This document shows positions 1 to 64,000 of a stretch of DNA of 64,000 bases, in pieces. Position 1 is the first letter of the stretch, and each line of letters opens with the position of its first letter. Source of the stretch: Prorocentrum cordatum. Taxonomy: Eukaryota > Sar > Dinophyceae > Prorocentrales > Prorocentraceae. The stretch covers positions 91,992-155,991 of the forward strand of contig CAUYUJ010014352.1 of the NCBI GenBank assembly GCA_963575745.1, in the 5' to 3' direction. A program made the position numbers and the translations under genes. Under the pieces are notes generated by a model that did not search any database, was not told the origin of the DNA, and worked only from the letters and a program-made list of their open reading frames with translations.

Positions 1-740
1 GCGGAGGAGGAGTACTGTGAAGAGGACACACACGTTTTCGCATCGAGCGCTGTGTCGCAAGGTACTGCCACCAGTGAACCAGCACTGACTCGAGTCACCA
101 GCGCCATCACCTGCCAGGGTAGCACACACCCGCATACAATATAGCAACCACATATCATTGTAACCAGCACGAGAGAACTCAAGCACGGGCCCTGCCAGGT
201 TGCCACGCACATTCCTCCAGCGAGATGTTTCCTATATTAGAACTCATCTGCAGCGCCACGGAAGCAGAGTAGCAGCACATCCACCATTGGATACATACCG
301 ACGTTCCAGCCATGTATACAGAAACCACGGACTCCATCGAGGCAACATCCTGATCCAGCCTCACTGTATCCAGAGATATCTTCTCATAGCAGCGTGAAAT
401 CCATAGTGGTACGTATGGGCCTCACCAGTACTGCAGGACAGACTATAAACTAAACGCAATCTTCGCACCAATGAACCATCACTGAGTATAACATCCAGCA
501 CTTTCACCAGAACAGGATTACCAGCACCATCACAGAGTGCACTAACCAGCACCCGAGAACCAAAATACGGGCTTCAGCCGACTACAATACAAGTCCCACC
601 AGCAAGCCGTTGCCTATAGTAGAACCCACCTGAAGCGCACGGGGTTCAGCAGACCTGTAGCCATGTATACAGGAACCCCCGAACCCATTGAGGAAACATC
701 GCACTTCGGCTTCACTATACAAAGAGATAGCGTCGCCAGT
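1..740. repeat. Degenerate tandem duplication, period about 385 bp
   Basis: Two diverged copies are visible: one from about 155 to 400 and one from about 530 to 740. Shared landmarks are TAGAAC(T/C)CA(T/C)CTG followed by CAGCGCCACGG or AAGCGCACGG, then AGCCATGTATACAG, then a segment ending in GAGGCAACATC or GAGGAAACATC. The second copy runs under the apparent 3' end of the helicase tail frame, so residues read from it are probably not protein. I see no gene in 1-610. Confidence 0.6.
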
Positions 741-957
741 ACCACGTCTGGGCCGACGGCATCCGCGCCGTACCTCGTCGTCCCCAGGCTTTGCTCCACC
801 ATTCGGGAATCGGTTGCAACTCGTCCAAGAACTTCCGGTCGTCGGCGGATATCGCTCCGTCGCTGCCCGGCCAGCGTTTCTCTCCAAAATAGACGGGGGT
901 CAGCGGGCATTGGGCTTGGTGAATTCGGTAATGACACTTGCACTTGCGCTTGCTTTT
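715..957 (-). pseudogene. Last segment of the helicase tail, in a shifted frame
   Basis: In the frame read from 1149 down to 715 the translation passes through KCKC, then CPLTPVYFGEKRWPG, FLDELQPIPEWWSKAWGR. A Cys/His cluster followed by GE(K/R)RWPG and WW-KAWGR is, as I remember it, the usual end of this dinoflagellate helicase/zinc-finger family. The upstream segment (958-1879) is open in another frame that at this point reads a run of repeat-derived residues. The switch falls on an A5 homopolymer (minus strand, 954-958), so a single-base indel, biological or from sequencing, explains it. The true stop is probably near 715-740, next to the tandem repeat. Confidence 0.55.
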
Positions 958-1879
958 TCTGCAGCGCTTGGCGCAGGAGGCGCACTCGTTCGTTGATGTC
1001 AGCGACGCACTCCTTGCATTGTAGCTTCTGGCGACTGTGATGCTTGTGGTTGTCCAGTAGCTGTGGGTTGAGTTTACGGGCGCCGAAGCTGCAGGAGCAC
1101 CTCTGGCACATGTGCGTCGCGAGGTCCGACGGGTCGAATCCCAGAGCACGGCGCTCTTTGCAGACCAAAGTTGTGCCCCGAGAAGACGCGTGATGCCTGC
1201 GTTCAGACTTCGACCAGTACTTCAGCTCATATGCCCTTGTACACGTTCCGCACCGCAGCTTCGTCTGACAGTCCAAGCACACCAAACGGGCCTTCTCCCG
1301 ACGCTTCGCATTCCTCAGCAGGTGCTTGTCGAACGCGAGGCTGCCCAAGTGCTCCAAGCAATCTTCGCACTGGTGCTCGTCGATGTTGCCGGGCGCGAAC
1401 CCTCGCTCTGCGCAGCCCGGGCACGCGAGGTCTGCATCGGAATACCGATGATGCTTCATGATATTCGCCCTCCACACGCCTTCGTCGAAAACATCATTGC
1501 ACGCAGCACACCCGTGGCACTGCGGGGTGAGGCTCCTCTTCCAGTCTTCACGTTCCACACGCCGCTTGCATAGTGAATCGTCTGGCGGGTGTGTCCTTGC
1601 AGCGATTCCATCGGGCATTCTTTGGGGAGCCTCGGCCGCCCGCGCAGCCCGAGGAGGCATTGCGCCGACCTCGCGCGCGCAGTCCATGCATCTCGTCCAC
1701 CTCCCCTGCGACACGTACTTATCGTAGAAGTCGGCGGCTGCTTTCATGCCGAAGTCGCGGGCGTCGAGCATGTACTCCTGCTTCCCTTTGAGGTAGCAGC
1801 AGGCGCACAGGTGCTTCGTCGCCATGGGGTCCATCTTCTCCGCTTCAGCGGCCTCGTCATTCAAGCGTACTCCATTCAT
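958..1879 (-). CDS. Cysteine-rich zinc-finger tail of the Helitron-type helicase (frameshifted)
   Basis: The frame opens at the ATG at 1879, overlaps the end of the helicase exon by 23 nt and is out of frame with it, so a net +1 shift is needed to join them. It holds repeated modules of the form CxxC, about 20-25 residues with F/L-D-x-H-x-L-x-N, then LxCxxC; clear examples are CEDCLEHLGSLAFDKHLLRN with LVCLDC, and CQRCSCSFGARKLNPQ with LQCKEC. These resemble Stc1-like or LIM-like zinc modules and probably bind nucleic acid or protein. The segment YVSQGRWTRCMDC near the start is also typical of tails attached to dinoflagellate helicases, as I recall. The position directly after the helicase makes it the C-terminal part of the same protein, not a separate gene. 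The frameshift means the copy is decayed or the base call is wrong. Confidence 0.65.
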
Positions 1880-3290
1880 GGATCGCCTCGCCCGCTGTGA
1901 TCTGGCCAGACAGTTTCCGCATCAGTCGCTCGGGCCCCACTGGGCTGCCGAGGCCGAACAGAAAGGTCGAGAACGGCTGCATGACGCAGATGCTTGGCAA
2001 TCGCCCCACTCTGGACAAGCATACGCAGGCAGCAATCTGAGCTGTCATGGACGCCCTGCTGGACCAATGCTGCAGGTCCGCGAATGCCGCTTCCAACGCC
2101 GCCCCCTGGATCATGTGAGCGGTGGAAGCGAAGTCGGGGAGAATCCAGAAGCCCGTGCGTCGGGCTTCGATGCCCGTGTGCTCGTTGACTTTCCAGGTCC
2201 TGGATCTCCGTTTCAACGGGTATACGCCCGTCGGCAGCTTCCCTATGCTCCACTGTGCTTCTGGAAAATGGATATAGATAACCAAGGGCAACCTATCCAA
2301 TATGAACTCGCCCTCGATCTCCTGGGGACTGCAATCAGGCGCCAGAGTCCATCCGTAAATCACTCCCTTTCGGTGTCGGTGCGGTTGTCTGCTTCGATCG
2401 ACGTTGTCCGTCAACCGAATGGGCATGCCTTTGGCCAATGGGTAGATGCTCGGAATGTTGCCCGTCTCCTGGTCGCGCCTCTTCAGCCAGGAGAACAACT
2501 TCTCGTCAAATTTCTCCTTCGGCAGATCGCGATCTCCTGGATGCAACGGCCCATCTCGAGCGTAGCGCCACGAGAGCAGAACGTTCTTCTGCTTGGCAAA
2601 CTCCCTCGCGCGCAGGTTCGTCGCGAAGTACCTGGGCACGTTGAAGGTGTACAGAGCTGGTGCGCCGCTGAATGGGTTCATGCGAAGCTCTGGCGCCAAC
2701 GAGTCAGTGTGGGTCAGAACCCTGTGTCTCTTGCCCCGCTCCGCGCGGCACTCCGCGCACTCGCCCTCTGGCGACTTCAGAAGCGCCGCCATGTCGGCGC
2801 ACCCTCCCGGAAAGCGCTCCTTCCAAGTCTTGCGATACGGGCCAAGTACTGGGTCGTCCACCACGTCGTCGTTGCAACCGCACTTACCCGCGCTCGGGGA
2901 CGTCAACGTCGGGAGCCCGTGGCAGTAGCTGTAGTCCTCCATGCTGAGGTTTCCAACTCTGCACTGGCCCAGAAACGAGTTGCACCATTCGTCGTCGCAC
3001 CTCATCAGGTCGGTCAACTGCCAGAAAGATCGCACGCTGTCGACGTCATCTTGCCAGAACAGCTCCAACGCGCGGTGCGCGCACCCTGCGGGCACGTCCA
3101 GCGGGTTGGATGCCAGGAAGGTGCCCGTCACGGGGTGCAGCTGCCAAAAATCAGCGCACATGACCACGTTCACTCCCCCGAAGGCGCGATGCACCCCCCC
3201 CGTCCTCTTCTTGTACGTGCCCCTCACCCGGACAGCGGCACTGACCACTCGTTCCAGGGTGCCCAGCAGCTCCGCGGACATCATGCTCAC
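1857..3290 (-). CDS. Helitron-type PIF1-like helicase, second exon (motifs II to VI)
   Basis: The exon starts after TTTCCAG at 3291 and continues the reading frame of the exon ending at 6100, giving IIIDE + VSMMSAELLGTLE, which is the standard PIF1/Helitron motif II. Downstream follow GGVNVVMCADFWQLHPV (motif III, Q and P in place), NVPRYFATNLRAREFA, a region like motif V around GMPIRLTDN, and motif VI-like STAHMIQG with ACVCLSRV followed by QPFSTFLF. It ends at a TGA at 1857, but the family normally runs on into a cysteine-rich tail, found here in another frame. The product is a 5'-3' superfamily 1B DNA helicase that would unwind DNA during rolling-circle transposition. Being spliced and carrying intact motifs, it was probably functional recently; the frameshift at its end argues against present function. 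Confidence 0.85.
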   Translation of the reverse strand: MSMMSAELLGTLERVVSAAVRVRGTYKKRTGGVHRAFGGVNVVMCADFWQLHPVTGTFLASNPLDVPAGCAHRALELFWQDDVDSVRSFWQLTDLMRCDDEWCNSFLGQCRVGNLSMEDYSYCHGLPTLTSPSAGKCGCNDDVVDDPVLGPYRKTWKERFPGGCADMAALLKSPEGECAECRAERGKRHRVLTHTDSLAPELRMNPFSGAPALYTFNVPRYFATNLRAREFAKQKNVLLSWRYARDGPLHPGDRDLPKEKFDEKLFSWLKRRDQETGNIPSIYPLAKGMPIRLTDNVDRSRQPHRHRKGVIYGWTLAPDCSPQEIEGEFILDRLPLVIYIHFPEAQWSIGKLPTGVYPLKRRSRTWKVNEHTGIEARRTGFWILPDFASTAHMIQGAALEAAFADLQHWSSRASMTAQIAACVCLSRVGRLPSICVMQPFSTFLFGLGSPVGPERLMRKLSGQITAGEAIHEWSTLE

Positions 3291-3500
3291 CTGGAAATGA
3301 TGAATACTGATCATGACCCTTATTCTTTGTACGCTGAACTATGCTCATTCCCTCCACAGTCCTTGCACACATGGTGACACATGGGACGCACGAGAGGATG
3401 ACCAGACTTTGCCATGAGGGCGCCGTTACATGTGACTAGAACCACGCGCGCGCTTCGCGCGCTTAGGTTCTGTCGAGTCACAGACCCAGGAATCGTTGTG

Positions 3501-4410
3501 AGAAGAAATTGGTGACGCGAAGCGTCGTGGGGGCGTCCTTGGACGTCTGGGGTGTCCTGGGGCCTCTTGAAGGGTTTCCTGGGGGCCTCCTGGCGGCCTC
3601 TTGGGGCGGAAGGCTCGAACTTGCGGTTCGTGGTCCCCCTCTGGGCCCCCTCTTGGGCCCGTCTTGGGGCCCTCTTGGGCCATCTTGGGCGCCTCTTGGG
3701 CCGTCTTGGGGCCCTCTTGGGCTGTCCTGGGGCCCTCTTGGAAGCTTCTTGGGCCGTCTTGGGGCGGTCTTGGGCGCCTCTTGGGCCGTCCTGTAACGTC
3801 GGAAAGCCCAAAAGGCGACTTTGTTGAAAATGTACGTTTTACGAAGGGAATGGGTCAATTTTTGCGTCTAGGGGCCCTCTTGGGACGCATGTTGGAGGCT
3901 TCTTGGGGCCTCTTGGGGGCGTCCTTGGACGTCTGGGGTCTCCTGGGGCCTCTTGAGGGGCCTCCTGGGGGCCTCCTGGCGGCCTCTTGGGGCGGAAGGC
4001 TCGAGCTTGCGGTTCGTGGTCCCCCTCTGGGCCCCCTCTTGGGCCCGTCTTGGGGCCCTCTTGGGCCATCTTGGGCGCCTCTTGGGCCGTCTTGGGGCCC
4101 TCTTGGGCTGTCCTGGGGCCCTCTTGGAAGCTTCTTGGGCCGTCTTGGGGCGGTCTTGGGCGCCTCTTGGGCCGTCCTGTAACGTCGGAAAGCCCAAAAG
4201 GCGACTTTGTTGAAAATGTACGTTTTACGAAGGGAATGGGTCAATTTTTGCGTCTAGGGGCCCTCTTGGGACGCATGTTGGAAGCTTCTTGGGGCGTCTT
4301 GGGGGCGTCCTTGGACGTCTGGGGTCTCCTGGGGCCTCTTGAGGGGCCTCCTTGGGCCTCCTGGCGGCCTCTTGGGGCGGAAGGCTCGAGCTTGCGATTC
4401 GTGTTTTTTT
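3501..4410. repeat. 386-bp tandem unit, 2.3 copies, built of CCAAGAGG minisatellite
   Basis: The landmark GGACGTCTGG recurs at 3541, 3927 and 4313, exactly 386 bp apart; a further copy has it at about 5570. Each unit holds about 20 short repeats of consensus GGGCCTCTTGG (plus strand) followed by a unique ~75-bp segment around GTAACGTCGGAAAGCCC. Copies 1 and 2 are nearly identical, so the duplication is recent or homogenised. The long open frames here in all directions come from the repeat period and are not genes. Confidence 0.9.
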
Positions 4411-4424
4411 TTTCATCCTGAGTC

Positions 4425-4740
4425 GTTTTCTGACGGTCCCGGGACCCTGCGAGGGGCCCCGGAGGCCGAAAATTGACCGAAACCGCCGTCGTGATTTTTC
4501 CAAGACGTCGGAGGTCCAGGTCGTGCTTCCCGCCTCCCCAGACCTCCGACGTCGTAATTTCTTGCGACCTCGGGCCCAGGAATCGATTGGGAAAACGCAC
4601 ATGGGAAGGCAAGAAATGATGGACCCATCATTTCGTACCTGTGCCTTGATCAGTGGGACGGGCTTCGCACCGCCGCACATCACAAGACACGCTCGAGCGA
4701 ATCCAGCCGTGGCGACGTCGGGGACTGCAGAAGGTCGCAA
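4425..4740. other. Intronic unique segment with a perfect hairpin
   Basis: A non-tandem stretch between repeat blocks. It contains a perfect 13-bp inverted repeat, GACGTCGGAGGTC at 4504-4516 and its complement at 4541-4553, around a 24-nt loop, and a shorter one around 4613-4633 (GAAATGATGG and its complement). No coding signal. Confidence 0.6.
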
Positions 4741-4943
4741 GGACACGGAATATGAAAGGCAGAAAGAGAAAGAGAGAGAAAGAAAGGGCGAAAGAGAGAG
4801 AGAGAGAGAGAAACAAAAAAACAGACAGACAGAGAGCGAAGGAGAGAGAGAGAGAGAGAAAAAAAAAAAAAGAAAAAAAAATGGAGAGAGAGAGAGAGAA
4901 GAAGACAGAGAGAGAGAGATAGAGATGCAGAGAGAGGAAATGG
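4741..4943. repeat. GA-rich polypurine tract
   Basis: About 200 bp of almost uninterrupted A and G on the plus strand, mostly (GA)n with A-runs, inside the helicase intron. Confidence 0.9.
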
Positions 4944-5159
4944 AGAGGAGGCGAGCTTGAGTCAACGAAAGTCGCAGGGAAGGGGGCAGGGGAAAGAAGG
5001 CCAGAGAGCGCTGAAGGATACAAATACTGAAACCCTCTTGGGATTTTTTGGGGGGCCTCGTCCGGCCGCTCGCTGGGAGTTTGACGTAGCTTTTTGGGAG
5101 CCTCTGAACCTGTCGGGGGCCTCCTGGAAGCAGGTTCGAAGCATTTGGGGGGCCGATTT

Positions 5160-5670
5160 GGGGTTTCTCGGGGCCTCCTTTGGGCCTCTTGGGGGTCTCC
5201 TGGGGCCTCTTGAGGGGCCTCCTGGGGGCCTCCTGGCGGCCTCTTGGGGCGGAAGGCTCGAGCTTGCGGTTCGTGGTCCCCCTCTGGGCCCCCTCTTGGG
5301 CCCGTCTTGGGGCCCTCTTGGGCCATCTTGGGCGCCTCTTGGGCCGTCTTGGGGCCCTCTTGGGCTGTCCTGGGGCCCTCTTGGAAGCTTCTTGGGCTGT
5401 CTTGGGGCGGTATTGGGCGCCTCTTGGGCCGTCCTCTAACGTCGGAAAGCCCAAAAGGCGACTTTGTTGAAAATGTACGCTTTACGAAGGGAATGGGCAA
5501 TTTTTTGCGTCTAGGGGCCCTCTCGGGACGCATGTTGGAGGCTTACTGGGGCCTCTTGGGGGCGTCCTTGGACGTCTGGAGGCCATCTTCAGCATCTCGG
5601 AGCCCTCTTGGAGGCCTCTTGGAAGTTTCTTGGGCCGTCTTGGGCGCTTCTGGGGCCCTCTTGTCTGATC
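5160..5670. repeat. Further copy of the CCAAGAGG-type unit in the helicase intron
   Basis: Shares the segment from CTCTTGAGGGGCCTCC to the GTCGGAAAGCCC landmark with the 3501-4410 array, in the same orientation, then a diverged part of the next unit up to about 5670. Confidence 0.85.
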
Positions 5671-5784
5671 GGGGAGGCCTCCGGCAAGCCCCGACGAGCC
5701 TCCGGGCCCCCCGGAGCCCACATTTGCGGTCGAGGTCCCGGCCCCGGGCCCCCGGGCCCGGTCCCCCGTTATATGTATAACGAA

Positions 5785-6060
5785 GGGCCCGATCGACTCA
5801 CACCACGTGAAGCCCGCAGGCCCACGCCAGGAGGAGGGGCCCGAACGACTCACACGACCAGGCACTCGAACGACTCGCACAAGGAGGAGGGGCCCGCACA
5901 ACTCACACAAGGACGAGGGCCTCCAGCGACTCACACCACGAGAATCTCGAACGCCTCACACCACGACGAGGGGCCCGAACGACTCACACCAGGCCGAGGA
6001 GCCCCAACGACCCACACACGAGGAGCCCGAACGACTCACACCACGAGGAGGGCAACGAAC
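5785..6060. repeat. GTGAGT-bearing minisatellite at the donor end of the helicase intron
   Basis: About nine imperfect units of 22-30 bp with the core CGAACGACTCACACCA on the plus strand. Read in gene sense each core contains TGTGAGTCGTTCG, that is, a consensus-like 5' splice site GTGAGT. The array begins about 40 bp downstream of the real donor. Confidence 0.85.
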
Positions 6061-6099
6061 GATGCACTCCATTGAGTTTCTCGTTCGGTACCCTCGGGA

Positions 6100-9000
6100 C
6101 CTCGTCGATGATGATCACGCGCAGGGCCCCGCACTTCATGGACTGCTTGTGCCTGTCGCCCGTGGCATTTCCGTCGTCGCTCCGCGCTGGAATGCCGCTC
6201 CAGTGATGCACCGCGTGGCCGTTGATCTGCGCCGCCATGGCATTTTGAAACGCCGAGCAAACGAACTGAACGCCGTGCTCCCAACCGAGACCATCTTCCA
6301 TTAAATACCGCATCCAGCCGATGACGGCACTTTTCCCAGTGCCCGGAAATCCGTGCACTACGTCCAGCAGAGGCTCCCTGGAATTCTGGTTTACGTTGCC
6401 CTGCTGCTTCTCCAGCCACTCAATCTTCAAACGTCGAATGAAGTGCTCCAGAAACTGGCGCTGTTTCTCGTTCGGGATCTTGGAGCTCGCCAGTATGGAC
6501 GCAAACGCTTTGTCTATACTGGTGAAGCCATTTCCTGCAGGGTTGAACGAAGCAGCAGCATCTCGCTTCTCGTCGAAGGGAGCATCGTGCGCCTTCTGGC
6601 TCGTGCCACCTGTGGTTAGAGCTGCTATGTGGTCCTGGTACGCATCCTCGAAGATGTTTCCCGGGCATCCACGGTCGCCAGCCTCGACGCCCGATGGTTC
6701 CGTCTTCCACACCCGCTCCCCGGTGCGATGGCTTTGTTCATACTCGTGAAGTCGGACACTTTTCTTCGCTCGGCTGTTTTCCGAAGCTTTCACCTTCGCT
6801 TTCGCCGAGGCGGTCCACTTCTCCCCGAGGCTGTCTTCTTCTTTAGCCGATTGGAGCAGTTGATGAAATTTCTCACCAGGGAGCTGCAGTGGAGGCATAT
6901 CTTGGTCTTCCTCCGACGCATCTGCCTCGCTCTGATCATCTGCCGCCTTCCCAGACGCCCCCATCGCATTCAACAGGGAACTCTGGATGAGTTTCGCCGC
7001 CGCGTGGCTGACCACGTTCCCTCGCACGTACTCGTCCCAAGCGCTCTTCCAGGATACGCTGTCCAGCGCCGATGTCGTCCCTGTTGTGGATGTTTGCTTT
7101 GTCAGTCTACACGAAGCTCGAGCTTGGGGCGACTGGTGCTGGGCCTCCTGCCAATGCCGCAGTACCGCAGACTCCATGCCCGACATACTCAGGTGAGGCA
7201 CAGACACGTCTCCTCCATAGAGCGTCCAGTGACGGAAAAATAGACTGCAATACTGGGCGTTGTTTGTAGAACTTTGATGTACGCTGGGCATTGGCACGCC
7301 TTCGATCACTACCACGTCCGGCCTCGCTTTCCTCACAAGAACCCAGAAGTGGCAGAAAGCACCTGCGTCCTGCGGAAACAAGAAATACTCGTCGGTCTCG
7401 GATGTCACTGCTATGTAATGCTCTCCAGGCTTCGCGGCGACCTCCCCATCCCGGTACTGCTTGCTCCTGATTAACTGTTGACCTCCTTTTGTCCACGCAG
7501 TTCGCGGTGGCAGGTCGCGGTTCAAGTAGTGCGTCGGAACCAGTAGTGGTTCGCACCTCCACTGCCGCAAGAACTCGTACGCCGACAACAACTTCCAAGG
7601 GTGCTGCGCAGGGCGATATCCGTAGGCGTCGAACTCGTTCACTTTCGATCGGCCCGTCCGCACGTGAGGTTTGCGAGCGGGCGGCACGTGCGTCGTCGCG
7701 CTGCTGTCCTTCATCTGCGACAAATTCTGGGATGTCTCCAACCTGTTCATCCACGCCCGCCCATCCATCGCATGCTCGTTGAAGGTCCGGATGCACTCTG
7801 CCTTCAGAAGGTCGCTCTGGTCCAGATTGCAGCACAGGTTGCAGACTTCCACGGCGCCGCGGCACGTGCTGTTCATCTCGAGTTCCGTTATCAGCCTCCC
7901 GCTGCTTGCTCTGAGCTGCGCCGCTTTCCCCCTGCCCTGTATCTTCGCTCTCAAGGTAAGCAGCTTGTCCACGCATTTCTTCGTCTCCAAAGTGCCTGCG
8001 GGCTGTCGCTTACCAATGTATCCCCCGAAATACCCATGCGTAACTACCTGCATGCGCTGAATTGCTCGAGTGGCTCTCCCCAGACTCTGCTTCTTCATGA
8101 TGCAGCGTTTCTTCTTGCAGCAAGTCTCATGCGTTTGCTCGATGGTCGGCAGTCGGTCATTCGGTTTCACGTCACTGTTGCTTCCTGCAAAAGCGACGCA
8201 CAGGCCCGGCATGCATCCGTTCAGCCACTCCTCATTGCGCAGTCCGCGGGCTTGCCCCAGCCAAGTTCGGACTCCGCTTGTGCGCAGCGTGAACTTCTTG
8301 GCAATGCCCTTGCAAACCAGCAGCGACGCCGTCACCCACTCGGGGGGCACTCTGTTGGTCCACGGCACCTCGTGCTTGCACTCTCTTTTGTTCTTCTTGG
8401 AAGCGCAGGCGTTGGGCACCAAACGCTTCTCCTGCTTGGTCTTCGAATCCATCACCAGTCGATGTATGTGGTGCTGGCGCCGACACATGAAATACTGTAG
8501 AGCGCCGTTGAACTTCTTCTTGAAGGTGGCGTCGTCGCAGTTCAGGCCGAGCTTCTGAGCTTCCCCTGGAGCTCCCTGCGCGGAGAAGCCCACGCCGGCT
8601 CTCGCGTCATCATACAAGAACCGAGGCAACCGGCGTAATTTGAACCCCCCCCATGCTGGCGATCCAGAGCATTCGGACGACTCCGTGTATGTCGGGAAGT
8701 TCTGCTCTCTAGCAAATTGGTCCACGTCGGGATATCTCTCAAAGCAGATTTGCCAGAGGAAATGCTTCGGCTCCGTCGCATTCACGAGACCTTCCTCGAT
8801 TTTCTGGGCGATCTCCTTCAGCGTGGCGAACTGGCGCAGGCGCTGAACGAACATGAAAAAAGGATAATGCAGCCCCCCTGTCGTTTTCTGAGCCTCCACG
8901 GCGCCGAACAAAGCGTCCACGCGCCCTGCAATGCCTCCCATGGCTTCAGCGTTGCTGCCGAGGGCGTCCTGGCACGGCGATCCAGCTTCAGAGCACTGCG

Positions 9001-9970
9001 GACAGCGAGGGCACATGCGCACTCCGAGCATCGTCGCCAAGACCGCGCGGATCTGCGCGAAGAATGCGTTGGAGGCGGCCAAGGGGTCCTCCGCGTCCTC
9101 TGGAGACGGCTCCAGGCTCGGCGAATCGCTCTTTGCCCACTTCTGCCTCCTGCTCTCGCCTGCAACGAAAGGATCGTCCTGGCGGTATCTGCTGAGCCTG
9201 AGCGCTAGATAATTATGCCTCTCTCCTGGGGAAATAGTACAGAATATGCCATTCCCGTAGTTGACGCAAGCCCAGGTCCCCAGGTGCCCAATCTTCGTCC
9301 GAATCTCCTGCGTGCCTGGAATGGCCCGGCATCGAAAGCGGAAGTCAGCCAAGAGCCGCCGTTGCAGGTTTCCGAGGCCGACTGCGAAAATCAGCTTACT
9401 GGTATCATTGTTGATCTTTCGGCGTCCGCCATCGGGTAACGTGTAGTAACCCTTCTCGAGCTTCTGCAGTAAATCAGCGGCGGCTATGGCAGCGTCGGTC
9501 TCCACGCTCTCTGCGCTTTGGCCTTGCAACCGTTCCCCACGCTTGATGCTCAGGCTTGCTCCGAGATTGACGCGCTCGCGAAAATATAGATTCCACAAGG
9601 CCGGCGCAAAGCCCCAAGTACGTCGGAACTGGCCTTCTATCCGTTGCGGCAAGCCGCGCGTGAGATCAAACAACCTCACTGTGGTCGCTGGCCCCATTGC
9701 AAAATGCGCGCCCGGTAGTTTCCGCTGGGCTACGCCCACTGACGGCTCGAGCCACCTGTGCAGAAGCCCACGTGGGGTTGGGAGATCTCTCGTCTCTGGT
9801 CGACGCCAACGAGGTTGGTTCGGGACGTCGTAGCCGCCAACAGCACGCGGCAGCGTGAAAGGAAACGCCATGCCCAGGTACCAGGCGGTATGCTGATTCG
9901 TCAGGTCCGTCCCACTCTGGATGTTGACATCGCCGAACCTGGCAAACACGGACTTGTAATCCCACCAGCC
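6100..9970 (-). CDS. Helitron-type transposase/helicase, large exon (N-terminal Rep-like region to Walker A)
   Basis: An exon of about 1,290 uninterrupted codons between an acceptor CCCAAAG|GGC at 9970 and the donor at 6100. The N-terminal third contains WACVNYGNGIFCTISP followed by GERHNYLALRLSR, matching as I recall the Helitron-like N-terminal/Rep region (F-x-T then H) of dinoflagellate and other protist Helitron proteins. The middle has Cys/His clusters (CRRQHHIHRLVM, KHEVPWTNR) and YIGKRQPAGTLETKKCVDK, a conserved block of the same proteins. The end carries Walker A, VVHGFPGTGKSAVIGW, at about residue 1200 from the frame start at 9949, and IIIDE of motif II. The motifs continue in the exon 3290-1857. 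There is no in-frame ATG near the 5' end, so a further upstream exon is expected above 9970. Role: DNA binding, nicking and unwinding in rolling-circle transposition. The Rep assignment rests on memory, the helicase on clear motifs. Confidence 0.8.
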
Positions 9971-10369
9971 CTTTGGGCGCGAGTGGTTTAGGGAGCTTTC
10001 TCTGTTCTCAACCCCCCAACCCCCCTTCTTCCCCTTCGGGGAGGGGTTTACCCCTCCCCCTACCCCCTCCCCCTGGACCTGGACAGGGAGTCCGGGGTGT
10101 GCTCAGGGGGGTCTTTTTCGACTCCAGGGAGGGCCAAAAAACGACGACCCTCACGAGGATTCTGGCCCCGACGGGGGGAGGGAGGTTGGCCCCTCTGCTC
10201 TTCTTTGAAGCAGAAAACATTGATTTTACTAGGGTGTTGGCCCCATTTTGGTTTTCTGAGGGGGCCGCGCTCATCTTCCCTCATAGCAAAATCATTGATT
10301 TTACGAGGGTTTTGGCCTCATTTTGTCCTTCTCAGGGGGCAGCTCCCATTTGCGCTTCTGAGGAGGTCG
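9971..10369. other. Flank upstream of the helicase exon, with a short duplication
   Basis: GC-rich; contains two similar segments beginning ATTGATTTTAC(T/G)AGGG at about 10219 and 10293. No gene seen. Probably the 3' part of an upstream intron of the helicase gene. Confidence 0.5.
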
Positions 10370-10660
10370 CAAGAGGCCCCAAGATGGCTCCAAGAGGCCC
10401 CCAGGAGGCTCCCAAGAGGCCTCCAAGACGCCCCCCAGAGGCCCCCAAGCGGCCCCAAGAGGCCCCCAAGAGGCCCCCAAGAGGCCCCCAAGAGGCCCCA
10501 CGAGGCCCCAAGAGGCCCCCAAGAGGCCCCCAAGAGGCCCCCAAGAGGCCCCACGAGGCCCCAAGAGGCCCCCAAGAGGCCCCCAAGAGGCCCCCAAGAG
10601 GCCCCCAAGAGGCCCCACGAGGCTCCAAGAGGCCCCCAAGAGGCCCCACGAGGAGCCCGA
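10370..10660. repeat. CCAAGAGGCCCC minisatellite
   Basis: About 25 near-perfect copies of an 11-12-bp unit, CCCCAAGAGGC, on the plus strand, opposite in orientation to those in the helicase intron. Confidence 0.95.
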
Positions 10661-11050
10661 ACGACTCACACCAGGACGAGGGGCCCGAACGACTCACGCC
10701 ACGAAGAGCCCGAACGACTCACACCACAAGGAGGGGACCCGAACGACTCACACCAGGACGAGGCGCCCGAACGACTCACACCACGAGGAGCCCGAAGGAC
10801 TCACACCACGACGCGGGCCCCGCACGACTCACACCACGAGGAGCCCGAACGAGTCACACCAGGAGGAGGGGCCCGAACGACTCACACCAGGATGAGGGGC
10901 CCGAACAACTCACACCACGAGAAGCCCGAACGACTCACACCAGGACGAAGAGCCCGAACGACTCACACCACGAAGAGCCCGAACGACTCACACCAGGAAG
11001 AAGGGCCCGAACGACTCACACCAGGACGAGAAACCCCAAACGACTCAAAT
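10650..11050. repeat. GTGAGT-bearing minisatellite, second array
   Basis: About 15 units with the same core, CGAACGACTCACACCA, as at 5785-6060 and in the same orientation. With the array in the intron it brackets the large helicase exon. Confidence 0.9.
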
Positions 11051-11257
11051 CACGAGGAGCGCTTTCTCTCCCTCCTCCTCCGCCTCGTCCTTCTCCCGCT
11101 CCCCCCACAAGGAGGATGTACAAGGAGGCGGGAGGAAGGAGGAACAGGGGAGATATGCGGGGCCAAGCGGACACACGCCTGAAAAACACGACTGTCGGCA
11201 TGCTTCGCGAGAGTTGGTGCTGTGAGATGGGCTGGTGGGGATACGCGAAGCGTAAAG

Positions 11258-11727
11258 AATTCCACCGAAGGCCCCAATGGCAAAGTTCGCATGGCGGCCC
11301 CCGCCCCCATGTCGTCACACCCCTCATACGCTTCGTGGCCTCATAAGAGAGCTCCGCCGAAGGCCCCAGTGGCAGAGTTCGCATGGCGGCCCAGCCTCCA
11401 TTTCGGCACACCCCTCACACGTCTCGGGTCCCCACAGGGAGCTCTACCGAAGGCCCCAGTGGCAAAGTTCGCATGGCGGCCCCGACCCCATTTCGGCACA
11501 CCCCTCACACGTTTCATGGCCTCACAGGGAGCTCCACCGAAGGCCCCACTGGCAAAGTTCGCATGGCGGCCCCGCTCCCATTTCGGTTTGCCGTTTCACA
11601 CGCTTCGTGGCCACACAGGGAGCTCCGCCGAAGGCCCCAAAGGCAAAATTCGCATGGTGGCCCCGCCCCATTGCGGCACACCCCTCACACGGTTCGTGGC
11701 CCTACAGGGAGCTCCACCGAACCGTTA
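11258..11727. repeat. Tandem repeat of about 90 bp, five copies
   Basis: Landmark CGAAGGCCCC recurs at about 11266, 11357, 11450, 11538 and 11628, each followed by GGCA(A/G)AGTTCGCATGG. Long shadow frames here are not genes. Confidence 0.9.
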
Positions 11728-11976
11728 CGCATAATGTGGTACTCACAGCTGCATATGGTTGGGTCCTTCGCCTGGATATGTTTTTTGTTTCTCTAATGGC
11801 CCTCACCTTGACACATTGCAGCGGAGCGACTCTTCCACAACGACTCCCTCGTGGACGGGTCTGACTCTCCGCTCTGCACCCAGGCGCCCTGGGCGCCACA
11901 CTTTCTGTCTCCATGAGGAGCCGCCTGCTAGTACACAGAATTTGAAGTCCTCCCCAGGGGTCCTCCTCTGGGAGAG

Positions 11977-12015
11977 TCCTCCTCCTCCTCCTCCTCCTCC
12001 TCCTCCTCCTCCTCC
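11977..12015. repeat. (TCC)13 microsatellite
   Basis: Uninterrupted CTC/TCC triplets. Confidence 0.95.
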
Positions 12016-12081
12016 AAGCATGGCTCCAAGATGGTACCAGGCAGTCCAAAGATGGCCTTCGAAATTGAGACCTCCCAAACG

Positions 12082-12250
12082 GGGTCCGAGTAGATGGTGT
12101 CAGAGGATCGCTCCGCATCGGCGATACGTCGGCTACGCCAGCGATGCATCTGCGACGTCGGCGTGGAGGAGATCGGGCTCCACACTGAGCCGCATCGCCA
12201 ATGCATCGGCGATTCGGCACGATCCTCCGACCCCTTCTGCTCCGACTCGA
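12082..12250. mobile_element. Foldback element, GCATCGGCGATG family (copy 1)
   Basis: Its ends are inverted copies of a segment like GTCAGAGGATCG...CCGCATCGGCG, and the interior is made of GCATCGGCGATG-type palindromes. It matches the element at 54656-54892 in ends and interior. No coding capacity. Confidence 0.65.
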
Positions 12251-12905
12251 TCTGGGAGGCCTAGAAGACCGCACAGGATGACCGAAGACGACCTCCAGCA
12301 CGTCTCCAAGAGGCACCAAGAGGGCTCAGATGTGGCTCGAGATGGCCGCGCAGCCCCCCCCCAAGGGTACCCCCGAGAAACCGCGATCACCGCAAAATAA
12401 TTGACGCTGTTTCACACTGTCGCCTTCTCGGGTTGACTTGGCTTTCTCGCTGGTCTGCTTCCCATGGGCCTCTGAGGCTTCAAGGCGGCCCCGTGATTCG
12501 CCAAGACGGGCCCGAGAGCGGCGCAGAAGGGTCCCAAGAGAGCCCCGGAGGTCCCAAAGATCACCCAGAGAGAGAGCCTAGATGCTTCACTGGTACTGTT
12601 TTGCTCCTCGTCCCACTTTCAGTCACCTGGGAGCCGTTCCCGAATAGGCTGGAAGTGATGAGCGAATCGCAAACAAGTCTGATGCGAAACCGAATGACAA
12701 GGTGGTAGGGACAGAGGACGCACATGTGACACCTGACACAAGGCAGAGGAGCGACCACGCAAAACGTAAGAAGCAGCGGAGGTGAAGGTGGCAGCGGTTA
12801 TGGGCGAGTGACCACAGTCGGCGAAGAAGCATATGCGGCGGCTGTGGAAGCAATCTCATCCAGGCAGACCTACGCCCAAACACTCTGGAGTCAGAGACAT
12901 GTGAA
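12251..12905. other. No gene recognised
   Basis: About 650 bp of moderate GC without tandem structure. It lies just downstream of beta-lactamase-like exon 6 in gene sense, so a further exon could hide here, but I found no matching motif. Confidence 0.4.
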
Positions 12906-12911
12906 ACTTAC

Positions 12912-13093
12912 GTCCTTGCAGGAACTTGGTTGGTGATCATGGTCTGCACCGTCTCCCTGCGAAGTATCTGGACACCGTCCAAGCTCCCCATGTTCCGAAT
13001 CATCAGCAGGAAACGCAAGTAGTCCTGAAATGTCGAGACCATGCCTCCCTTGATAGAGAGCGGTGTCTCAATAGTACCACCGGCTGAAAGAAC
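12912..13093 (-). CDS. Serine beta-lactamase-like hydrolase, exon 6 of those found
   Basis: The translation VLSAGGTIETPLSIKGGMVS leads into STFQDYLRFLLMIRN, MGSLDGVQILRRETVQTM and ITNQVP. This is a near-textbook match to the stretch of class C beta-lactamase/EstB-type hydrolases that reads GGGGLVSTAxDYxRF...LLSPxTVxxMTxNxLP. The exon opens after CCGAAG|G (13094) and closes at AC|GTAAGT, a canonical donor (12911). It joins exon 5 in phase 0 to give VSK|VLSAGG. The next exon should carry the C-terminal GWGG-type segment; I could not find it. The exon is 182 nt, so the gene continues in phase 2 below 12911. Confidence 0.9.
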
Positions 13094-14180
13094 CTTCGGA
13101 AAGCTCACAGCAAGGGATTAGCAGCAAGTAGCCCAGTCGCTGGAGAGGGTCCACTCCTATAGTTTACGTGCGATTGCCTGTTGCATCAGACATTATGATG
13201 TCAGTTCCTCTGTTTTCTCAATCAGACTTTACCTCGCGTGCCGCCTGTGAAAATTGCGCTTTAAAACTAAATTCTCTTACTGATACCCCCCAGGGCCCTT
13301 CAAACAACCCTCCCCTGGATCACCATGGATCCGTATCTTTCTCATTGGTGGTTCCACAAGGGAGCCCATCGCTTGCGTTGAAACGCGCCTGTAGCGTTCC
13401 TGGAGCTATGTGGATCGGACTCTAGCTAGTAGCGGACTTGCCATTGGCTTGCTTATCGGTTGCACTCGGCTTGGCTCTAGCTTGCGTTACGCTGGTTTTC
13501 TGTTCGTCCAACGTTACGCTTGCTCTTAGCTGGCCAAGCAAAGCCTACTTTCAACTTCCCAGGTGGGCAGTATCCTTAGCCTACACGAGGCGTGGGCTTG
13601 TGTGTTGACCTGCTCTTCACACACTGTCGTCAATGAGGCTTGCTGTTAGCTTCGCTGCACGTTGCCTGTGTATTCAGACTGGCGTCTGCTGCCTCCGGCT
13701 CGAAGCTCGGCGACGACCAGCTTGCATAAAGCTTGCTGTTGACATGCATGTGGCTCGTGTTCGCATGTCATTCTGCTGAAATGCAGTCTGATCTGAACTG
13801 GCTGTTCGCTTGGTCTAGCCGACATTCTGCGTGCGCTTACGTTGTATTTCGATTGCCTCACCTTGCTTTCCGATTACCGTGAGGTTGTTTGTCACTTGCC
13901 TTTGCGTGCTGTCCCTTGTGTATCAGACGAGACACCTCCGCCATCACAGCAAACAACACACCACTCCAATCGCGCCTGGCTCATCACTGTTTCTCCCACG
14001 ACAATTGTGTTGCAAAGTCCTTTTATCGGGAGAGGCCAAGAGGGGGGTGTCCAAGAGCAAATCATGACCAGCGGCATGCGCGCGCGGCCCAGCGGGGGGG
14101 GCCAGGGACGTAACGCAATCAGACGAGGCGCCATGAAATCTTGGGAAATATCATGGCCCACGCCATGATATTCCCCCCCC
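13094..14180. other. Intron sequence without recognised repeats or genes
   Basis: Part of the 3,950-bp intron between beta-lactamase-like exons 5 and 6. Base composition is more balanced than around it. The stretch 13440-13640 has scattered GCTTG words but no clear period. Confidence 0.5.
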
Positions 14181-14269
14181 CCCCCTAATCATCACCCCCC
14201 TTTTTTTGCCGCCCCCGCCTTTATTTTTGGCGGACTCCGGGACTGAACCAAAAACGTTTTCATCTCTTG

Positions 14270-14395
14270 GGGGTGCATTGCTCACTTCCGCCACCTTCCG
14301 CCGCCCTTCCGCCGGCGCAGGCGGCCTCGTCTTACTTCCGCCGCCCTCTTGCCTGGGAAGAGATGGCAGCTGCTTCGATCCTCGGAGGCAAGGCC
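14270..14395. repeat. Dispersed repeat M, copy 1
   Basis: Matches 61866-61990 with landmarks CACTTCCGCCACCTTCCGCC, GGCGGCCTCGTC and CGATCCTCG(G/A)(A/C)GGCAAGGC. The second copy lies under the 3' end of the ABC transporter frame. Confidence 0.8.
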
Positions 14396-14593
14396 CTGCG
14401 TGGAACGCCCCGTTTCGTTTAAGGCACGCGCGAGCGAATCTGGCTCCGGCACCGAAAGACGGCCGCGGTCTCCCGCAGATGGTCTCCCGCCCGGTTTCCC
14501 GCAGACGGTCTCCTGTAGATGGCTCTCTCCCGCACGGCCTCCCGCATCGTCTCTCGCGTGGCCTCCGGGGTGGTCTCCCGTCGTGGTGCCCGG

Positions 14594-14752
14594 TACAGTC
14601 AACCTGTATAATAAGGATGCGCGATAAGGGTGCAAGGGCCTTGGACGCCCATGTCGAGGCTTTTCGAGCGGGGCGAAGGATGGACCGAGGAGACAAGGAT
14701 GCAAGGGTACCCTTGGGAAGGTTGCCCATCCTTACTGTGCGGGTTGACTGTA
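14594..14752. mobile_element. MITE family A, copy A1 (159 bp)
   Basis: Begins TACAGTCAACCTG and ends GCGGGTTGACTGTA; the ends are inverted repeats inside a duplicated TA, as in Tc1/mariner-derived MITEs. Interior landmarks: GGATGCGCGATAAGGGTGCA, TTTTCGAGCGGGGCG, AAGGATGCAAGGGTACCCTT. The reference uninterrupted copy for the family. Confidence 0.85.
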
Positions 14753-15162
14753 TGGTCTCACAGGGTTCCTGTCCAAGGCGTTCCTTTGCAAGCACATCGT
14801 CTTCGGCACCGCCTGATTCCGGGGCTTTGCCCCCTCCTGGCCTTGACGTGAGGCCCCTCCTTCTGCCCCCCCCCCCTCTTTGGTAATTCAAGCTGTGCGC
14901 GGCCCGCTTAGCTTCGACCTGAAGAGGTGCGCTCTCGACCCGCAAATCAAAAAAAATGGATGGTCTCCCGTCCATGGTCTCCCGTGTACATGTTCTCTCC
15001 CGCGCGGGCTGCCGCTGCCGTCTCTCTCGCACATGGCCTCCCAGAGGGGCCCCCGTGTCTCCCCCCCTGGTCTCTCGTGCGGCCTCCCAGAGGTTCCCGT
15101 CGTGGGGCCTCCCACGTGTTCCCTCGGTATCGTCTCCCGCATGGGCTTCCGCATCGCCTTTC

Positions 15163-15238
15163 GGGAGGAGGAGGAGGAGGAGGAGGAGGAGGAGGAGGAG
15201 GAGGAGAAGGAGGAGGAGGAGGAGGAGGAGGAGGAAGA
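15163..15238. repeat. GGA microsatellite
   Basis: About 25 GGA/GAG triplets with few interruptions. Confidence 0.95.
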
Positions 15239-15628
15239 GCTGGACAGTCTCCTTTCACGGTCTCCCGCGTGGCCTCCCTCATGGTCCAGGACGCAGAAAA
15301 GATTGTTTTTGTTTGTTTTGTTGTTTTTTTGTTCTTTATAAGGCTGCCATTGTTGTGGAACGCGGGGGGCGCGAATCGGCAGAGTCCTCTTGTTCTCTCT
15401 CAGGGGGTGGTCCAGACCCCGGGACCGCAGGCCGGACCCCGGCCTGCGCCCGCCGATGCCCAGAATGCAGGGGACGCCCGAGGGTCCAGCCTGGAAGCAG
15501 AGATACTCCCGATGTTAGAATGCCTCCGCCGTGCACTGCTCTCTTGACTCTTTCGCTGTGCCGTGTAGGGTCCTCTGCCGCCTTCGTCTCATCCGTTGTT
15601 ACTTCATCCGCTCGTCCTCCTGACTTCT

Positions 15629-15826
15629 CGGCGTCGAGCGAGGGAGGGAAGAGAAGGAGGAAGCCTTCTCAGAAGGCTCGGGAGTCCTCCGGCTTTCCGA
15701 GAAGTTTTCTGAGCCTTTTCCCGAAGACGCAACGACAACTCCTCAGAGGGCGCGAGGGCTTCTGAGAAGTCCCGCCGCCTTCTGAGAAGGACTTCCCCTT
15801 CTCGTTTCCCCCCCTCGCTCGCCGCC
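15629..15826. mobile_element. Foldback MITE family O, copy 1
   Basis: Left end CGGCGTCGAGCGAGGGAGGG and right end CCCCCCCTCGCTCGCCGCCG form imperfect inverted repeats of about 50 bp, each passing through CCTTCT(C/G)AGAAGG. The interior aligns in inverted orientation with copy 2 at 16799-17009. Confidence 0.75.
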
Positions 15827-15869
15827 GAAATTTCCCCCCATGAAGTACAGCCAACCTGTAGCAGAAGGC

Positions 15870-15972
15870 TTATCTTTTTTATTAGGCAGCATAGAGGGCC
15901 GTTTCACGATGTTTGAACTCGCTCGCCAGTGAAAAGATTCCTTGACACTCAGCTCTACTCGCAATCGCCTCG
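15870..15972 (-). mobile_element. Insertion D, possible SINE-like retroposon
   Basis: About 103 bp flanked by the direct repeat CTGTAGCAGAAGGC (15856-15869) and CTGTATCAGAAGGC (15973-15986), 13/14 matches. On the minus strand it ends in TAATAAAAAAGATAA just before the duplication and contains GAGTTCAAAC, similar to a pol III B box. There is no inverted terminal repeat. No second copy is seen in the window. Confidence 0.5.
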
Positions 15973-16063
15973 CTGTATCAGAAGGCCTCGCGATGAGGAC
16001 GAAAGGCCCTTGGACGCCCATGTCGAGTGTTCTCGAGCGGGGCGCGGCCGACGAAAGTGGTCA

Positions 16064-16196
16064 CTGACCATCGCTCGGACGTCCTTTCCCTGTGTGTTTT
16101 TCGGTTTCGTGCGTGGTTTGTTTCGCGAAATGATCAGGGATGCTCCTCGATGGTCCTCGTCGAAGGAAGAAATGCACACGTCCGAGCGATGCCAAG
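16064..16196. mobile_element. MITE family C, copy 1 (133 bp)
   Basis: Terminal inverted repeats CTGACCATCGCTCGGACGT and, inverted, CTTGGCATCGCTCGGACGT. It is flanked by a perfect 4-bp duplication GTCA (16060-16063, 16197-16200) and sits inside family A copy A2. A second copy is at 61730-61859. Confidence 0.85.
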
Positions 16197-16236
16197 GTCA
16201 AGGATGGGCCGATGAGGCAAGGATGCAAGGGTACCC

Positions 16237-16393
16237 TAGGGCGGGCGTGTCCTCCTACAGGCGGATTTTGAACGAAAAATGAAGATAGTCGAAAAAACAT
16301 AAGAACAGTCAAACTGACTCAAAACAGCGTCCCCAGACTATGCTGTTTACTATTCTTGAGTATTCCTCCTGTGGAGGGACAGGCCCGACTTAA
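16237..16393. mobile_element. MITE family B, copy at 16.2 kb
   Basis: Ends resemble TTAAGTCGGGCCTGTCC and its complement. The 8-bp duplication is GGGTACCC (16229-16236) and GGGTACTC (16394-16401), and it splits the GGGTACCCTTGGG motif of family A copy A2. Confidence 0.85.
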
Positions 16394-16439
16394 GGGTACT
16401 CTTGGGACGGTTGCCCATCCCTACCAGGCGGGCTGACTG

Positions 16440-16626
16440 TACAGTGGAGGCCAGTCCACAAAAAAAAAAACCTTCCACGAGAAACCCGACCCTGAGACCC
16501 CAGGAGGCCCATCGATCTTTGGCGTGGGAACGCCACGCCTCCCATGGCAGAGCCATCGGCACCCCAAGAAGCCCAGGGCACCCTCGAGGCAAGCAGGGTG
16601 TCTCTTGGCATGGGCCCCCACTGCAC
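16440..16626. mobile_element. MITE family E, copy E1
   Basis: Begins TACAGTGGAGGCCAGTCCAC, sharing its TA with the right end of family A copy A2, and ends near GGCCCCCACTGCA, the degraded inverted repeat of GGCTTCCACTGTA. Interior landmarks are CCCTGAGACCCCAGGA and TTTGGCGTGGGA. Confidence 0.8.
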
Positions 16627-16798
16627 GGAGGCCGCCGAGGGGCGGCCCCGCCCGCCTCGAGGCGGGCGCCCCGCCCCCCCCCCCCCCCCCCGCGCGGCGA
16701 GGTGGGGCCCCCCGGGGGGGGGCAGCAGGACGCGCAGCGCTCGGGCCGGATGGGGGGACTCTCTCCGGGGACCGGGCCCCGCGTGTCCCCCCCGCCCG

Positions 16799-17009
16799 CG
16801 GCGGCGAGCGAAGGAGGGGGGGGGGAAGTGAGCAGGAGCCGGCCCTCCCGGAGGGCGGCGGGGCTTCTCAGAGAGGAGCCCTCGCGCCCTCTGAGGGGTG
16901 TTTGCCGCGCCCCCGGGGAGGGCTCAGAAAACTCCCCAGGAGGCCGGAGGACTGCCGAGCCTTCTGAGAAGGCCTTCCCCCTTCTCACGTCCCCCCCTCG
17001 CTGACCGCC
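16799..17009. mobile_element. Foldback MITE family O, copy 2
   Basis: Left end CGGCGGCGAGCGAAGGAGGG, right end CCCCCCTCGCTGACCGCCG. It lies 35 bp beyond the donor of beta-lactamase-like exon 5. Confidence 0.75.
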
Positions 17010-17043
17010 GAGCTACTCCTCTCCCTTCAGTAAGCCTCTGAAC

Positions 17044-17455
17044 CTTGGACACCTTGGCACCCACCCAGCCGCTCTCGGCGCCAGGGCCGTCTACTCTCTC
17101 CAGCGTGAACGTGGCCCCGGGCTTCCTCTCGATAGGATTCCCTTTGTCGTCCACTGGTCTCCTGTACCACGCTGCAATACGATGTGCCTTCTCGGGCGGC
17201 ACCCGAAAGCAAGTATCTGACATCCCCAGCGGACCGCATACCCTCTCCTCGACTACCTCATCCAACGTCTTGCCGGAGATCACCTCGAGCACCCGGCCGA
17301 GGACGTCGGTGGCGAAGGAGTACTCCCAAGCAAAGCCAGGACGTTGCTTCAGCGGAATCTTGGCGAGCTCATTCACGAAATCCTCCAGCGAGGTGACCTG
17401 CTGCCGATTCACCCTGTCGATGAGGTCGGAATAGATACGGTAGTGATCGTGCTTC
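17044..17455 (-). CDS. Serine beta-lactamase-like hydrolase, exon 5 (largest)
   Basis: The translation contains VTSLEDFVNELAKIPLK, QRPGFAWEYSFATDVLGRVL, EVISGKTLDEVVEER and VCGPLGMSDTCFRVPPEK. The order Y-S-x-A/T-T-DVLGR-hydrophobic-EV-SG, then PLGM-DT-F-VP, is diagnostic of class C beta-lactamase-fold hydrolases (PF00144). The Tyr of EYSF (about 17318-17330) occupies the place of the catalytic YxN tyrosine; the N is not conserved, as in esterase-like members. The acceptor follows a long pyrimidine tract, CTCTCTTTCTACCTCTGTC then TCGAG|G; the donor is TCCAAG|GTTCAG. Length 412 nt, which keeps frame with exons 4 and 6. Likely an esterase, peptidase or amidase; substrate unknown. Confidence 0.93.
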
Positions 17456-18174
17456 CTCGAGACAGAGGTAGAAAGAGAGAGGGGGAGACATTGGGGTGCC
17501 GCTGAAGAGCGCTCTGGCACACAAGTGGCCGTCCCCAGACGAGGAAGGAGGACGACGGAAGCCGAGGAGCGGGAGGATTAGGATTAGGAGCATGGAGTAA
17601 AGGAGAACGAGGCCGTGGAGAGAGAGGGAGGAGGAGGCGGAGGAGGAGGAGGAGGAGGACGACGACGAGGGAGGAGGAGGCGGAGGAGGACGAGGAGGAA
17701 AGGCAGGAAAATCTGCCCCTGGGAACGGCAGCCACATTCCCCCTCCCATCCCCTGCTTCTGAGAAAGATGTTGGAGAGGACGATGCAGTAGTCTCAATGC
17801 CTACGGCCTACGACGACTCGCGCGTGCTGGCTTGGAACCTGGGTCCATCCTCCAAGACGTCGCTGCGTGACGGTCCCTCCCCGGGCATTTCCTCATCCCC
17901 GTTTCATACTAGGAGACCTCCACCCCCACAAACAGAGAGAGAGAGAGAAAAGACACAGAGAGAGAGAGATAATATATATATATATATATGTATACAGATC
18001 TGATTCCCCATTCCCCCTTCCTTCCCCGTTCCTCCGTCCGAAAGCCACCTCGCCGCGAACACCCAAGGATCATCCATCCGCGCTCCTCCCGGGGGATCTC
18101 CGAGAGCATCCCCCCAGAGCCGCCAGCAGCCTCCGGGGCCCTCGAGAGAGCACCTCCGAAGACCGTCCCAAGAG
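17456..18174. other. Intron with CT/GGA tract, no gene
   Basis: Contains interrupted (GGA)n at about 17615-17705, a (GA)n stretch at 17935-17970 and (TA)n at 17970-17990. Otherwise nothing recognised. Confidence 0.6.
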
Positions 18175-19362
18175 TCCTGCTGTCCTCTCAGCCCTCTGCG
18201 GCGAGACCATGATCGGGACAAGACCAGATCGGGATACACGTCCTTCATGTCTATTCGTGCTCATTTCTGATGGTGCTCCTTTCTGATTGTCTCCGGGCCC
18301 CCTGGTGACCAGGAAGAGGCCCAGGATGGAACAATCAGGACCCCAAAGAATCGGAGAACTTCCAAAGAAATTCGCCGGCCCAACGGGCCAGAGGCGTGCT
18401 AAGATCTCCGGTGACTGCTTTACAATCTTTCTACTTCGCGCGCGCGGGGCGGCCCCTGGGGGCCCCCGGGCGGAAAGTACCCCGGCAAGGTCCCGAGAGA
18501 GTCCCGGGAGGAGTCACCAGGGCGCTCCAGCAGCGCACCAACGCGGCTCCGAGACGTCCCCGAGAGCCCCAAGAAGGGCCAAGAGGCTTCCAAGAGGCCC
18601 CCAAGATGCTACATGAGGGGTCCGAGATGCCACAAGATCGCTCCAAGACGCCCACGATGGCCTCCAGACGCCCCAAGAGGCCTCCAAGAGCACTCCCGAG
18701 AGGGCCCCAAGAGGCAAAATAGAATGCTTTTCCTTAGGTTTTGGAAAGATTTTGGCGTTTCCACCTTTTCGGCTTCACGACACCCCAAGACGGCCCAAGA
18801 GGCCCCCAAGACCGCCCCAAGAGGGCCCAAGAGGCCCCCAAGAGGGCCCCAAGACGGCCCAAGAGGGCTCCAAGACGGCCCAAGAGGCCTCCAAGACGGC
18901 CCAAGAGGGCCCCAAGAACGCCCCAAGAGGGACCCCAGGGGGGGAACACGAAACAATATTTCGAGCCCTCGGCCCTCAGAAGTCCCCAGGAGGCCCCAAG
19001 AGGCCCCTAAGAGGCCCCAAGAGGCCCCCAACAGGCCCTCAGGAGGCCCCCAAGAGGCCCCCAAGCGGCCCCAGGAGGCCACCCAAATGCCCCCCCGAGC
19101 ACGCAAGCAAGTGCCTGCGACGCTACACTATGGGCCGGCGGAATGAGCGAAGCGATTCAAGTAACAACGAACAATGTGTAAAGCAGAGGATGCCGGCCCC
19201 ATAATCCTGCTTCCTTTTCAGCCCTCTGAGACGAGACCAGGATCGGGACAAAACCAGTTCGGGATACACGTCGATCATGTCTAATCGTGCCCAGGACATA
19301 ACAATTAGAAATGAAAGGATCCAGGCCCCCCAAAACAAAATCGGAGAACTCTCGAAGAAGTA
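18175..19362. repeat. Dispersed repeat N, two copies around element H1
   Basis: Copies at 18175-18366 and 19198-19362 share CAGCCCTCTG(C/A)G(G/A)CGAGACCA, GATCGGGACAA, CGGGATACACGTC and AATCGGAGAACT. In addition AACGAACAATGTGTAAAGCA is directly repeated at about 19165 and 19363, bracketing the second copy. Confidence 0.75.
18368..19164. mobile_element. Dispersed element H, copy 1 (about 0.8 kb)
   Basis: Starts TTCGCCGGCCCAACGGGCCA, ends GGGCCGGCGGAATGAGCGAA near 19164; the outer GCCGGCCC words are inverted. The interior is CCAAGAGG-type minisatellite interrupted by an AT-richer segment near 18720-18780. Copy 2 is at 23131-23924 with the same order of parts; the helicase intron repeats look like a rearranged relative in the other orientation. 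Confidence 0.7.
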
Positions 19363-19569
19363 GAAACGAACAATGTGTAAAGCAGAAGATGCCCTGGAGT
19401 GGCATCGGGCTGCTCCGGAGGAGGCGCCCAGGGGGCCGCTCCGGAGGAGGCATCTCGAGCGCCGCGGCGGTCCCCGAGCGCCCCAGACGTGTCCCAGATC
19501 ATCTGGGCAGCCCTGGCCTCGCCCCTGGACTGACGGAGGAGAGAACGGAGATGGAGGGGAGGATGGAGG

Positions 19570-20345
19570 ACGAGGGGGACGAGGGAGGAGGAGGAGGAGG
19601 GGGAGGAGGGGGGGGAGGAGGAGAAAGGAGGAGGAGGAGGAGGAGGAGGAGGAGGAGGAGGAGGAGGAGGAGGAGGAGGAGGAAGAGGAGGAGCAGGTGG
19701 AGGAGGAGGAGGAGGCAGGAGGAGGAGGAGGAGGAGGAGGGGGGGGGAGGAGGAGGAAGGGAGGAAGGAGGGGGAGCAGGAAGGAGGAGGAGAAAGGAGG
19801 AGAGGAAGGAGGAGGAGAGGAGGAGGAGGGGGGGCAGGGAGGAGGGAGGGGATGGGGGGGGTGGAGAGGGAAAAGCAGGAGGGAGCATGAGGAGGAGGAG
19901 GAGGAAGAGGAGGAGGAGGAGGAGGAGGAGGAGGAGGAGGAGGAGAAAGGAGGGAGGGAGGGAGGGAGGGATGGAGTGGGTGGGGGGGGTGAGAGGGAAA
20001 AGGAGGAGGGAGGATGAGGGGGAGGAGGAGGAGGAGGAGGAGCAGCAGGAGGAGGAGGAGGAGGAGGAGGAGGAGAAGGAGGAGAAAGAGGAGGACGGAG
20101 GGAGGAAGGGAGGGAGGGAGTGGGGTGGGGGGGTGGAGAGGGAGCAGGTAGGAGGAGGAGGAGGAGGAGGAGGAGGAGGAGGAGGAGGAGGAGGAGGAGG
20201 AGGGAGAGGGAGGAGGGAGATGGAGGAGGAGGAGGAGGAGGAGAGGAGGGAGGAGGCGGAGGAGGAGGAGGGAGGAGGAGGAGGAGGAGGAGGAGGAGGA
20301 GGAGGGAGGAGACGGAAGAAGGGAAGCGGGGAGGAAGCGGAGGGC
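19570..20345. repeat. GGA array, about 0.8 kb
   Basis: Almost pure purine on the plus strand, mainly (GGA)n with GGGA variants and a few AGCAGG interruptions. It produces long low-complexity frames on both strands that are not proteins. Confidence 0.95.
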
Positions 20346-20977
20346 GATGAGCAAGCGGGGCGGGGCTCCTCCATTCTCCCCCCCAGTCGAACCAGCTGTA
20401 CGCCACCAGGCGCGTGGGCAAGAGCATGCGTCCAGCAATGCTCGTCGCGGGATCAAGGAACAATCGCGGACAAGAGGATTGGGCACACGAGGAGCACGAA
20501 GGAGGGTGGAACGCGTGACTGCGGGCGGGCGCTTGCCCACCGATGCCCTCCAGGACGCGGACGAGGGCGCGCCGAGGGCCAGCGGTGGCCTCGACACTGC
20601 TGGCGGAGGTTCGCGAGGTGAGCCTACGTCGGGCCATCCTCCGCTCCTTGGACTGTCGCGTCGAGCATGCGTCCCCGGTCCACGGCCACCGAGGGACCCA
20701 ATGTTGTCGGCGGAAGCTAACGAGGTAGGCCTAGATCATCGGGTTGCCCCAGGTTCCCTGGGCCACCGATCCTCCTCCCTTCCTCCCCCCAGTCATGGGG
20801 GGCAACGATAGGGGGCGGCTGGCATAGGGGGGGACGCATCGACCTGGAATCGGCGATGCATCGACGATAGATCGGCGACAAGCCCCCGACAGCGAAACCG
20901 CACCTTCCTGGGCGGGCTGGGGCTCTCGGGCCCGCCTCGGCGATCAATCGGCAATTGGGGGTCGATGCTTGCCCCTC
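20346..20977. other. Intron sequence, no gene recognised
   Basis: GC-rich. The stretch 20838-20890 has words similar to the GCATCGGCGATG foldback family, perhaps a remnant. Confidence 0.45.
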
Positions 20978-21158
20978 TGCAGTAGGAGCTCGACCACTAA
21001 AAACCTCCCAGAAGAAAACCAATCCTGAGACCCCAGGACGTTGACTGAACTTTTGGTGTGGGAACGTCACCCTTTCCACAGCACAGCCATCGAAACCCAA
21101 GAAACCCAGGGCCCCCTGGAGGCAAGCAGGGTGTTGCTTGGCATGGGCTTCCACTGTA
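20978..21158. mobile_element. MITE family E, copy E2
   Basis: Left end degraded (TGCAGTAGGAGCTCGACCAC), right end intact, GGCTTCCACTGTA. It shares CCTGAGACCCCAGGACG and GGTGTGGGAACGTCAC with other copies. Confidence 0.75.
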
Positions 21159-21166
21159 TGCCTTTG

Positions 21167-21371
21167 GACGCCCGAAATGGGTACGGAAAGAATGGGTACA
21201 ATGCCCAACAACAAATGTTGTCCCAAACCAACAGCGGCCGCTGTTGGGCAGGCGGCCTTGTGTCTCGAATGAACACGGGCCGCGGCGGCGTGGACAGCGA
21301 GTCCTGTTCAAAATGAACAGGAACTGCTGTTGAGCATTGTACCCATTCTTTCCGTGCCCATTTCGTGCGTG
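21167..21371. mobile_element. MITE family F, copy F1
   Basis: Inverted repeats of about 45 bp: left GCCCGAAATGGGTACGGAAA then GAATGGGTACAATGCCCAAC; right GTACCCATTCTTTCCGTGCC then CATTTCGTGCG. Interior landmarks are AACAGCGGCCGCTGTT (a perfect palindrome) and GACAGCGAGTCCTG. Confidence 0.8.
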
Positions 21372-21384
21372 CAGATTTATGCCC

Positions 21385-21715
21385 ATTCCCCCGTATCGTT
21401 GCCCCCGGAGTCAGATCCCAGCCAACATCCTCTCCACAGCTCAGCCATCGAAACCCAAGAAACCCAGGGCCCCCTGGAGGCAAGCAGGGTGTTGCTTGGC
21501 ATGGGCTTCCACTGTATGCCCATCTCCCCCCCTATCGTTGCCCCCGGAGTCAGATCCAGGTCAACATCCTTTCCACAGCTCAGCCATCGAAACCCAAGAA
21601 ACCCAGGGCCCCCTGGAGGCAAGCAGGGTGCTGCTTGGCATGGGCTTCCACTGTATGCCCATCTCCCCCCGATCGTTGCCCCCGGAGTCAGATCCCGGCC
21701 AACATCCTTTCAAAG
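21385..21715. repeat. Tandem repeat of about 140 bp, 2.4 copies
   Basis: Each unit runs from ATCGTTGCCCCCGGAGTCAG (21391, 21533, 21672) through AACATCCT and then the right half of a family E element, ending GGCTTCCACTGTATGCCC. A truncated E element has been amplified with its flank. Confidence 0.85.
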
Positions 21716-21839
21716 CTGATCCCTCGACCCCTCGCGGACACCGCCTTGACAGGCTTCCCGAGCCGCGTCCCGGCCGCGGCGACGAGGGGCACGCCCCAAG
21801 GCCCAGAAGGAGAGACAGAGGACAGGCATCCTCCCCCCT

Positions 21840-22032
21840 GCCTCCTCCTCCTCCTCCTCCTCCTCCTCCTCCTCCTCCTGCTCCTCCTCCTCCTTCTCCT
21901 TCTCCTCCTCCTCCTCCTCCTTCTCCTCCTCCTCCTCCTCCTCCCCCTCCTCCTCCTTACCTCCTTACCTCCTTACCTCCTCCTCCTCCTTACCTCTTTA
22001 CCTCCTCCTCCTCCTCCTCCTCCTCCTCCAAC
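21840..22032. repeat. TCC array
   Basis: (CTC)n with TTACCTCC variants. Confidence 0.95.
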
Positions 22033-22610
22033 TCCAACTTCTTCTCCCCGCATGTCGTCGGGATCTGCAGAAGTTCCTGGAAGCCCAACTCACGGGGTCG
22101 GCACCAAGCTGCCCAACATACACCCTGCTGGGTGGGCGAGGCCCACCAGGGGAAAACCAACCAACGAGTTAGCCGGAGCCTGACAGGGGCCAGCGCCCCA
22201 ACTCTCTTGGTTCTCCAGAACTCTCTGAGCTAGGAGAACAGTTATCGTGTTGGGAGGAAGGGGTTGGGAGGATGAAGGGCATGAGCAATAGAATTCGGAT
22301 ACAACGCATGATACCTTCGGCCGCTTACGCATAATGATGTCCTCATTTCTCCCAGCCCCATCCTGCCAACCCGACAACTGCATTCCTGGCTGAGGTCTCC
22401 GCAAACCTCAGCAGGCTTCAAGCGTGTTTTGTTTGTTGTTTCTGAGCGGGCGTCACAGGAGCAGTTCCGTAGAACAGCACCGGCGGTCAGCCCACGCATG
22501 CACGGATGTCCACGGAAGTCCCCGGAGGCCTCTTGAAGCATCGGCCTGGAGGCCTCACGGGTGTCGATATCCAAAAGAAAATGAACAGACTCGATTCTCG
22601 ATAATGCTCC
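22033..22610. other. Intron sequence, no gene or repeat recognised
   Basis: Balanced composition between two TCC arrays; no coding motif found on either strand. Confidence 0.45.
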
Positions 22611-22611
22611 T

Positions 22612-23112
22612 CATTCCTCCACCTCTCCCTCCCTCACCTCCCTCCTCCATCCTCTCCTCCTCCCCTCCTCCTCCTCCACCTCCTCCTTCTCCTCCGCCGC
22701 CTTCCGCCCTCACGCACACCGCCTTCCTCCTCCGCCTCCCGCCTCCGCCTCCTCCCCTCCACCTCCTCTCCACCTCCTCCACCTCCTCCTCCTCGTCCTC
22801 CCTCACCTTCCTCATCCTCCTCCTCCTGCTTCTTCTCAGCCTCCTCCTCTCCTCCACCTAACTCACCTCCTCCTTCCCTCACCTCCCTCCTCCTCGTTCG
22901 TCCTCCTCCTCCCCGTTCCCCTCCTTCTCTTTCTCTTTTGTCCCTCTCCTCCGCCTACCCACTCTTCTCCTCCCTCCCATTCCCCCCCTCCCTCCCCTCC
23001 CTCCGTGTCTCCCTCACTCCTCCTCATCACCATCATCATCCTCTCCCTCCTCTTCCCCCTCCTCCTCTTCCTCCTCTTCCTCCTCTCTTCACGCCTCCTC
23101 TTCAGTCCCCCA
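22612..23112. repeat. Imperfect TCC-rich polypyrimidine region
   Basis: About 500 bp of C and T on the plus strand with scattered A and G, mainly degenerate TCC and CTCC units. Confidence 0.9.
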
Positions 23113-23130
23113 TCCACTCCTTATCTCGAT

Positions 23131-23924
23131 AAATTCGCCGGCCCAACGGGCCAGGGCGTGCTAAGATCTCCGGTACCTGGTTAACAGTATTTCTAGTTCG
23201 CGCGCGCGGGGCGGCCCCTGGGGGTCCCCGGACGAAAAGTACCCCGGCAAGGTCCCGGCAAGGTCGGGCCAGAGATGCCGGAGCCCTGTTACAGGGCCCC
23301 AGGACGGGCCAAGAGGTCCCCAAGAAGCCTCCAAGACGGTCCAAGAGGGCCCCGAGACGGCCAAAGATCGCCCGAAGACGCCCAACAGGGCCCCAAGACA
23401 GCCCAAGAGGCCTCCAAGACGCCCCAAGGGCCTTCCAAGAGGCCTCCGAAGAGGGCCCCAAGAGGCCAACATCGTTTATTTTCATTGTTTTTTTTTCTAT
23501 GTTTTTTGCGTTCTGGCTTTTTCGCCTTCCGGACGCTCCAAGACGGCCCAAGAGGCCCCCAAGACCGCTCCAAGACGGCCCACGAGGCTCCCAAGACGGC
23601 CCCGGAACGGCCCAGGAGGGCCCCCAAGACGGCCCAAGTGCCGCCCAAGACGGACCAAGAGGCCCCAAGACGGGTCCAAGAGGGGCTCAAGAGGAGAACC
23701 GAGAACTGAAAAATCGAGCCCTCCGCCCCAGAAGGCGCCCAGGAGGCCCCAAAAAGGCCCCAAGAGGCCCCCAAGAGGCCCCCAAGACGCCCCAAGAGGC
23801 GCCCAAGAGGCCCAAAAGCGGCCCCAAGAGGCCCAAAAACGGCCCCCAAGAGGCCCCAAAACTCGGCTAGCCCACAACGGTGCGACAATATGGGCCGGCG
23901 GAATGAGCGAAGCGATTAAATAAC
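23131..23924. mobile_element. Dispersed element H, copy 2
   Basis: Same start and end words as copy 1 (TTCGCCGGCCCAACGGGCCA; GGGCCGGCGGAATGAGCGAA) and the same internal order: GCGCGCGCGGGGCGGCCCCT, CCAAGAGG minisatellite, T-rich island at 23475-23530, more minisatellite. Confidence 0.7.
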
Positions 23925-24039
23925 TTCTCCACGTCGCACCCCGATGCCGGACGAAAGGGCGAATCGGGCGTTTCGCCTGAGACTTCCCAAAGTACCACTT
24001 ATTACCCTGAAGTTTCGACATTCACAACAGCTTCACAGA

Positions 24040-24420
24040 TGGAGGGCGGGTGGTGTTCAAAAAGTGGTTCTTGCCTTGGCGCCGCGCGCATTCGTCTTAA
24101 CAAATACAAGAGTCTCACTTATTGAGGGCGGATCGTTTTCAAAATGTGGCTCTCGCCGCAGCGCCGCGCACACTCGTCTCAACCATGTGCAAGAGTTTCG
24201 CGTATTGAGGGCGGGATGTTTTTTGAATATGGCCTTCGCATCCGCGCCGCGCACATTCGTCTTAAACAACTGCAAGAGTTTGACGCAATTATCGCGGGTG
24301 GTCTTCAACATGTGGCTATGTCCTTAGCGCCCAGCCCGTGCGTCAAACAAATCGCAAGAAACTTCACGGATTGAGGGCGGTTCCTTGTCAAAATGTGGCT
24401 CTCGCATTCGTCTTCAACAT
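24040..24420. repeat. Tandem repeat of about 86 bp, four to five diverged copies
   Basis: Unit landmarks: TTGAGGGCGG, then TT(C/T)AAAATGTGGCT, then GCGCCGCGCACA(T/C)TCGTCT, then CAAGAGTTT. Degenerate relatives occur at about 50545-50880. Confidence 0.85.
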
Positions 24421-24439
24421 TTGCAAAAGGTTCACGGAT

Positions 24440-24640
24440 TCCCATGAGTAAATTACAGAAAACGGCCTTTTGGAACGATTCAGGATTCCCATGGAGCAGC
24501 AGTTACGTTGATTCGCGGTGCTGGAGTCCCAGGAACGGCGTTCTGGCACGATTCAGGATCGTGAAGAAGCAACAGTCAGGTTCACTCGTGGCGTTGAAAT
24601 CCCGAGAATGCTGTTTGGCACGCTTCAGGATCTTCAAATG
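24440..24640. repeat. Tandem repeat of about 75 bp, about three copies
   Basis: Landmark TGG(C/A)ACGATTCAGGAT or close variants recurs near 24470, 24544 and 24619, each followed about 55 bp later by CC(C/A)(G/A)AGAA or CCAGGAACGGCGTT. Confidence 0.75.
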
Positions 24641-25011
24641 GTTGCCCCCCAACGGGGCACTTCCCCCAGTGGAGATAATGAATCCTTGTAGGAGCCGACA
24701 TGAAGAGGGAATTTCGGGGGAGGGTTTATCCCAACATCGTTTAGGAGTCTTGGGTTTACGCTGGTCCTTCTCCTCCCCCTCCATTTTTGACGTTGCGCCG
24801 ACATAGATCAGATGATCATTGCGTCTTGTGGCTAAGACGATTAAAACGGCCGACTTAGGCCTGGAGCTAACAAAATACGCCCGGCTGGCGCAGCGAAAAA
24901 TAGGACGACGCAAGAACACGAGTGCCCGCAAGGGGCAAACAGTATGCACCAGCCAGACAGTGGGGTAGAGACAGAGGTCGAAGCGAAGCGAAGCTTAGAA
25001 CGTCTATCGAC

Positions 25012-25305
25012 AAACCCTCCTCCTCCTCCTCCTCCTCCTCCTCCTCCTCCTCCAAATCCTCTTCCCCCTCTTCCCTCCTCCTCCTCCTCCTCCCTCCTCC
25101 CTCCTTCTCCCCCACCCCCTCCCCCTCCCCCTCCCCTCCCTCCTCCCCCTCCCCCATCCCCTCCCCCCTCCCTCCTCCTCCTCCTCCTCCTCCTCCTCCT
25201 CCTCCGCCTCCTCCTCCTCCTCCTCCTCTCTCCCCTCCTCCTCCTCCTCCTCCTCCTCCTCCTCCTCCTCCCTCCTCCTCCTCCTCATCATCATCATCAT
25301 CATCA

Positions 25306-25342
<37 letters not shown>

Positions 25343-25343
25343 A

Positions 25344-25378
<35 letters not shown>

Positions 25379-26045
25379 CCCCTCCCCCTCCCCCTCCCCT
25401 CCCCCCTCCCCTCCCCCTTCCTCCTTCTTCCTCCTCCGCCTCCTCCTCCTCCTCCTCCTCCTCCTCCCCTCCTCCCCCTACCTCCCTCCTCCTCCTCCTC
25501 CTCCTCTTTTTCCTTCTCTCCCTCTCCTCCCCTCCTCTTCCTCCTCCTCCCTACCTCCCTCCTCCTCCTCCCTCCTCCCTCCTCCCCTCCTCCCTCCTCC
25601 CTCCTCCCTCCTCCCCTCCTCCCTCCTCCCTTCCTCCCTCCTCCCTCCTCCCTCCTCCCTCCTCCTCCTCCCTCCTCCCCTCCCTCCCTCCTCCCTCCTC
25701 CCCGTCCTCCCCCCTCCGCTCCTCCCTCCTCCCTCCTCCCTCCTCCCCTCCTCCCTCCTCCTCCCTTCCTCCCTCCTCCTCCTCCCTCGCTCAAAAACCT
25801 CCTCCCTCCTCCCTCCTCCCTCCCCTCCTCCTCCTCCTCCTCCCCTCCTCCTCCTCCTCCTCCGCCTCCTCCTCCTCCTCCTACCTCTCCTCCTCCTCCT
25901 CCTCCTCCTCCTCCTCCTCCTCCTCCTCCCTGTCCTCCCTAACCTCCCTCTCCCTCCTCCTCCTCCTCCTCCTCCTCCTCCTCCTCCTCCTCCTCCTCCT
26001 CCTCCTCCTCCTCCTCCTCCTCCTCCTCCTCCTCCTCCTCCTCCC
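25012..26045. repeat. TCC array with an embedded CAT array, about 1.03 kb
   Basis: Almost pure pyrimidine on the plus strand. At 25285-25377 it switches to (CAT)n with two small interruptions. The middle part (25560-25800) is CCTCCCTCCT-type, the last 100 bp perfect (CTC)n. Confidence 0.95.
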
Positions 26046-26243
26046 CCGCACAAGGCGGCGGGGCGGAGGGGGGCTCCCAGGCGGCCAGGTGTCGCCCAGC
26101 GTCGGCCCGTAACCCAGGCCTCCGCGGCCGCGCCCCCCCTCCGGCAGCCCCGACCCTGTGCCCTCTGCTGCCCCCGCCGGCGTCGCCCCGAAGCTGGCGG
26201 CGCGCACGGGCGACCTGCTTCTGAGAAGACGCTGGCCCTACAT

Positions 26244-26433
26244 TTAAGTCGGGCGTGTCCCCCTACCGGGGGATTCTCAACGAAAAATAAAAATACCCCC
26301 AACATACCCCAAAAAGGCCAAACATAGTTTTAAAAATAGTCCCCAGACTATGTTTGGATTATGTTTTGATTATGCTTCGTGTATATGAATTTGTTGTCGA
26401 AAATCCCCCTGTAGGGGGACAGGCCCGACTTAA
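26244..26433. mobile_element. MITE family B, best-preserved copy (190 bp)
   Basis: Starts TTAAGTCGGGCGTGTCCCCC, ends CAGGCCCGACTTAA, with about 40 bp of near-perfect inverted repeat. Flanked by a perfect 8-bp duplication CCCTACAT (26236-26243 and 26434-26441). The interior is AT-rich and contains CCCCAGACTATG. Confidence 0.95.
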
Positions 26434-26445
26434 CCCTACATCTAT

Positions 26446-26650
26446 GACGCCCGAGATGGATACGGAACAAGTGGACACGATGCCCAACCACAGGTGCTGT
26501 CCAAAGCCGGCAGCGGCCGCTGTGGGGCAGGCGGCCGTGTCGCGTTAGGGAACACCGTCCGCGGCGGCGCGGACAGCGAGTCCTGGTCAAACGGGCAAGA
26601 ACTGCTGTTGGGCATGGCACCCGTTCCTTCCGTACCCATTTTGAACGTCC
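26446..26650. mobile_element. MITE family F, copy F2
   Basis: Diverged left end GACGCCCGAGATGGATACGG, right end CCGTACCCATTTTGAACGTC; core CAGCGGCCGCTGTGGGGCAG and GACAGCGAGTCCTGG. It lies 12 bp from the family B copy. Confidence 0.75.
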
Positions 26651-26871
26651 CGAATCTACAGAAAAGGCCCGCGCCTTCTAAGAAGCATGGGGTGTGCTTC
26701 TGAGAAGCCTGCACGGAGTCGAAAGCGAAGGGGCTCCACTTGTCTGTCCCCTTCCTGGAGCAGGGGTGCGCAGCGAGCGCATCGCCTGCCACATCCGCCG
26801 CTGTCCGAGCCTGGGTGATGAGGGAGGATTGGCGGGGGAGCGAGGCGGCAGGGATAGGGGAATCACCGAAG

Positions 26872-26900
26872 GATGGATGGATGGATGGATGGATGGAACA
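26872..26900. repeat. (GGAT)n microsatellite
   Basis: About seven GGAT units. Confidence 0.95.
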
Positions 26901-27182
26901 TCACCAAAGAGGCCCTGGCGACCGTCTGCACGCAGACGACCGCCAGGGCCCCCAATGTCGATTGGTTCCCGCGCCGCCGCGAGTACGCCGCACGGACGCC
27001 GAGGCGACGAGGGAAGAGCCCCAAAGAAGCCCAGATAGGCATCCGTCACGACCCTGACCCACCCCGAGGGCAAGCCAGGAGAACGGAAGCCACCCCCGCG
27101 GGGACCGACGGGCCACCCAGACGGCCCCCAGAGGCCGGGGAAGCACAGGGGGAGGACAAGGAGGGGCTGGAAGAGTTTTGAT

Positions 27183-27343
27183 TTAGGTCGGGCATGCCCT
27201 CCTACAGGCGGATTGTTGAAGATGAATAATGAACAATCGAAAAATGTTCAAACAATAGCCAAAAAGAGTCGGAAAAACCATCCCCTGATTATTTTTCGAC
27301 TATGCTTTAATATTCCTCCTGTAGAGGAAAACGCCCGACTGAA
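27183..27343. mobile_element. MITE family B, copy at 27.2 kb
   Basis: Diverged ends TTAGGTCGGGCATGCCC and ACGCCCGACTGAA. Duplication GTTTTGAT (27175-27182) and GTTTGGAT (27344-27351), 7/8. Confidence 0.85.
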
Positions 27344-27529
27344 GTTTGGATGTAAGAAGAAAGAGGGCTGCGCCTGCAGCGGAAAAGCGACAGCGGCTGC
27401 AGCGGCAAGATCCGCCGGAGCAGTGCGAGGCATAGCTGCACCCGCGGCAGCAGCGGCAGCGGCAGCAGCTGACGCGACGACAGCGACTGCCGTTGCATCG
27501 GCAACGGCAGCGAAGAAAGGCAGCGCCGC

Positions 27530-27654
27530 TCGCCTGCCGTGTGGCACAGCAGCTGCCGCAGGGTGGGGACCTTGGGCAACTTCTGCCTCACTACCTCGGC
27601 AGTCAAGCCCTCCCCGCTGCGAGTGCACTCGCCTCGATCGGAGCCCGTCGCAAC
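27530..27654 (-). CDS. Serine beta-lactamase-like hydrolase, exon 4
   Basis: The frame reads VATGSDRGECTRSGEGLTAE then VVRQKLPKVPTLRQLLCHTA. The end matches the family segment P-(M/T)-(T/L)-R-x-LL-x-HT-(S/A)-G that precedes the active-site tyrosine region and always lies between the DDPV segment (exon 3) and the DVLGR segment (exon 5). The acceptor is TCAAAG|G at 27655. The donor is uncertain: GGCGA|GCGGCG (GC donor) gives the phase that exon 5 needs, but GGCAG|GCGAGC is 4 nt away. Exon 3 joins in phase 0. A GC-rich alanine-coding stretch on the opposite strand directly beyond the donor is intronic. Confidence 0.72.
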
Positions 27655-28684
27655 CTTTGACGCCATTGCCCATGCCACCTTCGAACAAGTGGCTACCATC
27701 ACCACCAACACCAACATCCACGCAATCATCGTCACGGGAATGGCACGGGCATGGCACGGGAGCATTGTCATCACTGTTACCACCGTGCTCGCCAACATCT
27801 CGGCCGCTTGCTCCATCACAATCTGCGCACTCCACGCCATGGGATGAATTCTACGAATGAGAGGCATCAGGAGGAGGATACCAGGTAAAATCACACAGGA
27901 TGAAGAAAATGATCGCGTAACTGGGCTGGGTTAGCGAAACCATGATCAAGCATGAAGTCCTTGTGAACACATCCCACTTCCCCAGGGCCAACACGGCTCC
28001 AGGTGACCACGGCGCAGGGCAAAATCATCAAAAAAGACCTCAAGCTGGCCCCGAGACGACCCCAGGAGGGCCCCAAGCAGGTTTGTTCCTTCCTCTTGGT
28101 CTCTCTCGCCTTTCGGGCCATGACTCGGACCTCTGGCGGCCGTTCCGGGACGATCCGAGCACCCCCGATGCCCCCCCCGGGGAGGCACGGCTGCTGGAGC
28201 GCACCCCGAGGCCAGAAAATGTCCAGGGACCGACGATAACGTCAGAGGAACTGGGCCATCCCCTCCTGCACGTTACCCCCAGGAGTGCCTGGAATCGAAT
28301 CGAGAAATCGGATCGGCGATCGAAGTGAATCGGACCGACGGAGATCAGCAGCCAAGTCGGGAAAAGTCGAACCCGCGGACATCGGCAGGCTAGTATGCCT
28401 CTAGTGAGAAATCGGATCCCAAACCGGAATCCCAAGTCGAGCCGAATCGACATCGGAAACCATTGAAGTCGAATCGAATCGAATCGGAGGAATCGGAACG
28501 AGCCCTGCCACCCCGGGACCAGACAGCGCCCCTCCCTGGACGCGCCGCCTTCCCGGCGGTGTTCCTCACGGTGTACGTGTCCGCCGCGAGGTCGCGCGGC
28601 TTGACCGTGCCTCTGGCGGCGGAGCGCCCAGGGGGGGGCCAAAGGCGGCCGCACGCCCTGGAGGTCGGAGGGGGGCGGGGAGAG
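27655..28684. other. Intron sequence, no gene recognised
   Basis: Includes words like AATCGAATCGAATCGGA (about 28280-28490) in loose tandem. Nothing else recognised. Confidence 0.5.
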
Positions 28685-29330
28685 GAGATGGAGGAGGAGG
28701 AGGCGGAGGAGGAGGAGGAGGAGGAGGAGGAGGGAGGAGGAGGAGGAAGGAGGAGGAAGGAGGAGGAAGGAGGAGGAGGGGGGAGGCAGCGCCAGCGCAT
28801 CCCCCAAAATTCGGCGGTGGCAGCACGCCCTCCACTTCGAAGAAGGGGGTGGGGGAGAACAGGAGCGGCGACAACACGGAGAAACGGGGGGGGGGGGGGG
28901 GGTGGCGCACGCCGGAAATCGGGGCGGACGCTCCGAGCGGGCACGGGCCAGAGCCTTCCAGCCACAGGCGTGTTTTTTTGGAGGCCCCGAGCCGCGCCGC
29001 GCCGGGCCAGCGGTCGAGCAAGAGAAGGACGAGGAGGACGGGAGGCAGAGAAGATGGGGCAGGGGACAGCGGGGGAGGAGGGGGGAGGAGGAGNNNNNNN
29101 NNNNNNNNNNNNNNNNNNNNNNNNNNNNNNNNNNNNNNNNNNNNNNNNNNNNNNNNNNNNNNNNNNNNNNNNNNNNNNNNNNNNNNNNNNNNNGGAGGAG
29201 GAGGACGACGAAAACGAGGACGAGGAGGAGGGGGAGGAGGGGGAGGAGGGGGAGGAGGGCGAGGAGAGGGAGGGAGAGGAGGAGGCGGAGGAAGAGGAGG
29301 AGGAGGAGGGGGGTGTCAGGAGGCAAATAC
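28685..29330. repeat. GGA array containing an assembly gap
   Basis: Interrupted (GGA)n before and after 100 N at 29094-29193. The round number shows a placeholder of unknown real length, inside the array, so the array length is not known. Confidence 0.95.
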
Positions 29331-32064
29331 TGTGAGGTCTTCGTAGGAAGGATCAGGGAGAATTGAGATCCACTTGGGGGCTGCTACGCCAGATTCGGCC
29401 GCGGATGAAGCTGGATCAAGCGGGATTAAGCCAGAGTCAGCGGGATGAAGCGTGAAGCGGGATTAGGCCAGATCCTGGATCAAAGCAAACTCAGAATTTG
29501 GCACCCTAGAAATTGCATCCGAAGGGGTGGATCGGGGTGATATTGAAGAGCATGCAGCGTGGTGCGTTTCTGATCCATCTGGCTGGCCTCTCTTGCCACT
29601 TTTCGTTAACGCTTTGCCGCAGTCGTCCATCCTCCACTCCACTAAGGAATCGTGAAATAAGAGGTCCTTCAATCATGATTTCGTCTAGTGTGGAGTTGTT
29701 TAGCAACCCGTCAATCGAGCACATACTCTTCCAGTAGTGAAACATTGGACACTCATTCATTTGAAGCGGGTTATTTTCGTAAGAGGTTCAACATTAGCAA
29801 AGACTGATGTAGTAGGCGTTCTGGCAATAAGGAGCACATCATGTGGTAAGAACCACGTCATCAAGGACCCCTTCAATAATGATTCCTTCAACACGGGATA
29901 CGGCACGGATTCCTGCAGAACGATTCCGGTCGTCAAGACACTACAAAATGATTATTTCGGTGCATAGTCGATTATCAACGGTTCCTGTCGAAGCTATTTC
30001 TTCAACAAGGCTTTTGTCAGAAGAAAATCCTACTAGAGGAATCCACACAACAAGGACTACTACTACTAAACTGTCTCTCCGTGAAGAAAAGAAATGCAGC
30101 AATCCGCGCAAAAAGAAGCCGAACCACATTACCGTTACTGACTTAACCCTTCTCCGAACAAAAACTACCATAGAGACAACTGTTGAAGTGAGACCGCCAG
30201 AAACAGATGCGCACAAACAAAACAAAACGATTGCCCTTGTGAGAGAAACGAAAACAACACACGCACTCCGAAGGATGTCCACAACCGCACTGCTGCAGAG
30301 CTTTCCCGCTCGCCTCGCCTCCCCCCGCCCAGATTTCGACTTAGACCAGAAATCCTCTAAGCTTTGTGTTGGCAGAGGTGTCGCACAAGGAGTATGTTTT
30401 GGCTGCGGCTTCCTTCGTGGACTTTGAGACTGCCCACGCCAGTCCAGATTCCATCCGTACCCTGCAATCCTTAGCATTTAGTGTAAGTGTATGGGCATCG
30501 CACGAATTGTTGGAGTGTTCTGGGTGTGATGTGTTCATGTGTATGATCGAACTCGCAAGCATCGTGCCCCCGCCCTCCCAAGACGGTTTAGATACAGCAC
30601 GCCCTTCACCATCGTAACGGTGCTCTTCAATCGAGCACATATCTTCCTTCAATCGCCCAATTGCTCAAACAAATAAGCCCGATAACATAACATATGCAGG
30701 GTTGCCGCTAGATCAGGTGTCCGATTCCGACCCATACAAACCAAAAACGAGGGCTGTGGGGACATCTGCGGTATGGGGGATGTATTTCTTGTGTGTATCA
30801 GGCAGGGCTGCTACAGGAATTCTGTGCGGGCCGGGGCCGACATGGCAGACGCTGCCGCTGCCAAGGCGTGGCGCAGCACACGCCTTCACGAAGCCGCGCG
30901 TGCGCTGGCGGGTCGGGCCACGTGCGCAATTATGCGAAGGCCGAGGCGCCGTCGGGGAACCAGCTCTTGCCGAGGGGCCCGCTCCGCAGCCACCGCTGCT
31001 CTGGAGCCGCTGGTGGCGATGACGCGGCCGACGAACTGGCGTGGAACCGCTTGCAGATGCGGAGCCGCCGGAGACCTCCTCGCAGCCTGCTCGGGAACGA
31101 GGCTCCGGCTCGAGACCTCGCCGGTGGAGGCGGGGGACCCCGCAGGGAGGGGCTTCCGCTCGAGACCTCCCCGCGAGCCACCCACACAAACGAACGAAGC
31201 CCCAACTCGAGATTTGCAGGAGCAGGAGCCCGGGGTTCTGAAACCAGAAGGGAGGCTCACATGCGTGCTCTGGCGAGGAGTGGCTACAGCAGGCGGCTGT
31301 CTCGTGAAGAGAGGGCCTCAGCGGTGGCTCCGGAGGGCGGCAGGCGGAACGTGGAGACGGGAGCGTGCAGGAAGGAGGGAATGGATGTCGTCCGACACTT
31401 CGCAAGTTAAGCCTGGATAAACAAGCCGTCGCCCACCACGTTCCCCCCTACTTCCCCATCCACTTCCACACCTCCTTCCAGCCCTCCACCATGTTATTTG
31501 ACCCTCATCACTCGCAGTTTCGTCCTTCGCTTCGCCTCACACCTCTTCCTGCTCATACTCTTTGTGCTCACCTCCTTGCCGCGCATTGGCACAGCACACT
31601 CGTTGGTGCACCCGTCGTCCTCCCCGTCCTCGCGACAAAACGCTTGCCAGCTCGGGGCGGTGGGCCTCTGGCCAAGAGGAGAGAAAACGAGAAGGAAGCA
31701 GGGGCGGGATCCCTGCCCCATGCACGCTCTCACAGGGCTCCACCAAGACATTCACATCCCTCCCACGAGAGGGCGCGCGGCCCTGGCCGCTGAATGCCCC
31801 GGTATGCCCACGCGAAGAGTGCAAGACATCTGTCACTGGATCCTGCTGCGTGAATGTGCCGACGTGTGGCCCCAACCCAGAAACACTGAAACGTGCATTG
31901 GCTGTCCACCCGCTGTTTCTGCGTAGGGGGAACGCGATGGTGGGATGCCGCCTGGTCGCATTCAAATCACTCCTGTGGTCCACGCTGGCGCAATCCAACG
32001 TGCAACCACGCCCACACGAACAAACGGCGAACGACGACAACGAGAGCTCGCCTCGTAGCGGCGC
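29331..32064. other. Intron sequence, no confident gene
   Basis: 29440-30300 is AT-richer and without recognised repeats. The stretch 30713-31420 is GC-rich and open for 200-230 codons in several frames on both strands; no motif in any of them, so I treat it as composition-driven. All of it falls in the 4,410-bp intron between beta-lactamase-like exons 3 and 4. Confidence 0.5.
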
Positions 32065-32172
32065 TATCTTCGTCTGCTTGAACGCAGGTATGTACTTCCA
32101 CACTGGGTCGTCCAAGTCAATGTTCCAGTTCGTGCTGTTTGGATCCTCAGCGTACGTGAGGAAGGCCACTGC
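32065..32172 (-). CDS. Serine beta-lactamase-like hydrolase, exon 3
   Basis: Exactly 36 codons, phase 0 at both ends: AVAFLTYAEDPNSTNWNIDL then DDPVWKYIPAFKQTKI. LDDPV-KY-P-F is a hallmark of this hydrolase family and normally lies about 25 residues after the SxxK motif, as it does here once exon 2 is joined. The acceptor is CAACTGAG|G at 32173; the donor is ATA|GCGCCG, a GC donor, at 32064. Confidence 0.85.
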
Positions 32173-33054
32173 CTCAGTTGGAGCAGCGGGGAAAAGGCAA
32201 ACAGGCAGCGACGAGGGTGCAGCAATTGGGCTGGTGGACGAGAACTGTTCGAGCTATACGTCAGGAGTGCCGCAAGACAGAAAGAATCATAGGAAGGAGG
32301 GCCGGAGAGACTGAATGACGGAACGATGGTGGGACGGGTGGAGGTAGAGAGGAAGGGCACTGGAGATGGAGCGAGCGGGCGAGTAAAGAAGAGTGGGAGA
32401 GGGTCGGTAAGCAATCGCGTGTGAGCCCTGCCCCTGCAAGTCAGACTTTTGAAAAACCAGCTGGGAGTAAGAACTTGAGCGATCTCTGCACCCAGACGAG
32501 CGGCACCGAGAAAAAGGTCTTGCGCGATAGTACATACATCCTCCGGCCGTAAGCTTTTCCCCTTGGGCCCGGAACGACGAATTGAAACCTTGAGCAAACG
32601 CGTATAAGGTAACCGCCGTCGGATCCAACGAAGTTCGCGCGGATCCAATTTTGATGATGGTTTTGGTTTCGGTGGATCCGATCTCCGTCCGCGCGGATCA
32701 AATTTCCAATTTTCTGGATCCGCGTCCAGTCCCTTTTTTTCCGACGGTTCCGGTTTTCACAACGTCTTGAATGTATAAGATAAGAGCAAACCGGGGAGCC
32801 GAGAGAAATCAGATCCGCGGACCCTAGAAACCGCCCGTGTTAAGATTCTACGGGGGAAGGGGGTTCGGCCACCAACTTCCCAGGATGCGTCCTGCCTCCC
32901 TCCTCATCCTGCGTCCGCTTGCTTCCGCGGGCCTTTTTGCCAGCTCGCGAAAGGAAGGAGAGGCCATTCCCCCAATGTCTCTCGAAGAATGAGCCGCCCG
33001 AACTGCCCTCATCTGGGATAAGTAATAAAGCGTCGGCATCACTGAGGCCGCGGC

Positions 33055-33128
33055 CACGATGCACTTGGTCATGGAGAACAATCGCATGATGGTGTCCTCC
33101 ATGCTCTTTCGGGGAACAATCGTACGCT
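33055..33128 (-). CDS. Serine beta-lactamase-like hydrolase, exon 2 (SxxK nucleophile)
   Basis: Reads ERTIVPRKSMEDTIMRLFSM then TKCIV. F-S-M-T-K is the SxxK motif with the nucleophilic serine and general-base lysine (codons at 33064-33075), preceded by the usual M-x-DT-x-x-R-(I/L). The acceptor is CCCCGCAG|AG at 33129. The donor GTG|GCCGCG (33054) is chosen because it gives the usual spacing from SxxK to the next helix; GCCGCG|GCCTCA and GCCTCA|GTGATG lie 6 and 9 nt further and are also in phase 0. Splits cleanly into phase with exons 1 and 3. Confidence 0.85.
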
Positions 33129-34707
33129 CTGCGGGGCATGCTCAACGGAACTCGACGTACAACGCCAGAGGAGATGTGCTACGACACCCGCTGCCGTACA
33201 GACGCACGCTTCGTTTTGCCAAGTTTCTGGTCGCATCGTGTCTAGACGTGTTGTGGCTGGTCACGTCAAGCTACTGCACCCCTCAAAGGCCATACGAAGG
33301 ACGCGTGAATTTACACTCGAAAACAACACTACACGACAACACACCGGATCCAGGGCTCAATTTGGAGGGCGACAAGTGCTGCGCGCATTGTCCACGAGTG
33401 TTTTAAGCGCGCTGCACGCGATACACTGAAGCTAAGCTCACGATCTCGATGCAAGGCAGGCCAAACAAATCCGCAACCAGCTTCTCCTGCTCCTCCTCAT
33501 CATAGTCGTCCGGCGGGACCTCTTCACAAGGGCGCCGAACTTCGCGCTTCGCGCTGCGCGAAATACGAATAACTTCGCGCTCTCGCGCCGCCGCCAAGGG
33601 AAAAGAAAGTGTGAGAAGGAATCGGAGCCGAACCGCGAAGCGCGAATAACTTCGCGCCCTCGAGGGCGCCCTTGCTTCATCCCTCCTTCCCACCCCTTCT
33701 CCTCATCCCTCCTCATCCCTCCTCCTCTTCCTCCTCATCCTCATCCCTTCTTCTCCTCCTCAACCTCCGTCCCTACATCTTCTTTCTCCTACTCCTCATG
33801 CTGCTGCCGCTCCTCCTCTGCCTCACGCTGCGCCGCGCAGTCGCATCACGGACGAGGGAGGAGAGAAGAGGCACGAGGAGGAGAAGAGAAGAGAAGAGAA
33901 AAGGAGAGGAGAGGAGAGAAGTGAAGAAAAGGGAAGAGAGGAGAAGAGAAGCTAGAAGCTGGAAGCCAGACGGCGGCGGAGAAGAAAAGCCAGACGAGGG
34001 AGGGAGGGACAGGAGAGGGTCATGAGGAAGGTGACGAGGAGGCGGATGAGAGGGTGGGGAGGAGGAGGAGCAAGATCAAGAGGTGCCTAACTTCACCCCA
34101 CCTGGACCACCAGCATCGCCATCATGCCCGATCCTCCGCCTGAGACCCCGCTCCACATGCTCCTTCATGCGCGTTGGGCCCTCCCCGCAACGTAACCTCG
34201 CGGAGGAGCAAGGGTGAGGGAGAAACGGCGCAAGAGAAAAGGAGGAGAGGCGGAGGTGCAAAGGTGGAGGAAGAGAGATGGAGAAGGGCACAGGAGACGG
34301 CCAGAGGATGCAAGGCAGGAGGAGGAGGAGGTGGAGGAGGAGGAGGAGGTGGAGGAGGAGGAGCAGCCAACAACCTAACAGATCTCGAACAACTCCACGC
34401 CGCGGGCCCCCGACCAGTCCCGCCCCCCCCCCGCTGGAAGAAGAAACACAGGAAAAAAGACGAAGCAGCAGAAGAAGACGAAGCAAAGAAAAAAGAGAAG
34501 AGGACGCAGAAGCACAAGGATGATACACGACACCGTCGTACCAGAGGTGATGACCGCAACGACGCCTGCGCGCCCTGCAACCGCGCGCATGCTCGCAACG
34601 TGCCCGTGGCGCGTGGCGCCTGGGGGCGCCGCTTCGACCTCGGGCTCACTCGGAGCGGCGAGAACGGGGCGCGCGAGCAGGTGGCGATATCCGAACCCTG
34701 GCCCTTA
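33129..34707. other. Intron 1 region, no gene recognised
   Basis: 33670-34060 alternates TCC-rich and GA-rich stretches; 34315-34375 is a GGA/GGT run. Nothing coding identified. It belongs to the 8,387-bp intron between beta-lactamase-like exons 1 and 2. Confidence 0.5.
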
Positions 34708-35363
34708 GTGGGCCCTGGAAACGACAGGGCCGTTTTTTCACCGGTTCCGTTTTGCCGTTTTATTGCCCGTTCCGACGCCGTTTTTTTACCAGTTCCGTCG
34801 CCGTTTTTTGACCGGTTCCGGCTCCGGTTCCAATCCTGGAGCCGTTTTTCTGCCGTTTCCGGTCGCCGTTTTTTTGCCGTTTCCATTTTCAAAGCACATT
34901 TTTTTGGGAAATGGTGAAAAAACGGCCCTGCCGTTTCCGGGGCCCACAAAGCCCTGGCCCCCCACCAACCATCGATCCATCTTCAGGTGTTCGACGAGGG
35001 ATCCCTTGTTTTACACAGCCCTGGGCGGTCTTCGGCGGTCTTCTGGCGTTCTTCGGCAGCTTCCTGAAGGTTTTCGGCGGTATTCGCCGGTTTCCTGCCG
35101 CTGTCGCCGCGAAAAATTGCGAACTGCCGCCCAGAAACGGCAATGCCGTTTTTTCCCCCGTTTTCGGAAAAATGCCCTCTGAACATGGAAACGGCAACAA
35201 AAAACACGGGGACCAGAAACTGCCAGAAAAACGGCTCTGGGATTGGAGCCAGAACCGGAACTGGAGAACAACGGCGACGGAACCGGCAATAAGAATAAAC
35301 GGCGACGGAACCAGCAACAAAAAACTGCCCTACGGAACCCGTCGTGTCCCTTCCAGGGCCCAC
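34708..35363. mobile_element. Foldback element with arms of about 220 bp
   Basis: Left arm 34708-34935 and right arm 35133-35363 are imperfect inverted copies: GTGGGCCCTGG at the left end and CCAGGGCCCAC at the right end, both arms full of CCGTTTTTT and GGTTCCG words. The spacer of about 200 bp contains TCTTCGGCGGT-type repeats. No coding capacity and no second full copy seen. Confidence 0.75.
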
Positions 35364-35535
35364 GATCGGCGGTGGACAAGCCTCCCTTTAATAAACCTCC
35401 CCTTAATGAGAACGGCCTGGGACCGAAACCGACGGACCTGGACCCGCAAAAATGACGGCCGCGACGCCCTCTCGCGAACCAAAAACGGCCAATGCCTCAA
35501 TCGACGCGTCAGGGTAGCAGGAGGTCGGTCCACCT
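35364..35535. repeat. Dispersed repeat G, copy 1
   Basis: Shares CCTCCCTTTAATAAACCTCC, AACGGCCTGGGACCGAAACC, CGCAAAAATGACGGCCGCGA and GTGTCAGGGTAG-type words with 49160-49331; a more diverged copy is at 46725-46865. Confidence 0.85.
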
Positions 35536-36764
35536 CCGACACGAGGCTCTGAGCCCCGCCCCCGCCGCCCCACGAGCTGCCCCTGGCTCCTTGGTCGACG
35601 AGGGCGGGCGGCGCCCGGACTTCGCCGCCGAAAGGGGGGGGGGTCCTGGGCCTGGCCAGGGCCCCCCCCCTGGCTTACCAGCCTCGAACTTATCCCTATC
35701 CCTAAGATTGACACGCCAAAAGGCGATGACAATCTTAGGGGTTCGCCTTCAAAAATTAAGGGAATCCCTAAGACTGGCATCGTGGTGAGGAGATGCCCAG
35801 CATAGGGATAGGGATATGTTCCAGGCTGGTAACTGGCCTGGCCAAGACCAGCGCGCTTCCCCCCCCCCCCCCCCCCACAGGGGCGCCCCGACCACGGCCA
35901 GTGGAAGCCAAGCGGGGTTACCTCGACCGGCGCCCACGTGCAGATCAACTGGGCAGCAGCCGACAGCCGTGCGGGAGCTGACGGAGCTGCTCTCGCACAA
36001 GCGAGAGCCCGATTCGATGCGCAAAGAAGCAGGCAGAAGACCTGCAGCAGGGAAGCGGCCAAAACTAGACTGGAGCTCAGGCCCCCCAGAGAATCTCCAC
36101 AACCACAGCACATGCACATCGATGTTCGTGGAGTAGGAAGGCGCTAGAGCCGGTCGGAAGAAGCAGGCAAAGACGTGCAGTAGGGAGGCGGCTGACGCCG
36201 CGCTTCTTTATTCGCGGCGATAACGGGCGTTATGGGGGGGGTCGGGGGGGGGGCATGGCGTAACTCGGGTGTTGCTAGAAGTACCCCTAGCCCAAGGTAC
36301 CCCCAAGATTCTTGGGGCCACCCCCAGACGGCCTCCAGGGCCCCCCTCACGAGGCCCAAGGTTGAGCAGGGACCGACCGTCCCGGCATTCCTATAGTCCT
36401 ACCAGTCCTACCACGAAATGTTCTTAGAACCCAAAAATGTTCTAAGAACCCAAACAACGTTCTTAGAACATGAACCCGATATGTTCAAACAAGACAGGCC
36501 CAGCCAGAAATGTCCCAAGAGCAGTTCGTGGGAACCGCAAAAGGTTCTTAGAACATTGTTTGGTGGGGCTATAGGCGAGCCGGGACGCTTCGCCACTGCT
36601 TGACAAGGGGCCCCGGGAACCCAAAAAACTGAGCGAGAAGCTGGGGGCAGCTGGGGCCATGGGGGCACTTCTGGCAACACCCGAGCAAACGCCTCCGCCT
36701 GCCGTGCGGCTCCGGCACCACAGCAGCGCCCGCGCGCACGACAACGACGAACGACGAGCGACGA

Positions 36765-36766
<2 letters not shown>

Positions 36767-36806
<40 letters not shown>

Positions 36807-36840
36807 TTGACGACGACGACGACGGCGACCACGACGATGA
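36767..36840. repeat. (GAC)n microsatellite
   Basis: About 22 ACG/GAC triplets with few changes. Confidence 0.95.
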
Positions 36841-37225
36841 CTAGCGGCGTGCGACGACGACGACGACGTCGTGCTGTCCCAGCGCCACCACAGCGTCCGT
36901 GCGCGCATTCGCCTTGTTGCGAAGTTCGGCCGTCGGACGTGAGGCTGGCAGGAGAAATAGGGGCCAGGGAAGAAGGAATAAGAATGGGGACAAGAGGGGG
37001 GGAAGTAAAATGGTAGCGCTTCCGTGTGCACCACAGTGCCTTTGCGCACGAGCCACGACCAGGGGCCGCGAGCCACGACTAGCTCAGAACCATCTGTGTG
37101 TACCACAATGCCTGTACGCACCATTAGGCCTGTGTGCACCTCTGGGACTCGGATATACTCAAATTCAATATACGAGTTGATTGTGATTCCTCACCCACAG
37201 GTTGAGCTTTTAGATTTCAAGGACA

Positions 37226-37590
37226 TGCCCCCCGGCCGACCCCACCCTGCATACAGCGGCCACCAGACCTCAGGTTGTCCCGATGATCCCCGAGAATCCC
37301 AGGTGTCCCGCCTCGCGCCAGGCCAACCCCACCCTGCATACCGCGGCCGCCAGACCCCAAGTTGTCTCGATGATCCCCGAGAATCATGGGTGTCCCCCCT
37401 CGCGCCCAGCCAACCCCACCCTGCATACCGCGGCCACCAGACCTCAAATTGTCTCGATGATCCCCGAGAATCCTGGGTGTCCCGTCTCGCGCCCAGCCAA
37501 CCCCGCCCTGCATACCGCGGCCGCCAGATCCCAAACTGCCCCGATGATCCCCGAGAGTCCCAGGTGTCCCGCCTCGCGCCCTCGACGAAC
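37226..37590. repeat. Tandem repeat of about 87 bp, four copies
   Basis: Landmark GATGATCCCCGAGA recurs at about 37281, 37368, 37456 and 37543; the unit of 29 codons keeps several frames open. No evidence of a gene. Confidence 0.9.
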
Positions 37591-38960
37591 ATGACAAAAT
37601 ACAACATAACAGAACAGAGCATGACAGAACGGAATAGAGCATGACTCATGACAGAACACGACAGAACATAACATATCAATATCATGAAACAGTAGCAGAA
37701 CATAAAATCACAGAACATGCCACTGCACAACAAGACATAACACAAGACGACATAACACAACATGACATAACACAATCGAGCACAGCGTAGCACACCTAGA
37801 CAAACCGTTTCATTCACATCACGACACGGCACCACAGGTCAGATCAGGCCACGACGGCAGAGCACAGCGACGGCGAACACGATAGCACACAGCATGACAC
37901 AGCGGAGCACGACGGAACGGCACGCGAACACGACACAACAGGACAGAGCACGGCACATGCAACGGGCGATCACACAGCATGCCAGAACACACGCCGTGAC
38001 ACCCCTTGGCACACGTCACGACGGACGCCGCCAGAGATCCCAGACTGCCCCGACGAGCTCCCCCCGAGGGCCCCCCCCATGGGTGCCCCGCCTCGGGCCC
38101 CCGGAGAGAGCACGGCAGAGCACGGACAGGGACGGAACGGAACAGGACGGAACGGAACAGAGCAGATGACCCGAGCGTATTCTCTGGGGGGGAGGGCTCA
38201 GGGTGAGGGGTCCTCCTCCTCCTCCTCCTCCTCCTCCTCCTCCTCCTCCTCCTTCCTCCTCCTCCTCCTCCCCCTGGAGGGCTCGGGGTGAAATCCATGT
38301 GGGCTCTTGCGCCTCGAGCATCGATCCGTCTTGTGGCTCGCATCTGGCAGGGTTCAGGCCTCGAGAGTCCATCGACACACCGTTTCGGATGTCGCCCGTG
38401 GCCCTCCAACCAAAGAAAATGCTCGGATGGCAGGGCGTGAAAGAACAGAACAGACAAATGCCAGGGCACAATAGCAGAACAGAACATCACGGAAGATGCC
38501 AAGACACAACATGACAGAACATAAGACGACAGACCACAGTACACCATGACACAGCCGAGCATACCATCACGCACCTTGACATACCGTACCACATCTTACC
38601 ATGTCAGCATCACATAACACAGCATAGCACGACAGCAAAGGACTGCGACGCATAACTGCATAACCCATCATACTGAACTATACTGAGCCGAGCTTCCAAC
38701 CGCATCACGGAACAGGGGATATCACATCATAACCTGACTTACCATATCGTGTCAGATCATAGTGCCACAGAACAGATCATACGACAATAGATGAACGAAT
38801 ATGGTGACAAGGATGAGCAAACCATAACATACTCAATCAGAAGAGAAACATATAAGTGACAAATAACATCATACCAGATGGCGCATCAAACGTCACAGAC
38901 GTCACGACGTCACACCGGCCCGTCGAGAACATATCAAGACATAATAGAGCATAAACTGAA
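37591..38960. repeat. AT-richer region of ACATAACA-like words, with a TCC run
   Basis: 37591-38010 and 38430-38960 are made of degenerate ACA(T/G)AACA, CATGACA words with no fixed period. Between them is a GC-rich piece and (CTC)n at 38205-38276. Confidence 0.7.
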
Positions 38961-39204
38961 AGAACGTTGAACCGTTCTTGAGTCCACAAACGGCAAATAT
39001 CGACAAATTAGACAACCGCGCGCCGTCGGGAACGAACGCTAAAAATATCGGTTGAGATCGCTCAAAGCATGATAATTATTGTTTTTGTTCTTGCCCTGCG
39101 TGCACTCGAGCACTTTGAGCCCACGACGTCTGTGCACGCCATGACCACTGCGCGCGCCACAGCACCCGTAAAAAGGAATGGACAGGAATGGGGATGGGGA
39201 GAAA

Positions 39205-39345
39205 GACAGAGGGGGAGGAGGAGGAGGAGGAGGAGGAGGAGGAGGAGGAGGAGGAGGAGGAGGAGGAGGAGGAGGACGAGGAGGAGGAGGAGGAGGAGGG
39301 GAAGGAGGAGGAGAAGAAGGAGAAAGAGCAGGAGGAGGAGGAGTT
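39205..39345. repeat. GGA array
   Basis: (GGA)n with small interruptions near its 3' end. Confidence 0.95.
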
Positions 39346-39373
39346 TCACCAGGAACACTAAGTCACAATTTCG

Positions 39374-39700
39374 GATCCCTGTGCGGATCCCAGTGCGGAT
39401 CCCTATGCGGATCCCTACGCGGATCCCTAGGCAGATCCGTATGTGGATCTCTGTGCGGATCCCTATGCGGATGCTTATGCGGGTCCCGATGCAGCTCCCG
39501 ATAAGGATGCCTATGCGGATGCCCATGCGCATTGCCATGCAAATCCCTATGCGAATCCCTATGCGGATCCTTACGGGGATCCCTATGCGGATCCCTGTGC
39601 GGATGCGCATGCGCTTCCCTTTGCGAATGCACATGATATTCCCAATATGGGCCAGACCCTTATGCAGACTCCTATGCGGACGCCTTTGCGGATCCCGATG
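39374..39700. repeat. 12-bp minisatellite GGATCCCTATGC
   Basis: About 27 units, many perfect, others with one or two changes; recognition word GGATCC occurs repeatedly. All frames read periodic dipeptides and are not genes. Confidence 0.95.
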
Positions 39701-40371
39701 CGCATGGCGGCAATGCCCGGGGCGCACTGGGAGGGGAGGGCGTTATTTCATGGGGGGGGGGCAGGAGCCATAACGTCGGCTACGGTAGAGGGAAACAATT
39801 AGTGAACACCCCCCCTGCCCCCCAAACTCAAAGTTGGCACGCGCGGGGGGAGACTGCGGTCGAGGTGCAACTCATCAGACCCACCACCAACTTTGAATAT
39901 TGGGGGGAGGGGGAGGCGTTCACAGATGAATGTGGCATGAGTGTTCGCTAGTTTTGTCCCGAGGCCTGTGTGGCCCAAGCAATGAAGAGGCACGCTCTAA
40001 AGTAGATTTGGGCTCAGGCCCTCGCAGAGAGTAACAAACCACAGCCCAGGCAGATCGATTCGTGAAGTAGCAATGCGCTTGAATAGAAGAACAACAGGCA
40101 GCACAAACATAAACTTGTGACGGTCCGCGCGGAACGCAAACAGAGCATGTGTACGGGATCTGGGTATCCAGAGATACCTACGTTCAAGGACCGACGTGGA
40201 TAAGAGGGAGAGGGAGAAGGAGGGAGTGGCGGAGGGCACGGGACGAGAGCGAGAGATCTGATCGCCCCCACCTGGCCCCTCCGCCCCGGGCGGTCCTGCT
40301 GCATCGGAACCTTGTTCTCGATGTCCGCGTACCCCATCTGAGGGCAGTTTCGTTTCTCAGGGGCCTAAGGA

Positions 40372-40391
40372 CACACACACACACACACACA
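40372..40391. repeat. (AC)n microsatellite
   Basis: Ten AC units. Confidence 0.9.
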
Positions 40392-40756
40392 TACATACAT
40401 ATATATAAAAAATACACACACGTAACAGGATTCCCCATATTTTCCCATATGTTCTAGGTTGTGATTATTCCCCCCGACTTTCTATATTTTCCGGGGAATC
40501 GACGATTAATTGTGTCTGTGTGTTTTCCTTCCTGAGTTTCTTGCTCCTAGAGGAAAACGTAACTACATAAACAAAAACTTTCGCTGGTCGACCCAGGGGC
40601 GCAGGGAGGTGGCGACCACTGTGCGCTTGGAAATACGGTGAGAGCATCTTGGATGAGGAAGCATTGGATACAGGCGGACTTGATTGGACAGGACACGCGA
40701 CAGGACATAAGACCCTTCCGAGGGCCGCATTGCAATAGGAATGTAGGAGGCATGGG

Positions 40757-40827
40757 TCGCGAGACACAGGACACAAGGGTACCCTTGATTTGGCAAGGTC
40801 GACCTCCTAATCCGGGCCGACTGTAAG
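40757..40827. mobile_element. MITE family A, right-end fragment
   Basis: ACACAAGGGTACCCTTGAT leads to GGCAAGGT and GGGCCGACTGTA, colinear with the right third of family A. The left part is not recognised. Confidence 0.5.
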
Positions 40828-41515
40828 GAATCCAGGGTCTGGAAGCCGGTGGAACTCCAATCGTGGATCGGCCATGGAGATCATCGCCGCCCCCAGTAGG
40901 GCAGGAACCATCCAGGGTCTGAAGCCTGAAGCCTCTTGCAAATATTCCTTCACGAACGCTCCCACCGTACCCAAGGGACCGATGTATCATTTAGCTTCGC
41001 GTTTTGCGTGGTTCTGCTGAACCACCGAAGGCCACATGACGTTGCAACGCCTGTAGGTCTCGCAGTACCCATTGGTGAAAAGAGGGGAGGAGGGAAGAGG
41101 GGATCTGCGGAGAGATGGGAACAGAGAGGGGATACGAGGTAGGAGGCGGGCTGAATAAAGGGGCCAGTGGTGGTGAACAGCAACTGGTCAGTTCAAGACG
41201 AGGATCAGACAACATGACGTGCTGGGAACACACGGCTCGAAATGTACGGTCTGCCTTAGTAGACCCAAACTCCACGCCCCCTCCCAACCTCTATGACCCC
41301 CGCTGCCCCTCCCAGGACTTACAGCCTTGGCAAAAATGCGCCGCAGCCTACTTGCACTGCGCTTGTTCCATGGCGACGTCGCACGCAGGTGATCTCGCAC
41401 TCATGCGTAGCCGAGGTTGCACTCCTTCCCTGTCGCTCCAATCCCTCTCCTCCTCATGCTATCCCCCTCTTCCTCCTTCGCCCCCTCCCCGTCTCGTCCT
41501 CCTCGTCGTCCTCGC

Positions 41516-41606
41516 CATCGACATGCCGCGCGGCCTTTTCGAAGTACACGAGCTTGCCATTCTTGACCACGCCGCCGACAATGCCGCCAAAGTGATTCCT
41601 TTTCAC
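41516..41606 (-). CDS. Serine beta-lactamase-like hydrolase, exon 1 of those found
   Basis: The frame reads VKRNHFGGIVGGVVKNGKLV then YFEKAARHVD. The pattern F-(P/G)-G-x-V-x-V-x-x-x-G-K-(L/V)-V-Y-F-x-A-A is the first conserved strand pair of class C beta-lactamase-type hydrolases, placed about 40 residues before SxxK. Joined to exon 2 across GATG|GCGAGG (GC donor, 41515) and CCCCGCAG|AG the frame is kept (phase 1) and the spacing to SxxK fits the family. The acceptor GACCGAG|G at 41607 is likely but not certain. The protein start must lie in an upstream exon that I did not find; the gene therefore extends beyond 41606. Confidence 0.72.
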
Positions 41607-41888
41607 CTCGGTCTCACGTGCCGGCGCGCGGGGGGGCGAGACTGGCCGAGCACGTTGCCGCCAGACCCGATACCTTCGGCTCGGTGCGCATGTCAGCTAC
41701 AGTCGGGCCGTTGACCTAAGGAACTCCAAATGAGGAACGAGGCCCCTTTTTCCCATCAGTTAAAGTTCGATGTCCCATCGAAAACCTAAGGAAAACCTAA
41801 GGCAAGCTGTGAAACAACCAAGGAACACGGAGCCCCTCCCCAACGAAAAGGGTTCCTTCTTCAGCGCCCCGACTGTATACCCCGTGCC

Positions 41889-41919
<31 letters not shown>
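41889..41919. repeat. (CA)n microsatellite
   Basis: About 15 CA units. Confidence 0.9.
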
Positions 41920-41921
<2 letters not shown>

Positions 41922-42655
41922 AAGATCTGCAAGCGGAAAGGGGGGGCACATGGTCTTGACAGAAAAACAGTGCGCGTATGCGCTCCAGGTCAGTGAGAAG
42001 TATCCCGCGCGGTTCTGCGCTGTCCCTGCGCGGGTTTGTCTTTCCCTGGGCCGCCCTTGGAGGCCACGCTTTGGGGCCACATTTGTGAACCGCGCTGGGA
42101 GGCCACGTTGACAATGCTGCACCCTCTCTTGCCCGCAGCTGCGGGGGCCAAGGTGCACGTGTCAGTTTTCTGAGAGGGGCAAACGCTGCGCCAACGCGCA
42201 GAGAAACGACATACCTAAGTCGAACAACAAAAAAGCGCAGAGTGAAGACAGGGAAACAGAAAAGGACAGGAGACGAGGAGGGGGGGAATTTGGAGGAAGG
42301 ACAGGGGAGAGGTGGGATTATGAATGCGGAGGATGGAAGAGAGGGAAAGGGAATGTGGAGGGAGGATCGGGAGAGAGGGAGGAACGGAATCCGAATCTAC
42401 CTCATCGACCCCTGAACATACCAAAAGCCGATCGTGGACGACTGCTGCCGATCTCGCTCGAGCACTGAAACGCCACAATGAAACAAACTTCGTTGAAACG
42501 ACACCGTGCTGGCCCCATCGAGGGCGCTGGTAGGACCGACACCCTGGGGCCAGGGGTCCCCCCACTGACTGAGGACACGCGGCTGCCCCGAGCCGAAGGG
42601 GGAGGAGGAGAAGGACGAGGAGGAGGAGGAAGGCACGGGGGTCGGAAAAAGGCGG

Positions 42656-42828
42656 AGGGTGGTGGTGGTGGTGGTGGTGGTGGTGGTGGTGGTGGTGGTG
42701 GTGGTGGTGGTGGTGGTGGTGGTGGTGGTGGTGGTGGTGGTGGTGGTGGTGGTGGTGGTGGTGGTGGTGGAGGTGGTGGTGGTGGTGGTGGTGGTGGTGG
42801 TGGTGGTGGTGGTGGTGGTGGTGGCTTC
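42656..42828. repeat. (GGT)57 microsatellite
   Basis: About 172 bp of GGT with a single GGA interruption near 42769. It reads poly-Gly, poly-Val or, on the minus strand, poly-His/Pro/Thr; no gene context. Confidence 0.97.
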
Positions 42829-43860
42829 GGTAAGCGTCGGGTGGGGCCGCGGGCACAGCCCCTGCAGCGGTACCTCTCACGCAAGGGTGGCTGGGGGACA
42901 CTGCGCCTCCTACCGCGGGGGCCGAGTATCGCAGCGGCACGCTGCCGCTCGGTCCAGGAGCCTACCGGGGGGAGGGGGGGCCTCCCCATGGGGCCAGCAG
43001 GAAAGCACGCCACACTGGCTCCTCATACCCAAAGAGCGGGAACCCCCCGGGAGCCCCCAGAACAGGAAGCAGCTGCAGCTGGGATCCCCACCCGGGGCGC
43101 GGGGGACGAAAAGGATCCCTTCCCAGGGGGGGGGGCCCAGCCGCCTTCCGTGCCACGAGGACGCCACCTGACGCGCGAGGGGGGATGGGCTGCGTGCGGC
43201 GTGAGAGCTCCCGCTCAGCGCCGCTGCGGGGCGATGAGAGCAGCCTGGAGGAGGCCCTCCCCAGAGGGTGCGGCCCCCCCGCCCCCGACCCCAGCTCGGC
43301 TGCGGGACGCGGCCCCGCCTGCGGGGGGGGGGGGGGAACGGGGAGGCAACGGCAGCGGGCGGCGGCGACGCCGACGACGACTCCCCGCGCGTGCCCCGCT
43401 CGGCGAAGGGGAGGTGCCCTTATGCGCAAGCCCTGCGCCGCGGCCCGGCCCCGCTCGAGCGGGCCCGCAGGGCGTGCACAGGGAAGATCGGTATACCCAG
43501 CCTCCGAAGGCCCCCCCGAGCAAGAGAGAGCTTCAAAAACATCCAGAAAGCCCCGGCGGATGCGAGCGCACCCCTGGGGGAGCCCAGCCGAGAGCCTCGT
43601 CGGCGAGGCGTCCGCCATCTCACCCGGTTCTCGGGCGCGCTCCGACCGCACCCCCGGGGGGGCTCCCGGAGGAACCCCTCGGCGCCTGGAGGCGTCGGGG
43701 AACGCCCTGGGGAAGCCCACGGGGGGCCCAACCCCCGAGACCGGCACAGAAACGACGCACCTCCGGCACAGATCAGCACCGATGTGCGTCGATGCTGTAT
43801 CAGTCTGCGTCGGCCCTGGGGGCCCACGCAGGGGCCAGCTGGGGCCTCCCAACGACTAGC
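42829..43860. other. Very GC-rich stretch, no gene recognised
   Basis: Open in several frames on both strands because of composition; homopolymer G runs (for example around 43325). No domain seen in any frame. Confidence 0.5.
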
Positions 43861-44264
43861 TAGCACACTGCTCACACCTGCCCCTGCTCACCGACGATCC
43901 GCAGCGGCATGCTGTCCCGCAGGCTCCGCGGAGAGGGCGGGAGGGCAACGACCATCCCAGCCAATCCAGCCCGGCACGACCCCGCCCCGACGACGGAAGC
44001 AGCGATGGCGGCAGCAGCTGTATGTGCACGCCATCAGGTCTCATCCGACCCAGGACTGCCGCAGCTGCCTGTCTACGCTCGCCGCGAGTGGAACCGCCTC
44101 GGCGCACCCTGCCTCCCCGGGCCTGGGAGACAGTATAGCAGCAGTCTGTCGTGGCAGCAGCTGCATCTGCACGCCACCAGGTCTCATCCGTCCCAGAACC
44201 GCCACAGCTGCCTGACTGCACTTGCCGCGAGTGGAGCCGCCGAGCGGAGCTCGAGACCCAAGTG

Positions 44265-44443
44265 TAGGGGAACGAAAAATGACATAAACATAAAAGCTCG
44301 GAGGTCTGCGCGGAGTTCTTGGATCCGCGCTGGACCCCTCTCCCTGGCGCCCCCGCAGGCGCCGGCCAGGGACCCCAGCGCCAATCCGAGAAATCCGCGC
44401 GGACCTCCGAGTTCTTATGCTTATGTCATTGTTCGTTCCCCTA
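44265..44443. mobile_element. MITE family J (179 bp)
   Basis: About 48-bp inverted repeats: TAGGGGAACGAAAAATGACA at the left, TGTCATTGTTCGTTCCCCTA at the right. TA at both ends suggests a TA target. The interior (GGATCCGCGCTGGACCC) also occurs, without these ends, near 54890-54960. Confidence 0.85.
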
Positions 44444-44517
44444 AAACGGCCATGGACACGCGAGCGCCATGTGACTTCGTGCATCCGCCCCGCTCCTGCA
44501 CACCTCCAGCCTCATCC

Positions 44518-44692
44518 GATCCAGGAGGAGAGGGAGGAGGAGGAGGAGGAGGAGGAGGAGGAGGAGGAGGAGGAGGAGGAGGAGGAGGAGGAGGAGCGAG
44601 GAGGAGGAGGAGGAGGAGGAGGAGGAGCGAGGAGGAGGAGGAGGAGGAGGAGGAGGAGGAGGAGGAGGAGGAGGAGGAGGAGGAGGAGGAGA
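44518..44692. repeat. GGA array inside a direct repeat
   Basis: About 58 triplets with three GCGAGGA-type interruptions. Confidence 0.95.
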
Positions 44693-45056
44693 AGGACGCC
44701 GCAGCTGCCCGTCCGCCCCCGCCGCGAGGGGAGCCGCCTCGGCGCGCCCGGCCTCCCCGGGGGCCTGGCATGACCGCGGCGCAGACGCGCGCGGCCCTCC
44801 CCGGGAGCGCGCGGCCGCGGCTGCGCCCGGACCACCGCCCTGAAACCTGCCAGGTCCTCCGCCGTCCCTTCGAGTACACGTCGGTCGGTCGAGAAACATG
44901 AAGTAGGAAGGCGTTGGGAAAAAAAGATTGGGTTTCCGCCCGCCTCCTGAAGAGGAGGGAAGACGGAAAAAACCACTCGACTCTTGAAGCAGGAAGGCGC
45001 TGAAGATAGATTGAAACCTGGGACTCCAAAAATACCGACTTTCAACGACCGATGGG

Positions 45057-45233
45057 TACAGTCAACCCGTATAGTAGGGATGCGCGGTAGGGACGCCGAG
45101 GGCCTGGGAAGCCCACTTTGGAGTTTTCGAGCGGGGCGCGGCCAACGAAAGTGGCCAAGGATGCACCCAGGAGGCAAGGATGCAAGGGTGCCCTTGGGAA
45201 GGTTGCCCGTCCTTACTATGCAGGTTGGCTGTA
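45057..45233. mobile_element. MITE family A, copy at 45.1 kb (177 bp)
   Basis: Starts TACAGTCAACCCGTATAGTA, ends GCAGGTTGGCTGTA; includes GTGGCCAAGGATGCACCC, the uninterrupted version of the MITE C insertion site in copy A2. Confidence 0.85.
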
Positions 45234-45935
45234 GGGGATCGACGACAAGAATTGACTCACCCCAAACTTCCTTTCTTCGTCGAGTCTGCTACAAAACAGA
45301 CGCAGAATGTGCCACAGATCTACTGCGCATTCTGCATGCTTGTCCGTTGGATCGAGGACGGAATCAATCCTGCGGTAAATCGATGTTGTAGTCGATCCCT
45401 GCTCGATCCCTGGACACCCGCTACTCATGCATGAAAGGAGAGGCACTGCGCCGCTGTTCGCCGCACACAACACGCAGGACTGCATGCAACTGCCCCAAAA
45501 GATCTGCGCCCAACCGTGTGCCTCACGGCAAAAAGGGCGGCCTGCCAGCGACTGAGGGACCGCAGCATGCCCGATAAGATACCTGGGGGTCCCTAAAGTC
45601 TCCCCTTTGGGCCCTAGAGGGCCCCTTTAGTGGCACTGACGGGCACTTTTCCTGCAGCTCCCGCTGCCCCTTTCCATGTAGCGTCCCTATACAACACGAC
45701 GCCCAACACATCCCAGCAACACCCGTCCCGGAAAGCAACCGCGAGATTCCCCCAGCTGCGCAGGACCATGCATGAGGGAGGAAGGAGAAAGGGAGGGAGT
45801 GAAGCAGGGGGGGAGGACGGATGGGAGGTATGACCATTAGAAGGGAGGAAGGAGGGAGTGAGGACCATATGGGAGGAGAGAGGGAGGGAAGCGGGAGGGA
45901 GGAGTGAGGGAGTGGAGGCAAGCGGGCTGGCTCGC

Positions 45936-46240
45936 CCGACATGGGGGCTGGGAACACTGGGAACGATGCCCAACTGCAAATGTGACTCCCCGAACCGCCG
46001 ACGGCCGCTTTTGGGCGGGCGACGTTGGCATTAAGTCGGGCCTGTCTCCCTACAGGGGGATTTTGGGCGAACATGTTTTAAAATACCCCAAACATGCACA
46101 ACAAATAATACAAAAATCAAACGCTAGTCCCCAGACTATTTTTTGACTATTTTTGAAGATTCGCCCTGTAGAGGGACAGGCCCGACTTAACGATGGTACC
46201 AGATGGACAGAGCGTCGGCGGCGACGCAATCCAATGCAGA
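45936..46240. mobile_element. MITE family F, copy F4, split by a family B insertion
   Basis: 45936-46030 aligns with the left half of family F (GAACGATGCCCAACTGCAAA, GACGGCCGCTTTTGGGCGGG). After the B element, 46191-46240 resumes with GATGGACAGAGCGTCGGCGG, like the GGACACAGGCCGCGGCGG part of copy F3. The right end is lost. Confidence 0.6.
46031..46190. mobile_element. MITE family B, copy at 46.0 kb
   Basis: Intact ends TTAAGTCGGGCCTGTCTCCC and GACAGGCCCGACTTAA. Duplication CGTTGGCA / CGATGGTA, 6/8. Confidence 0.9.
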
Positions 46241-46307
46241 GTGGGCCAGAACTCAGTTCTGGCCCACTGCAGTCGGGCCCAGCGACAGCAGTTTAACTGC
46301 TGTCGCT
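46241..46307. repeat. Two consecutive perfect palindromes
   Basis: GTGGGCCAGAACT-C-AGTTCTGGCCCAC at 46241-46267 and AGCGACAGCAGTT-T-AACTGCTGTCGCT at 46281-46307, each 13-bp arms around one base. The words GCAGTCGGGCC and GACTGCAGTCGG flank the second one. Confidence 0.9.
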
Positions 46308-46327
46308 CTTCGTCCCCGACTGCAGTC

Positions 46328-46500
46328 GGCCCGTGTCGTAAGGGTGCGCGACAAGGGTGCAGGGGCCTCGGCAGGCCGTTTCTCAGCTTCTCTGGGCGGG
46401 GCGCGGCCCACGACAGTGGCCAAGGATGGGCCGAGGAGGGCAAGGAGCGGAGGGGCGCCCTTGGGAAGGCGGCCCGTCCTGACCATGCGGGTTGACTGTA
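46328..46500. mobile_element. MITE family A, copy at 46.4 kb
   Basis: Left end degraded; contains GTGCGCGACAAGGGTGCAGG, GGGCGGGGCGCGGCC, GTGGCCAAGGATGGGCC, and ends GCGGGTTGACTGTA. Confidence 0.8.
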
Positions 46501-46503
46501 TTC

Positions 46504-46694
46504 TTCAGTCGGGCCTGTCCCCCTACAGGGGGACTTTCGACGAAAACTGAAAAATACCCTACAAAGAATCACAAAAAAAACAAACATAGTCTGGGGACTA
46601 TTTTTGGACTATGTCTTAGCCTTTCTGGTGAATGTTTGGGGTATTGTTTCTTTTTCGTCGAAAATCCCCCTGTAGGGGGACACGCCCGACATAA
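46504..46694. mobile_element. MITE family B, copy at 46.6 kb (191 bp)
   Basis: Ends TTCAGTCGGGCCTGTCCCCC and GGGGGACACGCCCGACATAA. Duplication CTGTATTC / GTGTATTC (46496-46503, 46695-46702), 7/8; the left half overlaps the end of the adjacent family A copy, so B inserted after A. Confidence 0.9.
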
Positions 46695-47434
46695 GTGTAT
46701 TCCCGTACCCGCCTCGATCTCGAGGATGGACAAACCATCCTTTAGCAAAACGTGGTTCAGTGAAACCGACCTCGGGCCCAAACCTGGCGGGCGCACGCCT
46801 GGAAAATGACGGCAACGGCGCCCTCTCGAAAACGGATAATTCACGAATCAACGTGTCAGGGTGGGGGTTGGGGTTCTGTCCAACCCCGGCATATGTTCCT
46901 GGGAGTCGCCGACTCTCTGTGTGTTGGTGTTTTGTTCCCCCCTGGCCCTCCCCCTCCTCCGCCCGCGAGGCGGTGGCCCCCGAAGGCGGGCGCCCACCCC
47001 AGTCGTCGTGCCCGAGCGCCTGCCCGAGCGAGCTCTCTCGGGCCCCCCCGGGGGCGCCGTGCTGCTGCGCGGCGCCCACCACCCAAGGCATGGCCCAGAG
47101 CTCAGCTGGGCCCCCTCGGGCCATGGAAAAGTCAGGACGGGAGGTTTTTCCATATTCTCGGCCTCTGGAGGCCCCTCCTGTCCACCCCCGACGGTCCCTC
47201 CTGAGGGGGGGGGTGGGGGCGAAGGCACGCGCCCACGCGTCCGACGAGCTGCTCGCGGGTGCCGTGCGCGCGCGGCCCTGGAGGTGCCGCCGCCCCTGCA
47301 CCCGGGGAGCAGTTGCCCGTTTGCCGGACCCGCGTCTGATGACCCCGAGCCCAAGACGAGGCCACCCACACGGCCGACAGCAAGGAAGGATCATGACGGA
47401 CATCACGACGTCGGAGGTCTGGGGAAGAGGGCCA

Positions 47435-48218
47435 CAGGAGGAGGGAGGAGGGGCAGAAGGGAGGAAGAGGGGGAGGGAGGAGGAGGAGGAGGAGGAGGAG
47501 GGAGGAGGAGGAGGAGAGGAGGAGGGAGGAGGAGGAGGCGGAGGAGGAGGAGAGGAGGAGGAGGAGGGAGGAGGAGGAGGAGGAGGAGGAGGAAGGGGAG
47601 AAGGGAGGAGGGAGGAGGGAGGAGGGAGGAGGGAGGAGGGAGGAGAGGAGGGGGAGGGAGGAGGGAGGAGGGAGGAGGGAGGAGGAGGAGGAGGAGGAGG
47701 AGGAGGGAGGAGAGGAAAGGAGGGAGGAGGGAGGAGGGAGGAGGGAGGAGGGAGGAGGGAGGAGGGAGGAGGGAGGAGGGAGGAGGGAGGAGGGAGGAGG
47801 GAGGAGGGAGGAGGGAGGAGGGAGGGAGGAGGAGGAGGAGGGAGGAGGAGGAGGAGGAGGAGGAGGGAGGAGGAGGAGGAGGAGGAGGAGGAGGAGGAGG
47901 AGGAGGAGGAGGAGAGGAGGAGGAGGTAGGAGGAGGAGGAGGAGGAGGAGGAGGAGGAGGAGGAGGAGGAGGGGGGGGGAGGGGAGGGAGGGAGGGAGGG
48001 AGGGAGGGAGGGAGGGAGGGAGGGGAGGAGGAGGAGGAGGAGGAGGGAGGAGGGGGGAGGGAGGGAGGAAGGGAGGGAGGGAGGGAGGGAGGGAGGAGGA
48101 GGAGGAGGAGGAGGAGGAGGAGGAGGAGGAGGAGGGAGGGAGGAGGGAGGGAGGGAGGGAGGGAGGGAGGGAGGGAGGAAGGGAGGAGGAGGAGGAGGAG
48201 GAGGAGGAGGAGGAGGGA
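47435..48218. repeat. GGA / GGGA array, about 0.8 kb
   Basis: Nearly pure purine on the plus strand: (GGA)n, then GGAGGGA 7-bp units (47590-47820), (GGA)n, then (GGGA)n blocks. The 7-bp and 4-bp periods are higher-order variants of one motif. Confidence 0.95.
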
Positions 48219-48516
48219 GAAGCCCAGAGATCCGATGTATTGCTTCCGTTCGCTACGACGAGGTCCCTGAAATTCGGACCCTTCCTCCAGGGCAAGCTTC
48301 TCCCCAAATCCGTTGTCTGAGGGCCCTGGGGCCCAGCGAAGGACCCCAAAGGGCGAAAACGGCCACCAACACGCTGGAAGTCACCAAACGGCCACCAAAA
48401 CGGCAACAGAAGGGCGAAACACGCGTACTCTGTTTCCAATGCGTCGGAGGCCTGGCTTTCCGGCCATGAGTGGCCCAAGACCATTTGAGAGGACGGGGGC
48501 GACCAAGGGACGAATC

Positions 48517-48668
48517 TCAAGTCGGGCCTGTCCCCCTACAGGGGGATTTTCGACGAAAAAACATATACGCCAAAAATACCCCAAGACTGTAACAAATACT
48601 CAAAAATCGTCCCCAGACTATTTTTTACTATTTTTGAATTTTCCCCGTAGAGGGACAGGCCGACTTAA
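48517..48668. mobile_element. MITE family B, copy at 48.6 kb
   Basis: Ends TCAAGTCGGGCCTGTCCCCC and GACAGGCCGACTTAA. Duplication GACGAATC / AACGAACC, 6/8. Confidence 0.85.
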
Positions 48669-48709
48669 AACGAACCCCTCCCCCCCAATCAGAACGCAAC
48701 GGCATCCGA

Positions 48710-49020
48710 CCGTCCCCCGCAACCGCCCTGCGGCCTGGTCCTCGAACAGGACGCCGTGGGGGGGGGGCCGGGGACACGAAAACTCAGGAAAATAACAGCG
48801 ATTCGGATAACCCCCTGGAACGCTCTCGGCGAGGCACAGCTGCTGAAAAGCAGCCCGAGGCGAGAAAACTTCAGACACTCAACGAACAGCTGCGAAAACC
48901 TAAGAAAACGACAGCGATCGAGGGACGGAAACCCCCGCACCTAATCCAAAAGCAACCACATGCGGCCGCCCCCCGCAACCACCCCGCGGCCTCGTCCTCG
49001 GACAGGACGCCGTGGAGGGG
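48710..49020. repeat. Direct duplication with spacing of about 255 bp
   Basis: CCCCGCAACC(G/A)CCC(T/C)GCGGCCT followed by ACAGGACGCCGTGG occurs near 48715 and 48970. Confidence 0.75.
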
Positions 49021-49159
49021 AGCGGGCATACAGTAGACTCTGTAGACGCGTGCGCCAAGAGAAAAGATACCTTGGGGCACAGGATTCGTCGATCTTTGAA
49101 GGTCCTCAGGTGCCCCAGAGCTTCTGTGCGTCTGCGGGGCCGACTGGGGGATACGCAGT

Positions 49160-49331
49160 TTCGGCGGTGGACAAACCTCCCTTTAATAAACCTCCCCTTA
49201 GTGAAAACGGCCTGGGACCGAAACCGTCGGACCTGGACCCGCAAAAATGACGGCCGCGACGCCCTCTCGCGAACCGAAAATGGCCAACTCCTTAATCGAG
49301 GTGTCAGGGTAGGAAGTCTATCAACCTCCGA
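49160..49331. repeat. Dispersed repeat G, copy 2
   Basis: Nearly identical to 35364-35535 over about 165 bp and in the same orientation. Confidence 0.85.
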
Positions 49332-49669
49332 CAGTTCTCCTGGGGCACCAGCCGGCATGCCGACTTCTCGATGGATCCGCCTATACTGCACGGAAACCCG
49401 CAGACAGAAGACTCCGCGAGCCCGGAGCCGCGAATCCGCGGAGCCGCGAGCCCGAGTCCGGCGCCCGGTACTGCAGGTACCGCTTGCACTTCTCCAGCGC
49501 CTGCTCGCGGCGAGCGAGCGGGGGGGGGCAGGGGCCGGGGGACGCCGCGCACGCGACAGGCCCTCCTCGGGGGGGGCTGGCAGTCGAAGACCTGGCTCCT
49601 CCGGAGGCATCGGGAATGACCCTCCTTCTCTGAGCTTCGAGCTGCGGGCGAGGTCGCCGTCATCGCCCT

Positions 49670-49735
49670 CCTCCTCCTCCTCCTCCTCCTCCGCCTCCTC
49701 CTTACCCTTCCTCCTCCTCCTCCTCCCTCCCTCTT
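49670..49735. repeat. (TCC)n microsatellite
   Basis: Interrupted CTC triplets. Confidence 0.9.
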
Positions 49736-49904
49736 CCCCCAGCTCCTCCTCAACAAGCACACCATCTGAATGCGTCGCTCTCCTCTCTCCTCCCTCCTCT
49801 CGTCTCCCGTCCTCTCTCCCGCCCGCCCCCCGCCGCGTTCTCTACACAGAGAATGTGTGCGAGCTCGTTCTTCTGATGTGCTTGTTTTTCCAATCCGAAC
49901 GCCC

Positions 49905-51800
49905 TCGGTCCTTCCACAATGGTGCTCACGCTGCAGCGATGGCATCACGTTGAGATCGGCGCTCTGCTCCCGTCGTCGAGAGCGGCGCTCTCTCCCCACC
50001 GGGGGCCACGTGTCCGAGTCCGGATGCCTCCCCGTCGTTGCCGTCCCCTGCCTTTCTCCTCCCCCGCCTCCCTCGGGTCCTCCCGCTCCTCCCGCTCCTC
50101 CTGCTCCTCTTGCTGCAATGCCTCCTCGTCCTCATCCGTCCTTATCCTTCTCCTCTTCTCCCTGCGCATCCGCCACCTCCTCCTCCTCCTCCTCCTCCGA
50201 TGATGAACACAGGTGCGCTTTTCATATTCCGCGTGCCCAAATTGGGCGTTATTTCAGGATTTCCAGGCCCGCTATGACACCCGTTGGCGGATAGAGAAAA
50301 CATCAGGGCCGTGGGAATGGCACGGAAGGGGGATCAGATGTCAGTGCGGCGTCCTTCTCCTCTAGCCTTCCTCCTCTCTCCCGTCTTCCCGTCCTCCAAC
50401 ACTCATTATCATTAATTACATGTATTCCCTGCCGTGCTATCAGACGTGTCGTCAGGGCGGGCCAGGCGTGCCGCTTGAGGTTCTCTTACCGTTTGCGATA
50501 CAGGAGCATGTAATCTGGAACCAATCCACGGATACAGGACGATCCGTTTTAAAGTTGGGCTATCGCACTGGCGCCGCGCACACTCGTCTTGAACAGATCC
50601 AGCAGTTACAATGATGGGGGGCGGCTCCGAATCGACATAGGGCCCTCGGCGGAGACGTCTCTGAACTTGCATTGCAACATGTATCCCATCGTGCAACCGT
50701 TGCACGGTGGGCGGGAGGCGCCTTCTTGAAATGAGGCCCTCCCGCCCGGGACTCCTCGGGACAACTGCTGCAGGAAGCAGCATGCAGATTGCAGAGGCGG
50801 CACGGATTGGGCGTCGTCCCCATTGCAAAAGTGAGGCTCTCGCTGGGCCCTTTCCTCAAACGTTATGACCCCCCCCGTGCCACATCCACTGCAGCTCCCA
50901 AGGCGGACGGCAACTTCCTCCAGCATAAAAGGAGCACCCGACTGACGTGCGGGCCACCCGGGCGCTCCCTGCTCGAGGAGGGCTCCTCGCGCAGCGAGGC
51001 AGGCCTGCGTGCATGGATGGAAGTCGGAGGGGACCAGGGACGCGCGGGCGTCTTGCCGCATAGTGCTTGCATCTTGGACTTACTCTGATGCTGAGATTCC
51101 CCCTCCCTCTCCTCTCCGCCTCCTCCTCTCCGTCCTCCTCCTCCTCCTCTGCTCATGCTCCTCCTCCCCCTCCTCTCCCTCCTCTCCCTCCTCCTGCTCG
51201 TCCTGTCTCCTCCCTTTCCTCTCTACGATTGTACATGATGAATACTACTTTCCTCTCTCCCCTGATCTCTTCCGGAATTTCTTACACGCCAGATTGAACA
51301 AAGGTAAGTTTGTCTAGAGTGTTCATACATCCGACTGTTTCTGGTGTTTGAACATGGTGTTCCCGCTGCAGCGTGGGCCTCATTTTCGGATCGGCGCTTC
51401 GCCCCCCTGAATGGCGGTCTCGCCCAAACGCGGACCACATGTCTGGATCCAACTCCTTTTTTCTCGTTGTCGCCCCCCTCTGTTCCACTCCTCCGCCTTC
51501 CCCTGGTCCACCTGCTCCTCCCGCTCCTTCCACTCAAGTTCCTGCTGCTGCTGCTGTTCGTCCTCGTCTTCCTCCTTCCACATCCTCCTCCTTTTCCTCG
51601 CCACTTTCCTCCAGCTAACCCACCTGCACAATCGCCACCTCCTCCTCCTCCTCCTCCTCTTCCTCCTCCTCCTCCTCATCCGATGTACGCAACTACCTTG
51701 TTCCGGTTGAACCTGACGCGGTTGTTTTTTGTTGAGTTCCACGTCGGCTATGACACGCGGCTGCGGATATAGATAATCAGCGCAATGGGAAGGGATGGGA
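49905..51800. repeat. Duplicated unit L, two copies about 1.45 kb apart, each with a TCC run
   Basis: Copy 1 at about 49905-50330, copy 2 at about 51340-51800. Shared order: AATGGTGCTCACGCTGCAGC or ACATGGTGTTCCCGCTGCAG; AGATCGGCGCT or GGATCGGCGCT; CCACGTGTCCG or CCACATGTCTG; a TCC run; then CTATGACAC(C/G)CG and GCGGATA(G)AGA. The stretch between has degenerate copies of the 86-bp repeat of 24040-24420 (50545-50880). No gene found. Confidence 0.65.
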
Positions 51801-51924
51801 GGGAGGGAGATAATGCCATACGTGTCTTGAGCGCGCCAAGCTTGCCTCTATCATATCTCCTCTCTGCTCTCTCCTCTTTCCTCCTCCTCTACCTGTTATG
51901 GTCCTCCTTCTCCTCCTGCTGCTG

Positions 51925-52240
51925 CTGCTTGTTATCGTCGTCGTCGTCCTCCTCCTCCTCATCCTCATCCCACTTCTCCTCCTCCTCCTCCTCCTCCTCC
52001 TCCTCCTCCTCCTCCTCCTCCTCCTCTTACTTCCTCCTCACAGCCTCCCATTCTGTCCCATCCTTCTCCTCCGAATCCTCTCCTCTCCTCCTGTCTCCTC
52101 CTCCCTCCTCCTCCTTTCCCTTTCCTCCCCCTCCCTCCTTATTCCTCCCTCCTCCTTCCTCGTACTCCTCCACCTCCTCCTCCTCCTCCTCCTCCTCCCC
52201 CTCCTCCTCCTCCTCCTCATCCTCTTCCTCCTCCTCCTCG
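51925..52240. repeat. TCC / GTC-rich array
   Basis: (CTC)n at 51980-52030 and 52170-52240 with degenerate TCC between; CTGCTG and GTCGTC triplets at 51917-51950. Confidence 0.9.
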
Positions 52241-52764
52241 CCTCACGGTCCATGCCGACGTCCTCCGGCTCGCACCTCGGCCAGGGCGGCTCGCGCTCTG
52301 GAGCCTGTGGGGGCAGGGCTGGGGCGGCGGGGGGGGGCGATGCAAAGGGGAAGGAGGGAGGGCTATGGAAATGGAAGAGCGGCTGGGGGAGGAGAGGGAG
52401 AGGGAGAGAGGATGCAGGAGGGAGGGAAGAGAGGGAAAAGTTGGAGAAGGAGGGGTGGGAGAGGGGAGGCGTGCGCAGAAGAGGGTGAGGAGGTGGATGG
52501 AGAAGATGGGAGAGAGGAAAAGGGCGAGGCTTGGGAGGTGGAAGTTCGAAGGATGAAGGGCAGAGGGAGATGGGGGAGGGGGGAGAAGCGGGAGAAGGGG
52601 ACGGGGGGGAGAAAGAGAGAGAGAGAGAGAGGGTGCCCGGTTTCAGAGGAAGGTGGCGAAGGAGGAGGTGGCGAGGAGGCGGGAGAAAAGAGATGAGGAG
52701 GGAAAAGGGAGGATAACGACGCTTCGAAAGAGCTCAAAAGCGGGCCGGGAGGAATGAGGCGGAG

Positions 52765-52765
<1 letters not shown>

Positions 52766-52825
<60 letters not shown>
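52766..52825. repeat. (GCA)20 microsatellite
   Basis: Twenty perfect CAG/GCA triplets. Confidence 0.98.
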
Positions 52826-52827
<2 letters not shown>

Positions 52828-53138
52828 GAGAGCCTAGCTTGGAGAAGTCCAGATTGGCCTCATTATCAAATCAACGTGAAGAAAGGGGCGTTAGAGCCCC
52901 TCCTCCTCCTCCTCCTTCTCCTCCTCCTCCTGTCCATCCTCCTCCTGTCCATCCTCCTCCTCGCCATCCTCCGCTCTCGCTCCTGACCCCAGCGCCCAGG
53001 GCCTTCGGGTCCGACAGGGTCCGCCTGGGGCCCTTCTTCGTGGGGCTGCCGCTGCTCGCGACCGACGCGCTGTCCGCGGGCACTGGCGCGTCCTGGGGCA
53101 GCCAGGAGGGCAAGGATGAGGATGGATCGACCACACGC

Positions 53139-53299
53139 AAGAGTGACCCTGGGTAACCGTGACCTTTGGTGCGCGGCTTTTTGGGGACCGCGGGGGGGGC
53201 AAACACAAACGAGCAAGACGCTACTACCGCATCGCGTTTGGCGATCGGGGGAACCCAGTGGGCCCGCACCAAAGGTCACTCTGGCGAAAGGTCACTCTT
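53139..53299. mobile_element. MITE family K, copy 1
   Basis: Left end AAGAGTGACCCTGGG then GTGACCTTTGGTGCGCGGC; right end GGCCCGCACCAAAGGTCACT then AAAGGTCACTCTT, imperfect inverted repeats of about 37 bp with an internal doubled GTGACC word. Confidence 0.8.
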
Positions 53300-53324
53300 A
53301 CGTCTAGTCGAATGGAGGGAGGGG

Positions 53325-53595
53325 GACCAGGCCCCTCCTGGCCGTTGTCCGTGGCCGGTCCTTGCCATTAGCAGTGAGCCCCCCCTGATGTCTGTCAGTG
53401 GGCCCCCTGGCCGCTGCGAGTGAGCCCCCCGGCCGTTGTCAGTGAACCCCTGACCGTTGACGGCGGGCCCCCTCGGCCGCTGTCGGTGAGCCCCTTGGCC
53501 GCCGTCAGAGGGTCCCCCTGGCCGCTGCCAGTGCGAGCCCTGGCCGTGGTCAGCGCCTCTCCCTGGCCGTGGTCAGTAGGCCCCCCGGCGTCGTC
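53325..53595. repeat. Minisatellite of about 27 bp, about nine units
   Basis: Degenerate units like CCCCTGGCCGCTG(C/T)CAGTGAG. Confidence 0.8.
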
Positions 53596-53952
53596 GGAGG
53601 AGCTGCCGGCCGCTGTCAGCAGGCCACCCTCTCCGCGCAGAGGCGCCCCGCCACCCCCAACAATAAAAACAACACGCCCCAGGCCGCGCCGAGCTCGCGG
53701 CGAGGCCGCCAGCTGCCGTTCCGCCGCAGGGGAGTCCACGAAGCCACGCGAAAGCCTGACCTGGCCCAGACCCAACTCGCGAAGGGAATCCAGTCGTGAC
53801 GACGGAGGGGCCTCCCCGGAGGGCAGGAAGAGACGTGCCCGAGACGCCTCGGCCCACGAGGCTCGACCCTCGAGGGTCCCAACTCGGGGGCGGCCCCGGG
53901 GGTCTGGCCCAGATGGAGCCCCAGAGGATCGATCAAGAGATGGGGGGTGGCC

Positions 53953-54132
53953 TTCTGTCGGGCCTGTCCCCCAGGGATTTTCGACTAAATATAAAACATA
54001 CCCCAAAAATATTCCAAAAAGAATACTCAAAAAATAATCCCCAGACTATGTTTGGACAATGTTTTGATTATATTTGGTGTATTTTTTCTTTTTCGTCGAA
54101 AGTCCCTCTTTAGGGGGACAGGCCCGACTTAA
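53953..54132. mobile_element. MITE family B, copy at 54.0 kb (180 bp)
   Basis: Ends TTCTGTCGGGCCTGTCCCCC and GGACAGGCCCGACTTAA, interior AATCCCCAGACTATGTTTGG. Perfect 8-bp duplication GGGTGGCC (53945-53952, 54133-54140). Confidence 0.95.
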
Positions 54133-54472
54133 GGGTGGCCAGATTCGGTCAAGATCGGTCCCTGGACCCCTCCCAGGACCCACCTGCAGGTTTTTCACCC
54201 CAGATGCCCACTGACCAGCGCCTGGGCCTCCAAAACGGGCCCCGAGGCCAGAACTCGGGAGGGAGCAGGAGCATCAATGACGCGCTGTCGCTGGTAGCCC
54301 GTCAGCGTGCTGCTCCTTCGTTTTGTCCGGAGGCCTGGTGTTTCTTCAACAGTAACACGCTGATGGGCTCCCACGGCGGCGCGTCATTGATATGGCCTTT
54401 GCTTCCTGAGGAACAGGCAAAAAGCAATTCTCAAACCCATAGCCTCGACCCCCCCCCCTCGGCTACGAGCAA

Positions 54473-54639
54473 AGGTGACCCTGAATAAGAGTGACCTTTG
54501 GTGCGCGGCTTCTGCGGGCCGCGGGGGGACCAACCCACAAGCGCGCAAGACGCTACTCACTTATTACCGCGCCGCCTTCGGCGATCGGGGACCCCCCTGG
54601 GCCTGCACCAAAGGTCACTCCAGGTAAGGGTCTCTCTTA
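54473..54639. mobile_element. MITE family K, copy 2
   Basis: Left GGTGACCCTGAATAAGAG then TGACCTTTGGTGCGCGGCT; right CCTGCACCAAAGGTCACTCC then GGTCTCTCTTA. Middle part shares CAAGACGCTACT and GGCGATCGGGG with copy 1. Confidence 0.8.
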
Positions 54640-54655
54640 AGAGGCCTCCTAGATG

Positions 54656-54892
54656 GGGTCCGAGTAGACGGGGTCGGAGGATCGCGCCGCATCGCCGACA
54701 CATTGACGGTGCATCGCCGATGCATCGGCGATGTGCTGGCGGCGTCGGCGATGCATCGGCGACATCGGCGTGGAGAAGATCGGGCCCCACATCGAGCCGC
54801 ATCGCCGATGCATCGCCGATGCATCGGCGATGCATCGGCGATGCGGCGCGATCCTCTGACCCCATCTGCTCTGCGCTGGACCCCCCTCTCCC
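54656..54892. mobile_element. Foldback element, GCATCGGCGATG family (copy 2)
   Basis: Inverted ends of about 33 bp: GACGGGGTCGGAGGATCGCG left and CGCGATCCTCTGACCCCATC right. The interior is a run of CATCGCCGATGCATCGGCGATG palindromic words that could fold into many cruciforms. Confidence 0.75.
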
Positions 54893-55062
54893 TGGCACGC
54901 GGCGCCAGAGCGCCAGAGGCGCCGCCGGAAGGGCCCAGCGCGGATCCAAGGAATCCGCGCACAAAGCCAACAATTTATGGCTATAATGCCGCCGTGTTTT
55001 CTGCTTCGATTTACGTGCCGTCGAGGAGCCACTGCTGGGCAACCTCGGACCACCGGCTGGCT

Positions 55063-55226
55063 CTAGGTCGGGCATGTCCCCGTACAGGCGGATTCCGAGC
55101 GAAAAATATGAATGAGCCAAACAATACCCCACGATAGAAAAAAATATCAAAAAAGCGTCGCCCCCTCTATACTATTATCTTACTACTGTGGAGTACGCCT
55201 CCTTTAAAGGGACAGGCCCGACGCAA
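55063..55226. mobile_element. MITE family B, copy at 55.1 kb
   Basis: Diverged ends CTAGGTCGGGCATGTCCCC and GACAGGCCCGACGCAA. Duplication GGCTGGCT / AGCTGGCT (55055-55062, 55227-55234), 7/8. Confidence 0.85.
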
Positions 55227-55246
55227 AGCTGGCTCCACTCATATTT

Positions 55247-55452
55247 GGACGCCCGAAATGGGCACGGAAAGACTGGGCACAATGCCCAACAGCAAATGTT
55301 GCCCCGAACCAACAGCGGCCGCTGTTGGGGCAGGCGGCCTTCCGTCTCACATGGACACAGGCCGCGGCGGCGTGGACAGCGAGTCCTGCTCAAAGCAGAC
55401 AAGATCCCCTGTCGGGCATTGTGCCCATTCTTTCCGTGCCCGTCTCGTTCGT
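55247..55452. mobile_element. MITE family F, copy F3
   Basis: Left GGACGCCCGAAATGGGCACG, right GCCCATTCTTTCCGTGCCCG then TCTCGTTCGTGC; core AACAGCGGCCGCTGTTGGGG. It starts 20 bp from the family B copy. Confidence 0.8.
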
Positions 55453-55663
55453 GCAGATCATGGCCCTCCTCTCGCCCGGCCCCGCCAAGCGCGGCGTCCT
55501 CCCTGGCCGCATGCAGCGCCTCCGAGGGCAGGCTCGTGACGCGCGTCGCGCCGCCGCCGGCCAGGTCGCCCGCGAGCGCCCTATACCGGCCCGGCGCGCG
55601 GCCGGGGGGTGGGGAGGGAGAGCCCCCTCGGGGGGGAGATGGCCGCCGCGGGCGCGATGGACG

Positions 55664-56085
55664 GTGACGACGACGATGGTGTGGAAGAGGATATGAGGGC
55701 GAGGATGGGGACGAGGACGTCGGTGACAACGACGGCGACGAGGACGGGGACGAGGATGAGGGTGACGACGACGATGGTGTGGAGGAGGATAAGGGCGAGG
55801 ATGGGGACGAGGACGTCGGTGACAACGACGACGACGAGGGCGGGGACGAGGATGAGGATGACGACGACGATGGTGTGGAAGAGGATATGAGGACGAGGAT
55901 GGGGATGAGGACGTCGGTGACAACGACGACGACGAGGACGGGGACGAGGATGAGGATGGCGACGACGACGATGGGGAAGAGGATATGAGGACGAGGACGA
56001 GGACGAGGATGAGGATGACAACGGCGACGACGATGACGGGGACGACGGCGTCATCGCCATCGTCATCGTCACCGTCACCGTCAAC
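55664..56085. repeat. Tandem repeat of about 98 bp, about four copies
   Basis: Unit made of GACGACGACGATGGTGTGGA, then ATGGGGACGAGGACGTCGGT, then GACGAGGACGGGGACGAGGA. It codes for Asp/Glu-rich sequence in one frame; no start or domain context. Confidence 0.9.
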
Positions 56086-56774
56086 GGCGCGGGTGCACTG
56101 GGCCACCTCTGCGTCCGAAAAGGGCCCAGGGAACCACAAGCAAAGCGACGCAAGCTCCAGAACTGCCACTGATCTTCCAGATGTCGTGGCCTGTCCTCCT
56201 CTCCCCCGTCTGCTACCTATGCCCTTCTACAAATCGCAAGAAAATCCGTCATATCTGGCGTCTACATGACCACCACCAACATCATAATCCTACTCCTTAT
56301 GATCGGTGTCAGCATCACCCAGACCTCCGATGCGGTGTGTATGTTCGCGGTGCCGGAGCCGGAGCCCGCGGAGGCGCCAGCGGTGCCGCGCCGGGGCTGT
56401 GAGGGGCTAGCGTTGCGCGCGCGGGCGCCCCCCCTTGGCCGTCCTCCCCTTTTCCCCTCGCCCCTCCCCCCCTCGCGCGCTCTCTGGTCGTTTTTCGTCG
56501 TCGTCCTTCGTTCGTCCGTCGAGGCCAAACAGCCAGCTCAAAGCTGGCGACATTTGATGTTGAAGGCGACGGCGATGACGACGAGAGGCGGCCATTTTTT
56601 TCTCGAAGACGAGCGTCTTTGCTGCCAGCAGTGTTCAGCAGAGCCCGATATCCTCATTACAATCGCTAGAGGTTCGTCCTTTTGACCCCTCTTTTGCTCT
56701 TGATGTGTGATCTCTGAGGGTGGTCACACCGTCAGATCCAAAAAATTGCGCGCGGCGCCCCGAAGCGGAACCCC

Positions 56775-57119
56775 TCACTCCTCGGCCGGAGGCGCGTCGT
56801 CGCTCGAGCGGCAAAATGCAACGCCGCAACAACCGCATCCGATGTCCTTGCCGGGGGGGAATTGCACTTCCGTGTAGCAGCAGAGGAGCTTGCTCGCGAC
56901 CTCGCAGATGCCGCGCTCCTCGGACCAGCAGGGGTCTGGCTCGCAACTGATGCAGCAGCACTCGAGCGCGATAGATCCCGCGCAGCAGCAGACTTTGAAG
57001 GTGCCCATGAGCGGCGGACTCATCGCCTGGCTGGCGGTGCAGGACAGCTCGTAGCAGCAGCATGCGACGCATGGCGACATGTTCTGCTTCAGCTCCTTGA
57101 GCTCATCGGTGGACGTCAT
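56775..57119 (-). CDS. Small cysteine-rich protein of 114 residues, intronless
   Basis: Begins MTSTDELKELKQNMSPCVAC and ends with an acidic tail, SSDDAPPAEE. It has 20 cysteines, mostly in CC, CCC and CxxC-like groups (CVACCCYELSC, KVCCCAG, ECCCISC, KLLCCYTE, GCGCCG). A FPPGKDIGCGCCG segment is distinctive. There is no signal peptide or membrane helix. I do not recognise the family; a metal-binding or disulfide-rich protein of the PLAC8-like kind is possible but not shown. The start chosen is the first ATG downstream of the spliced leader in the open frame, giving a 46-nt leader typical of trans-spliced mRNAs. The ORF is intact, so the retrocopy may be expressed if it landed within a transcribed minus-strand cluster. 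Confidence 0.7.
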   Translation of the reverse strand: MTSTDELKELKQNMSPCVACCCYELSCTASQAMSPPLMGTFKVCCCAGSIALECCCISCEPDPCWSEERGICEVASKLLCCYTEVQFPPGKDIGCGCCGVAFCRSSDDAPPAEE

Positions 57120-57164
57120 CGCGTGCAAAACAATTGACGGGGGCGTGTGGGCCTGGCCTGATGT

Positions 57165-57201
57165 TTTGAACCCAAATGGCTTGAGCCAAAATGACCACGG
57201 A
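57165..57201 (-). other. Spliced-leader sequence plus relict spliced leader
   Basis: Minus strand reads TCCGTGG then TCATTTTGGCTCAAG, 20/22 identical to the dinoflagellate spliced leader (DCCGTAG CCATTTTGGCTCAAG). Directly after it comes CCATTTGGGTTCAAA, 12/15 to the leader without its first seven bases. That truncation is what re-splicing at the AG inside an older leader would leave. Confidence 0.9.
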
Positions 57202-58084
57202 GACGACGAGAGGCGGACATTCACGGAGTGGTCCGAGGTGTCTCAGAAGATGTGGTCGCACTTGACCTTGTGCCTGGTAGCCGAAGCCGACCCACTTAGA
57301 ACGAAATGGGACAGTTTCGGCGATGACGGTAACACTTGATTTTTTTTTTAGGGAGAGGGAAGGCAGAGGGGAGGCGGCGAACCATCGATGAGCAACACAC
57401 ACCTCGTCCCACTCGGTGCAATCTGCGACTGCCGCCGAAGTGAAACATGCGGAGAAAGACTACTGTAAAAGCCAATTCCCGCGTCGCGCGAATGCCTCAA
57501 TGAAATCGCGGCAGACAGTTAAACTCGCGCGTGCGTACTCCGTACCAGTACATCCTGGCGGAACTCGCACTGGTGCCCAACGCAAAAATGACGGTAACAC
57601 TTCAAATACACTCTTGGTCACAAACAACTCGTGTCGATGTGATTCCCGTAGGCGGGCCATCTGGCAGCGGGCGAAGGAGACCACAGGGGGAGCCCACATC
57701 TGGTGCACGAGCGAGCTCTCACACCAGACGCACTGGAGAAGAGATCCCTGACATCCCACGCAGCATGACCATCATCGGGCACCATCGTGGTCGTCCTCGC
57801 CATTCTCGGCACCATCGCCACCATCATCGGCATCGTCAGCAGCAGCATTCTCATCACCATCCTCATCCTCACCCTCCTCATCCGCATCCTCGTCCCCGTC
57901 CTCGCGGGAGGCACTGGCCAGAACGGATCGGGGAGCGCCCCGTGGGAGGCCCGCGCGCGCAGGGGAAGCCTGGCCGCGCTCGACCCCTCGGCGAGGGGGC
58001 GCGCGCGCGCGACGGGGGGAGGCCTGGCCGCGCTCGATCGGAACTGCAGGACGTGCACGAGCGCGACGAACTCCGCCGCAGACA

Positions 58085-58270
58085 CCTAGGAGGAGGAGCG
58101 GGAGGAGGAGGAGGAGGAGGAGGAGGAGGAGGAGGAGGAGGAGGGGGAGGAGGATCGAGGATCGGGGAGGAGGATCGAGGATCGGGGAGGAGGGCCGAAG
58201 ATCGGGGGGGAGGGCCGAGGATCGGGGAGGAAGGTCGAGGAGGAGGAGGAGGAGGACGGAGGAGCAGGAT
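58085..58270. repeat. GGA array passing into GGATCGAGGATCGGG units
   Basis: (GGA)n to about 58150, then about eight units of GAGGATCGGGGAGGA type to about 58320. Confidence 0.9.
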
Positions 58271-58725
58271 CGAGGATCGGGGAGACAAAGGAGGACCGGG
58301 GAGGAGGATCGAGGATGGGGGCTCGAGGCTTTCGAGTATTTTGCAACTTGGTCGGCCAGTTGGGCCTTCGGATGCTTTCGGGGACATCTGGAAGGAGGAG
58401 GAGGAGGCTGAAACTCGGGTCTGGGGTGGGCAGGAATCTACGTTGGGCGTCGGGGAGAAGTGTACGTTTGATTAGCAATAGTGTAGTGGGGAGTAGTTTA
58501 GGACTCCCTGATGTTCTGCGAGAACGGACAGGAGGAAGAGGAGGGGGAGGAGGAGGGGGACGAGGAAGAGAAAGAAGAGGGAGACGAGGAGGACAAGGAG
58601 GACGGCAACTCTGAACGCCGAAACAGTCAAGACATGCTGCCCAGGGGCGCAGATGGCAAATGACTGTGGAAACGGCTGTGTCAGAACGCACGCAGAAATC
58701 ATCATCAAGCTGGCAGCAGTGACAG

Positions 58726-58863
58726 TACAGTGGAGGCCAGTCCGCAAAGAACCTCCCACAAGACCCAACCCTGAGACCCCAGGACGCCCATTGATTTTTG
58801 GCGTGGGAGCGTCACGCTCCCTCCATCGCCAGCCCTCGTGTGTCTTAGCATGAGTCTGTCTGT
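58726..58863. mobile_element. MITE family E, copy E4 (right end degraded)
   Basis: TACAGTGGAGGCCAGTCCGC at the left, CCTGAGACCCCAGGACGCCC and TTTTTGGCGTGGGAGCG inside. Confidence 0.75.
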
Positions 58864-58978
58864 GAGAGAGTGGTGCCCCGCTACCAAACGCGGGGCTTTG
58901 CGGCCACAAATTGTTCAGGGCCTCCTGCCGAAGTCAGGAGAGGTGCCCAGGCCGCAGTCGGAGAAAGGTTTGCCCCCT

Positions 58979-59427
58979 CGTGCCGAGGGAGCGGCTTGCT
59001 GGAAAATGTTCACCCCTCTCACAGGCTCCAGTATGTGGAGAAATGGTTCCTGCACATTTGCACGGAGTGTGGTTCCTATTGCACTGTGGACACCAGGAAT
59101 TTAGTTGCCAGATGTGACGGGCGGACCAATAAGGGTTCGGAAAACCTTGCGAGGATCAGCAAAGGTTTGTTCCCGCGTCGTGAAGGCCCCCCGAGGGCTA
59201 TTGTAGAGGCCATCAGGGCTCGTGATGCTGCCGCCTGCGCGGATGTGGCAGCTTTGCACAGGCGTCAGCAGTCGGGAAACCCAGGATCCGACCTGGCTGG
59301 CCAGGGTGCTGGGCCTTCGGGGGCCCAGGCGGGAGCGGGGACGGACCCCGCGGCTCCCTCCAGGCCTGGCCAGGCCCTCGAACCCCAGCCCGTGCGGGCT
59401 GGGGATGAAAGCGATTCCAGTGATTAA
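58979..59427 (+). CDS. Fragment of a repeat-encoded ORF with a C-terminal cysteine motif
   Basis: The frame ends in a stop at 59427. It contains HPSHRLQYVEKWFLHICTEC, then GSYCTVDTRNLVARCDG, then LARISKGLFPRREGPP and an acidic end, GDESDSSD. The pattern HPSHR-hydrophobic-(8)-C-x-x-C-G-x-Y...LA-x-C...G...L-x-R-(I/L)-x-x-G-(L/R)-x-P recurs, as I recall, at the ends of many dinoflagellate repeat-encoded proteins, some with reverse transcriptase. It is on the strand opposite to all host genes and next to a MITE, which fits a mobile-element remnant. The start is lost; the first residues before about 58979 do not look coding. Confidence 0.5.
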
Positions 59428-60053
59428 ATCGCCCCCCAGGACAGCGTCCGCTGTCAAAGAGTCAAAGAGTCCTCCTCCTCCTCCTCCACCTCCTCCTCCC
59501 CCTCCCCCTCCCCCTCCCCCTCCTCCTGCAGCAAGCGGTAGTCCGTGGCGGAAGTCCGGCGGCCGCGTGCGCAGCAGGGCGGGCGCGCGCAGGGGCGGGG
59601 GGCAAGGCGGGCACCGAGCCGCCGCTGCCCCAGCCGCTCCACCAGGGGAGGACCGCGGCCCGCAGCTCCTCGGCTTAGCTGCCCCGATACGCCCGTTCTG
59701 AAACGCCATACGTCCCGCGTTCAAGACGTCCGTGCCAATACGTTGCGTGTTGCCTCCACGTATTGGACCACGTTTGGGCGAGTGTATCGCGAAGGACCTA
59801 CGTTTTCAGCCTACGTGTTGAGCTCCGTATCGATACGATACGTGTTGCGTGTTGCGTATCGGGGCAGCTAAGCTCCTCGGGGCCAGCGTAGCCGAGCGCC
59901 AGCGCCAAGGCCCGATCCACCTTAGGGGGGGGCTGGCTCTCCTCTTCCCTGTTATAACCAGAAACAGCACAACAGCAATATCAGCAGTAATCGTAATCAA
60001 AACAGAAAATACAACAACTACTACAACTACAACTACGACTACTACTCCCGGCT

Positions 60054-60232
60054 CACGGTGGGGGCCGGTCCACAAGAGACCTGCCACAGGAAGCCCAACC
60101 CTGAGACCCCAGGACGCCCATTGATGTTTGGCGTGGGAGTGTCGCGCTCGCCATCGCTAGACCATCGAAACCAGAGAAACCCGGGGCACCCTGGAGGCCA
60201 GCAGGGTGTTTCTTGGCACGGGTATCCGCTGC
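60054..60232. mobile_element. MITE family E, copy E5
   Basis: CACGGTGGGGGCCGGTCCAC at the left, CCTGAGACCCCAGGACGCCC, TTTGGCGTGGGAGTGTC, and GGTATCCGCTGCA at the right. (CTA)n/(CAA)n-like triplets lie just to its left (60010-60045). Confidence 0.75.
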
Positions 60233-61080
60233 ACGTCTCCACAAAGTCCTGCTCATCGTCCATCTACGAACTGTCCTCTCTCCCCCCCTCCTGACCACTC
60301 GGCCTCTGCCTCTCGTCCCTCGTCCTTCCCCGCGTCGTTATTTCTATATGCCTTTCCCATCCTCAACCTGCCGACTCTTCCTGTTCCTCATCATGTCCCT
60401 CCTCTGCCATTCATGAGGCTCTGAAGTTGGACATGGCAACATTGCCAGACGCACGTTGTACCTGAGCATTCCCACCAAGTCGGGCGCCACGTGGTCTGGC
60501 AGGAAGGGGTGATGACGGATGAGGGAGGCAGCGACGTGCTTCTACCACACCTCAGGGTAATCACTTGGCACTCTGGGCAGGAAGCAACTACGAGGTTGCG
60601 TATGCGGTCGCTGGTGGCTTACGGAGCACTTCGGTTTTAGATCGCCTCGGAAGAAAAGCTTCTGAGAGCCCCACGCGGCCACCGAGAGGTCCATAGATGG
60701 CCCTAGAACTCATTCATGTGGCACGGCACAGCCCAAGAGAGCAGAGCTTCAGTGTATCCCCGAAGCACGGGCGGTCCCAAAATGACTCGACTGAGCGTCT
60801 CGGGAAGACCTCCGATGAGCAACCGCGCCAACGACTGCACCGAGACCCCACTGGGCCCCGAGCGGCCCTCCAGAAAGATACCCCCAAAGGTTCAGGACAG
60901 ACCTTCGTGAGGCTCCTCCTAGGCCTCCGACGAGCCCCTTCAATAAGCCTGCAAGGACCCCCGAGAGGCAGCACAACACCCATGCAACGCTACAGCCGCG
61001 CAGCGCCGTACAACATATCAGCGATGCTTCCCAAGCGGGAACGTGACGTCTCTACCGAGGCTACTGCAAGCACTAAGATA
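60233..61080. other. No gene or repeat recognised
   Basis: Moderate GC, mixed sequence; short open frames only. Confidence 0.45.
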
Positions 61081-61180
61081 CATATGTGCGTGCGTGTACG
61101 TGCATATAGATACACACATATGTGTATACATGTATACACGCATACACACATAGATACACACATACTTATACATCAGTGTT
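61081..61180. repeat. ATACAC-type microsatellite region
   Basis: Degenerate (ATACAC)n, (GTGTAT)n words for about 100 bp. Confidence 0.85.
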
Positions 61181-61729
61181 ATGTAAAAAGTAGATATGGC
61201 TATACATGTGTACCGGTAAGAGTAGCGATTAGCGAATGTGCCAGACGTGCATGCTCAGAGACAACCGTGACCATGTGCAGACTGTAATTGTACATGTGTG
61301 TCAGGAGGGTAGTGACACGAATTATCAGTCACGTCCCCGTGCCGAGGCAGGTTTGCGTCGAGCCCCTTGCTATACGACTCGCGAGGCAATAGTGGCCCCG
61401 AGCCGTATCGAAGCCAACATTCATATGTGCCTTGCTACAGGCGCGTCTGTGCGTCTTCGGCCTTCAAGGAGTAGCGCGACCAGAAAAAGCATGTTCACAC
61501 TGGGGGCTGCCGCGCACTGCCTCACGCCCGCTGGCCTCCCCCCCGCCCCAGCCCCGGCCAAGCCCCCCACCCCCGCCAGAGCCTCCCGCCAAGCCCCCCC
61601 CCTCCACCCTCCCTCATGCGGCGGCGGGTACGCTGGACGGCGGACCTTGACACACATGACACACACACACAGATATTACAACATGTGGCGGAGCTCGGTA
61701 ACCCTGAACCCAAAAACGTATTCACCTCC

Positions 61730-61859
61730 CTGGCCATCGCTCGGACGTCCATTTCCTGAATGTTTGTCGGTTTCGTGCGCGGCTTTTTCGCCAAATGATC
61801 AAGGATGCTCCTCGATGGCCCTCGCCGAAGGAAAAATGCACACGTCCGAGCGATGCCAA
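61730..61859. mobile_element. MITE family C, copy 2 (130 bp)
   Basis: Ends CTGGCCATCGCTCGGACGT and ACGTCCGAGCGATGCCAAG; interior aligns over its whole length with copy 1 at 16064-16196. No clear duplication. The stop codon of the ABC transporter frame (61799) lies inside it. Confidence 0.85.
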
Positions 61860-64000
61860 GTCTTGGGGGCGCACGGTTCACTTCCGCCACCTTCCGCCGT
61901 CGCCCGCCGTGGGCGGCGGCCTCGTCCTACTCCCGCCGACCTTCCGCCGCGGCAGAGATGAGACAGCTCCATCGATCCTCGACGGCAAGGCAGCTCCTGG
62001 CGCGCCTCACACGTGCACACGTATATATAGAACGTGCATGTTTTGAAAGCACGCTCCGCGCACGCGCAGACATGCGAAGCAGTCAGGCACGGGGAGCGCG
62101 CCCCGCGGCGTGCCAGCGCCGAGCCAGCTGTGCCCTCGTCGGCCGTGTCGGCCACAGCCTGGTCGCCGAGCATGCTGGCAAAATAACCGTCCGCGCGCTG
62201 CTGAAGCTCGTCCGGGCGACCGAACTCTGCAACCTCGCCGCGGGCAATGACCAAGACTTTGTCGTAGTCCAGGATGGTGCTCAGGCGATGTGCGATTGTG
62301 AGCATCGTCCCCTCTCCGACACCGAGCCTCCAGAACTCGATCATGGCCCGCTGGACCATCTGATCTGTTTGATCGTCTACCGAGGATGTGGCTTCGTCCA
62401 ACACAGTGATCCGATTATTCATCACCAGAGCCCTTGCAATGCACAACAATTGTCTCTCGCCATGCGATAGGTTCTCGCCCCGCTCCGTCACGGATCCGTC
62501 CAGGCCTCCAGCGCTGCTCAAAATGTCGCCCAAACCGACGCGCTGCATCGAGTCTAGCAGGACATCGTCCTGGACAACTCTGCGGAATGGGTCTAGATTC
62601 GAACGGAACGAGCCGCTGAACACAATGGGGTCCTGGGGGATGATGGACATCCTGGATCGCAGAACTGTGAGCCCCATGGTTCGCGTGTCCAGGCCGTCGA
62701 TACGCACACTTCCGCAGCATGGTTCCACGATCCGAAACAATGCCTGTAGCAAACTCGACTTGCCTGACCCTGTGCGTCCACATATCCCAACACGCTCGCC
62801 GCGAGCGGCCGAGAACGTTACATCTTTGAGGACTAGGTCGCCGCCACGGTAGCGCAAGGACACACCTTCGAAGACAATGCCACCCCTAGGCCAGCAAGGC
62901 GGAAGGGCTTCGTCGCCTGGCAAAACCAGCGGCGCCTCTTGGGCGACATCCTCAAAACTTTGCACACGTTCGCAAGCGGTCAGCTGCTGACTAATCATGA
63001 CGCTCAACTGTGCTGTTCTTTGGAGCATGGCCGTCATCTGAATTGCATACACGAGTGCCAGTCCGACAAACTCTTTGCTCACGCTCTTGTGCGCTACCAC
63101 TGCAGAGAAGCAGAAGAGTCCGATCATTCCCACAGTCAGAGACTCCAGTCGAGCCATCACCCAGCCCTCGGACATGACCACGGCGTGGTACGCTCGCAGA
63201 TTTCGACCCATTCGGACCGCATGGCTCGCAGTGAAGCGGCGAGTCGCGCCCCATGCCCGGATCGTATCCAGACCCGTGAGCGCCTCGGAGAATGAGCTGT
63301 ATATGGGCGACCGGGTGGAGCCATCCATTCTCTTGAAGTCACTGGACGCAGGCTGAAATCTGGTCGAAACAAAGAGAAACAACAAAACCATGACAACAAT
63401 GGCGATCGCGAACCACGGGATAGCCAGAGTTGTAAGAACGAAGATGTTGATCAGTTGAGCCCCGTTGCTCAGGAAGTGTGATGCGAACTCTGGCAGTGTC
63501 GTGTCCACGGTCTCCAGATCCTTCGCAAACTTGTTAGCGATCTCGCCGCTTGTCGTAATGTCGAAAAAAGTTGGCACTGGTGCCCGCAGGACATGCCAAA
63601 GCACCCTTCGGTGCAGCGAGCTGGAGGCCAACATGCTAGTGCCAGATATTGCCACGACGCGCACGGCCAACAGCAGGAAAAGGACGACCAGCGCGCCGAA
63701 AGCGAGGTCCGGCGATGCCTCCCCAGCGACCCACTTCGTCAGCGTCACGTCGGCCACCACGCGACAGCCCTGGCCACTCAGGATAATGAAGACGATAGTA
63801 AAGCCAACCACGACGCCACCAAGCGCGCCATACCCGATGGCGCCGGCAAGGAATCTGGTCAGCACACGCAGGGGTCCACCTCCACGGCGCTCGCTCGAGT
63901 CGCTCTGCATGAGCGTGGCAGTGTTCTTCGTGGCATGCGACGGGACCGACTTCGAAACATCTTGATTTGCTTGGGCGACGACTGCTGTGACGTCAGGCTG
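61799..64000 (-). CDS. ABCC/MRP-type ABC transporter, C-terminal half (partial, open at the right edge)
   Basis: The frame is open from the window edge to 61799; numbering here is from the Met at 63910. The ~30 residues before it are the usual linker between the first nucleotide-binding domain and the second membrane domain. The second membrane domain covers about 20-310 with six hydrophobic stretches, including FFDITTSGEIANKFAKDLE and DTIRAWGATRRF, typical of ABCC proteins. The second ATPase domain has the A-loop Tyr354, Walker A GRTGSGKS (378-385), Q-loop IIPQDP, signature LSHGERQ (481-487; ABCC proteins usually have LSxGQRQ), Walker B ITVLDE (501-506) and H-loop His541. ABCC proteins normally end near GYFASMLG (580). 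The remaining 123 residues have no counterpart, and about the last 63 are encoded by repeat M and MITE C, so the true 3' end or a splice donor probably lies near 62100. Likely an organic-anion or conjugate exporter in a vacuolar or plasma membrane. Confidence 0.93.
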   Translation of the reverse strand, partial: QPDVTAVVAQANQDVSKSVPSHATKNTATLMQSDSSERRGGGPLRVLTRFLAGAIGYGALGGVVVGFTIVFIILSGQGCRVVADVTLTKWVAGEASPDLAFGALVVLFLLLAVRVVAISGTSMLASSSLHRRVLWHVLRAPVPTFFDITTSGEIANKFAKDLETVDTTLPEFASHFLSNGAQLINIFVLTTLAIPWFAIAIVVMVLLFLFVSTRFQPASSDFKRMDGSTRSPIYSSFSEALTGLDTIRAWGATRRFTASHAVRMGRNLRAYHAVVMSEGWVMARLESLTVGMIGLFCFSAVVAHKSVSKEFVGLALVYAIQMTAMLQRTAQLSVMISQQLTACERVQSFEDVAQEAPLVLPGDEALPPCWPRGGIVFEGVSLRYRGGDLVLKDVTFSAARGERVGICGRTGSGKSSLLQALFRIVEPCCGSVRIDGLDTRTMGLTVLRSRMSIIPQDPIVFSGSFRSNLDPFRRVVQDDVLLDSMQRVGLGDILSSAGGLDGSVTERGENLSHGERQLLCIARALVMNNRITVLDEATSSVDDQTDQMVQRAMIEFWRLGVGEGTMLTIAHRLSTILDYDKVLVIARGEVAEFGRPDELQQRADGYFASMLGDQAVADTADEGTAGSALARRGARSPCLTASHVCACAERAFKTCTFYIYVCTCEARQELPCRRGSMELSHLCRGGRSAGVGRGRRPRRATAEGGGSEPCAPKTWHRSDVCIFPSARAIEEHP
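61866..61990. repeat. Dispersed repeat M, copy 2
   Basis: Matches 14270-14395; encodes part of the odd C-terminal extension of the ABC transporter frame. Confidence 0.8.

Follow-up and report, generated by a model that had tools for sequence, protein, structure and literature searches.

How a gene with two consecutive spliced leaders at its 5′ end came to lie in the genome of Prorocentrum cordatum, and which kind of machinery placed it there, is the question raised by one locus in the 64,000-nucleotide stretch analyzed here (the window; contig CAUYUJ010014352.1, ~60% GC). According to passages of Song 2018 (PMC6050394), leader-tagged retrogenes account for at least 20% of the genes in some dinoflagellates, and the type of retro-element behind their recycling is described as unknown, LTR elements being considered more likely. 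Passages of Haro 2025 (PMC12014239) name both LTR and non-LTR elements, do not rule out retroviruses, and leave the machinery open, and those of Jaeckisch 2011 (PMC3229502) describe the recycling cycle and the truncation of relict leaders after nucleotide 7. Target-site duplications (TSDs) of retrogenes are absent from the available passages of seven papers (PMC11453091, PMC7245778, PMC7789003, PMC10235124, PMC3229502, PMC12014239, and PMC6050394), one of which, PMC7789003, mentions TSDs of MITEs. No title or abstract among those listed in searches dealt with leader-capped LINEs or with TSDs in dinoflagellate retrogenes, and an earlier description is possible.

The initial annotation had read the minus strand of the locus as a TSD, a spliced leader (DinoSL), a relict leader, an open reading frame (ORF), an A tract, and a second TSD, with the leader starting at the first base inside the repeat and the A tract abutting the other repeat copy. 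All of these parts were found in place, base for base, between window positions 56577 and 57221, and both junctions are as described:

57221-57202, minus strand: 5′ TSD, AATGTCCGCCTCTCGTCGTC; its repeat score is 17 for the own/own pair, while the 90 cross pairs reach 7 at most
57201-57180, minus strand: full-length DinoSL copy, TCCGTGGTCATTTTGGCTCAAG, 20/22, first base directly after the 5′ repeat
57179-57165, minus strand: relict DinoSL, CCATTTGGGTTCAAA, the 15-nt form cut after nucleotide 7, 12/15, directly behind the leader and ascribed to an earlier round
57164-57120, minus strand: 5′ untranslated region (UTR), whose junction with the relict falls no more than one base from the AAAG|CATC of paralog L005
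57119-56775, minus strand: intact intronless ORF of 114 codons, cysteine-rich family (ATG at 57119, stop at 56777-56775)
56774-56602, minus strand: 3′ UTR ending in TTCGAG, the same end site as in several paralogs
56601-56595, minus strand: A7, poly(A) remnant, whose last two A also open the 3′ repeat
56596-56577, minus strand: 3′ TSD, AATGGCCGCCTCTCGTCGTC, 19/20 against the 5′ repeat

Mismatches number 2/22 in the leader, 3/15 in the relict, and 1/20 between the direct repeats, and the internal TAG acceptor of the leader copy has become TGG. The locus shares with the mRNA recycling known from dinoflagellates (Slamovits and Keeling 2008; PMC3229502; PMC6050394; PMC12014239), as far as the available passages describe it, the genomic DinoSL, the relict cut after nucleotide 7, the intronless coding sequence, and a leader tandem that counts the rounds. 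Retrogenes in those passages are known by their leader, whereas here a TSD, a full leader, and an A tract occur together and recur in paralogs. Copies that keep all three make the mechanism of integration readable.

To delimit the copied unit, the assembly (4,128,499,153 bases in 21,875 contigs) was searched with window positions 56560-57240 as the query, in which the repeats lie at 20-39 and 645-664, the relict at 62-76, and A7 at 640-646. At least 38 genomic matches were obtained, a lower bound given that the best candidates were scored, comprising the window itself, 19 paralogous loci, a second piece of one paralog (L022), and 17 short leader-type matches. The main match of all 19 listed paralogs lies inside query 74-646, with starts at 74-153 and ends at 362-646; none passes the A tract, and the longest matches start at 74-83, at the relict end or just past it. 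The prediction that paralog similarity would be limited to 56602 to about 57164 was thus borne out, and similarity running past both repeats, which the same annotation had named as evidence against TSDs, was looked for and found in none of these 19. Flanks of different paralogs share only short or repeat-like matches, apart from the overlapping neighbors L008/L018 and L010/L015, which are tandem members of the family. The longest flank matches (L008-L010 upstream, 422 bp at 80%; L015-L018 downstream, 354 bp at 90%) occur at these tandem copies, and none of the longer ones involves the window locus.

A leader-like match of at least 16/21 is present in 16/19 loci, some of these matches belonging to tandem neighbors and the weak ones carrying no chance estimate. 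A leader of at least 18/21 stands beside the gene in eight (L007, L009, L012, L013, L014, L019, L020, and L021), and the match is exact in 4 of the 19 loci. Compared at finer resolution, four paralogs (L007, L013, L019, and L021) have leaders that align separately with that of the window (query 39-83). The positions at which the leader joins the UTR differ among paralogs, and several copies have a common 3′ end (TTCGAG, TGCGAG, or TGTGAG), after which the sequence is A-rich. The 114-codon ORF is kept in 12/18 paralogs (L005-L022) and broken or altered in six, and dN/dS between the window copy and the 12 intact paralogs ranges from 0.03 to 0.49, values that do not separate selection before the insertion from selection after it. 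The encoded protein had no match in a Pfam scan and no relative among solved structures, and its AlphaFold model has a mean pLDDT of 39.9; it has 23 protein homologs, of which a single one carries an organism name, Alexandrium catenella. Nine stretches of viral contigs matched a pattern, none of them encoding a relative. An intact intron-bearing parent was sought among the paralogs and not found; the match of L022 is interrupted by 213 bp, but its ORF is broken. These 213 bp (L022, 1763-1975) hold an inverted repeat, ACATACTAAC / GTTAGTATGT, and are introner-like.

At the position where the relict meets the UTR in the window copy (relict|ACATCAGGCC), paralog L005 reads CTAAAG|CATCTGGCC, and the relict therefore ends at most one base from a possible trans-splice acceptor. 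This position, together with the full leader that abuts the repeat, supports the earlier proposal of two passes through mRNA, and the retrogene most likely did go through mRNA twice. In the first round, pre-mRNA of a cysteine-rich gene would have been trans-spliced with DinoSL, reverse transcribed, and inserted. Transcripts of the resulting copy would then have undergone trans-splicing once more, this time at the AG within the leader that the copy itself encodes, which would leave the 15-nt relict. In the second round, a LINE-type enzyme would have copied the new full-length polyadenylated mRNA into the site where it now lies. For this last step, one strand would be nicked, the poly(A) would prime at the nick, and the cDNA would be extended to the first leader base, with a staggered second cut giving the 20-bp duplication. 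The order of the rounds, the target-primed priming, and the enzyme are inferred. If the retrogene is expressed at present, a further new leader could be joined to its transcript at CAAG|CCATTTGGG or at an AG upstream. Common descent of the relict with P0004 was also considered and dropped, as the UTR continues differently there and the family UTRs show other acceptors. The N-terminal extension of P0004 can encode a leader with the same T>G change, a match reached by 0/500 shuffles, and its UTR alignment is not convincing, being reached by 24/200 shuffles with the relict and 7/200 without it.

The same record is not confined to the window locus, as several paralogs show it. For the ten members with a leader and a recognized 3′ end, 33 nt at the leader were compared with the 3′ flank; members with a leader or leader remnant L008, L010, L015, L018, L019, L020, and L022, together with L023 and the leaderless L006 and L011, were left out. 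Own pairs reached a score of at least 8 in 6/10 (the window, L009, L012, L013, L017, and L021), at least 10 in 5/10, and at least 12 in 3/10, against 0/90 cross pairs at each of these scores (maximum, 7). The sister TSDs measure 18/18 in L013, 19/21 in L021, 11/11 in L012 and L017, and 13/15 in L009, and A-rich tracts precede the 3′ copy in all five. By the same test no TSD was found at L005, L007, L016, or L014, the 3′ end of L014 being N in the assembly. TSDs start with AATG, AGAG, ATCA, GCAG, CTCT, CAAA, AACA, or GTCC, and neither a common site nor an L1-like consensus is apparent among these starts.

The comparison of own and cross pairs is the better control for coincidence. In 20 dinucleotide shuffles of the window, no 16- or 18-mer pair followed an A-run, a weak null because each shuffle holds 10.2 A-runs versus 51 in the window. 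A 19/20 partner at a distance of 300 to 1,500 bp exists for about 2.7% of window positions, many of them within longer runs of repeats; the 20-bp pair of the retrogene is isolated and part of no such run. The leader with at most three mismatches has a single match in the window and none in 100 shuffles. Among the 17 short leader-type matches elsewhere, 7 extend into the 5′ repeat by 16 to 17 bases, and the gene is part of none of them. They do so because CT-rich sequence is common before leaders in this genome, and the upstream flanks of these seven are mostly CT-rich.

Two family members appear to record a single copying step. At L008, a 13-bp repeat (TTTGTGACTCCCC / TTTGTGACTACCC) is present and the outer leader is reduced to TCAAG, followed by TCATTTCGGCTCAAG. 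In L007, which lies on a different contig, the same TCATTTCGGCTCAAG comes after a complete leader, and the L008 3′ repeat is included, together with the flank downstream of it, as transduced sequence. The 3′ ends read GATTGAG|AAAAAAACATATC (A7) in L007 versus GATTGAG|AAAAGGCG in L008, and the apparent daughter thus has a full leader and an A tract that are missing from the likely source as it is now. Across an alignment of 783 columns, in which a gap of ~30 bases in L008 is counted, the two are 94% identical. To judge from these sequences, L007 was likeliest copied from an L008-like locus, the leader and A tract being added at the RNA level. L008 may instead have lost its outer leader later. 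With ~30 bases of its 3′ part absent from L008, L007 is no exact daughter of the present L008, and no TSD is detectable at L007 itself.

To place the locus among its kind, tandems of leader and relict were counted throughout the assembly; 3,890 have at most three mismatches, versus 0 in the reversed control. The first 30 exact tandems in contig order served as an unchosen sample, of which one (L065, TSD of 18/18 after A11) has a TSD with an A tract within 1.5 kb. Five other sample loci followed to 4.3 kb showed no A-adjacent TSD, and L062 has a 40-bp minisatellite-like repeat. Perfect TSDs were present in 2/17 leader-type loci, whose flanks had been partly selected by similarity to the window (L030, 18/18 after A8; L032, 19/19 after A7); other repeats at these loci were of low complexity or did not adjoin an A-run. 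The window locus is unusual in its preservation, not in kind.

Another signature is frequent in the unchosen sample. A trinucleotide microsatellite (at least 19/24 bases) directly precedes the leader in 20/30 loci (CCT in 14, AGG in 4, and ATC in 2), versus a background of 5.1% of sampled window positions and 9.7% at 300 to 1,450 bp upstream of the same loci. ORFs of 47 loci (L044-L073 and L024-L040) gave two main protein clusters of nine and six loci, in which weak links may be compositional because some of the clustered proteins are rich in R and S. Cluster loci were microsatellite flanked in 14/15 cases versus 12/32 others (Fisher p 0.0004); in the unselected 30 only, a hand count gave 12/13 versus 8/17. 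One member of each cluster was extended, the ORF1-like protein being the only one considered in the other 13. L039/L074 has a leader and three relicts, with Exo_endo_phos (7e-8) and RVT_1 (1.6e-8) matches that are both above the curated cutoff, and L046/L075 has a leader and one relict, with matches (1e-4 and 9e-6, respectively) that are both below it. CCT-rich sequence follows the 3′ end of both, judged by eye at L039, which the microsatellite scan did not flag, and no A tract was seen at either end. Six CCT-flanked loci with ~2.4 kb of downstream sequence were inspected, and two (L025 and L036) have a CCT tract downstream.

From their sequences, L039 and L046 look like LINEs whose own RNA is trans-spliced. 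Waldo, Kibi, and Koshi of the R1 clade are microsatellite-targeted non-LTR retrotransposons. As in such elements (PMC4640811), L046 and L039 have endonuclease and reverse transcriptase matches and CCT-rich sequence on both sides; they differ in starting with a host spliced leader and relicts, and the window retrogene itself is no element of this kind. A polypyrimidine tract that favors trans-splicing is another possible reason for the microsatellite flanks, but the AGG and ATC flanks (6/30) and the CCT-rich sequence after the 3′ ends of L046 and L039 speak against its being the only one. On balance, and by a modest preference, we take many tandem-DinoSL-relict loci of this genome to be, rather than retrogenes, autonomous LINEs whose RNA would be trans-spliced in each cycle, whose full copies would start with the leader and generation-counting relicts, and which would insert into trinucleotide microsatellites, mostly CCT; cellular mRNAs such as that of the window gene would serve as bystander substrates for this machinery or for a sister one that uses poly(A). 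If so, counts of relict-leader retrogenes would be inflated by LINEs, and the leader would help dinoflagellate LINEs to keep a complete 5′ end. Such leader-capped LINEs, which may be new, are a candidate enzyme class as well as a warning on retrogene counts. In another assembly, positions 1-52 of a metagenome-assembled genome (MAG) contig (L002) show the same microsatellite-leader junction, a TCA-repeat tract followed by an exact DinoSL.

What machinery made the last insertion at the window locus can be weighed on these data. LINE-1 processed pseudogenes and retrogenes are full-length mRNA copies with 3′ poly(A) and TSDs of ~7 to 20 bp, and LTR integrases leave duplications of ~4 to 6 bp plus LTR or template-switch sequence. 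Here the TSD is 20 bp (19/20), flanks the copy exactly, exceeds LTR-type duplications, and is abutted at its 3′ copy by A7, and TSDs recur in 6/10 family members, so that the LINE-type mechanism named in the initial annotation, mRNA retroposition by a target-primed route, is well supported. The window locus is very probably a DinoSL retrogene that went through two mRNA rounds and was last inserted by a LINE-type enzyme. The likeness to LINE-1 retrocopies extends to the full-length mRNA copy, the 3′ poly(A), and the TSD, with L008 as one apparently 5′-truncated case in the family; the differences are that TSD starts show no apparent TT/AAAA consensus and that the 5′ end is a trans-spliced leader. 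That LTR-retrotransposon machinery (Ty1/copia) made and inserted the cDNA, for which passages of Song 2018 (PMC6050394) argue from Ty1/copia expression, is very improbable at this locus: the duplications are 20 bp here and 11 to 21 bp with A-rich 3′ ends in the sisters, and the stretch from leader to A tract is uninterrupted, with neither a short TSD nor an LTR or chimeric junction.

The agent might instead be the leader-capped LINE class of L046 and L039 acting in trans on cellular mRNA, in keeping with their leader and relict at the first bases and their Exo_endo_phos and reverse transcriptase matches, those of L046 lying below the curated cutoffs. We consider this possible but rather unlikely, since those two elements sit in CCT-rich sequence and end without an A tract, whereas the retrogene and its sisters are mostly elsewhere and have A-rich ends. 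Capture of a cDNA at a double-strand break, without target-primed synthesis, agrees with the existence of copies that have no TSD (L005, L007, and L016) and could explain only these; it does not yield 20-bp repeats abutting a leader and an A tract and is quite improbable for the window locus. Least probable of all is a DNA-level duplication of an old retrocopy beside coincidental direct repeats. Tandem members exist in the family (L010/L015 and L008/L018), but the main paralog matches stop at the relict and the A tract, cross pairs score 0/90, and longer flank matches are restricted to tandem members; nothing here supports duplication at the window locus.

Just upstream of the retrogene, a second, leaderless insertion was recognized:

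57604-57588, minus strand: 5′ TSD of the second insertion, TGAAGTGTTACCGTCAT
57587-57340, minus strand: 248-bp insert, presumably 5′ truncated, ending in A10 (57349-57340)
57339-57323, minus strand: 3′ TSD of the second insertion, TCAAGTGTTACCGTCAT, 16/17

Judged by its layout, it fits a 5′-truncated LINE-type event. In the window itself, a Pfam scan of 20 of the 190 stop-to-stop ORFs (at least 150 aa) detected no reverse transcriptase. Another repeat/A-run pair (5275/4403) was set aside as a 50-bp repeat in a repeated region, as were further repeat/A-run matches of 14 to 16 bp. AAAATAGTCTGGGGAC or a one-change copy of it occurs three times at A-runs (46142, 48624, and 54052, minus strand) and is maybe the end of a dispersed repeat. 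Long ORFs at 1860-3338 and 5987-10102 (both minus strand) have PIF1-like helicase and weak AAA_30 matches and possibly belong to one large mobile element, and an open frame that runs off the window (61804-64000, minus strand) has the membrane and ATPase domains of an ABC transporter.

DinoSL was also searched for in genome contigs, where two MAG contigs matched that are uninformative for TSDs. In an IMG/VR contig (L001, 1936-2766, minus strand), an ORF of 49% GC lies shortly behind an exact DinoSL between flanks of 16 to 19% GC, with a second DinoSL 147 bp upstream; a virus-like genome may have received a copy of a host leader-mRNA, or the contig may be a chimera. A Dehalococcoidia MAG contig (L003) has, next to sequence that is eukaryotic rDNA-like by eye, a DinoSL at 4334-4354 (minus strand) followed by GTACGC as in an SL RNA gene, and is likely contamination of the MAG.
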